A stretch of DNA of 35,814 nt from Anaerolineae bacterium (lineage in GTDB: Bacteria; Chloroflexota; Anaerolineae; 4572-78; J111). This document shows, one piece after another, positions 1-35,814 of this stretch. Both the position numbers and the translations under genes were made by a program. Position 1 is the first letter of the stretch, and each line of letters starts with the position of its first letter. A model generated the notes under the pieces. The model was not told the DNA's origin, ran no database searches, and saw nothing but the letters and a program-made list of their open reading frames with translations. Where the stretch lies: NCBI GenBank assembly GCA_016931895.1, contig JAFGDY010000171.1, positions 1-35,814 on the forward strand, in the 5' to 3' direction.

Positions 1-2
1 CT

Positions 3-464
3 AAATATTGGTATGGCTACCTCAACCCCGCCGGCCCGCAATACCCCTGCGTGGATGCGGAAGTGACCGACTTTGTAACCTGCCGCCAGGCCGACGGTTC
101 GGCCTGCCCGCCGGAAGACTTTGCCGGCTGCTGCGACGCAGACGCGGGCACGTGCATCAGTTTGCGCGGCTGGTGGAGCACTCGCTTTGACGCCCAGTTC
201 ATCCTTTACAATCCGGCCGACCTGGCCCAGGTAGCCGCCGGAACGTTGAACGCCTGGGAACCCCAACCCTACGCTGCAATAGACATTGACGAGCATCTCT
301 ACCTTGATCCTCCCGTGTGGGACCTGCCCGACCTGGGTGCGGGCGACCAGCGCCGCTACCGCATTGGCGACGTGGCCTATGACCGGGACAACGGCTTGCT
401 CTACGTGCTGGAACTGTTTGGCGATGAGGCCAAGCCGGTTGTTCACATTTGGCAGGTAGAATAA
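3..464 (+). CDS. C-terminal part of a hypothetical protein (5' end outside window)
   Basis: The frame is open from the first bases of the window, so only the last ~153 residues are visible and the true start lies upstream. A GTG at 51 is in frame, but coding-like sequence (Tyr/Trp-rich, Asn-Pro) continues before it. The visible part is acidic and Cys-rich around residues 15-45 (spacing like C-x9-C-x6-CC-x5-C), which suggests an exported, possibly disulfide-bonded protein. The C-terminus has a strand-rich segment (GDVAYDRDNGLLYVLEL) of the kind seen in secreted beta-propeller or DUF4185-like proteins. I do not recognise the family. Reading frame and codon use resemble the neighbours, so the coding call is firm and the function is unknown. 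Confidence 0.75.
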   Translation, partial: KYWYGYLNPAGPQYPCVDAEVTDFVTCRQADGSACPPEDFAGCCDADAGTCISLRGWWSTRFDAQFILYNPADLAQVAAGTLNAWEPQPYAAIDIDEHLYLDPPVWDLPDLGAGDQRRYRIGDVAYDRDNGLLYVLELFGDEAKPVVHIWQVE

Positions 465-517
465 AAAATGGTTACCACTCACGGCCAACCTTAATGGCCC
501 TGTCATTAACGACGAAT

Positions 518-560
518 GACGAAGGACAAACGACGAAACTCGGTCGTTCGTCCTTCGTCG
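518..560. repeat. Intergenic inverted repeat (GACGAAGGAC... type hairpin)
   Basis: Arms at 518-533 and 544-560 pair almost perfectly around a ~10-nt loop. The left side also contains short tandem GACGAA units (511-537). It lies in the gap after the hypothetical gene and has no T-run, so it looks more like an intergenic repeat element than a classical terminator. Confidence 0.6.
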
Positions 561-632
561 TTGGTCTGAAATTTTAAAATGTGATTTGACCTGAGTAGCG
601 ACCCCCAAAACCCCCAGGCGCTGCCGTTAACC

Positions 633-661
633 TTTACCTTCCACCCGTTATGGGCTACAAT
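633..661 (+). promoter_or_regulatory. Candidate sigma70-type promoter for the SDR gene
   Basis: TTTACC (633-638), a 17-bp spacer and TACAAT (656-661) match the -35/-10 consensus at 4/6 and 5/6. It lies ~80 bp upstream of the dehydrogenase start and would place the palindrome at 683-715 in the 5' leader. Confidence 0.4.
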
Positions 662-682
662 AAACCATATAGGTTTTACGCA

Positions 683-715
683 AAATGTTGATTGAGCTTG
701 TCGAAATCAACATTT
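683..715. repeat. Palindrome with TTGAGCTTGTCGAA core
   Basis: Perfect 11-bp arms (683-693 and 705-715) flank the loop. The centre, TTGAGCTTGTCGAA at 692-705, is the complement of the CTTCGACAAGCTCAG-type motif that recurs between genes in many bacterial genomes. It ends ~25 bp before the SDR start. Confidence 0.6.
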
Positions 716-740
716 CCTAAATAAAATGTGGAGGATAAAT

Positions 741-1511
741 TTGAGCATCTTGGATCATTTTCGTCTCGATAACCGCGTGGCCCTCGTTACCGGCGGCAAT
801 CAAGGCCTGGGCCGGGCGATGGCCACCGCCCTGGCCGAGGCCGGAGCCAGGGTAGCCATCACCAGCCGCAACCGGCAGCGGGCCCAAACGGCTGCGGCAG
901 AAGTGCAGTCGGCCACCGGCCAACCATGCCAGGGCTATGCCTGCGACGTGGTCAATCCAGAACAAGTAACCACGTTGGTGAACCAGGTGCTGGCCGATTT
1001 TGGCCAGATTGACATTTTGATCAATAACGCCGGGATCAATATCCGGGGATCCATTGAGGCATTGTCGTTAGAGGATTTTCGGCAAGTGCAGGATACCAAC
1101 GTTACCGGCGTGTGGTTGATGTGCCAGGCAGTGGCGCCGTATCTAAAAGCGCAGAAATACGGGCGGGTCATCAACCTTGGCTCTATCATGTCGCTCGTGG
1201 CCCTGCCGCAGCGCACTTCGTATGCGGCCAGCAAAGGAGCCGTGCTCCAATTGACCCGCGCCCTGGCTGTGGAATGGGCGCCTTACGGCATTACCGTCAA
1301 CGCTATGCTGCCCGGCCCCTTTGCCACCGAGATGAATCGCAGTCTGTTAAACGACCCCGAACAGTACCAGGCCTTTGCCGCCAAAATCCCCCTGGGACGG
1401 TGGGGCGAGTTGGCTGAAATTGGCGGGCTGGCGGTATTTCTGGCCAGCGATGCCGCCAGTTTTATCACCGGGGCGGGTATTCCCATTGACGGCGGCTGGA
1501 CAGCGATTTAG
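741..1511 (+). CDS. Short-chain dehydrogenase/reductase (SDR), classical type
   Basis: A ~256-residue cytoplasmic NAD(P)-dependent oxidoreductase of the FabG / gluconate 5-dehydrogenase-like classical SDR group. Seen in sequence: the Rossmann cofactor motif TGGNQGLG near residues 17-24, the NNAGI motif, the catalytic Ser in GSIMS and the YAASK active-site motif, with a C-terminal GAGIPIDGGW typical of this group. I chose TTG at 741 because GGAGG at 730-734 sits 6 nt before it; the in-frame ATG at 726 lies upstream of that ribosome-binding site. Length is normal. It is a single gene closed by a terminator. The first strand is followed by TSRNR, which would suit NADP, but the substrate (sugar acid, acyl-ACP or other ketone) cannot be read from sequence. 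Confidence 0.93.
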   Translation: MSILDHFRLDNRVALVTGGNQGLGRAMATALAEAGARVAITSRNRQRAQTAAAEVQSATGQPCQGYACDVVNPEQVTTLVNQVLADFGQIDILINNAGINIRGSIEALSLEDFRQVQDTNVTGVWLMCQAVAPYLKAQKYGRVINLGSIMSLVALPQRTSYAASKGAVLQLTRALAVEWAPYGITVNAMLPGPFATEMNRSLLNDPEQYQAFAAKIPLGRWGELAEIGGLAVFLASDAASFITGAGIPIDGGWTAI

Positions 1512-1512
1512 G

Positions 1513-1539
1513 AGTTGGTTAAAACCGGCCAACTTTTTC
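1513..1539 (+). terminator. Intrinsic terminator after the SDR gene
   Basis: AGTTGG (1513-1518) pairs with CCAACT (1529-1534), followed at once by a run of five T. It begins 2 nt after the SDR stop codon. Confidence 0.6.
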
Positions 1540-1890
1540 TAGTACAAATGTCCAATACCCTATTAATAGAATGTCGTTTACTATATAAGGAAAAGTTATT
1601 GTGGCCCGCAATCCAGCTTTACCCTGATATTTAAGATGCGCCATAACTACTCAGCCTCCATGTCATTCCGCGCGATAGCGAGGGATTTTCTTGATTTGGC
1701 GGTTAAGAGGGTGTCAGTTTGGCAAAAAGTTATTTTCTCGTCGCTAAAGATAAATTTTTCACACAACCGGGTCATTATTGGTCCGGTTATTTGTTTAGGG
1801 CCTTATATTTTCTCATTTCTGATTTCTCACCCATGAAACTTATCTACTTGAGGCAAAGCTTCGTTAGACCCTACAAGGATATTCAGGATT
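1540..1890. other. Intergenic region with a degenerate repeat remnant
   Basis: About 350 bp without a convincing gene; a possible 66-codon frame here has no family features and no ribosome-binding site. TGTCATTCCGCGCGATAGCG at 1661-1680 resembles the end of the TGTCATTGCGAG-type element seen whole at 30612-30688. A small AACCGG/CCGGTT hairpin lies at 1765-1788. No clear promoter for the next gene was found. Confidence 0.5.
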
Positions 1891-3852
1891 ATGATCACGC
1901 CAACCAAAGCGTTGATTGTAGATGATGAAGAAGTAATCCGGGATTTCTGTGAAATCACGCTTCAACACGAAGGCTTTACCGTCCACACGGCCCCCAACGG
2001 CCAGGTTGCGCTGGAAGCGCTGGCTAACGAACCATACGATTTAATTCTGCTTGATATTAGCATGCCGGTGATGAATGGATTGACCGTGCTGGAACACATC
2101 GCCAGCGATTACAACCACGTCAGCGCCATTATGATGACGGGTTACGCCACCCTGGAGTCGGCGGTACTGGCCCAAGATTTAGGCGCCGAGGGCTTTATCT
2201 TAAAACCCTTTGACAACAGAAAATTGGTGAGAGTGATCAACCAGGTGCTAGAACGCCGCCGCTTGCGCCAGGATTACGCCCGGCTCCAGGCCCACTTGCC
2301 CCTGATCGCCCTCAGCCATCGCCTGGTTACAGAACAAAGCCTGGAATCGTTGGCCGAAGCTGCCCTGAAAATTGCCTGCGCCGAAACCGGGGCCGTGGCC
2401 GCGGCGCTCTGGCTATTGCCCGCGCCTGCCGCTTTTCTACGACGGCCGGAAGATTGGCCGGATACCGCGCCGGCCCCCCTGGCTCATATCGGCCAGTCTC
2501 TTTTGCTGCCTGACCTCAAGGCCTGGCCCGACCCGACCAGGACAGCCTGGTTGGCCCTTAACGAGCAAAACAAGGCCGTGTCGGACATCACCCAGGCCAG
2601 CCTATTGCACCTGCTGCTGCAAACAGAGGGCCAACAAGTGGGGGTGATGAGCCTGGCCAGCCCGGCCCGCCACCTGACCACCAACGATCTGGATTTCCTG
2701 ACGGTGATGAGTAACTATCTGGCTGTGGGCCTGGAAAATCGCTACCTGTACGAAGCCATTGATCTGGCCCGCCAGGAGTGGAAAACAATTTTTAATACCT
2801 TCAATGACGGCCTGGTGGCCCACCGGGCCGGTGACGGCCTCATTACCCGGGCCAACCAGGCTATGGCTACCTGGTTAAACACCACCGTGGAAGCGCTCAT
2901 CCACCGGCCCATCACCCACATTCCCATTGACGAGCAGGGCCATACTCTTGGTGATTTGCCGCTGCCCGGCAGTGAGGAAGAGCCGGGCAATGGTCCGGGC
3001 TGGCAGGCCACGGAGTTCGCTTCACCGCCCTGGGCGCCGGGCAAATCCTTTCGGGTGAGAACGTTTCCCCTCTACAAAACCGGCCCTGGCGGCGAGCCGG
3101 AACAGGAATTGATCGAGATGATCCACGTGCTAGAGGATGTCACCCTGGCTAACAAAATGCAAACGCAACTGCTGCAAACCGAAAAACTGTCGGCCCTGGG
3201 CCGTCTGCTGGCCTCGCTGGCCCACGAAATCAACAATCCCCTGCAAGCCCTGCGCAGCGGCCTGCGCCTGCTGGCCCGCCCCAACCTGGACGACGAAAAA
3301 CGGCAGCGTTACGTGGCCACCCTGGATAAAGAAGTGGAACGTCTCATTGATACCACTCTGCAAACCCTTGAATTTGCTCGCCCCGGCCGGGTGGGCAAAA
3401 AATCTACCAACCTCAATCAATTGCTCAGAGAAACGTTAATTCTGGTGAGCAAACAACTCCAACGCCAGCAAATTGAAACGGCCCTGGCTTTAGGTTCAGA
3501 TTTACCCCCCCTGCTGGTCGTCCCCGACCAGATCAAACAGGTTTTTCTTAACCTGATTTTGAACGCCATTGATGCCATGCCCGACGGCGGACGCTTGAGT
3601 TTGACCACCCGCCATCTTCCAGCCGACAACCTGGCGGCGGCGACTCTGGCCGACACGGGGCGGGGCATATCGCCCGAAATTCTCAATAGAATTTACGAGC
3701 CATTCTTCTCCACCAAAGAAGCCGGCACCGGCCTGGGACTTTCCATCAGCTACAGTATTGTGGAAGCGCACGGCGGGCGCATTGAGGTGGAAAGCAAGCC
3801 CGGCGCCGGCAGCACTTTTACGGTTTATTTGCCGGTTAAGGATAACGCTTAA
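1891..3852 (+). CDS. Hybrid sensor kinase: REC-GAF-PAS-HisKA-HATPase
   Basis: A soluble 653-residue signalling protein. An N-terminal receiver (about 5-120) has the acidic pair in VDDEE, phosphoacceptor D55 (LILLDISMP), T83 and K105. A GAF-like domain spans ~140-285 and a PAS-like domain ~290-415. The kinase core has phosphoaccepting H445 in SLAHEINNPLQAL, the N-box VFLNLILNAIDAM, the G1 box ADTGRGIS and the G2 box GTGLGLSIS. No membrane segment is visible, so it senses inside the cell. A receiver at the N-terminus suggests it sits inside a relay, taking phosphate from another kinase or autoregulating. The downstream response regulator starts 15 nt after its stop codon, which indicates an operon pair. 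AAGGA about 11 nt upstream supports the start. Confidence 0.93.
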   Translation: MITPTKALIVDDEEVIRDFCEITLQHEGFTVHTAPNGQVALEALANEPYDLILLDISMPVMNGLTVLEHIASDYNHVSAIMMTGYATLESAVLAQDLGAEGFILKPFDNRKLVRVINQVLERRRLRQDYARLQAHLPLIALSHRLVTEQSLESLAEAALKIACAETGAVAAALWLLPAPAAFLRRPEDWPDTAPAPLAHIGQSLLLPDLKAWPDPTRTAWLALNEQNKAVSDITQASLLHLLLQTEGQQVGVMSLASPARHLTTNDLDFLTVMSNYLAVGLENRYLYEAIDLARQEWKTIFNTFNDGLVAHRAGDGLITRANQAMATWLNTTVEALIHRPITHIPIDEQGHTLGDLPLPGSEEEPGNGPGWQATEFASPPWAPGKSFRVRTFPLYKTGPGGEPEQELIEMIHVLEDVTLANKMQTQLLQTEKLSALGRLLASLAHEINNPLQALRSGLRLLARPNLDDEKRQRYVATLDKEVERLIDTTLQTLEFARPGRVGKKSTNLNQLLRETLILVSKQLQRQQIETALALGSDLPPLLVVPDQIKQVFLNLILNAIDAMPDGGRLSLTTRHLPADNLAAATLADTGRGISPEILNRIYEPFFSTKEAGTGLGLSISYSIVEAHGGRIEVESKPGAGSTFTVYLPVKDNA

Positions 3853-3867
3853 CCCTGGAAATTGACC

Positions 3868-4665
3868 ATGGAATTGCCTGAAGCAAACAACATTCTCATT
3901 GTAGACGACGAAGACAGCCTGCGCTTCTTTTTATCTGAAGAACTAACGGGGCATGGCTACCGGGTTTACACTGCCGCCGATGGCCGGGAGGCCCTGGCCT
4001 TTCTGGAAAACACTGCGGTTGACGTGGCCGTGATTGACCTGCAAATGCCCGGCCTCAACGGTTTGGAGTTGATGAGCGCCATGCAAGCGTTGCCGGACTC
4101 CCCAGAACTGATTATGCTCACCGCCCACGCCACCCTGGAAATCTCCATTAAGGCCATGCGGCGCGGGTGCAGCGACTTTTTATTGAAACCGTGTGATGTT
4201 GACGAACTGTTGGGCAGCGTGAGCCAGGCCATGGCCCGCCGCCGCCAAAAATTGCGGCAAAAAATGGCGGCGCGCCTATTGGCCGATAGTTTGGGCCTGG
4301 ATACCTCGTCGCCAGTGAGTCGAACAGAGCGTTATACTGCGCCTACGCCAACCGCCGCCACGCTGGCGGTTGGCGGCCTGATTTTGGACATGGAAGCCAT
4401 GACCGCAACTAAAGAAGGCCAGCTCCTCTCGCTCACGCCAACCGAGTTTCGCCTGCTGGTAACGCTGATGAAACGGCCCAACCATCCCCACACGTTCCAG
4501 GAACTGGCCGAAGTGACGCACGGCCAACAGGTTGACCGGGCTGAGGCGCGTGACTTGCTCAAAAGCCACATCGGGCGTTTGCGCCAAAAACTGGGCCAGG
4601 CCGCCGACGGCCAGGCCTACATTGCCAACGTGCGGGGGGTAGGCTACAAATTTGAGGGAGGATAA
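3868..4665 (+). CDS. OmpR/PhoB-family response regulator
   Basis: A 265-residue DNA-binding regulator, probably the partner of the kinase just upstream. The receiver (1-120) carries DDE near 13-15, phosphoacceptor D57 (VIDLQMPGLNG), a Thr in LTAHA and Lys in LLKP. A linker of about 50 residues leads to a C-terminal winged helix with LTPTEFRLL and the terminal GVGYKF wing of OmpR-type proteins. A TTG at 3862 is in frame, but the ATG at 3868 has a better spaced GGA. The longer linker and a divergent helix region (no EVWG-like motif) set it apart from the two other OmpR-type regulators in this window. Confidence 0.9.
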   Translation: MELPEANNILIVDDEDSLRFFLSEELTGHGYRVYTAADGREALAFLENTAVDVAVIDLQMPGLNGLELMSAMQALPDSPELIMLTAHATLEISIKAMRRGCSDFLLKPCDVDELLGSVSQAMARRRQKLRQKMAARLLADSLGLDTSSPVSRTERYTAPTPTAATLAVGGLILDMEAMTATKEGQLLSLTPTEFRLLVTLMKRPNHPHTFQELAEVTHGQQVDRAEARDLLKSHIGRLRQKLGQAADGQAYIANVRGVGYKFEGG

Positions 4666-4782
4666 GGTTCAAAACCGGGTGCATTTTGGGTCAGATTCGG
4701 GTCACACATCAACCATAAAATTTGTTATAGTAGAAATTAGAATTAGCGACTGTCCTGTGTAACCAGAAAAAGGAAAGAAAAA

Positions 4783-5172
4783 ATGAAAAAGCGCATTCTA
4801 ATTGTTGATGATGAACCCAACCTGGCTTTTCTACTGGCTGAAAATTTGCTTGATCTGGGGCCTGACTATGAAATCGAGGTCTGCAATTCAAGCGCAGATG
4901 CGCTGGCGCTGAATAAAACCAAGCCCTTTGACCTGGTGATCACCGATTTGATGATGCCCGAAATCAACGGCCTGACCCTGACCAAGTATTTGATCCAACA
5001 AAAACCCGAAATAAAACTCATTTTGATCACGGCTTATGGGAATGAAGACGTTGCCCTGAAAGCCAAAAATTTAGGCATCAGCAGTTATATTACCAAACCG
5101 TTTGCCATGGAAGACATGCTTACCGCCGTGCAAACCGCTCTGGAACCAAACGTTGTGAGCCATGCGTATTAG
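4783..5172 (+). CDS. Stand-alone receiver domain protein (CheY-like)
   Basis: A 129-residue single-domain receiver with the acidic pair in VDDE, phosphoacceptor D55 (VITDLMMPEING), Thr in LITAYG and Lys in YITKPF. No output domain. AAGGAAAG 6-12 nt before the ATG fits a good ribosome-binding site. It stands ~100 bp upstream of the chemosensory operon and could be a CheA phosphate acceptor or sink, or could act with the preceding kinase. It uses ITKPF rather than the classic CheY switch surface, so a flagellar role is not implied; no flagellar gene is in the window. Confidence 0.9.
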   Translation: MKKRILIVDDEPNLAFLLAENLLDLGPDYEIEVCNSSADALALNKTKPFDLVITDLMMPEINGLTLTKYLIQQKPEIKLILITAYGNEDVALKAKNLGISSYITKPFAMEDMLTAVQTALEPNVVSHAY

Positions 5173-5269
5173 GAATTTGGTCGGATCGGGACAGTCGCTT
5201 GATTTTTTTGTTTAGTTGGCGTATCTTTAAATTAACCGTGTTTACATAAGAGAGGACAACATCGGCCTG

Positions 5270-5836
5270 ATGAGTCAAAAAACAATTGCCTCTCCTGAAA
5301 AAACGGGGCCTGAGCTTGATCTGCCGGCCTTGCTCACTTTTAAGGTGGCCGAGCAGGTGTATGGGTTACCCGTAACCAACGTGGCGCGTATCATTGAAAT
5401 GGTCACTATTACCCGTTTGCCCGATGTTCCGGCAACCATTCAGGGTATCATCAATCTCCAGGGTAAAGCCGTGCCGGTGATGGATTTGCGCCAGCGTTTT
5501 GGCTTGCCGCCAAAACCCTATGGTTTGCACACGCCCATCATCCTCACCGACATAGACGGCACCGGCCGGATGTTGGGCCTGGTGGTAGATATGGTGGAGG
5601 ATGTGCTCGACGTTTCGCCCGAACATGTAGAAATAACCGAAACAATCGTGCCCACCGAACTGGCCGGCCAGATGACGGCCCAGGCCGGTCACCTGGCCGG
5701 AGTGGCCAAAGTCAACCGGCAAATGATCCTTATCCTCAACATGCGGGCCTTGTTGAATCCCTCGGAACAACTCAAATTATCGCATGTATTGGGCAGTGAG
5801 GGCCGGACGAATGGTGAAGACGGCAGGAAAAGCTAG
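5270..5836 (+). CDS. cheW: CheW-like coupling protein (first of two)
   Basis: A 188-residue CheW-domain scaffold that links receptors to CheA. The CheW fold runs from ~20 to ~165: LLTFKVAEQVYGLPVTNV, then IIEMVTITRLPDVPATIQGI, then GIINLQGKAVPVMDL, which is the conserved INLRG-V-PV-DL pattern. It lies first in the operon and its TAG stop is immediately followed by the cheR ATG. AGAGAGGA lies ~13 nt upstream of the ATG, slightly long, but no better in-frame start exists. By position it corresponds to WspB. Confidence 0.92.
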   Translation: MSQKTIASPEKTGPELDLPALLTFKVAEQVYGLPVTNVARIIEMVTITRLPDVPATIQGIINLQGKAVPVMDLRQRFGLPPKPYGLHTPIILTDIDGTGRMLGLVVDMVEDVLDVSPEHVEITETIVPTELAGQMTAQAGHLAGVAKVNRQMILILNMRALLNPSEQLKLSHVLGSEGRTNGEDGRKS

Positions 5837-7504
5837 ATGAAAGTAGAAAACCCCGAAGCCAACCAGCATATTGGCGCAGGACTAACCCAAAACCAAAATT
5901 CTTCTCAGGGCCAGGAGTTCAAACTTGGCTATGGGGATTATTTGCGTTTTCGGGACCTGGTGCTGGAACGAACCGGCCTGCACTTTCACGAAAAGAAGCG
6001 AGTTGATTTAGAAACAGGTTTGCTTAAATCATTGGCCGAGTCGCCGTTGGCGGCCAATGGCAATCACAACCTGGATCGCTATTACAACCTGCTGTGCGAC
6101 CGGGAAAACCCCACCGGCGAGGCCGAAATGAGCCGCCTCATTAACATTCTGACCATCGGCGAAACCCATTTCTTCCGCGACGAAGCCCAATTTAAGGCCC
6201 TGGCCGAGCACGTGCTACCGGCCCTGATTGCGCGCAAGCGGGCCGCAGCGGCGGCGGTGGGGCCTGATATTCAGCCCCAGTTGAGAGTGTGGAGCGTAGG
6301 CTGCGCTACCGGCGAAGAGCCTTACTCTCTGGCCATTTTGCTCAAAGAGCTTGTGCCGGATATTGATAAGTGGTACATTCTCATCCTGGCCACGGACATT
6401 AATCAAACCGCCCTGCAACGCGCTCAAAAAGCCATTTATTCCGACTGGTCATTCCGAGAAAATCGGGCCAAAGCCCTGCGGCCGCGCTACTTCACCCGCT
6501 ATTTGGGCGCAAATACCGGGGCAGACAATGCGGTGTCTGCCCACCCCAGCCGGGATCGGTATCGCCTGCGCGATGATATCCGGCAGATGGTTACTTTTGC
6601 CTCGCTCAATCTCATTGAAGATGAATACCCGGCCATCCACAACAACACCGTGAGCATGGACCTGATTGTGTGTCGCAACGTCACCATCTACTTTACCGAA
6701 GATACCACTCGCTATCTGGTGCGGAAATTTCACGAAGCGCTGCTGGATGGCGGCTGGCTGGTGGTAGGCCACGCCGAACCATCCCTCACCATTTACCGGG
6801 CTTTTCAAACCCATATTCTATCCGGCACCGTGCTTTACCAAAAAACCGGCTGGACCCATTTACCCCATCAAAAACCCAAATCATCGAAACCGCCGGTTAG
6901 TTTGACTGAAGGTATTGACTTTCAATCGCCACCTTCTGCGCCGCCGGAAACCGAACCCAGGCGGGATACGCCAGCTCCGTCTGCGCCGCCTTCGTCCAAC
7001 GTGGATCCTTACCAGGTGGCCGGGGTGCTTTTGAACAAAGGGCAAACGCAAGAGGCCATTGACGAACTGCACCGCAAACTGGCCAGCAACCCCTACTTTG
7101 TCCCGGCCCACAGCATGCTGGGTCGGGCTTACGCCAATCTGGGTGGTTGGGACAAGGCCCGTTTTTGGTGCCAAAGCGCCTTAAAACTGAATAGCCTACA
7201 GCCCGAAGCCTACTACGTGCTGGGCCTGATTTATGAACACGAAAATCGGGTGGAAGCAGCCATAGAGATGTTCAAAAAGGCCATTTACCTTGACCGCGAA
7301 GCGCCGCTGCTGCACTTTCACCTGGCCCTGCTTTATAAAAAAGCCGGGCAGGCCAGAAAAGCCAAAAGAGCTTGCCTGAATACCATCAGCGTGCTCAAAA
7401 GGTGGCCCCCCGCCAGCATTGTGCCCGATTCGGGCGGCGCTACAACCAAACACCTGTTGGACGCTGCCCAACGAGTACTGGGCGAATTGGAGACTGTCAA
7501 TTAG
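5837..7504 (+). CDS. cheR: CheR-type methyltransferase with C-terminal TPR repeats (WspC-like)
   Basis: A 555-residue SAM-dependent protein-glutamate methyltransferase that would methylate the MCP encoded downstream. The helical CheR N-domain (~28-125) ends in GETHFFRD. The SAM-binding motif VWSVGCATGEEPYSL is at ~151-164, and CRNVTIYF at ~279-286 is the conserved CheR catalytic-fold motif. A Pro/Ser-rich linker (~340-390) leads to about three TPR units (~392-510). The CheR-plus-TPR architecture is typical of alternative chemosensory systems such as Wsp and Frz, where the TPRs tune the methylation complex. It starts directly after the cheW stop, so translation is probably coupled. Confidence 0.93.
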   Translation: MKVENPEANQHIGAGLTQNQNSSQGQEFKLGYGDYLRFRDLVLERTGLHFHEKKRVDLETGLLKSLAESPLAANGNHNLDRYYNLLCDRENPTGEAEMSRLINILTIGETHFFRDEAQFKALAEHVLPALIARKRAAAAAVGPDIQPQLRVWSVGCATGEEPYSLAILLKELVPDIDKWYILILATDINQTALQRAQKAIYSDWSFRENRAKALRPRYFTRYLGANTGADNAVSAHPSRDRYRLRDDIRQMVTFASLNLIEDEYPAIHNNTVSMDLIVCRNVTIYFTEDTTRYLVRKFHEALLDGGWLVVGHAEPSLTIYRAFQTHILSGTVLYQKTGWTHLPHQKPKSSKPPVSLTEGIDFQSPPSAPPETEPRRDTPAPSAPPSSNVDPYQVAGVLLNKGQTQEAIDELHRKLASNPYFVPAHSMLGRAYANLGGWDKARFWCQSALKLNSLQPEAYYVLGLIYEHENRVEAAIEMFKKAIYLDREAPLLHFHLALLYKKAGQARKAKRACLNTISVLKRWPPASIVPDSGGATTKHLLDAAQRVLGELETVN

Positions 7505-7522
7505 TTCTTTAAGGAAAAAATA

Positions 7523-8185
7523 ATGCCCACTCAAAAGTCAAACAACAATCGCCAGCAACCCATCAACCTGAATTTATTTGAAGCCCCGGCAGAGGAAACC
7601 CTGGACCCGGCCGCGCTGGCCGAAATATGGGCTCGTCGCGCCTATGAACTGGCCCAGGAGCCGCCGGCCCCGGCTGTGGGCAAAACCCTGGACCTGCTCA
7701 TTTTCTTTCTGGGCAAGGAGCGGTACGGCATTCCGGTAACCAACGTGCGGGAAATCTATCCCCGGGAACAACTCACCCCTGTCCCGCGCACGCCCAATTT
7801 TGTGGCCGGTGTTTTTAGCGCCAGGGGCCGAATTTTATCTGTGATAGATTTACGCGCCTTTTTTGACCTGCCCCTTCCCGCCAATCCCGCTAAAAAGGGA
7901 AACAAGGGGGAAAACAGCCAGGCTAAAATTGTTGTGGCGGCCGATACCGATCTCAGCTCATTCAACGCCCCCCGTTCCGGCCAAATGTTAGAAGTAGGTA
8001 TTTTGGCCGACGAAGTGGCCGATGTGATGACCATTTTTAAGGAAGATATCCAGCCCCCGCTCACCACCCATACCGGGGTTCGGGCGGAATACATGCAAGG
8101 CATTACCGCCGACCTGCTCGTTGTGCTCAACCTTGACACCTTGCTCCACGATAAGCGATTGATTGTACAGGAGGAATTATTATGA
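7523..8185 (+). CDS. cheW: CheW-like coupling protein (second, with N-terminal extension)
   Basis: A 220-residue protein with an N-terminal extension of ~55 residues before the CheW domain ([20 protein letters not shown] to the end). Conserved points are [19 protein letters not shown] and the terminal [11 protein letters not shown] strand. The extension and position, after CheR-TPR, match WspD. AAGGAAAAAA supports the ATG. Its TGA overlaps the ATG of the receptor gene (ATGA), indicating translational coupling. A Lys/Gly-rich insert (~115-130) between strands is unusual but compatible with a loop. Confidence 0.9.
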
Positions 8186-9945
8186 AAGTCCTAAAACGCA
8201 CAAATTGGACCATTCGCCACAAAGTGTTGGCCATTGCCATCATCTTGAGTATCCTGGCCGTTGTGGCCGGGGCCATCATCGGTCTTTTGACCATGAATAT
8301 GATGACTTTACGGATAGACCCTATTAGCAGCAGCATCGCCCTGGCCGTGGTTATTATGGTGGGCCTGGTGTTGGTCAACCAACTCCAAAAAGCCATCACT
8401 ATTCAAGATGCGCAAATGGCCGAACAAACCAAACAACTGGAAGTGGTCATTGACCTGAGCCAGCGCTTCTCGGGTATTTTAGACCTGAACACCCTGATGA
8501 AAGAAGTGGTGACCATTACCAAAGAAACCTTCAATTATTACCACATCCACATCTATTTGGTGGACGAAGCGCGCGAAAACCTGTACGTGGCCGAAGGTTA
8601 TGGCCGGGCCGGGGAAGAGCTAAAAAGCAAGGGGCACAAATTTTCAATTAACGCGCCCCAAAGCCTAGTGGCCCGCGCGGCCCGCGAGCGACAAATTATT
8701 AACGTGGGCAATGTAAAAGAAGACCCCAGTTGGGCGCCCAATCCCGTGCTGCCCGATACTTGCGCCGAAATGGCCGTCCCCGTGGTGTTGGGCGACGAAG
8801 TGGTTGGCGTGCTGGACGTGCAAAGCTCAAAAATAAACGGCTTAACCCCCGACGATGAAAAAACCATCCAAATTTTGGCCAACCAGGTGGCCATTGCCGT
8901 GCATAATACGCGCCTTTTTGCCCAAATGCAGGAGGCGCGGCAATATCTGGAACACACGGTTGACGACTACCTGGCCTTTGTGGAATTGGTCGCCGAGGGC
9001 GACCTGTCCACCCGCCTCTCGTTGAACGGCCACGAGGAAGGAGACGCCCTGCTCACCCTGGGCCAAAACCTGAACAATATGGTGGAGCGCCTGGAAGTGA
9101 TGACCCGCCAGATCCGCGAGGCTACGGCCAACATCACCCGCGCCGCCGCCGAGATTTTATCTTCCACCACCCAGCAGGCTTCCGCCGCCAACGAGCAATC
9201 ATCGGCCATCTCCCAAACCTCAACCACCATTGACGAGGTAAAAACCATTGTTGAACAAGCCTTTACCAAGGCCCGGGCCGTGGCCGAACAGGCCCAACGC
9301 ACCCGCGACGTTTCCCAAACCGGCCAGCAGGCCATCACCGAGACGGTGGGCAGTATGAACCAGATCAAAGAAAAGGTGGAAGGCATTGCCGAAAATATCC
9401 TGGCCTTGAGCGAACAAACGCAACAAATCGGCGAAATCACGGCCACGGTCAACGACATTGCTTCTCAAAGCAACTTACTGGCCCTCAACGCCTCGGTTGA
9501 GGCGGCCCGCGCCGGCGAGCATGGCAAAGGTTTTGCCGTGGTGGCCGTTGAGGTGCGCAACCTGGCCGAGCAGTCCAAACAGGCTACAGCCCAGGTAAAG
9601 GCGATCCTCAACGAAATCCAACGGGCCACCAACGCCGCCGTGATGGCCACCGAAGAAGGCACCAAGGGCGTAGATACCGGCGTAAACCTCACCGGCCAGG
9701 CCGGGGAGACCATCAAACAATTGGCGGCCAACATTGCCGAGAGCGCCAATGCCGCCCAGCAGATTGTGGCCAGCGCCCAACAACAAACAACAGGCATGGA
9801 GCAAATCGCCCTGGCCATTGAGAATATCAATCAGGCCACCGTGCAAAACCTGGCCTCTATTCGCCAGGCCGAAAAAAGCGCCCAGGATTTATCCGACGTG
9901 GCCCAGCAACTGGAAACTTTGGTCGCCAGATATAAACTCAACTGA
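8182..9945 (+). CDS. Methyl-accepting chemotaxis protein with GAF sensor domain and no large periplasmic domain
   Basis: A 587-residue receptor. Two membrane segments (~16-36 and ~50-67) are separated by only about a dozen residues, so there is almost no external part. A cytoplasmic GAF domain (~95-247) is the likely sensor, followed by a HAMP-like region (~250-305) and a long MCP signalling coiled coil (~315-585). The hairpin tip is clear: [20 protein letters not shown] at 425-444, then [12 protein letters not shown]. Gln/Glu pairs flanking the tip are candidate methylation sites for the adjacent cheR/cheB. It lies between the second cheW and cheA, whereas wsp operons start with the MCP. GGAGG 8-12 nt before the ATG, inside the cheW end, supports the start. 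Confidence 0.93.
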
Positions 9946-9983
9946 GAAGATCAGGTTCCTTTGATTGGAAACGGCACAGACCT

Positions 9984-12347
9984 ATGGGACTCAGTGAAAA
10001 AATCCGCCAACAATTAATTGAGAGCTTCAAAATTGAGCAGGGTGAGCACATTGAAAAGATCACCCAGGGCTTACTGACCCTGGAAAAAGACCCTGCCTCT
10101 GAAAAACGACAGGCTTTGTTGGAAGAAATCTTCCGGGAGGCGCACAGCCTCAAAGGCGCAGCGCGAGCGGTAGGGATGACGACTATCGAGAGCCTGGGCC
10201 ATGCCCTGGAAGACCTGCTCTTGGGCGTTAAAGAGGGGCAGTTGGACCTGTCGCCGGAATTGCTTGACCTGCTGTATCAAACCCTGGACGCCGTTGAATT
10301 GGTGATGCAGCGGATTGAAGCCGGCGACTCGACCCCGCCCGCGGCCGTTTTGGCCCTGTTGGCGCGTTTGGAAGAAGCCAAAACAAACCTTGAACAGGGG
10401 ATAACGCCGGACGGCGCCAAAACAAAACTGCCCAAAAGTAAAGCCGAACCGCCGCAAAACGACAAGGTCCGAAAAGAGGTTAGCCAGGCCCCAAAACGTT
10501 CTCCCCAGAAAGAAAAGCCCGAACCACAGGAGCGCGAAGAAACAATTGAAACTCCGGCTCCGGCTGCTCAACCTCCCCCCGTCGGGCCGCAAGTTGACGA
10601 AACCATCCGGGTTTCGGTGAGCAAGTTGGATGCTTTGATGGCTCAATTCAGCGAGCTACTGGGCGCTAAAATTCGGGCCGAGCAGCGGTTGGCCGAGGTG
10701 CGCGATCTCCAGATGCTGGCCGCCGAATGGCATAAGGATTGGATGGCTTTACGCAGCCATTACAACCGGCTCATCCGCAACGGTCACCAGGATAAGGGCA
10801 AAGACGTGGCAGCCCTCACCCACTTTGCCACCTATAATCAGGAGCAACTGCGCGCACTGAACACCCGCTCCAACTCCCTCTATCGCCAATTGTCTAACGA
10901 CACCATGCGATTGTCGTTGATTATCAATGAACTGCAAGAGGAGATCAAACGGGTGCGGATGCTGCCCCTCTCCACCATCACCACCACCTTTGGCCGCATG
11001 GTGCGCGATGTGGCCCGCGAGCAAAACAAACAGGTGCACCTGACCATTGAGGGCGGCGAAACCGAACTGGACAAGCGGGTCTTGGAGCAAATCAAAGACC
11101 CGCTCATCCACCTGCTGCGCAACGCTGTTGACCACGGCCTTGAACCGCCCGTTGAGCGCGAAAAGTCCGGCAAACCGGACCGGGGCAATATCTTCCTCTC
11201 GGCCAGCCAGCAGGGAAACCGCATTATCATCACGGTAAAGGATGATGGGCGGGGCCTGGACCTGGAAGCTATTCGCGCCTCGGCCATCCGCAAGGGCCTG
11301 CTCAGAATGGGCGAAGCCGACAAACTCAGCGATACCGAAGTGGCCCATCTTATCTTTAGCTCCGGCCTGTCCACCAGCAGAATTATTACCGACATCTCCG
11401 GCCGGGGCGTGGGCATGGACGTGGTGCGCCGCAACGTGGAAGAGCTGCACGGCACCCTGGAAGTGGAGTTTGAACCCAAGCAGGGCACTACCTTTACCAT
11501 GACCCTGCCCTTAACCCTGGCCAGCTCACGCGGCCTGCTGGTTCGCGCCGGAGAGCAAACTTTTGCCCTGCCGCTGACCAGCGTAGAGCGGATGTTGCAA
11601 ATAAAACCCGAAGCCGTGGCCAGCGTGGAGGGCAAAGAAGCCATCACCTACCTGGGCCAGCCGATTGCCGTGGCCTGGCTGGCCGACCTGTTGGAGTTAC
11701 CCCCTGACTCCAGGGACGCCCGGCAACTGACTGTGGTGATTGTGGCCGTTGCCGAAAAGCGGTTGGGGCTGATTGTTGACGACCTGGTGGGCGAACAGGA
11801 AGTGGTGATCAAAAATTTAGGCCGGCAACTGGCCAAAGTGGGCGGTTTGGCCGGAGCCACCCTGCTTGGCTCCGGCGAAGTGATCCTGGTGCTGCACGTG
11901 GCCGACCTGATTAAACTGGCCGCCCGCGCCCGCGCCCGCCCGGTAGTGACCACGGACGCCGAGCAAAAAGAAACCGACCAGCGTAAAACCATCCTGGTGG
12001 TAGACGATTCAATCACCACCCGCACCCTGGAGAAAAACATCCTGGAAGCGGTTGGTTACGAGGTCAAACTGGCGACCGATGGCAAAGAAGCCCTGGGCGT
12101 GCTGGCTACCGACGGCCTGCCCCACCTGATTGTGTCTGATATTAATATGCCCCGGCTGGACGGTTTTGAGTTGACCAGCCGGATCAAAAACGATACCCGT
12201 TACGCCGATATTCCCGTGATCCTGGTCACTTCTCTGGACTCGCCGGCCGACAAAGCGCGGGGCATTGAAGTGGGCGCGGATGCCTATATTGTCAAAAGCA
12301 GTTTTGACCAGGGCAATTTGTTAGACACCATTGAGCAATTGGTGTAG
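9984..12347 (+). CDS. cheA: CheA-type histidine kinase with C-terminal receiver (WspE-like)
   Basis: A 787-residue hybrid chemosensory kinase. Domains in order: Hpt (~1-135) with phosphorylated H54 in REAHSLKGAAR; a Pro/Lys/Glu-rich linker (~140-205); dimerisation domain (~206-340); HATPase with N-box LLRNAVDHG (N380), VKDDGRGLD and SGRGVGMDVV; a CheW-like domain (~515-650); and a receiver (~668-787) with DD at 674-675, phosphoacceptor D719 (VSDINMPRLDG) and K771. All catalytic residues appear intact. There is one Hpt only. The dimerisation region has a longer insert than E. coli CheA (~235-300). Fusion to REC is characteristic of Wsp/Frz/Pil-type systems, where it acts as output or phosphate sink. 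Confidence 0.95.
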   Translation: MGLSEKIRQQLIESFKIEQGEHIEKITQGLLTLEKDPASEKRQALLEEIFREAHSLKGAARAVGMTTIESLGHALEDLLLGVKEGQLDLSPELLDLLYQTLDAVELVMQRIEAGDSTPPAAVLALLARLEEAKTNLEQGITPDGAKTKLPKSKAEPPQNDKVRKEVSQAPKRSPQKEKPEPQEREETIETPAPAAQPPPVGPQVDETIRVSVSKLDALMAQFSELLGAKIRAEQRLAEVRDLQMLAAEWHKDWMALRSHYNRLIRNGHQDKGKDVAALTHFATYNQEQLRALNTRSNSLYRQLSNDTMRLSLIINELQEEIKRVRMLPLSTITTTFGRMVRDVAREQNKQVHLTIEGGETELDKRVLEQIKDPLIHLLRNAVDHGLEPPVEREKSGKPDRGNIFLSASQQGNRIIITVKDDGRGLDLEAIRASAIRKGLLRMGEADKLSDTEVAHLIFSSGLSTSRIITDISGRGVGMDVVRRNVEELHGTLEVEFEPKQGTTFTMTLPLTLASSRGLLVRAGEQTFALPLTSVERMLQIKPEAVASVEGKEAITYLGQPIAVAWLADLLELPPDSRDARQLTVVIVAVAEKRLGLIVDDLVGEQEVVIKNLGRQLAKVGGLAGATLLGSGEVILVLHVADLIKLAARARARPVVTTDAEQKETDQRKTILVVDDSITTRTLEKNILEAVGYEVKLATDGKEALGVLATDGLPHLIVSDINMPRLDGFELTSRIKNDTRYADIPVILVTSLDSPADKARGIEVGADAYIVKSSFDQGNLLDTIEQLV

Positions 12348-12402
12348 GGCTGGATTAAGACCTTTAGGGTTTTAATGTCTGGACTACCTTGAAAGGAAAC
12401 AA

Positions 12403-13446
12403 ATGGAAACCCAAAATACCCCCATCCGGGTGCTGATTGTGGAAGACTCGCTGGTGGCGCGTGAGTTGCTGGTTTCCATATTGCAAAACGCGCCCGGTTT
12501 TCAGGTAATTGGCACCGCCCAGAACGGCATTGAAGCCGTGCGCCTGACCAAACGGCTCCAGCCGGATGTTATTGCCATGGACGTGTACATGCCGGAGATG
12601 GACGGCCTGGAAGCCACCCGCCAAATCATGGCCGAAACGCCGCGCCCCATTGTGATGGTCAGCGCCAGTTTTAACAAAAATGAAAACAAACTTTCATTTG
12701 ACGCTTTGCAGGCCGGGGCGCTGACCATTTTGGAAAAACCAAGCATAGACGACCCCCCCGAAATGCACGAGTTGTTGATCAATCAACTCAGGTTGATGGC
12801 GGAGGTTAAAGTGGTGCGGCGCTGGGGCCGGTCACGCCCCACTTCTCTGTTGACCCGTCCCCCCGGCGCGCGCCAAAACGGAAAATCAAAAATTCATCTA
12901 TTGACCATTGCCTCTTCCACCGGCGGGCCGGGGGTGCTGGCTAAAATCCTGGGCAACCTGCCGGCCGATTTTCCGGTTCCTATTTTGATTGTCCAGCACA
13001 TTATGGCCGGTTTTTCTGAAGGTTTGGCCGCCTGGCTTAACCAACTGGCCCCCGCCGAGGTGCGTTTGGCTCAACAGGGCGACCAGCCGAAACCCGGCCA
13101 GGCGCTCATTGCCCCGGATAACCGGCACATGCTGGTCAACGAAAAGGGCCTGATTTTGCTCAGCCAGGCGGCGCCGCAAAACGGCTTGCGCCCGGCGGCC
13201 AATTTTCTGTTCAACTCGGCCGCCCAGGTGTACGGCGGCGGCGCTATAGGCGTTGTTTTAACCGGAATGGGTAACGACGGCGCCGAAGGTTTGCTGGCCT
13301 TGCGCCGGGCGGGAGCGCATACCATTGCCCAAGATGAAGCCTCGTGCGTAGTGTTTGGAATGCCGGCTGTAGCCATTGAACTTGGCGCGGCAGAACAAGT
13401 TTTGCCCGCCGATAAAATTGCTGCCGCGCTAATGGCATTGGTATAG
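12403..13446 (+). CDS. cheB: CheB protein-glutamate methylesterase
   Basis: A 347-residue receiver-controlled methylesterase/deamidase that reverses CheR methylation. The receiver (1-125) has acidic E14/D15, phosphoacceptor D60 (AMDVYMPEMDG) and K112 (LEKP). The C-terminal catalytic domain (~165-345) shows the Ser motif ASSTGGP (S172), H199 in IVQHI and D292 in GMGNDGAEGL, the expected Ser-His-Asp triad. GAAAGGAAAC precedes the ATG at good spacing. It follows cheA with a 55-nt gap and would act on the MCP of the same operon; its counterpart is WspF. Confidence 0.95.
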   Translation: METQNTPIRVLIVEDSLVARELLVSILQNAPGFQVIGTAQNGIEAVRLTKRLQPDVIAMDVYMPEMDGLEATRQIMAETPRPIVMVSASFNKNENKLSFDALQAGALTILEKPSIDDPPEMHELLINQLRLMAEVKVVRRWGRSRPTSLLTRPPGARQNGKSKIHLLTIASSTGGPGVLAKILGNLPADFPVPILIVQHIMAGFSEGLAAWLNQLAPAEVRLAQQGDQPKPGQALIAPDNRHMLVNEKGLILLSQAAPQNGLRPAANFLFNSAAQVYGGGAIGVVLTGMGNDGAEGLLALRRAGAHTIAQDEASCVVFGMPAVAIELGAAEQVLPADKIAAALMALV

Positions 13447-13455
13447 GAGAAAATT

Positions 13456-14925
13456 ATGGATACAACCCAAATTCACGCCCCCTTTGGCGTTACCGGCCAA
13501 CTGAGTTCGGCCAATAATTATGCCGCCATCATCGAAAGGATGATTGCCAAAATTGGCCAGGAAACCGACCGCAAAAAGGTGTTGGCGGCTATTTTGCCTT
13601 ACGCCCTGGCCATTAGCCAGGTGGAGTTGGGCGCTTTGTTGATTGCCAGCGACGACCCGGACAATCTGAGCGCGGTAGCCCGGCGCGGCATGCCGGATGA
13701 GGTGGTCAGGCAGTTGACCGTTGGCGATTTGGGACGGTTATTGTTGATGGGCCGGAAATTGTGGGTTAAACCCCGCCCCATGCAGCTAAACGCCCAGCAG
13801 GCGCTTTTGGGCCGGCACAAATTGGCCTATCTCTTTGGCGTGCCGTTTCGTTTTGACGGGCAGGTTTTAGGAGCCATTGTGGTGGGCAGCCACAAAGCAG
13901 ACGCCAAAATGATTGACCGCGAACAGCAGCAGTGGTTGTCAATGTTGGCCCAGTTAACGGCCCTGTTTTTAGACAACGTGCGGTTACGGACCACCAACAC
14001 TTATCTGGTCTATCGCCAGGAACAGGGCCAAAACGGAGAAACGCCGCTTCCACCTCCTCCTGAAGCAACCACCCCGCAGCAACCGATGGACGTTGAAGAA
14101 TTGGAACAACTGCTGGCGGCCGTGATGTCGGCGGAAGAGGAAGTGGCCAACCAAAACGTGGACCTGGGCTTGTTGAACGCTTTATCTAACGAACTGGGCA
14201 GCACCCTTCACCTGGACGCTATTCTTGACGCCGTTCTTAAACGAACTTTGAGCATCCTTAACGCCGAAACCGGCTGGTGTTATCTTCTTGACGAGCAAAA
14301 CGACTTTCTCACTTTGCGCGGGCACCAGGGTCTTTCGGAGCAATACGTGAACGGCATGCAGCACCTTTCGCCGGGCGACGGGGTGGAGGGCATGGCTTTT
14401 ACCCGCAGCGAACCTATTTTGCGAGACGGCATGCTCTTTCATAGCGGCAAGGCGCGCGTTCTGGTGCAAGAAGAAGGGCTGCGCACTGTGGCGGCCGTGC
14501 CGTTGAGAACAGACAATAAAACTTACGGAGTTTTGGCGGTGGCCAACCGGCACGATTGGGTTTGGTCGTCGCGGGATAAACGCATGCTGGTTTCTATTGG
14601 CCGGCAGGTGGCCCACGCCGTAGCCAACTCACAAATGTACAGCGAAGTTCAGGAAAAAGCCCAAAATTGGGAATCCAGCTACAGCGCCTTACAACAGGCC
14701 AACCTTGAACTGACCCGGCGGGCCGAAGCCCTGGAGCGACAAATCCAGGAGTTGCACCAGGCCGAACAGCAGATTTGGGTGGCCCTGGCCGCTTCGCAAA
14801 GAGCCGCGCACCACTCCCCAGAAGCGCAGGCCGATGAAGAATTAATGGCTACCCTTAAAAGAATACTGGCCGCGATGAGCAAACAAAAACAGGAGAAACA
14901 GCAAATGCTCTCTCGAGTAGCCTGA
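13456..14925 (+). CDS. Tandem GAF protein with C-terminal coiled coil, no catalytic domain
   Basis: A 489-residue soluble protein that begins 9 nt after cheB behind AGGAGAAA. GAF-like domain 1 spans ~20-180. A Pro-rich linker (~195-210) and a short helix (VEELEQLLAAVMSAEEEV) lead to a well-defined GAF domain 2 (~245-395; GWCYLLDEQNDFL, then VAAVPLRTDNKTYGVLAVAN). A Gln/Glu-rich coiled coil occupies ~395-489. There is no kinase, GGDEF, HD or DNA-binding part. The linker-GAF2 block is clearly paralogous to the protein at 15819-17732. It sits where wsp operons carry the GGDEF response regulator, so it may be an accessory sensor or scaffold of the array; that role is inferred. Confidence 0.85.
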   Translation: MDTTQIHAPFGVTGQLSSANNYAAIIERMIAKIGQETDRKKVLAAILPYALAISQVELGALLIASDDPDNLSAVARRGMPDEVVRQLTVGDLGRLLLMGRKLWVKPRPMQLNAQQALLGRHKLAYLFGVPFRFDGQVLGAIVVGSHKADAKMIDREQQQWLSMLAQLTALFLDNVRLRTTNTYLVYRQEQGQNGETPLPPPPEATTPQQPMDVEELEQLLAAVMSAEEEVANQNVDLGLLNALSNELGSTLHLDAILDAVLKRTLSILNAETGWCYLLDEQNDFLTLRGHQGLSEQYVNGMQHLSPGDGVEGMAFTRSEPILRDGMLFHSGKARVLVQEEGLRTVAAVPLRTDNKTYGVLAVANRHDWVWSSRDKRMLVSIGRQVAHAVANSQMYSEVQEKAQNWESSYSALQQANLELTRRAEALERQIQELHQAEQQIWVALAASQRAAHHSPEAQADEELMATLKRILAAMSKQKQEKQQMLSRVA

Positions 14926-14979
14926 CCCGGCAAAAGCTCCCATCGCTAAACGCTTAGACACCCTTTAGGAGTAACAACT

Positions 14980-15369
14980 ATGGACGCAGAAAGAAGAATT
15001 TACATCAACAACGATTTGGATATCGTTGTAGTGCGCATGCAAGCCCGCGAGATGGCCAAACAAATGGGCTTTGGCACCGCCGACCAGGCCCGTATTTCGC
15101 TGGCGGCTTCAGAATTGGCCCGCGTGCTCTCCTGGAATACCAGTGAAGCCGGCGAAATTGTCATGTCCGATGCCAGCCAAAACGGGCAGCACGGCCTCCA
15201 GGTGGCCTGTCTGGTCAACCTGGCCCATGTTTCGCTGGGCGACGAAACTCAAGGCGAGGCCGGATCTAACCGCAGCATTGCCGGCGCATGCCAACTGGTG
15301 GACGAAAGCATTGTTGAAGAACAAGATAACAACCGGGCCAGAGTCACCTTGATAAAATGGTTGAAATGA
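14980..15369 (+). CDS. RsbT-like GHKL protein lacking ATP-binding motifs (pseudo-kinase)
   Basis: A 129-residue protein that follows RsbT (stressosome switch kinase) along its length. The best-matching part is ~22-48, AREMAKQMGFGTADQARISL then AASELAR, and the end ARVTLIKWLK matches the RsbT terminus. The key residues are missing: the N-box Asn after SELAR is Val (V49), the DxGxGI box position reads VNLAHV (79-84), and the Gly-rich GLGxGLPG lid is replaced by GSNRSIAGACQLVDE. It should therefore not bind ATP normally. It probably acts by protein-protein contact, for example partner capture. TTTAGGAG precedes the ATG. The frame is open throughout, so this is divergence rather than a broken gene. 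Confidence 0.75.
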   Translation: MDAERRIYINNDLDIVVVRMQAREMAKQMGFGTADQARISLAASELARVLSWNTSEAGEIVMSDASQNGQHGLQVACLVNLAHVSLGDETQGEAGSNRSIAGACQLVDESIVEEQDNNRARVTLIKWLK

Positions 15370-15381
15370 AAGGATTACATC

Positions 15382-15771
15382 ATGGCTAACACAAACGACC
15401 GACATCCCTCGATTCTCATTGTAGAAGATAGCGCCCCCCAGGCGCTTAAACTTAAACTGGCTTTGGAAAGCAACGGCTGTCAGGTTCATTGGGCCGAGAC
15501 CGGTTTGGGGGGCTTAGATGTGGCCCAACAACAACACTTTGACCTGGTGGTGCTGGATATAGAGCTGCCTGACATCAACGGCTTTGAAGTATGCCAAAAA
15601 CTCAAGGCCGATCCCAACCTGGCCGACATTCCGGTGGTCATGCTGACCACGCGCGACCACGCTCAAGATGTGCTGAACGGCCTGGAAGTAGGCGCGGTAG
15701 ACTACATCCCCAAAGATGCCTTTGCCGAGGCCGTGTTAATTGAAACGATCAAACAAATGAATGTAGGTTAA
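15382..15771 (+). CDS. Stand-alone receiver domain protein (CheY-like)
   Basis: A 129-residue single receiver: acidic E15/D16 (ILIVEDSAPQA), phosphoacceptor D59 (VVLDIELPDING), T-T in VMLTTRD and Lys in YIPKDAF. The PKDAF segment, where most receivers have KPF, resembles PilG/PilH/Frz-type and other chemosensory receivers. AAGGA lies ~9 nt before the ATG. It is placed 12 nt after the RsbT-like gene and just before the second GAF-GAF protein, so all three are probably co-translated and it is a plausible CheA target. Confidence 0.9.
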   Translation: MANTNDRHPSILIVEDSAPQALKLKLALESNGCQVHWAETGLGGLDVAQQQHFDLVVLDIELPDINGFEVCQKLKADPNLADIPVVMLTTRDHAQDVLNGLEVGAVDYIPKDAFAEAVLIETIKQMNVG

Positions 15772-15818
15772 ATGGCCCATTGCCTAAAAAGGCTAACGGC
15801 TATACTTTGGAGTTACAT

Positions 15819-17732
15819 ATGGAAGCGCCAAACTCCCCTCGTCCTAAAGGAACAGTGTACGTGGTTGAAGATTGGCCGATGAATTTAGAGGCCACCCGCA
15901 CCGAGCTAAAAAAAGCGCAGCAACGCCTGGAGCGATATCAGGCCGCTTTGCGTTTAGCCGATGTTGAGATCAAGCGACGTAACCGGAGTATCATTGCCCT
16001 GACCACTTTTGCTTACCAGGCTATCCACACCGCCAACCCGGCCCACCTGCTTAAACTGGCCCTGGTCCAGGCCCTGGAAACCGCCAGCGCCCCGGTAGGC
16101 GCGGTTCTGCTCATTGACGCCGAATCCAAAGAGTTAACCTTGGGGGTGCATAAAGGCTTAACGCCCACCTTAATCCGTATCCTCACCGGCCAGGAGCTGC
16201 ACCAGGGCGCCACTGCCCTTATGCCCCACCTGGTAGCCGGGGCAGGGGCCTTACTGGAATATGATACCTCTGATGACGAAACCGAACGATTGCTTCTGAA
16301 GGCCAGCCACCTGACCAGCCTGGTCAGCCTGTCACTACAAGTTGGCCCGCGCTTGATTGGGGCGCTGCTGGTTGGTTTGCAAGGTAAAAAACACTTTACC
16401 CCCGCCGAACTCTGCTTCTTAATGGCTATGAGTCAGGAAACGGCGGTAGCCATGGAAAGTTTGCGCTTGCGCGAGGGGTTATGGCTTACGGCTGAAGCTT
16501 TGTTAGGGGATGCCGGCAAAGTTGAACTGCAAGAGGTAGAGCAAACCGACTTGAAGGTGGAAGTGCCTACTCCCCTAGGCCTGCCCGACATCACCTCCAC
16601 CCTCCCCCAGCCGGCCGACGACGACCTGGAACAACTGCTGGCGGCGATGATGGAAGCTGAAGACGAGGTGCAGCAACAAAATGCCGACCTTCAGACTCTC
16701 AATAATATCTCTGAAATGATCAACCGCACCCTTGATTTAAAGCAAATTTTGCAATGTACGGTTGACCAAACCCTGACTACACTCAAAACCGACGCCGCCT
16801 GGCTTTATCTGCTTGATGAAAGAAATCAATTGGAAATGCAAGCCCATACCGGACTTTCTATAGAATATGTGCGGGGCATGCAATGCTTGAAACTGGACGC
16901 AGGCATAGAAGGACGGGTGGCCCAGGCCAACAAAGCGCAATTTGTTGAATCGGTAGCCAAAGATGTTCACGGTCATAAAATATGGGTAGACAAAGAAGGA
17001 TTACAAGCCCTGGCTGCCGTGCCTATTACCCGGCCCGGGTCTGAAGTTGGAGATCAAAAAAAACAGGCCGGCGCAAACGTAGTGGGCGTATTGGCGGTGG
17101 GCAAACGCGCCGATAAATATGCGTGGAGTCCGCGCGAGGTGCGTATGTTAACCTCATTGGCCAACCAGGTTGCTCCGGCCATAGACAATGCCCGTTTATA
17201 TGCCCGGGTGCAAGAAGGCGAAACCGGCCTGAAAGCGGGCAACGAAATATTGCAAGAAATCAACGACATGCTGCTGGAAAAAAACGCCAACCTGGAAGGA
17301 TTTATCTCAAATGATCTGACCCCAGCCCTGACCATGGCCTCGCAAATTCTGCAAACGCTTTGGGCAAAATCGGCCGGCTTTACCGACGGCCAAAAGAAAG
17401 AAATAACCACCCTGCAAAAAATCATTACCCGCCTTAATGAATTGGCCAGGGAAACAAGCATCATCAGCGAAACCCTGAATACGGAATTTGATCGAGTGCT
17501 TGACTCCGAAGAGAAAAAAAGCAACTACGGCGGCGCTGTCAGGCCGCTTAGACTGGAGAAAACACACGACCTAAAACCGGCAATTATATCTATGGGCAAT
17601 GACCAAACCAAACCGGAATTAAGCTCACCCCCCAAAAATAATGACCTTTCTGCAAAACCTATGAGCTTTGAAGACGCTATGGCCGCCGGCTTAGTTCCAG
17701 ATAATATCATCAACAGAGAAACAAAAAAGTAA
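15819..17732 (+). CDS. Tandem GAF protein with a vestigial HisKA-like segment
   Basis: A 637-residue soluble protein paralogous to the GAF-GAF protein at 13456. An N-terminal coiled coil (~25-55) precedes GAF domain 1 (~65-215) and an acidic linker with the shared helix DDDLEQLLAAMMEAEDEV. GAF domain 2 (~300-460) contains AWLYLLDERNQLEM. Next comes a helical segment (~492-550, GFISNDLTPALTMASQIL) that resembles a HisKA H-box but has Asn at the His position, and no HATPase follows. The tail (~565-637) is low-complexity. I chose ATG 15819 over the upstream in-frame TTG at 15780 because TTGGAG sits 6 nt before the ATG. Probably a non-catalytic sensor or adaptor. Confidence 0.82.
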   Translation: MEAPNSPRPKGTVYVVEDWPMNLEATRTELKKAQQRLERYQAALRLADVEIKRRNRSIIALTTFAYQAIHTANPAHLLKLALVQALETASAPVGAVLLIDAESKELTLGVHKGLTPTLIRILTGQELHQGATALMPHLVAGAGALLEYDTSDDETERLLLKASHLTSLVSLSLQVGPRLIGALLVGLQGKKHFTPAELCFLMAMSQETAVAMESLRLREGLWLTAEALLGDAGKVELQEVEQTDLKVEVPTPLGLPDITSTLPQPADDDLEQLLAAMMEAEDEVQQQNADLQTLNNISEMINRTLDLKQILQCTVDQTLTTLKTDAAWLYLLDERNQLEMQAHTGLSIEYVRGMQCLKLDAGIEGRVAQANKAQFVESVAKDVHGHKIWVDKEGLQALAAVPITRPGSEVGDQKKQAGANVVGVLAVGKRADKYAWSPREVRMLTSLANQVAPAIDNARLYARVQEGETGLKAGNEILQEINDMLLEKNANLEGFISNDLTPALTMASQILQTLWAKSAGFTDGQKKEITTLQKIITRLNELARETSIISETLNTEFDRVLDSEEKKSNYGGAVRPLRLEKTHDLKPAIISMGNDQTKPELSSPPKNNDLSAKPMSFEDAMAAGLVPDNIINRETKK

Positions 17733-17739
17733 AATTGTC

Positions 17740-17801
17740 TTCAAAAAGTTCAAATTTAGGGCCTTGATTCAAACCAAATTCAAACCTTAGTGTGGTATAA
17801 T
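17740..17801 (+). promoter_or_regulatory. Candidate regulator-controlled promoter with TTCAAA repeats and extended -10
   Basis: TATAAT at 17796-17801 is preceded by TG at 17793-17794 (extended -10) and has no good -35. In place of the -35 are two identical 9-bp direct repeats, ATTCAAACC at 17767-17775 and 17778-17786, with an 11-bp period. Two further TTCAAA hexamers lie at 17740-17745 and 17749-17754. Direct repeats one helical turn apart just upstream of a -10 are the pattern bound by PhoB/OmpR-type regulators, and such a regulator is the next gene. Confidence 0.6.
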
Positions 17802-17865
17802 TAAAAAGTGGCAAGCAAATATTCCAGATCATAATGATTTTGGGCCAATGATATAGAAGTGCACT

Positions 17866-18564
17866 ATGACCTCAGTATTGATTATTGACGACGACAAGCT
17901 ATTATGTGATGCCTTTCAACTTATGTTAAACAAAGCTGGCTTTGAGGTAGAAATAGCCTACGATGGCCGCGAAGGTTTGCGGAAAGCCTACTCCTTTAAT
18001 CCAGACGTTATCTTACTGGATATTATGTTGCCCACCCTGGACGGCTGGCAGATATGTGAACGTTTGCGAGAAATGTCCGAAGTGCCCATTATTATGCTCA
18101 CCGCCCTCGACACTCAGGAAGGGGTGGTGAAGGGTTTGGACCTGGGCGCCGATGACTATATTGTTAAGCCGGTTACGGCTGACGAGTTGGCCGCCCGGAT
18201 TCGGGCTGTGCTCCGGCGTATCTCGCGGTCACCGCAACCGGATGATAATGGCGGCGGCGGTCACCGGGGCATTTTTACCCAGGGTGACTTGACCATTGAT
18301 TTTGAGAGATACGAAGTGACGGTTGACGATGAACGGGTTGACCTGACGCCAACCGAATTTCGCCTGCTGTCTGTGTTGGCCCGGCACAAGGGCCGCGTGT
18401 TGCCTCACCAATTTCTGTTGGCCGAAGTATGGGGGCCAGAATACTCGGAGGATATAGACTCTTTACGGCTATACGTCAGTTACCTGCGCCGTAAGCTGGA
18501 AAAGGATAAATCAAAACCAAGCCTGATCCAAAACGAGTGGGGGATTGGCTATCGTTTTGGTTAA
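17866..18564 (+). CDS. OmpR/PhoB-family response regulator
   Basis: A 232-residue transcription factor. The receiver (1-118) has DDD at 8-10, phosphoacceptor D52 (ILLDIMLPTLDG), a Thr in MLTALD and Lys in IVKPV. The C-terminal winged helix (~140-232) has LTPTEFRLLSVLARHKGRVL, the recognition-helix region LAEVWGPEY, and the wing GIGYRFG. No kinase is adjacent upstream; the kinase at 18804 is downstream behind a terminator. The repeat array at 17740-17801 suggests autoregulation. There is no strong Shine-Dalgarno before the ATG. Confidence 0.93.
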   Translation: MTSVLIIDDDKLLCDAFQLMLNKAGFEVEIAYDGREGLRKAYSFNPDVILLDIMLPTLDGWQICERLREMSEVPIIMLTALDTQEGVVKGLDLGADDYIVKPVTADELAARIRAVLRRISRSPQPDDNGGGGHRGIFTQGDLTIDFERYEVTVDDERVDLTPTEFRLLSVLARHKGRVLPHQFLLAEVWGPEYSEDIDSLRLYVSYLRRKLEKDKSKPSLIQNEWGIGYRFG

Positions 18565-18611
18565 AACCCTTTGGCCAGCCGCAGTAAGCAAAACCGGCAA
18601 ATAATCACCCC

Positions 18612-18648
18612 AAAAGCGTTCAACCTGCTCAAGCATTGAACGCTTTTT
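18612..18648 (+). terminator. Intrinsic terminator after the OmpR regulator
   Basis: AAAAGCGTTCAA (18612-18623) pairs perfectly with TTGAACGCTTTT (18636-18647) around a 12-nt loop and ends in five T (18644-18648). It lies ~48 nt downstream of the stop codon. Confidence 0.85.
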
Positions 18649-18651
18649 AAT

Positions 18652-18788
18652 TTCTAACTTTTTTCTAAGAATATTCACACACCTTTATCATTAAATATTG
18701 TTAAAATTTTTTAAATAAGATTCTTTCAGGGACCATGGTTTTGATTCTCAATTTCAACTATTGATTACTACGCTTACCCTATTATACT
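18652..18788 (+). promoter_or_regulatory. Upstream region of the pseudo-receiver kinase: direct repeats and candidate promoter
   Basis: AT-rich. TTCTAA occurs at 18652-18657 and 18663-18668 with an 11-bp period. A candidate promoter TTGATT (18761-18766), 16-bp spacer, TATACT (18783-18788) lies close to the GTG start at 18804, so the leader would be very short and the AGAGG at 18794-18798 could overlap the transcription start. Confidence 0.35.
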
Positions 18789-18803
18789 TTAACAGAGGCA
18801 TTT

Positions 18804-20228
18804 GTGGCTGGCCAGAGCATCCTTGTCATTGAACCTGATTTAACATTATCCAAAACCATTTCAGAGCAAATATTGCTTCCGCATGGATTCAAACCACTTC
18901 TGGCTCAAAACCAGGCAGAGGGCCTGAGAATAGCGCTTACCGAAGCGCCTCGCCTCCTCTTACTACACCTTCCGGTAACCGCCTCAATTAACCTGTTACG
19001 CGATCTGGCGCTTGTAGCCAATCATCCTTTCCCGGTAATTTTAATAACAGATCAAGCCCTCCCCCAATTGGCAGTTGAGCTGCTCCGATTAGGAGTTAGA
19101 GATTGCCTGACCTGCCCTTTGGCCGCCGAAGAAGTATTGCCGGCCATCCACCGCGCGTTAGGCCAGGAACAAGCTGAAACTGACCGGGAACGTTTTTCCC
19201 TGTTGATGTCGGTAGTTGATGAGGCTGTCTGGATGCTAGATCCAAACTTAAAAGTAATTGCGCAAAATAAGGCCGCCGGTGAGATATTTGGCTGGCCGCC
19301 GGCAGAAGCAATTGGCAAATCAATTTGCGAATTATTGTTCCTGCACAATCATACCACCCATAAATTATGTCAACTCTTGAACCAGGCCATAGAAAAGCAG
19401 CAACCTCTCTTTGACCCAAAGGTGTTGTTGAAAACAAAGGAGAATCGCTCCATTCTTGTGCGCAGCGCCGTTACCCCTTTGCTGCAAAACAGCCGGGTTA
19501 TAGGCATTCTCTGTGTTCTGCAAAGAACGCCCAATGATCAATATGTCAGGTTAGAATTTGCCAACATGGCCGCCCACCTGTTACGCAATCCGCTCAGTTT
19601 CATTCAAACTTGCATTGACCTGCTCATGAGTTCAGACTTGGACCCCCAGAAACAGCAAACAACCCTGAAGAGTATGTGGGAACGAAGCCAGTGGCTGACA
19701 AAATTTACCGATGAACTGCTCAACATGTTACGCCTGGAGGCCGGAGAGGTACGAATTTATGTGGAGTCGGTGGCCATAACGCCTCTGATTGAACAAATTT
19801 TACTTCTGGTTCAAGATGAAGAAAATTTACGTCATCAATTTAACCTGGTTGCCGCCGACAATCTGCCCCTGGTTGCCGCCGACCCCACCAAAACAGAGCT
19901 GATTTTATTTAACTTGTTAACCAATGCCGTTAACCGCTGCCCGGCCGGAGGTCAGGTGGCAATTGAAGCAGAAGCAAACCAATCCGAAGTGATCATTTCT
20001 ATTATAGATAATGGCGAACCGATCCCCCCCAAATTATTGGACAGGATTTTTGGGCAATTCTATCCTGTTGACGATGAAAACGGCAAAATGCCGTCTACTT
20101 ATGAACTTGGACTTTATACCACCAAACGATTGGTTGAATTGCAAAATGGCCGTATTTGGGCCACCAGCCAGCCCGGACAGGGGTCACGCTTTTGCTTTTC
20201 CTTACCTTTTTGGGAGCAAGCATCATGA
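18804..20228 (+). CDS. Histidine kinase with N-terminal pseudo-receiver and PAS domain
   Basis: A 474-residue cytoplasmic kinase. The N-terminal ~120 residues have receiver-like layout (ILVIEPD near 6-12), but the phosphoacceptor Asp position is His (H55 in LLLLHLPV) and the conserved Lys position is Cys (CLTCPL), so it cannot be a normal receiver. A PAS domain spans ~127-242. The kinase core has H258 in AAHLLRNPLSFI and N374 in LLTNAVNRC. Its G1 box reads DNGEPIP and its G2 box ELGLYTTKRL, so some Gly are lost and ATP turnover may be weak. GTG is used as start behind AGAGG. The stop overlaps the next gene's ATG (ATGA), making them a coupled pair. Confidence 0.85.
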   Translation: MAGQSILVIEPDLTLSKTISEQILLPHGFKPLLAQNQAEGLRIALTEAPRLLLLHLPVTASINLLRDLALVANHPFPVILITDQALPQLAVELLRLGVRDCLTCPLAAEEVLPAIHRALGQEQAETDRERFSLLMSVVDEAVWMLDPNLKVIAQNKAAGEIFGWPPAEAIGKSICELLFLHNHTTHKLCQLLNQAIEKQQPLFDPKVLLKTKENRSILVRSAVTPLLQNSRVIGILCVLQRTPNDQYVRLEFANMAAHLLRNPLSFIQTCIDLLMSSDLDPQKQQTTLKSMWERSQWLTKFTDELLNMLRLEAGEVRIYVESVAITPLIEQILLLVQDEENLRHQFNLVAADNLPLVAADPTKTELILFNLLTNAVNRCPAGGQVAIEAEANQSEVIISIIDNGEPIPPKLLDRIFGQFYPVDDENGKMPSTYELGLYTTKRLVELQNGRIWATSQPGQGSRFCFSLPFWEQAS

Positions 20229-20947
20229 TAAAAATTCTGGTTATTGATGATGACACAACCATGCTTCAACTGCTCAGTCTTTCCCTGGAAAATGAGGGGT
20301 ATTACGTTTTCACTGCCGAGAGTGGGCAAAGAGGCATAGAGTTGGCCCGACAACAATTTCCAGATTTGGTTATCCTGGATTTGATGATGCCGGTGATGGA
20401 TGGTTTTGAAACCTGCCGCCGGCTACGCGAATTGGATATTCACTCTATTTTGGTGACCAGCCACCGCCATGATGAACGCAGCGTAGTGAGAGCTTTGGAA
20501 ATGGGCGCAGATGATTATTTGCGCCAACCCGTTAAAATACCAATCTTGCTGGCCAAAATTCGCACCTTGCTGCGGCGCAATAACCAGCGCACGGCCAATG
20601 AGGCCTTCCTGTATGACGACGGCCAATTGCTAATTGATTTAGAGGAGCGACGGGTGGAGCTGCGCGGAGAACCTATTCCGTTGACCCCCACCGAGTTTCG
20701 CTTGCTGGCCATTTTGCTGCGTAAAGTGGGCCGGGTGGTAACGCACGAAGAGTTAATCCAGGAGGTCTGGGGCACCCAAAAAAACGTCAGCCTGGGTTCG
20801 CTTAAACTTTACATCCACTATCTCCGCCAAAAACTTGAGGACCACCCCCGAAAACCCCGTTATCTGCTGGCCGAATGGGGCATTGGGTATCGCCTGCATG
20901 AACCCCGGCCAAACCGGCAGGCCATCTCAACGCCTCAACCGGCCTAA
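20225..20947 (+). CDS. OmpR/PhoB-family response regulator (partner of the upstream kinase)
   Basis: A 240-residue regulator. The receiver (1-118) has DDD at 8-10, phosphoacceptor D52 (VILDLMMPVMDG), a Thr-Ser in LVTSH and an RQPVK segment where KP is usual (Gln before Pro, so the conserved Lys may be replaced). The winged helix (~130-228) has LTPTEFRLLAILLRKVGRVV, LIQEVWGTQ and GIGYRL. The start ATG at 20225 overlaps the kinase stop; an upstream in-frame extension exists, but lies inside the kinase gene. Closely related in its output domain to the regulator at 17866. It ends 33 bp from the convergent gatA. Confidence 0.92.
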   Translation: MIKILVIDDDTTMLQLLSLSLENEGYYVFTAESGQRGIELARQQFPDLVILDLMMPVMDGFETCRRLRELDIHSILVTSHRHDERSVVRALEMGADDYLRQPVKIPILLAKIRTLLRRNNQRTANEAFLYDDGQLLIDLEERRVELRGEPIPLTPTEFRLLAILLRKVGRVVTHEELIQEVWGTQKNVSLGSLKLYIHYLRQKLEDHPRKPRYLLAEWGIGYRLHEPRPNRQAISTPQPA

Positions 20948-20957
20948 AAAACTTGGC

Positions 20958-20970
20958 GCGGCAAAGCCGC
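20958..20970. terminator. Small hairpin between convergent genes
   Basis: GCGGC (20958-20962) pairs with GCCGC (20966-20970) around AAA in the 33-bp gap between the response regulator and gatA, which converge. There is no T-run, so a role as a bidirectional terminator is only possible. Confidence 0.3.
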
Positions 20971-20980
20971 AAACCAGAAA

Positions 20981-22441
20981 CTAGAGTTCGCCGGGCTTTT
21001 GACGATGCCAGGCGGTGGCCTGCTCATATTGATAGGCCGTCCGCAAAATGGCGCTTTCGCCCAAAGCCGGCCCAATAATTTGCAACCCCACCGGCATGCC
21101 ATCCCAAAAACCACACGGCACCGAAATGCCACAAAGCCCAACCAGGTTCAACGTAACCGTATAAACGTCGCTCAAGTACATCTGCAACGGATTATCCACC
21201 TTTGACCCAATTTCAAAAGCAACGCCAGGCGCCACCGGCGAAACCATCACGTCAACCGTTTCAAACGCCTGCTCAAAATCTCGCCGGAGCAGGGTGCGGA
21301 CCTGCTGCGCTTTCAAATAATAGGCGTCGTAATAACCCGCCGAGAGGGCGTAAGTGCCCAGCATAATGCGCCGTTTGACCTCCGGCCCAAAGCCAACCTG
21401 CCGGGTTTGGCGAAAAGTTTCCCACATATCGCCGCCGTCCCGGCGCAAACCGTAACGCACCCCATCATAACGGGAAAGATTGGCCGACGCTTCCGCTGTA
21501 GAAATGATATAATAAACCGGAATGCCATAGGCGGTGTTGGGTAACGACACGTCAATAATCTCTGCTCCCAACCCGGCCAGTTGCTCGATAGCCGCCCGGA
21601 TGATGGTTTCCACCCCGGCCTCAAGCCCGCCCACAAAATACTCTTTGGGCACACCAATTCTGAGGCCCTTCAGGTTATCGCCCTGTTTCATTTCCGCTAC
21701 GTAATCCGGGGTGGGGGCATTGATTGAAGTGGAATCGCGGAAATCGTAGCCGGCCAGGCCGGTAAGCAACATAGCTGCGTCTTCCACATCTTTGGCCAGC
21801 GGCCCAATCTGGTCCAGCGAGGAGCCGTGGGCAATAAGGCCATACCGGCTGACCCGGCCGTATGTGGGTTTCAGTCCCACCACTCCGCAAAAAGAAGCCG
21901 GTTGGCGAATACTGCCGCCGGTATCGGTGCCCAGCGCCCCCAGGGTTTCGGCGGCGGCTACGGCGGCGGCGCTGCCGCCACTGCTGCCGCCCGGCACGCG
22001 GCTCAAGTTCCAGGGATTGTTGGTGGGGTGAAAGGCTGAGTATTCGGTGGAAGAACCCATCGTAAATTCGTCGGTATTGGTTTTGCCCACAAACACGGCC
22101 CCGGCCTGGCGCAGTTTGATCACGGCTGTTGCGTCAAAAGGGGGCACGTAATTTTTTAACATGGCCGAGCCGGCCGTGGTGGGCACGCCCTGGGTAATAA
22201 TGGCGTCTTTAACGGCCAGGGGTATCCCCAGCAGCGGGTTATCCTCACCCGCAGCGCGGCGTTCATCGGCAAAACGAGCCATTTGTAAGGCCAGGTCTTG
22301 CTGCACGCTGATGTAAGCTTGCACCTTTTTTTCAACCACCGCAATCCGCTCTAATACGCTTTCGGTCAATTCAACCGACGTGATCTCGCCCTGGCGCAGT
22401 TTATCTTGCGCGGCATGGATGGTTAGAGAGTAAAGTTCCAA
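20981..22441 (-). CDS. gatA: Glutamyl-tRNA(Gln)/aspartyl-tRNA(Asn) amidotransferase subunit A
   Basis: A 486-residue amidase-signature subunit that releases ammonia from glutamine to amidate Glu-tRNA(Gln) or Asp-tRNA(Asn) in the GatCAB complex. The Ser-cisSer-Lys triad is visible: K78 in LAVKDAI, S153 in [15 protein letters not shown] and S177 in [16 protein letters not shown]. Length equals the usual ~485. I chose the TTG at 22441, because GGAGG lies just upstream and the product then begins [15 protein letters not shown] as in the family; a 25-residue upstream extension overlaps gatC and lacks family similarity. It follows gatC on the same strand by 31 nt. No gatB is in the window. Confidence 0.96.
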
Positions 22442-22472
22442 GGTGTCCTCCAATGGAACAAGTCTGTGAGCG

Positions 22473-22763
22473 TTAATCCAGCACAGCCCGCACTCTAAAA
22501 CTGGCTTCATCTGCATCAGGAGCGTTGGCCAAAGCTTCCTCGGTAGGCAGGGAGAGCCTGACCTCGTCAGGTCGCATGACGTTTTTTAAAGGGATGGCGC
22601 TGGCTGTAGGGGGGATGCCGGTGGTGTCAACTTGCTGTAACATTTCAGCATAATCTAAAATAGCCGAAAGTTGTTCTTGAAACATTTTCTTTTCTGCGTC
22701 GGTCAGGGTGAGTTTGGCCAGTTCGGCAATCGTTTCCACTTCGGTCAGGCTTAGTTTTGCCAC
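22473..22763 (-). CDS. gatC: Glutamyl-tRNA(Gln)/aspartyl-tRNA(Asn) amidotransferase subunit C
   Basis: A 96-residue structural subunit of GatCAB. It shows the usual N-terminal helix pattern [19 protein letters not shown], the [12 protein letters not shown] segment and the C-terminal belt with [10 protein letters not shown], which wraps GatA/GatB in known structures. The GTG at 22763 is preferred: GGAGG is 8 nt upstream and the resulting length fits the family, while an ATG at 22802 would add 13 residues without similarity. First gene of the gatC-gatA pair. Confidence 0.93.
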
Positions 22764-22889
22764 CGGGTATGCCTCCAGTTCAAATTCAAATTTTATACTC
22801 AACAGCGGCTATTATAACCGATGATAACCCCAGACCCAAATTAGGGCTTGGTTATCAAGGTGATTTTTTAACGCAGGGAGCAGCACAAA

Positions 22890-22918
22890 TTGACATATAA
22901 TGTCAATAGTGTTATAGT
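22890..22918 (+). promoter_or_regulatory. Strong sigma70-type promoter with palindromic operator over the -35
   Basis: TTGACA (22890-22895), a 17-bp spacer and TATAGT (22913-22918) give 6/6 and 5/6 matches. A perfect palindrome, TTGACAT-ATA-ATGTCAA at 22890-22906, covers the -35 and invites repressor binding. It reads toward the CstA-family gene ~390 bp downstream. Confidence 0.7.
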
Positions 22919-23306
22919 GCAAGGCCAAGTTAGATGTGTCCTCGCCACGATTCTTGGTTCTTTATTTACACTGTCCCATAAGTTAAATAACAGGTTAACC
23001 TTTGCATTGTCAGGTAAAAAGGAGGTGGGTTGCAACATAAACCTGGTAACTGTTCATGCAACGCTGTCGAATAGTCAAATGTCCATCATCGCCTCTGGAC
23101 AACGATACCTCTGCCTTCTTCATCGCTCCCCAAGCGCAATTTCAACTCTGCTCAGGTGGATAGTTACCACACTGCGGATACCTGGGGCGCCGGCCGGCAA
23201 CCGGTTCAGGTAGCTTAATTATTTGACTGTGTCCAACCTTTTTTATTGACAACAAAATATCAAATCAACCCAGCGGCTTATCTTATTGAAAGGAGCATCA
23301 TTAACT
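22919..23306 (+). other. Long 5' leader of the CstA-family gene
   Basis: About 385 nt between the promoter and the transporter start. It contains an unused consensus-like ribosome-binding site, AAGGAGGT at 23019-23026, which could serve a ~14-codon leader frame from TTG 23030 to TAG 23074, and a possible ACCTG/CAGGT stem near 23180-23213. I do not recognise a riboswitch class. A longer frame crossing the region has no protein-family features. Confidence 0.45.
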
Positions 23307-25091
23307 ATGGCGTTAGGAATGATAATTATCGCTATTCTGGTAGCTATTTTTGGCTATCGTCTCTATGCAGTCAAGATCGACCGTGAAATCATTCAGGCCG
23401 ATCCCAAGCGGGCTACCCCGGCCACCATGTATAACGATGGAGTTGACTTTATGCCCGCCAAAGGCAGTGTTCTGTTTGGCTATCAGTTCAAATCCATTGC
23501 TGCCCTGGGGCCAATTGTGGGGCCGATTACGGCGGTGCAGTGGGGCTGGCTACCGTCCATTTTGTGGTTATTGTTTGGGGTATTGTTGATTGGGTGGGTG
23601 CAAGATTATGCGGCGGCTATGCTGGCCATGCGCAGCGACGGATTGACCCTGGGCGGTTTGAGTTACAAACTCATCTCCCCCCGCGCCCGGAACCTGTTGC
23701 TTGGTTTTTTATACTTTTATCTGCTCTTGATTATGGGCGCTTTTGGCGCAGTGGTAGCCGGATTGCTGGCCACCCCCACGGTGCCCATTGGGTTCATTAT
23801 CCTCACCCTGGCCGGGCTGCTGGCCGGTCAAATGACTTATCGCTGGCGGATGGATTTGCTCACGACCACGGTGGTAACAGTCCTGATTGCCCTGGTTGGC
23901 ATCTGGCTGGGCACATTGGCCTTTTCCACCAATATTGTCAAAGTGGTTAACTCCCTGGCCGGCGATGCCAACGGCGTGCTCTATAACACGCCTTATGGAC
24001 CAATGCAGTGGTCGGTGTGGTTGTGGGGGATTTTTGCCCTGTTCTTCTGTTACCTGGGTTCGGTTTTGCCCATCTGGCGTTTTGCCCAGCCGGTCAACTA
24101 CACTTCGTTCTGGTTTGTGGCTTTGGGTATTATTGGCGCTATTCTCGGTATCCTCATTGCCACCTTCACCGGCTCGGTGGGCACCTCTTTTCAAATTCCG
24201 GCCTATGTAACCTGGAATCAACCGGCGCTGGGCTGGTTGTGGCCCATCCTGTTTGTCACCATCTCTTGCGGCGCGGTATCGGGTTGGCATTCCCTGGTGT
24301 CTACTTCGGGTACGGCCCGCCAGCTTGAAAAAGAAACCGACGCCCTGCCGGTAGGGGCCGGGGCCATGTTCCTGGAGGTGGTGCTGGCGGTGCTGGCCGT
24401 AGTTTTTGCCGCCACGCTCATTGTCGCGCCCGACGGCAGCGTTCTTTACGATGCGGCCAATCTGTATCAACTCAAAATTGGGGCCGGGGGAGTGTTTGCC
24501 GCCGGCATGGCCCGCTTCCTGGCGGTGATTGGCATTCCGTCTGCCCTGGGCGGCGCCATCGGCGCAATTTTCCTGGCCGTGATGGCCCTGACCGTAATGC
24601 AACTGGTGCTACGTTTTATGCGCGTGGCCAGCGCCGAACTATTGGGCGACGCCCTGCCCATCATGAAGAACCCCCACATCGGCAGCATAGTGGCCCTGGG
24701 CTTCACCATGCTCATTTTGTGGACCGCTTTCTGGCAGCGCATTTGGGTGCTCTTTGGCGGGGCCAACCAGCTTTTTGCCGGTTTGGCTTTACTGCTTATC
24801 ACCATCTGGCTGGCCGAACAAGGTAAAAAATATGCCTGGACCTTCTGGCCGGCGGTTTTTATGTATGTCACCACCGTCGCCGCCCTGTTGGTTACGGCTT
24901 ACAAATCCTTCTTTGACGCCAAGGGGTTATTTGACCCCACGGCCGGCCTGGCCTTTCAAATTGGCAACGGCATTGCCGGCCTGATTGGTCTCTTCCTGGC
25001 CATTGCCGCGCTGTTTTTGGCCTGGGATGGGATCATCTCCTTTAACAGGGCCAGAAGCAAAGCGGCCGCAGCCCCGGCTGCTTCAGAATAA
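23307..25091 (+). CDS. cstA: CstA-family (carbon starvation protein A) membrane transporter
   Basis: A ~594-residue polytopic inner-membrane protein with well over a dozen hydrophobic segments. Family features: N-terminal IDREIIQADPKRATPA then TMYNDGVDFMPA, then KSIAALGPIVGPITAVQWGW and QDYAAAMLAMRSDG, all hallmarks of the CstA N-terminal domain; SCGAVSGWHSLVSTSGTARQ is the central conserved loop. Known members (CstA, BtsT) import peptides or pyruvate. The ATG at 23307 has GAAAGGAG ~11 nt upstream; an in-frame TTG at 23286 would precede that site. It is shorter than E. coli CstA (~700), as are many non-proteobacterial members. Substrate not assignable. Confidence 0.94.
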   Translation: MALGMIIIAILVAIFGYRLYAVKIDREIIQADPKRATPATMYNDGVDFMPAKGSVLFGYQFKSIAALGPIVGPITAVQWGWLPSILWLLFGVLLIGWVQDYAAAMLAMRSDGLTLGGLSYKLISPRARNLLLGFLYFYLLLIMGAFGAVVAGLLATPTVPIGFIILTLAGLLAGQMTYRWRMDLLTTTVVTVLIALVGIWLGTLAFSTNIVKVVNSLAGDANGVLYNTPYGPMQWSVWLWGIFALFFCYLGSVLPIWRFAQPVNYTSFWFVALGIIGAILGILIATFTGSVGTSFQIPAYVTWNQPALGWLWPILFVTISCGAVSGWHSLVSTSGTARQLEKETDALPVGAGAMFLEVVLAVLAVVFAATLIVAPDGSVLYDAANLYQLKIGAGGVFAAGMARFLAVIGIPSALGGAIGAIFLAVMALTVMQLVLRFMRVASAELLGDALPIMKNPHIGSIVALGFTMLILWTAFWQRIWVLFGGANQLFAGLALLLITIWLAEQGKKYAWTFWPAVFMYVTTVAALLVTAYKSFFDAKGLFDPTAGLAFQIGNGIAGLIGLFLAIAALFLAWDGIISFNRARSKAAAAPAASE

Positions 25092-25156
25092 ATCTGAACC
25101 CCGATGAACCGCGCTTCACTTCTGGGCCGGAAGCAAAACGGTTAAAATTTTCTAAT

Positions 25157-25213
25157 GCCAGGGCGCAAAGGCGCAAAGAATTATTAAAAAACTTAGCGCC
25201 TTTGCCTCCTGGC
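25157..25213. repeat. Intergenic inverted repeat (GGCGCAAAGG type)
   Basis: Arms 25157-25174 and 25196-25213 pair as GCCAGG-nn-GCAAAGGCGC with its complement around a 21-nt AT-rich loop. It lies between the transporter and the next gene and could form a hairpin in the transcript. Confidence 0.6.
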
Positions 25214-25309
25214 GCCTTTGGGTTTGACTTTCTGGTTCTGTGGGGGGCAGGGTTAACTACCCAACCCGTGTAATTGCAGAAAATTGGTAAAACGTGGTCA
25301 GTCAATATC

Positions 25310-25681
25310 ATGAAACGTTGCGCCATTCTTGAGGTGATAACGCCCCATGCCGGTATGCTCCACAACATGCGGGGGGGCCTGGCCTACACCGACCAAATAT
25401 TGACCGAAGCCGGTTTGAGCCAACCCGGCCAGGCGCTGGAAAATGGCGAGGAATCGCTCTGGCTGCGGCGCTGTTTGCACTACCTGGACCGGCGTTTTCA
25501 ACAATGGCTGCGCATCCAACTCATTGCCCCGCTCTCGTTGCCGGGTTTGTTCAGGGTTGTCCGCTACCGGATTAGAACTTATCCCACCTTTATTATAGGC
25601 GGCGAAACATTCACTGGCCAAGACCTGGCCGAATTGGAAGCCTTTATCCGGCGGCAAGCCGGCTCAATGGCCGAGGAGTGA
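25310..25681 (+). CDS. Small thioredoxin-fold-like hypothetical protein without CxxC
   Basis: A 123-residue protein from the ATG at 25310 (an in-frame TTG at 25274 would add 12 residues). The C-terminal half, YRIRTYPTFIIGGETFTGQD and then LAELEAFI, is the cis-Pro/beta-hairpin/last-helix pattern of thioredoxin-like proteins (TYPTFII with cis-Pro). The N-terminal half has only isolated Cys (residue 4 and a Cys near 55) and no CxxC, so a redox function of the usual kind is not supported. It follows the CstA-family gene by ~220 bp. No strong ribosome-binding site was seen. The family name is uncertain. Confidence 0.65.
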   Translation: MKRCAILEVITPHAGMLHNMRGGLAYTDQILTEAGLSQPGQALENGEESLWLRRCLHYLDRRFQQWLRIQLIAPLSLPGLFRVVRYRIRTYPTFIIGGETFTGQDLAELEAFIRRQAGSMAEE

Positions 25682-25703
25682 CCCCTTGCTTTTGACAGGT
25701 CTG

Positions 25704-25767
25704 TGCCAATTTTTAGGCCCTAGAGTAGAGACAGGACAATGTTCTGTCCCTACCGCCAAAATTTTGG
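25704..25767 (+). repeat. 64-bp intergenic repeat element, copy 1
   Basis: It shares both flanks and a central hairpin with the reverse-oriented copy at 33715-33777. The flanks are TGCC(CC)AATTTTTAGGCC on the left and CCGCCAAAATTT on the right. The hairpin at 25726-25752 pairs TAGAGACAGGAC with GTTCTGTCCCTA around AAT, with one mismatch and one G-T. The two copies differ at paired positions in a compensatory way. Confidence 0.75.
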
Positions 25768-25780
25768 AACGCACCCGCTT

Positions 25781-25808
25781 TTGACCCCTGTCTAAACAGG
25801 TGTATACT
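25781..25808 (+). promoter_or_regulatory. Promoter of the ArsA/Get3-type cluster with palindrome in the spacer
   Basis: TTGACC (25781-25786), a 16-bp spacer and TATACT (25803-25808). The spacer holds the palindrome CCTGT-CTAA-ACAGG (25787-25800), a possible operator placed exactly between the two promoter elements. The first gene starts ~107 bp downstream. Confidence 0.6.
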
Positions 25809-25914
25809 TGGCAATTAATCTGATCCGGTTTCGTCCTCCCTGGACAGTGTGTTATTCCTAAGCCAACGCGCCAAAAAGTCAACCAATCCAATACTTTAGG
25901 AGGTACCTTCCCCA

Positions 25915-26193
25915 ATGACTGAGGAACAAAAAAGAAATTTCTGGCAACGCGCTAAAGAAGCGATAGGCGACTACATCTATGGCATGGCCAGTCACGAGAT
26001 GACCCGCCAGGCGCTTAAAACGCGCGGCAGTATGGAACACCTATTTATTCTCATCACCATGGGCGATTTATTAGGCGTGCCCATTTTGCCGCCTTACTAC
26101 TCCCTGCGTCTTTTGCCCTATGTGGTGCCCCAAATTTCCACCTGGAAACGGCGCATGCTGCGTGAAAAAGACCTCACCGACGCCCTGGCTTAA
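25915..26193 (+). CDS. Small conserved protein of unknown function (paralogue 1 of the ATPase cluster)
   Basis: A 92-residue protein behind a strong TTAGGAGGTACC ribosome-binding site. The N-terminal ~35 residues are charged; a central hydrophobic, Pro-rich stretch (EHLFILITMGDLLGVPILPP, then YYSLRLLPYVVP, ~42-74) could associate with membrane; the end is basic (WKRRMLREKDLTDALA). The same core and end recur in the protein at 29500-29805: GDLLGVPILPPYYS, RLLPY, RRMLRE and DLTD are shared. It starts the operon with the two ATPases (11-nt gap), so it is a likely partner, perhaps a membrane dock. I do not recognise the family, so its function is unknown. Confidence 0.85.
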   Translation: MTEEQKRNFWQRAKEAIGDYIYGMASHEMTRQALKTRGSMEHLFILITMGDLLGVPILPPYYSLRLLPYVVPQISTWKRRMLREKDLTDALA

Positions 26194-26204
26194 GGAGATA
26201 AACT

Positions 26205-27191
26205 ATGTCGCTGGTAAAAATTTTTCAAGAACACCCCGAACGACGCTACATTATGTTTGGCGGCAAAGGCGGCCTGGGCAAAACCACGTTTTCGGCGGCG
26301 GCCGCTTACTATCTGGCCCAACAGGGCCACCGGGTACTGGTTTTTTCGGTTGACCCCCAGGCTTCGCTGTCGGATATTTTTCAACGAGACATCTTTGGTA
26401 AAGGCGCGGTGGAAATTATGCCCAATCTCTTTGCCCAAGAGATTGACGCCGACCAACGCATCAAAGCCTACCAGGAAGAAATTCGCCAAAAAATCTTTAA
26501 TATGTACGGCCTGGAAAAAATCCCCGATGAAATTGAAAACTACATCCAGGCCGCCGCCGCCGAACCGGCTATGGAAGAAAGCGCCATCTTTGACCAGGTG
26601 GTAGATATTGTGGTGGCCGCCGAGTACGACTATTACATTTACGACCTGGTGCCGCTGGGCCACGCCCTGTATTACCTGAGCATGGCCAGTGTGTACGACG
26701 AATGGATTGAAAAAATCACCAAACTCCGCGAAGAAATGCGCGAATACGAGCAAATGGCCGCCCGCATCAAACGCGACGAGGAAATCCAGGAAGACCTTAT
26801 CTTAAAAGAACTGCAAGACATCAAATACCGCATTCAAACCTCGTCCAGCATTCTTACCGACAAAGAAAAAACCGCCTTCTTTTTTGTTTGCGTGCCGGAA
26901 GAAATGATTTTGATTGACACGCAAAAAGCGGCAGAACTTTTTGCTAAGTTTGATGTGCCGTTGAGCGGTTACATTGTCAACCGGGTGTTGCCGGACGAAT
27001 TGATGCAGCAGCCCAACATCCCGGAATACCTGCGCAATCGCCACAAAATGCAGCAGGTGTACGCCGCCAAAATCAACCAACTATTTGGCAATGATGTTTT
27101 GGCCTGGATCCCAGAATTTGAGCGCGACATCACCGGCCTGCCGATGATTGAAAAAATGGCCCAGGTGATGTTTGGCAATGGGGCCGTTTAA
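26205..27191 (+). CDS. ArsA/Get3-family ATPase, first of a tandem pair
   Basis: A 328-residue P-loop ATPase. The deviant Walker A GGKGGLGKTT (19-28) has the signature Lys K21. Switch I, SVDPQASLSD, keeps the catalytic-type Asp D50. Switch II, which in ArsA/Get3 reads DTAPTGHT, is here DLVPLGHA (147-154). The later family segment FFFVCVPEEMILIDTQKAAE, then YIVNRVLPDE, and the terminal RNRHKMQQVY match Get3/ArsA strongly. An acidic coiled segment (~170-215) replaces the hydrophobic helices known from Get3. No paired Cys for a zinc site or arsenite binding is evident. AAGGAGAT precedes the ATG. The gap to the next ATPase is only 16 nt. Confidence 0.92.
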   Translation: MSLVKIFQEHPERRYIMFGGKGGLGKTTFSAAAAYYLAQQGHRVLVFSVDPQASLSDIFQRDIFGKGAVEIMPNLFAQEIDADQRIKAYQEEIRQKIFNMYGLEKIPDEIENYIQAAAAEPAMEESAIFDQVVDIVVAAEYDYYIYDLVPLGHALYYLSMASVYDEWIEKITKLREEMREYEQMAARIKRDEEIQEDLILKELQDIKYRIQTSSSILTDKEKTAFFFVCVPEEMILIDTQKAAELFAKFDVPLSGYIVNRVLPDELMQQPNIPEYLRNRHKMQQVYAAKINQLFGNDVLAWIPEFERDITGLPMIEKMAQVMFGNGAV

Positions 27192-27207
27192 ACAAAGGAG
27201 ATAAAGC

Positions 27208-28197
27208 ATGGCCTTGATTGATGTTAGCATGCAGCAATTTGTGGAAGCGCATCCTCACCTGAAATTTACCTTTTTTGGGGGCAAAGGCGGGGTGGGCAAA
27301 ACAGTGATGGCCGGCGCGGCTGCCATTGGTTTTGCCCGGCAGGGCAAAAAAACCCTGCTGGCTTCCACCAACCCCGTCCATAGCTTGAGCGGGTTGTTGG
27401 ACCAGAATGTTTTTGGCAAACAAACGCCGGTTAAGGGCGTACCCAATCTGATGGCGTACGAGATTGACACGCGAGAAACCATTGAACGCTCCAAGGTGGA
27501 GATCAAAGAAAAAATTGACTATTTTCTCAAATTTGCCGAAATCCGCACCAAAGCCGATGAGTTTGTCGAGTCGGCCACCATGAACCCGGCCTTTGAAGAG
27601 TCGGCCATGTTTGAGAACATGATTGACCTGATGTTCAAAGACGAGTACGAAGTTTACGTTTTTGATACCGCCCCCACGGCCAATGCGCGCCGCTTGTTGG
27701 GCATGTCGTCGGTATACTCCATGTGGGTCAACAAAATGATGGACAGCCGCAAAGAGGCCCAAAGTTTGCGAGAGCTGCTTTCTTATTCCAAAAAGAAAGA
27801 GCAAAAAGACCCCCTGATGGATTATCTGCTCAACTTCCGCGAGCGGATGCACCAGGCCAAAGAGTTGTTGACCGATCCCGAAAAAACAGCCTTTTTCTTT
27901 GTCACCCTGCCCGAAGCCTTGCCCATTGCCGTCATCCGCCGTTTCATCAATTGGTTTGATGAATTTGGCATTCCGGTGGGCGGCGTGGTGGTGAATATGT
28001 TAATTGACAAGACCAACGTGACCGAGGACTCGGCGGAATTTGTCAAGAACCGGGTGCAGATGCAAGATGGTTACATGCGGGAAATAGAAGAGGTTTTTAA
28101 CGGCATGGTGCGCGGGGTGGTGCCTTTATTTGACACCGAAGTGCGCGGGATTGAAATGTTGAACCGCACCACCAACGCTGTGTTTGGACAGGGGTAA
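27208..28197 (+). CDS. ArsA/Get3-family ATPase, second of a tandem pair
   Basis: A 329-residue paralogue of the preceding ATPase; they share MEESA/FEESA, the segment ending MSSVY/MASVY, and FFFVTLPEA. Walker A GGKGGVGKT (24-32) is complete with K26. Switch I reads STNPVHSLSG: Asn (N55) stands where the family has the catalytic Asp. Switch II is canonical, DTAPTANARRLL (153-164). FFFVTLPEALPIAVIRRFIN, then VVVNMLID, is the conserved C-terminal part. The Asp-to-Asn change should lower hydrolysis. The first ATPase has the opposite defect, so a mixed dimer with one good half from each is attractive (inference). AAAGGAGAT precedes the ATG. Confidence 0.92.
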   Translation: MALIDVSMQQFVEAHPHLKFTFFGGKGGVGKTVMAGAAAIGFARQGKKTLLASTNPVHSLSGLLDQNVFGKQTPVKGVPNLMAYEIDTRETIERSKVEIKEKIDYFLKFAEIRTKADEFVESATMNPAFEESAMFENMIDLMFKDEYEVYVFDTAPTANARRLLGMSSVYSMWVNKMMDSRKEAQSLRELLSYSKKKEQKDPLMDYLLNFRERMHQAKELLTDPEKTAFFFVTLPEALPIAVIRRFINWFDEFGIPVGGVVVNMLIDKTNVTEDSAEFVKNRVQMQDGYMREIEEVFNGMVRGVVPLFDTEVRGIEMLNRTTNAVFGQG

Positions 28198-28200
28198 TTT

Positions 28201-28686
28201 GTGGCCGGGGCCGAACTGGTTCGTCAGCACGAAATTGCCATCAACAACGTTCTGCTGGGCGCGTCTACCTTTATTTCCCTGGCCCTGCCCCCGGGCTGGG
28301 AAATTGTGATGGGCGCGGGCAGTCCGGAGGTAACGGCCAGCCACCGGCATAACGGCCGGCGCTGGGTGGCCACCGGCGACGCCTGGTATATTCTGCACCA
28401 CCCGGGCCGGCGCTGGGCTATGGAACTACGGCTAACGGCCAGTCTCCCCCCCCGCTCGCGCCGCGAGACTATTTTGCCAGAACTGACCGTGGCCGGGCAT
28501 CCGGCCAGCGTTACCTGGAAACAACGCAAGCGAGGCTTTATCAAACGCTGGCCGGTAACTTACGTTACGGTAGAGTTTTTCTGTCCACACACCAAGCGGC
28601 AGTTAAGGTTGGAATTCAGCGGCAGTCCCCTACCGGAAGCTTTTGAAGAAGTGCTGGCCGTGATAAAGTACGCTCGATGTCATTAG
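28201..28686 (+). CDS. Hypothetical protein in the ATPase operon
   Basis: A 161-residue protein that begins with GTG 4 nt after the second ATPase stop, so it is probably co-translated. Composition is beta-rich with many Trp/Arg (GRRWVATGDAWYILHHPGRR) and ends in a helix (LPEAFEEVLAVIKYARCH). It has no signal peptide or membrane segment. The pattern WYILHHPGRRWAMELRL suggests a compact beta-barrel or PH-like fold, but I cannot assign a family. Context points to a role with the ATPases. Its 3' end faces the minus-strand gene across a strong hairpin. Confidence 0.75.
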   Translation: MAGAELVRQHEIAINNVLLGASTFISLALPPGWEIVMGAGSPEVTASHRHNGRRWVATGDAWYILHHPGRRWAMELRLTASLPPRSRRETILPELTVAGHPASVTWKQRKRGFIKRWPVTYVTVEFFCPHTKRQLRLEFSGSPLPEAFEEVLAVIKYARCH

Positions 28687-28698
28687 CATAAACCCCCA

Positions 28699-28726
28699 GG
28701 CGGGCAAAAGCTCACTTTTGCCCGCC
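28699..28726. terminator. Perfect hairpin between convergent genes
   Basis: GGCGGGCAAAAG (28699-28710) pairs perfectly with CTTTTGCCCGCC (28715-28726) around CTCA. It separates the ATPase operon from the minus-strand gene, whose stop is at 28731. Very stable, but without a T-run on either side; a bidirectional terminator is likely. Confidence 0.6.
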
Positions 28727-28730
28727 GCAT

Positions 28731-29402
28731 TTATGTCAGGCCATCTTCTTTTGTATCCCCCTTGTTTTGCCCGCCCCCTGCCCGGCAAATGGCCTGAAAT
28801 AGCGCCGCCGCCTGGTTATTTTGTAAACCGGCCAGCCGGAGCATGATCAGAATATGCGGGTCCTGCGGCCCCCAGGAAAAACGGATCAGGTGGGAGCCGT
28901 AACTTTCTAAAAAGGGAGCGACCCATTCGATTTGTTGTTTGGCCGCCCCTCGTTGGGCAATAACCAAATGGTGAGGGCCATCGGTCAAAGTCCAGGGATT
29001 GTTTGGGTTTTGCGGCAAGGTTTTAATCTTGCGGCCGGCCGGGATGATTTCTAACTCGCCGCCCTGGGGATGGCGCAGGGTGCCCCGCAAGATGAGTTGG
29101 TCCCGTTTGCCGCGCAGCACGTCAACCAGCCAGAGCGGGGCCAGCTCGCGCGATTCAAGCAGATAGGTTAATTCCAGGCGGCGAAAGGGCGCGCGCGCGC
29201 GTTGCAGGCCAATCCGCGCTCCTGAACCGGACGAACCCAGCCAACTGGCTTGTACGCTCTTTTTATCGCCTAACACCTCCAAATCACGTTGGAGCCAGCG
29301 ATAGGTGCGCAGGCCAAAACGCCGGTTATAAATAGCCGCAAACAAATACCACACCACCAGCAAAATACCCAGGCCGGTGACGATATATTCTGGGGTTAGC
29401 AT
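28731..29402 (-). CDS. Membrane-anchored hypothetical protein
   Basis: A 223-residue protein from the ATG at 29402, chosen because GAGAGGATAAA precedes it; a longer frame to 29459 crosses the regulatory palindrome. One N-terminal membrane segment (YIVTGLGILLVVWYLFAAIY, ~5-24) is followed by a basic stop (NRRFGLRTYRW), which puts the rest in the cytoplasm. The body is Trp/Arg/Leu-rich with no motif I recognise, and includes FLESYGSHLIRFSWGPQDPH. It lies inside the ATPase neighbourhood between the two small paralogues but on the opposite strand, so it may be a membrane component of the same system. Confidence 0.75.
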   Translation of the reverse strand: MLTPEYIVTGLGILLVVWYLFAAIYNRRFGLRTYRWLQRDLEVLGDKKSVQASWLGSSGSGARIGLQRARAPFRRLELTYLLESRELAPLWLVDVLRGKRDQLILRGTLRHPQGGELEIIPAGRKIKTLPQNPNNPWTLTDGPHHLVIAQRGAAKQQIEWVAPFLESYGSHLIRFSWGPQDPHILIMLRLAGLQNNQAAALFQAICRAGGGQNKGDTKEDGLT

Positions 29403-29429
29403 TTTATCCTCTCCTGAAAATGGTAATTT

Positions 29430-29449
29430 GGGGGCACAATTTTGCCCCC
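29430..29449. promoter_or_regulatory. Palindrome between divergent genes
   Basis: GGGGGCA (29430-29436) and TGCCCCC (29443-29449) form a perfect inverted repeat around CAATTT in the 97-bp gap between the minus-strand membrane gene and the plus-strand small protein. It suits an operator that serves both genes, or a hairpin in either leader. Confidence 0.4.
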
Positions 29450-29499
29450 AGTCTAACAAAAGGGGGGGAACATGTCAAAGAATTGGAGGTAACATTAAC

Positions 29500-29805
29500 G
29501 TGGCGTCCGACCCGCCAAGGCCGGATACTTTATTGGCCCAACTGAAACAACGCTGGCTGGCCATTGACGATTGGCTGCGGGGTTTTATTTACGGCATGAC
29601 CTATTTTGAGCTGGAAAAGGAACTGCGCCAACAAAGGGCCGACCTGGAACACCTTTTTGTGCTGATCAGTTTTGGCGATTTGTTGGGCGTGCCAATTCTG
29701 CCGCCTTATTATTCGATGCGGCTGTTGCCCTACATTGTGCCCATGCTTAACAGTTGGCGCCGGCGCATGCTCCGCGAGAGAGATTTGACCGATTTGGCCG
29801 GTTGA
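29500..29805 (+). CDS. Small conserved protein of unknown function (paralogue 2 of the ATPase cluster)
   Basis: A 101-residue paralogue of the 92-residue protein at 25915. I chose the GTG at 29500, because GGAGGT sits 9 nt before it and the product then has the same length and layout as its paralogue; an open frame further upstream crosses the regulatory palindrome. Shared: FIYGM, EHLF, GDLLGVPILPPYYS, RLLPYIVP, RRMLRERDLTDLAG. The N-terminal ~30 residues differ (TLLAQLKQRWLAIDDWLRG). Hydrophobic central part as in paralogue 1. It leads into rsmE with a 31-nt gap, which may be only read-through. Confidence 0.85.
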   Translation: MASDPPRPDTLLAQLKQRWLAIDDWLRGFIYGMTYFELEKELRQQRADLEHLFVLISFGDLLGVPILPPYYSMRLLPYIVPMLNSWRRRMLRERDLTDLAG

Positions 29806-29836
29806 TTTTTTTTACCTTATCAGTTGAAGTTGCTTT

Positions 29837-30580
29837 ATGCCCCATCGTTTTTTTATCCCCCCTAACTGGCTCACCCCGCCCACCGTCACCCTGCGCGGCC
29901 CTATTGCCCGCCAGATAAAAACCGTGCTGCGCCTGCGGCCCGGTGATAACGTCATTGTGCTGGACAATTCGGGGACGGAGTTTTTGGTGACGCTTAATCA
30001 GGTGGAGAAAAACGCTGCGGCCGGCCGGATTGTGGCCCAACAACCGGCGGCGGGCGAACCAAAGATACACCTGACCCTCTATCAAGGCGCACTCAAGGGC
30101 CAGAAATTTGAATGGGTGCTGCAAAAAGGCACAGAGTTGGGCGTGTCTTGCTTTGCGCCAATAATTTGCCGGCGGTCGGTGGTTAAGCGCGTTGGCGCGC
30201 TAACCAAAAAGTATGAGCGCTGGCAGCAAATCATCCGCGAGGCAGCGGAACAGAGTAGACGCGGCAAACTGCCCTCCTTAGTGCAGCCCCTGTTATTGGC
30301 CGAGGCCATCGAGCAAGCCCGGTCAAGCTCGTTGCTGGTGATGCCCTGGGAAGAGGCCGGCGGCCCTACCCTCAAAGAAGTTTTAACCCAAACAACAACC
30401 AACCGCATTGCAGTTTTTATTGGGCCGGAGGGAGGTTTTGCCGCGGAGGAAGCCGAAATAGCCCGCCAGGCCGGCGGGCAGTTGGTAACGTTAGGGCCGC
30501 GTATTTTGCGGGCCGAAACCGCCGCTCTGGCCGCGTGCGCAGCCATTTTGTACGAACTGGGCGAGTGGAGAGCGCCTTAA
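29837..30580 (+). CDS. rsmE: 16S rRNA (uracil-1498-N3)-methyltransferase
   Basis: A 247-residue SPOUT-class (trefoil knot) SAM-dependent methyltransferase that makes m3U1498 in 16S rRNA. Seen: an N-terminal PUA-like part with HRFFIPPNW and IARQIKTVLRLRPGD; KGTELGVSCFAPIICRRSVV (97-116); and the knot motifs FIGPEGGFAAEEAEIAR (194-210) and LGPRILRAETAALAA (219-233), which bind SAM. Length is normal and all core motifs are intact. It starts 31 nt after the small protein gene. No good Shine-Dalgarno is seen. Confidence 0.96.
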   Translation: MPHRFFIPPNWLTPPTVTLRGPIARQIKTVLRLRPGDNVIVLDNSGTEFLVTLNQVEKNAAAGRIVAQQPAAGEPKIHLTLYQGALKGQKFEWVLQKGTELGVSCFAPIICRRSVVKRVGALTKKYERWQQIIREAAEQSRRGKLPSLVQPLLLAEAIEQARSSSLLVMPWEEAGGPTLKEVLTQTTTNRIAVFIGPEGGFAAEEAEIARQAGGQLVTLGPRILRAETAALAACAAILYELGEWRAP

Positions 30581-30611
30581 AGAATCAGGTAACTGTTCAC
30601 CTTGTTCCCTA

Positions 30612-30688
30612 TGTCACTGCGAGCCAGAGGCGAAGCAGTCTCCATCCTGGAATTGGAGATTGCTTCGGGCTGCGCCCTCGCAATGACA
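30612..30688. repeat. Palindromic intergenic repeat (TGTCA-TGCGAG... type)
   Basis: The ends are inverted copies: TGTCACTGCGAG at 30612-30623 and CTCGCAATGACA at 30677-30688, with GGCGAAGCAGTCTCC pairing against GGAGATTGCTTCG inside. Elements with this CATTGCGAG...GAAGCAATCTC pattern are common between genes in bacterial genomes. A shorter remnant is at 1661-1683. Confidence 0.7.
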
Positions 30689-30731
30689 CGCCAAGAAAGT
30701 GAATAGTACACTGTCAGACAAATTTTGACGG

Positions 30732-30789
30732 GTAGGGGCACGGCCTTGCGCCTGCCCCATATGGGGCGACCGCAAGGGCGCGCTCCTAC
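30732..30789. repeat. Palindromic intergenic repeat (GTAGGGGC... type)
   Basis: GTAGGGGC near 30732 and GCTCCTAC near 30789 are the outer arms, with TGCCCC-AT-ATGGGGC at the centre. Imperfect palindrome of ~58 bp just downstream of the preceding repeat and before the convergent queA end. Confidence 0.65.
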
Positions 30790-30824
30790 CCCAATCTATC
30801 AGAATTAACTTGACGGTGTAATAG

Positions 30825-31943
30825 TTACAGTATCAGCATCGCGTCGCCAAAGGAGTAAAAACGATACCGTTGGGCAATGGCCTCCTCGTAGGCCCGCAGA
30901 ATCAACTCGCGCCCGGCAAAGGCGCTGACCAGCATGAGCAGGGTGGATTGGGGCAGGTGAAAATTGGTCAGCAGCAGGTCAACCGCGCGGAAGGTAAAGC
31001 CGGGGTAGATAAACAGGTCGGTTTCTTCCTCAATGGCCGTCACCACGGCCCAGGGACACGCTTCCTCTCCGCCCCGGCCGGGGGCAGGCAACGCGCTGGC
31101 TTCTTGCAGCGAGCCGGTTTGCCCGGCGCTGCGCAAGGCCGCGGTTTCCAGGGTGCGCACGGCCGTGGTGCCTACGGCCACCAACCGCCCCCCGGCCAGT
31201 TTGGCCCGGTTGATGCGCGCGGCGGTGGCGGCGGTCAGGCCGGCAAACTCGCGGTGAATGGGATGGGCCTCAATTTGCTCAACCGTGACCGGCAGAAAGG
31301 TATCCAGGCCAATGTGCAGGGTCACGTAATCAAGCAGCACGCCCCGCTCCCGCAGCGCCAGCAGGCTTTCCGGGGTAAAATGCAGCCCGGCCGTGGGCGC
31401 GGCCGCAGAGCCGGACACCCGGCTGAAAACTGTTTGGTAGCGTTCGGCGTTAGCAAGCGGGGTATGGATGTAAGGCGGCAGCGGCGTTTGGCCCACCTTG
31501 TTCAGCCAGGCTTCAACCGGCCGGTTGAACGCAACCAGGCGCCGAGCCTGGCCCAAGTTCTCCTTGACGGTCAGAAAAAGAGGAGGCCCCGCCCGGCGCG
31601 GCGGCGTTCCCCGGCCGGCAATCTCCACCACCACCCCCGGCCGCAGCCGTTTGCCCCCCACCAATACTTCCCAAAGCAGGTGGTCAATTTGTTTAAGCAA
31701 CAGGATCTCTACTTTGCCGCCGCTGGTCTTGCGCCCCAACAGGCGAGCGGGAATGACCCGGCTGTTATTGGCAATGAGCATATCGCCGGGCCGGAGCAGG
31801 TTGGGCAAATCTGTAAAACGGCAATGCGTAATTTCGGCGGTATGGCGGTTAACCACCATCAGCCGCGAGGCGTGGCGGGGTTCCAGGGGGGTTTGGGCAA
31901 TGAGGTTTGGCGGCAAGTGATAATCAAATAGGCTGACGTTCAC
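30825..31943 (-). CDS. queA: S-adenosylmethionine:tRNA ribosyltransferase-isomerase
   Basis: A 372-residue enzyme of queuosine synthesis that transfers and isomerises the ribosyl part of SAM onto preQ1 at tRNA position 34. Family marks: the N-terminus FDYHLPPNLIAQTPLEPRHA, FTDLPNLLRPGDMLIANNSR then VIPARLLG, GSAAAPTAGLHFT, and the end TNFHLPQSTLLMLVSAFAG then YRFYSFGDAMLI. It starts with GTG 7 nt after the lipoprotein stop, so it is in an operon; ruvB-queA proximity is a widespread gene order. An insert (~270-300, with a run of Ala/Pro/Gly) makes it slightly longer than usual. Confidence 0.96.
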   Translation of the reverse strand: MNVSLFDYHLPPNLIAQTPLEPRHASRLMVVNRHTAEITHCRFTDLPNLLRPGDMLIANNSRVIPARLLGRKTSGGKVEILLLKQIDHLLWEVLVGGKRLRPGVVVEIAGRGTPPRRAGPPLFLTVKENLGQARRLVAFNRPVEAWLNKVGQTPLPPYIHTPLANAERYQTVFSRVSGSAAAPTAGLHFTPESLLALRERGVLLDYVTLHIGLDTFLPVTVEQIEAHPIHREFAGLTAATAARINRAKLAGGRLVAVGTTAVRTLETAALRSAGQTGSLQEASALPAPGRGGEEACPWAVVTAIEEETDLFIYPGFTFRAVDLLLTNFHLPQSTLLMLVSAFAGRELILRAYEEAIAQRYRFYSFGDAMLIL

Positions 31944-31950
31944 GGGTCAA

Positions 31951-32547
31951 TTATTCTACCACTTCAATCCGTTGGGTCAGCCACGGCCCCTTGTTTTGGG
32001 CGTTATCCGTTACCTGGATGCTTAAATCATAAGTGCCCGGCAGGCGCCCGGTCCAAAGCAAAAAAACAGTCCAGCTTGAATTGGGGTAGGGCGACCGGGC
32101 AGAACTGAGGCGGATAGGTTGGTTTTGGACCGAAATTTCTTCGGTAATAAGTTGGTCGCAAGGCGCACCCAGGCAGACCCTATTGGCAAGATCAGTGTTG
32201 GGGGCCACAACCTTGAGGGTGGCAAATTCAACAGAGGCCAGCGTGTCGGGAAGGGAGAAGGCTTGAGGATTTGCTTCTATTGTTCCGGCCGGTTTGCCGT
32301 TGACCAGAATCTCAAGCGCGCCCAGCCCATGGGGGCTAAGGTGGCGGCTTTCCAGGTAAAGTTCCTGGCCTACTTTAACCTGTATGTTGGCCGGGTTGGG
32401 GACAAAGGTGGAGTGGGGCCACGGGCCGGAAGCAGCCGGCGGGCTGGCCACCCCCAGGCTGGTCGCTTCGGTTAGAGATTGGCAGCCCAGGGTCAACCAG
32501 GTGAGGCCAAGGATGAGGCGGATCAGCATTGTTGAGTATTTAGCCAT
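31951..32547 (-). CDS. Putative lipoprotein with Ig-like fold
   Basis: A 198-residue exported protein. N-terminus MAKYSTMLIRLILGLTWLTL then GC is a lipoprotein signal with lipobox LTLGC, lipidated C22. The mature part is beta-rich with repeated features of Ig-like/Big modules: KVGQELYLESRHL, LEILVNGKPAG, LPGTYDLSIQVTDNAQNKG. The central VCLGAPCDQ holds two Cys able to form a disulfide. GGGGATGG precedes the ATG. It lies between ruvB and queA on the same strand, which is unusual for that gene order. Exact function unknown. Confidence 0.8.
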   Translation of the reverse strand: MAKYSTMLIRLILGLTWLTLGCQSLTEATSLGVASPPAASGPWPHSTFVPNPANIQVKVGQELYLESRHLSPHGLGALEILVNGKPAGTIEANPQAFSLPDTLASVEFATLKVVAPNTDLANRVCLGAPCDQLITEEISVQNQPIRLSSARSPYPNSSWTVFLLWTGRLPGTYDLSIQVTDNAQNKGPWLTQRIEVVE

Positions 32548-32592
32548 TTGTCCATCCCCCTAAAGGCTTTTAGAACTTACGCGCGTTTAGAA

Positions 32593-32621
32593 GTGACAGT
32601 CACTTGCGAAGTGACTGTCAC
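32593..32621. repeat. Perfect 13-bp-arm palindrome (GTGACAGTCACTT)
   Basis: GTGACAGTCACTT (32593-32605), GCG, AAGTGACTGTCAC (32609-32621). It lies 14 nt after the ruvB stop on the minus strand. The arms are themselves near-palindromic, so it could form a hairpin or a cruciform. No T-run. Confidence 0.7.
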
Positions 32622-32635
32622 CTCTGGAACACTGC

Positions 32636-33658
32636 TCAAAACAACGACGGCTGTTCCGGCCTGTCCGGCGCGGCCAGGCCCAAATGCTGGTAAGCGTGCG
32701 GCGTGGCCACCCGGCCGCGCGGGGTGCGGGCCAAAAAACCCAGTTGCAGCAGATACGGCTCCACCACGTCCATTACGGTGCTGCTTTCCTCGCTGATGCT
32801 GGCGGCAATGGTTTCCAGGCCCACCGGGCCGCCGCCAAACTTTTGGATGATGGAGTGCAGCACTTTGCGGTCCAGGTCGTCCAGACCCAGGGGGTCAACG
32901 TTCATTAATTCCAGCGATTCCTGGGCCACGGTTCGGGTAATCACCCCGTTGGCCCGCACCTGGGCAAAGTCGCGCGCCCGTTTGAGCAGCCGGTTGGCAA
33001 TGCGGGCCGTGCCCCGCGAACGGGCGGCAATTTCCAGCGCGCCTGCCTCGTCAATGGGCACGTTCAAAATAGTGGCCGAGCGGGTGACAATTTGTTGCAG
33101 CTCTTCCGGGCTGTAAAACTCCAGTCTAAAGATAGCGCCAAAACGATCGCGCAGGGGCGCGGCCAGCAGGTCCAGGCGGGTGGTGGCGCCCATAGTGGTA
33201 AAAGGCGGCAGCTTGAGCCGGATGTTGCGGGCGCTGGGGCCTTTGCCGATCACAATGTCCAGGGCGTAATCCTCCATAGCCGGGTAAAGCACTTCTTCCA
33301 CGGCCCGGCCCAGGCGGTGGATTTCGTCAATGAACAGCAGGTCGCCCCGGCGCAGATTGGTGAGTATAGCGGCCAGGTCGCCGGCCCGCTCAATGGCCGG
33401 GCCAGAGGTGATCTTTAGGTTGACGCCCATCTGGTGGGCCACAATGCTGGCCAGGGTGGTTTTGCCCAGGCCCGGCGGGCCGTAAAGCAGAATGTGGTCC
33501 AGGGCCTCGCCGCGCTTTTGGGCCGCTTCAATTAAAATTTGAATGTTCTCTTTAACCGTGGCCTGGCCAAAGTAACCGGCCCAATCGGTGGGGCGCAGGC
33601 CAACGTCCAGGGTCTTGTCGGTAGTTTGTTCGGCGGGGGAAATAGAACGCTCGTCCAT
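32636..33658 (-). CDS. ruvB: Holliday junction branch-migration helicase RuvB
   Basis: A 340-residue AAA+ motor that, with RuvA, drives Holliday-junction branch migration. Seen: N-terminal [12 protein letters not shown], Walker [10 protein letters not shown] (60-68), Walker [11 protein letters not shown] (107-116), the sensor/arginine-finger region [18 protein letters not shown] (~157-174), and a C-terminal winged helix with [18 protein letters not shown] and the terminal [17 protein letters not shown]. Full length. First gene of the ruvB-lipoprotein-queA run on the minus strand. A weak AGG is close to the ATG. Confidence 0.97.
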
Positions 33659-33714
33659 ACCTGGGATTATACCACAGAATGGGGGAAGGGCCTATTGGTA
33701 GGGGAGGCGTGCTG

Positions 33715-33777
33715 AAATTTTGGCGGTAGAGATAGGACAATGTCCTATCTCTAACCGATGGCCTAAAAATTGGGGCA
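33715..33777 (-). repeat. 64-bp intergenic repeat element, copy 2 (inverted relative to copy 1)
   Basis: Reverse-complement copy of the element at 25704-25767. Its core at 33727-33753, TAGAGATAGGAC-AAT-GTCCTATCTCTA, is a perfect palindrome. It lies in the gap upstream of ruvB and downstream of the toxin gene. Confidence 0.75.
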
Positions 33778-33802
33778 GGCCGTTGACCGGCCGGGCGGCA
33801 GC

Positions 33803-34192
33803 TTACGCCAGCCAGTCCTCAAGTTGCAAAACAGGAATGCGGTCAAAATGGCGGCGATTGTGCGTAACCAGGGAAGATTGGTGGGTGAGGGCAATACTGG
33901 CAATCTGCAAGTCCAAGTCGGATAGGGGAGTTCCTTGCCGCTCTAGCCAGGCTTTGAGCCGGCCGAATTGTTGGGCTGCCGCCGCGTCAAAGGGAAGCAT
34001 AATCAAACCGGCCAGGAGCACGTCCAGGCGGGCCAGGTTTTCAGCAGGCCGGCTTGACTTGTGCGCGCCGTGCGCCAGTTCACCCACACTCACGCAAGTC
34101 ACGGCCAGGTCATCGGCCGGGGTAACCTGCTGCCGCAGGTCCAATTGACCGCGCAATACGGCCACGCAGTGGTCGCTGTCCAGGATTTTCAT
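33803..34192 (-). CDS. PIN-domain toxin (VapC-like ribonuclease)
   Basis: A 129-residue PIN-domain protein, probably a Mg-dependent endoribonuclease. Acidic active-site candidates: D5/D7 in LDSDHCV, E38 in VSVGELAHG, D92/D94 in LSDLDLQIA, and the THNRRHF(D) segment (110-117) typical of VapC-type toxins. Length is standard. Its ATG overlaps the antitoxin stop (ATGA), the usual order antitoxin first, toxin second. The RNA target cannot be read from sequence. Confidence 0.92.
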   Translation of the reverse strand: MKILDSDHCVAVLRGQLDLRQQVTPADDLAVTCVSVGELAHGAHKSSRPAENLARLDVLLAGLIMLPFDAAAAQQFGRLKAWLERQGTPLSDLDLQIASIALTHQSSLVTHNRRHFDRIPVLQLEDWLA

Positions 34193-34533
34193 AGGTTTAC
34201 TATGGGACGAGGGGATGGCTTTAGACGGTTGGCGTAAATCTCATCGGCCAGGGCCGCCAGATCGGCTTCGTTGCGCCACAGACCAAAAGCGGCCATAGCC
34301 GGGTGCGCCTGACCTGCCTCGATCTCGGCCAGCAGGTCCGGGTTCTGCCCCAGAACCACGGCCAGTTGCCGCGCTGTGTGAGCCGTTCGCTCCAGTTGTT
34401 CAAATTCCGTGGCATTAATTAGCACGGCCAGCGGCCGCTCGCGCCGCTGAATGAGAAAACGCTCCCCGGCGACTGCACGCGAAATCAATTCTGAAAAGCG
34501 ACTTTTGGCTTCGCTAATGTTCAAACTGTGCAT
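34189..34533 (-). CDS. Phd/YefM-family antitoxin
   Basis: A 114-residue protein. N-terminal DNA-binding/dimer part: MHSLNISEAKSRFSELISRA, then VAGERFLIQRRERPLAVLIN, the clear Phd/YefM pattern. The C-terminal half (~60-114) would wrap and neutralise the toxin. I chose the ATG at 34533 with GGGAGG a few bases upstream; a TTG at 34554 is in frame but lies beyond that site. It likely represses its own promoter with the toxin, as known for the family. Confidence 0.9.
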   Translation of the reverse strand: MHSLNISEAKSRFSELISRAVAGERFLIQRRERPLAVLINATEFEQLERTAHTARQLAVVLGQNPDLLAEIEAGQAHPAMAAFGLWRNEADLAALADEIYANRLKPSPRPIVNL

Positions 34534-34562
34534 TTGACCTCCCGAGTAAGTCAAATTGACCT
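34534..34562 (-). promoter_or_regulatory. Candidate operator of the toxin-antitoxin pair
   Basis: GTCAA-A-TTGAC at 34550-34560 is a perfect palindrome, and the heptamer TTGACCT occurs twice at 34534-34540 and 34556-34562. The site lies directly upstream of the antitoxin start, where Phd-type proteins bind. Confidence 0.35.
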
Positions 34563-34829
34563 ATTTGATAGGATACCACACCGCAACGGCAGAGGCAAAT
34601 AATGCGTCCAGTTCGCCTGACCTATGCTGTACTTTTGCGCAAAATTATGCTACCATAAAAAGCGTTCAGGCATTTTGAAATCTAACAACGCCACCACCAT
34701 CTCTCCCGCCTCCGATGCCCTATTGCCACTTCATTATTATTTGCCAGAAGTGCCCATGCACGTGTGACGCTTACCCCCAATAATGAAATTCAGTTTATTT
34801 GTAGATTTGTCTATTCTCAAAGGAGGTAA
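34563..34829. other. Intergenic region before the beta-helix gene
   Basis: About 270 bp without a gene. It holds an inverted pair, TTCATTATT (34729-34737) and AATAATGAA, ~40 bp apart, and AT-rich stretches near 34640-34665. No promoter is convincing enough to name. The ribosome-binding site AAAGGAGG at 34819-34826 belongs to the next gene. Confidence 0.4.
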
Positions 34830-34834
34830 ATGGA

Positions 34835-35814
34835 ATGGCTAACCAAAAGTTACTCAAAAAATGGCATTTTCTATCAAGGCTCGCCCGGCTGGGGTTGGGC
34901 CTGGGGCTGCTGATAATAGTAGCGGCGGGTCTCTGGTTTATCCCGGCCGCCCACGCAGCCACCTATGTAGTGGATCGTTTTGACGACAACGCCGGGGCCA
35001 CGGCCTGCACGGCTGCGCTCAACGATTGCAGCCTGCGCGGCGCAATTTCGGCAGCCAATAATAACCCCGGCGCCGACACCATCACCCTGCCTGCCGGCAC
35101 CTATACCTTAAGCGGGAGTGGCGATGATACCAACGGCCAGGGCGACCTGGACATCTTCGCAAACCCAGGCGGCGGCAACCTGACCATCAACGGCGCAGGC
35201 GCGAGCGTGACCATTATTAACGGGCCTACTGGTAATGACCGGATATTCCATATCCAGGCCCCCGGAGACACTGTCAATATTTCCGGCGTGACCATTCAAA
35301 ACGGCAACGCGCCCGGTTATGGGGGCGGCATTGCTATCTCGAATGGCGCGCTGAATATTGCCAATAGCACCATCTATAGCAACACCACCGCTATGGGCGG
35401 CGGCGCCATTGCCATTTCCGGCGACAGCGCCCTGAACATTGTTAACACCACCATCTACAGCAATGCCGCCACCGGCGATCACGATGGCGGCGGCATTTAC
35501 AATCTCAGCCGCACCGTCACCATTACCGGCAGCGCCATCTACACCAACACAGCCAGGGATGGTGCTGGCATCGAGAATAATGATGGCACAGTGCTTATCA
35601 CCAACACGACTATTGATGATAATGAAGCCTCCCAGGGTGGCGGCGGCATCGTCAATTGGAGCGGCGCCGTCACCATCGCCAACAGCGCCTTTTCTAACAA
35701 CCGGGCGGGCGATGGCGGCGGCGGTATCCTCAACGAAACCTCCGGTACCCTGAACATCGCCAACAGCGCCCTGTCCAATAACTACACCACCCGCTTTGGC
35801 GGTGGTATTTCCAG
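34835..35814 (+). CDS. Secreted beta-helix protein with CSLREA-like segment (3' end outside window)
   Basis: An open frame from the ATG at 34835 to the end of the window, ~326 codons, with the stop outside. AAAGGAGG lies 8 nt upstream; an out-of-frame ATG at 34830 is too close and soon meets a stop. A signal peptide runs to A41 (RLGLGLGLLIIVAAGLWFIP, then AAHA). The mature start, ATYVVDRFDDNAG to CSLRGAISAANNN, is the CSLREA-type segment found in exported proteins of this sort. After ~residue 130 there are repeated units of ~25-35 residues with GGGI-N, LNIANSTIYSN and VTITGSAIYTN, a right-handed beta-helix like polymorphic outer-membrane proteins. Probably cell-surface or secreted. Confidence 0.88.
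   Translation, partial: MANQKLLKKWHFLSRLARLGLGLGLLIIVAAGLWFIPAAHAATYVVDRFDDNAGATACTAALNDCSLRGAISAANNNPGADTITLPAGTYTLSGSGDDTNGQGDLDIFANPGGGNLTINGAGASVTIINGPTGNDRIFHIQAPGDTVNISGVTIQNGNAPGYGGGIAISNGALNIANSTIYSNTTAMGGGAIAISGDSALNIVNTTIYSNAATGDHDGGGIYNLSRTVTITGSAIYTNTARDGAGIENNDGTVLITNTTIDDNEASQGGGGIVNWSGAVTIANSAFSNNRAGDGGGGILNETSGTLNIANSALSNNYTTRFGGGIS

Follow-up and report, generated by a model that had tools for sequence, protein, structure and literature searches.

The established structures of Get3 agree that the switches act in cis and the signature Lys in trans. Each P-loop is paired with its own switches and only the signature Lys is contributed from the other chain (PMC10248533), while the D57N substitution leaves Get3 with bound ATP, without hydrolysis and in a closed state (PMC12506534). 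ArsA homologues linked to CstA-family carriers were described by Castillo and Saier in 2010, who placed two such tandem pairs in Cluster 15, noted that in single-domain proteins Asn is the sole replacement for the Asp of the SXD motif, and proposed that ArsA energises CstA through CstX (PMC2963123). Pyruvate uptake by E. coli CstA requires the small partner YbdD (PMC5847655). A further relevant system is BagA/BagB of M. tuberculosis (Rv3679/Rv3680), adjacent Get3-fold paralogues present as two chains in PDB entries 6BS3-6BS5.

The window, a stretch of 35,814 nucleotides from an Anaerolineae bacterium (phylum Chloroflexota; contig JAFGDY010000171.1), carries two adjacent ArsA/Get3-type genes, here called A and B, in an operon with a CstA gene and a small CstX-type gene, here called C, and the orthologous loci share this arrangement (order CstA, C, A, B; Table 1). 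A and B lie 16 bases apart on the plus strand, and a purine-rich, ribosome-binding-like stretch precedes the ATG of each (AAGGAGATAAACT for A, AAAGGAGATAAAGC for B). The coordinates, frames and motifs of both genes agreed with a preliminary description of this DNA, which had been made from the letters alone.

Table 1 Features of the CstA-linked ATPase locus in the window.
Feature	Position	Strand	Remarks
CstA-family carrier (carbon starvation / pyruvate transporter family)	23286..25091	+	PF02554, 369 bits
Thioredoxin-like protein	25310..25681	+	CxxC lost in this copy; HMM match 1.7e-14 to 19 relatives
C, small hydrophobic protein, 92 aa	25915..26193	+	ends 11 bases before A
A, ArsA/Get3-type ATPase, 328 aa	26205..27191	+	proposed hydrolysing subunit
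B, ArsA/Get3-type ATPase, 329 aa	27208..28197	+	proposed ATP-holding subunit
Protein of 161 aa, after B	28201..28686	+	relatives near the pair in a few other loci
Protein of ~240 aa	28731..29459	-	one N-terminal hydrophobic segment; HMM 1.8e-71 to recurrent neighbours
Second C paralogue	29503..29805	+	inside ORF 29377-29805

Both proteins are full-length members of the ArsA/Get3 ATPase family, scoring 244 bits (A) and 228 bits (B) against Pfam ArsA_ATPase (PF02374; cut-off 24.3) and 235 and 228 bits against TIGR00345 (NCBIfam; cut-off 135). They are single-domain proteins, without the two fused halves of the arsenical pump ArsA, and their scores against the model of that pump (TIGR04291; 98 and 113 bits) fall below its equivalog level of 650. 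Their own genome, 97% complete, yielded no ArsA/Get3 gene besides these two. A role in arsenic resistance was rejected on the grounds that there is no fused ArsA and that neither arsB nor arsR is among the recurrent neighbours.

The deviant Walker A motif reads GGKGGLGKTT in A (K21/K26) and GGKGGVGKTV in B (K26/K31), Switch I reads SVDPQASL in A (D50) and STNPVHSL in B (N55), and Switch II reads DLVPLGHA in A (D147) and DTAPTANA in B (D153). The preliminary description had taken these for complementary broken switches, with D50 kept and Switch II altered in A, and with Asn in place of Asp and a canonical Switch II in B. The residues at D50 and N55 and the altered Switch II of A were as described. 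The word broken was too strong for A, whose Switch II still has Asp, Pro and GH, and Switch II of B is not canonical, as the family motif is DTAPTGH[TA] and B reads DTAPTAN, that is, changed past TAPT (DTAAVAN, DMAAVAN or DTAPVAH in some lineages). The Switch II Asp is present in A and B alike.

Two surveys were used to follow the pattern. Among 301 genomes of Chloroflexota, the phylum of the window, B was found in 37, with A directly upstream or the locus cut by a contig edge; D50 was present in 34/34 A sequences (one further letter at this position stems from an ORF starting past the P-loop) and N55 in 37/37 B sequences. A scan of species-representative genomes placed B orthologues in bacterial records of Chloroflexi, Deltaproteobacteria (including Desulfobacterales and Syntrophaceae), Acidobacteria, Gemmatimonadetes, Acetobacteraceae and Symbiobacterium, and in archaeal records of Bathyarchaeota, Thermoproteota including Pyrobaculum, and Methanoperedens; these records are mostly metagenome bins, so that the overall spread is more reliable than any single taxon label. 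Here too, A lay upstream of B unless the contig started at B. In a joint alignment, Switch I of A reads S[VT]DPQASL (Asp in 32/32) and its Switch II D-L/M-x-P-x-GH, Switch I of B reads S[TLF]NPVHSL (Asn in 31/31), and all 59 other ArsA/Get3-type sequences, 29 of them CstA-linked single ATPases and 30 of other kinds, have the Switch I Asp.

The differences between the two proteins are reciprocal. A has the Switch I Asp and the Switch II GH and is without the Switch I His (DPQAS) and the Switch II Thr, while B has the Switch I His (NPVHS) and, in most lineages, TAPT, and is without the Asp and mostly without GH. The two genes were adjacent at every uncut locus, and N55 and the altered Switch II of A were conserved and always co-occurred, a point that the preliminary description had left to an alignment of orthologues. 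Neither a lone A nor a lone B was seen in the 301 Chloroflexota genomes or in the species-representative scan, nor did we find an orthologue with an intact Asp and DTAPT in one protein. A quirk of one genome was rejected, as orthologues share the pattern. General decay of tandem ArsA genes was also rejected, because tandem ArsA pairs unrelated to A-B at two other Chloroflexota loci (L051, L052) have both switches intact and a third pair (L056) has the Asp in both copies. In this third pair, located at 1034-3020 of its locus (G161:C555, Chloroflexota), Switch I reads SIDLQPS in one ArsA-type copy and STDLQKS in the other, with Pro changed to Leu.

As had been claimed, the deviant Walker A with its signature Lys is kept in both proteins: GKGG[LV]GKT is invariant across A and B, and the signature Lys and the Walker Lys are present without exception. 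A also keeps all residues expected for catalysis (K21, K26, D50 and D147) without exception. This bears on an alternative explanation, namely that neither subunit hydrolyses efficiently and that A-B is a regulatory or scaffold complex which senses ATP/ADP and gates CstA. Switch changes occur in both chains, and A could be inactive as well, given its altered Switch II. Moreover, the E. coli cstA operon is without any ArsA and CstA functions there with YbdD, so that the coupling of the pair to CstA could be regulatory. However, drift of an inactive enzyme would not have left the catalytic residues of A unchanged, and we consider a pair without efficient hydrolysis rather unlikely.

A maximum-likelihood tree was built from 122 sequences by a quick search, with support from SH-aLRT only. 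In it, clade A, clade B and the joint A+B clade each received a support of 99, and A+B stood apart from all single-gene homologues. The pairs of Symbiobacterium (L107) and Pyrobaculum (L116) were placed inside the same A and B clades. Since A, B and A+B each form one clade, the two genes are sister clades that arose by a single duplication, which predates their dispersal among bacteria and archaea; the joint occurrence of both losses is accordingly one retained event and not many independent ones. Distances within A and within B were correlated (r 0.97 over 30 loci; 0.68 among close pairs), which, as computed without a control gene, indicates shared inheritance only. It might be argued that A and B form separate homodimers with different tasks, since homodimers or pseudo-dimers are the rule for Get3 and for the majority of ATPases in the ArsA family. 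A homodimer of B would, however, carry two Asn sites and be hydrolysis-dead, and the lack of either gene alone, the single duplication with matched divergence and the precedent of BagA/BagB all make this arrangement very improbable.

A CstA-family carrier is encoded upstream of the pair in most loci; some genomes have CstA at another place or on a different contig. Overall, CstA co-occurred with B in 35/37 genomes. The presence profiles over the 301 genomes were 35/2/3/261 for B and CstA (Fisher p 8e-40) and 36/1/1/263 for B and C (p 3e-44), values that are inflated by genome relatedness, with matches spanning about 30 genera. CstA was not detected in G002 (73% complete) and G233. One genome (G137) has C and CstA and no detected B, and the contig concerned breaks off within gene A. 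At two further Chloroflexota loci (L173 and L174; G089:C34 and G170:C8), CstA is present with no A, B or C nearby. The pair is associated with CstA by genome context.

Other neighbours recur as well; antisense ORF clusters, which overlap A, B and CstA, were dropped from this neighbourhood analysis. The thioredoxin-like protein was found at 12 pair loci and at no single-gene locus, and its CxxC, absent from the window copy, is present in all 19 relatives compared from other Chloroflexota pair loci. The protein encoded on the opposite strand after B (hydropathy peak 2.25) recurs beside pair loci in that orientation and is possibly CstY-like, judged by its size and topology against CstY (PMC2963123).

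C adjoins nearly every pair, often in two or three copies. In many loci (5647-8512 of L069 and similar ones), the pair is flanked by diverged paralogues of C, two or three per locus, some of which carry an extra acidic tail (EHDYHLEGL, EEFDLIEM). No Pfam family matches C, and it scored 34.8 bits against the cory-CC-star model NF041419, below the cut-off of 80. A profile-profile comparison with the cory-CC-star set (hhalign) gave a probability of 96.5%, which marks C as a distant, CstX-like relative of cory-CC-star. It ends in DALA, without the C-terminal Cys-Cys, which was found in 0/45 small-protein copies at pair loci compared to 28/30 at single-ATPase loci. The AlphaFold model of C was poor (pLDDT 62, pTM 0.28), and no conclusion was drawn from it.

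In Bacillota, Pseudomonadota and haloarchaea, the corresponding operon consists of CstA, a cory-CC-star protein and one ATPase with intact switches. These single CstA-linked ArsA genes (Bacillota, Halomonadaceae, haloarchaea) follow the same order of CstA, small protein and ATPase as the pair loci, but, unlike A-B, the one ATPase has intact STDPAH and DTAPTGH motifs. Operons of this single type (L121-L170, for example 3936-6921 of L121) were widespread in Bacillaceae, Halomonadaceae, Pseudomonadaceae and haloarchaea. E. coli YbdD ends in Cys-Cys, similar to the small protein of the single-ATPase operons.

The nearest solved relatives of A and B by sequence are archaeal Get3 proteins (3ug7, 3zq6), and the AlphaFold model of B (pLDDT 83.6) had archaeal Get3 as its best PDB match by fold. 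Together with a small, hydrophobic C that is nearly always encoded next to the pair, this would be compatible with a Get3-like membrane-insertion factor that delivers C or CstA to the membrane instead of energising transport. Such a function is unlikely, in our view. The zinc-binding CXXC of the Get3/TRC40 dimer interface was found in 0/63 A and B sequences, and the hydrophobic stretch of C is central and not a tail anchor, with a hydropathy peak of only 1.6. The TRC40-type insert is also rather charged, with a mean hydropathy of -0.87 and -0.98 compared to -0.52 in non-CstA homologues, a small difference towards a more polar insert that may hint weakly in the same direction.

The reciprocal pattern is best read as an obligate heterodimer of A and B. 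We think it somewhat probable that this heterodimer is asymmetric, with A hydrolysing and B holding ATP, and that it acts on CstA through C. On this view, the duplication of one ArsA/Get3-type ATPase was followed by reciprocal degeneration of both copies. The preliminary description had envisaged one composite working mode for the pair; since the switches of Get3 act in cis and only the signature Lys in trans, pooling the switches of A and B does not rebuild one site, and two unequal sites are expected instead. The A site would combine the P-loop, Asp50 and Asp147 of A with the signature Lys of B in trans and would hydrolyse ATP. The B site, whose Asn55 corresponds to the D57N position of yeast Get3, would bind ATP and likely hold it, because the equivalent substitution traps yeast Get3 in the ATP-bound state. 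Such a half-locked dimer may deliver a single power stroke in each cycle, comparable to ABC transporters in which one site is degenerate. The target of the pair would be the upstream CstA-type carrier and C would serve as membrane link, so that A-B may energise or gate uptake of pyruvate, of peptides or of a related compound; coupling through C follows the proposal made by Castillo and Saier for CstA, CstX and ArsA. The sequences themselves show the switch pattern, its conservation, the single duplication, the operon and a co-occurrence that is close to perfect, whereas the physical dimer, the asymmetry of its sites, the coupling to CstA and the substrate are inferred. We regard as plausible but on balance doubtful a broader scenario, in which ATP-driven CstA-type uptake is ancient in bacteria and archaea and is driven by a Get3-fold heterodimer with one live and one ATP-locked subunit through a C that has lost its Cys-Cys, with a thioredoxin-like protein added in many loci.

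If this asymmetric heterodimer exists, nature has fixed D57N, the substitution that biochemists use to freeze Get3 with ATP, in one subunit beside a live partner, and the pair would be a natural system in which, for the Get3/ArsA fold, binding of ATP can be told apart from its hydrolysis. It would also open to experiment the long-standing idea that ATPases of the ArsA type power transporters besides ArsB, in this case CstA.

The suggestion that the pair could be a new branch is not supported, as the 2010 study already recorded CstA-linked ArsA homologues and two of these tandem pairs, though neither the switch pattern nor a heterodimer (PMC2963123). Both CstA-linked tandem ArsA pairs and Get3-fold hetero-pairs with complementary losses, as in BagA/BagB, are already known. 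The strongest new points are the strict invariance of the D57N equivalent in B, the fact that in bacteria and archaea alike this B is paired with an A that looks catalytic, and the existence of a single-gene counterpart with intact switches in CstA operons of the same kind. In comparison, Cluster 15 covered two organisms only, and its authors neither assigned the Asn to one of the paralogues nor proposed a heterodimer, an asymmetry or a reciprocal change in Switch II (PMC2963123). In a literature search covering only a minority of subscription journals, we found no later paper on ArsA with CstX.

The statement that known ArsA/Get3 proteins are homodimers or fused does not hold for BagA/BagB, a solved two-chain pair. 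BagA has GKGG, with EVEGRQG replacing the SxDP of Switch I, and BagB has GAGG, that is, it misses the signature Lys, and TIDPAK (motifs read from the PDB chains; the query sequences were confirmed by their match). BagA/BagB therefore has complementary losses of its own, but at other residues than A-B, and similarity is weak: A scored 48.2 bits against BagA (NF053622) and 39.1 against BagB (NF053621), and B 48.0 and 32.6, all below the equivalog levels of 400 and 521. Yeast Get3 has the same fold and deviant Walker A as A-B, and B naturally carries the residue of its ATP-trapped D57N mutant; it differs from the proposed A-B dimer in being a homodimer that has a zinc site of the CXXC type and serves tail-anchored clients. 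Heterodimeric ABC transporters in which one nucleotide-binding site is degenerate are unrelated to A-B in fold and family but share the logic proposed here for A-B, with one hydrolysing and one holding site.
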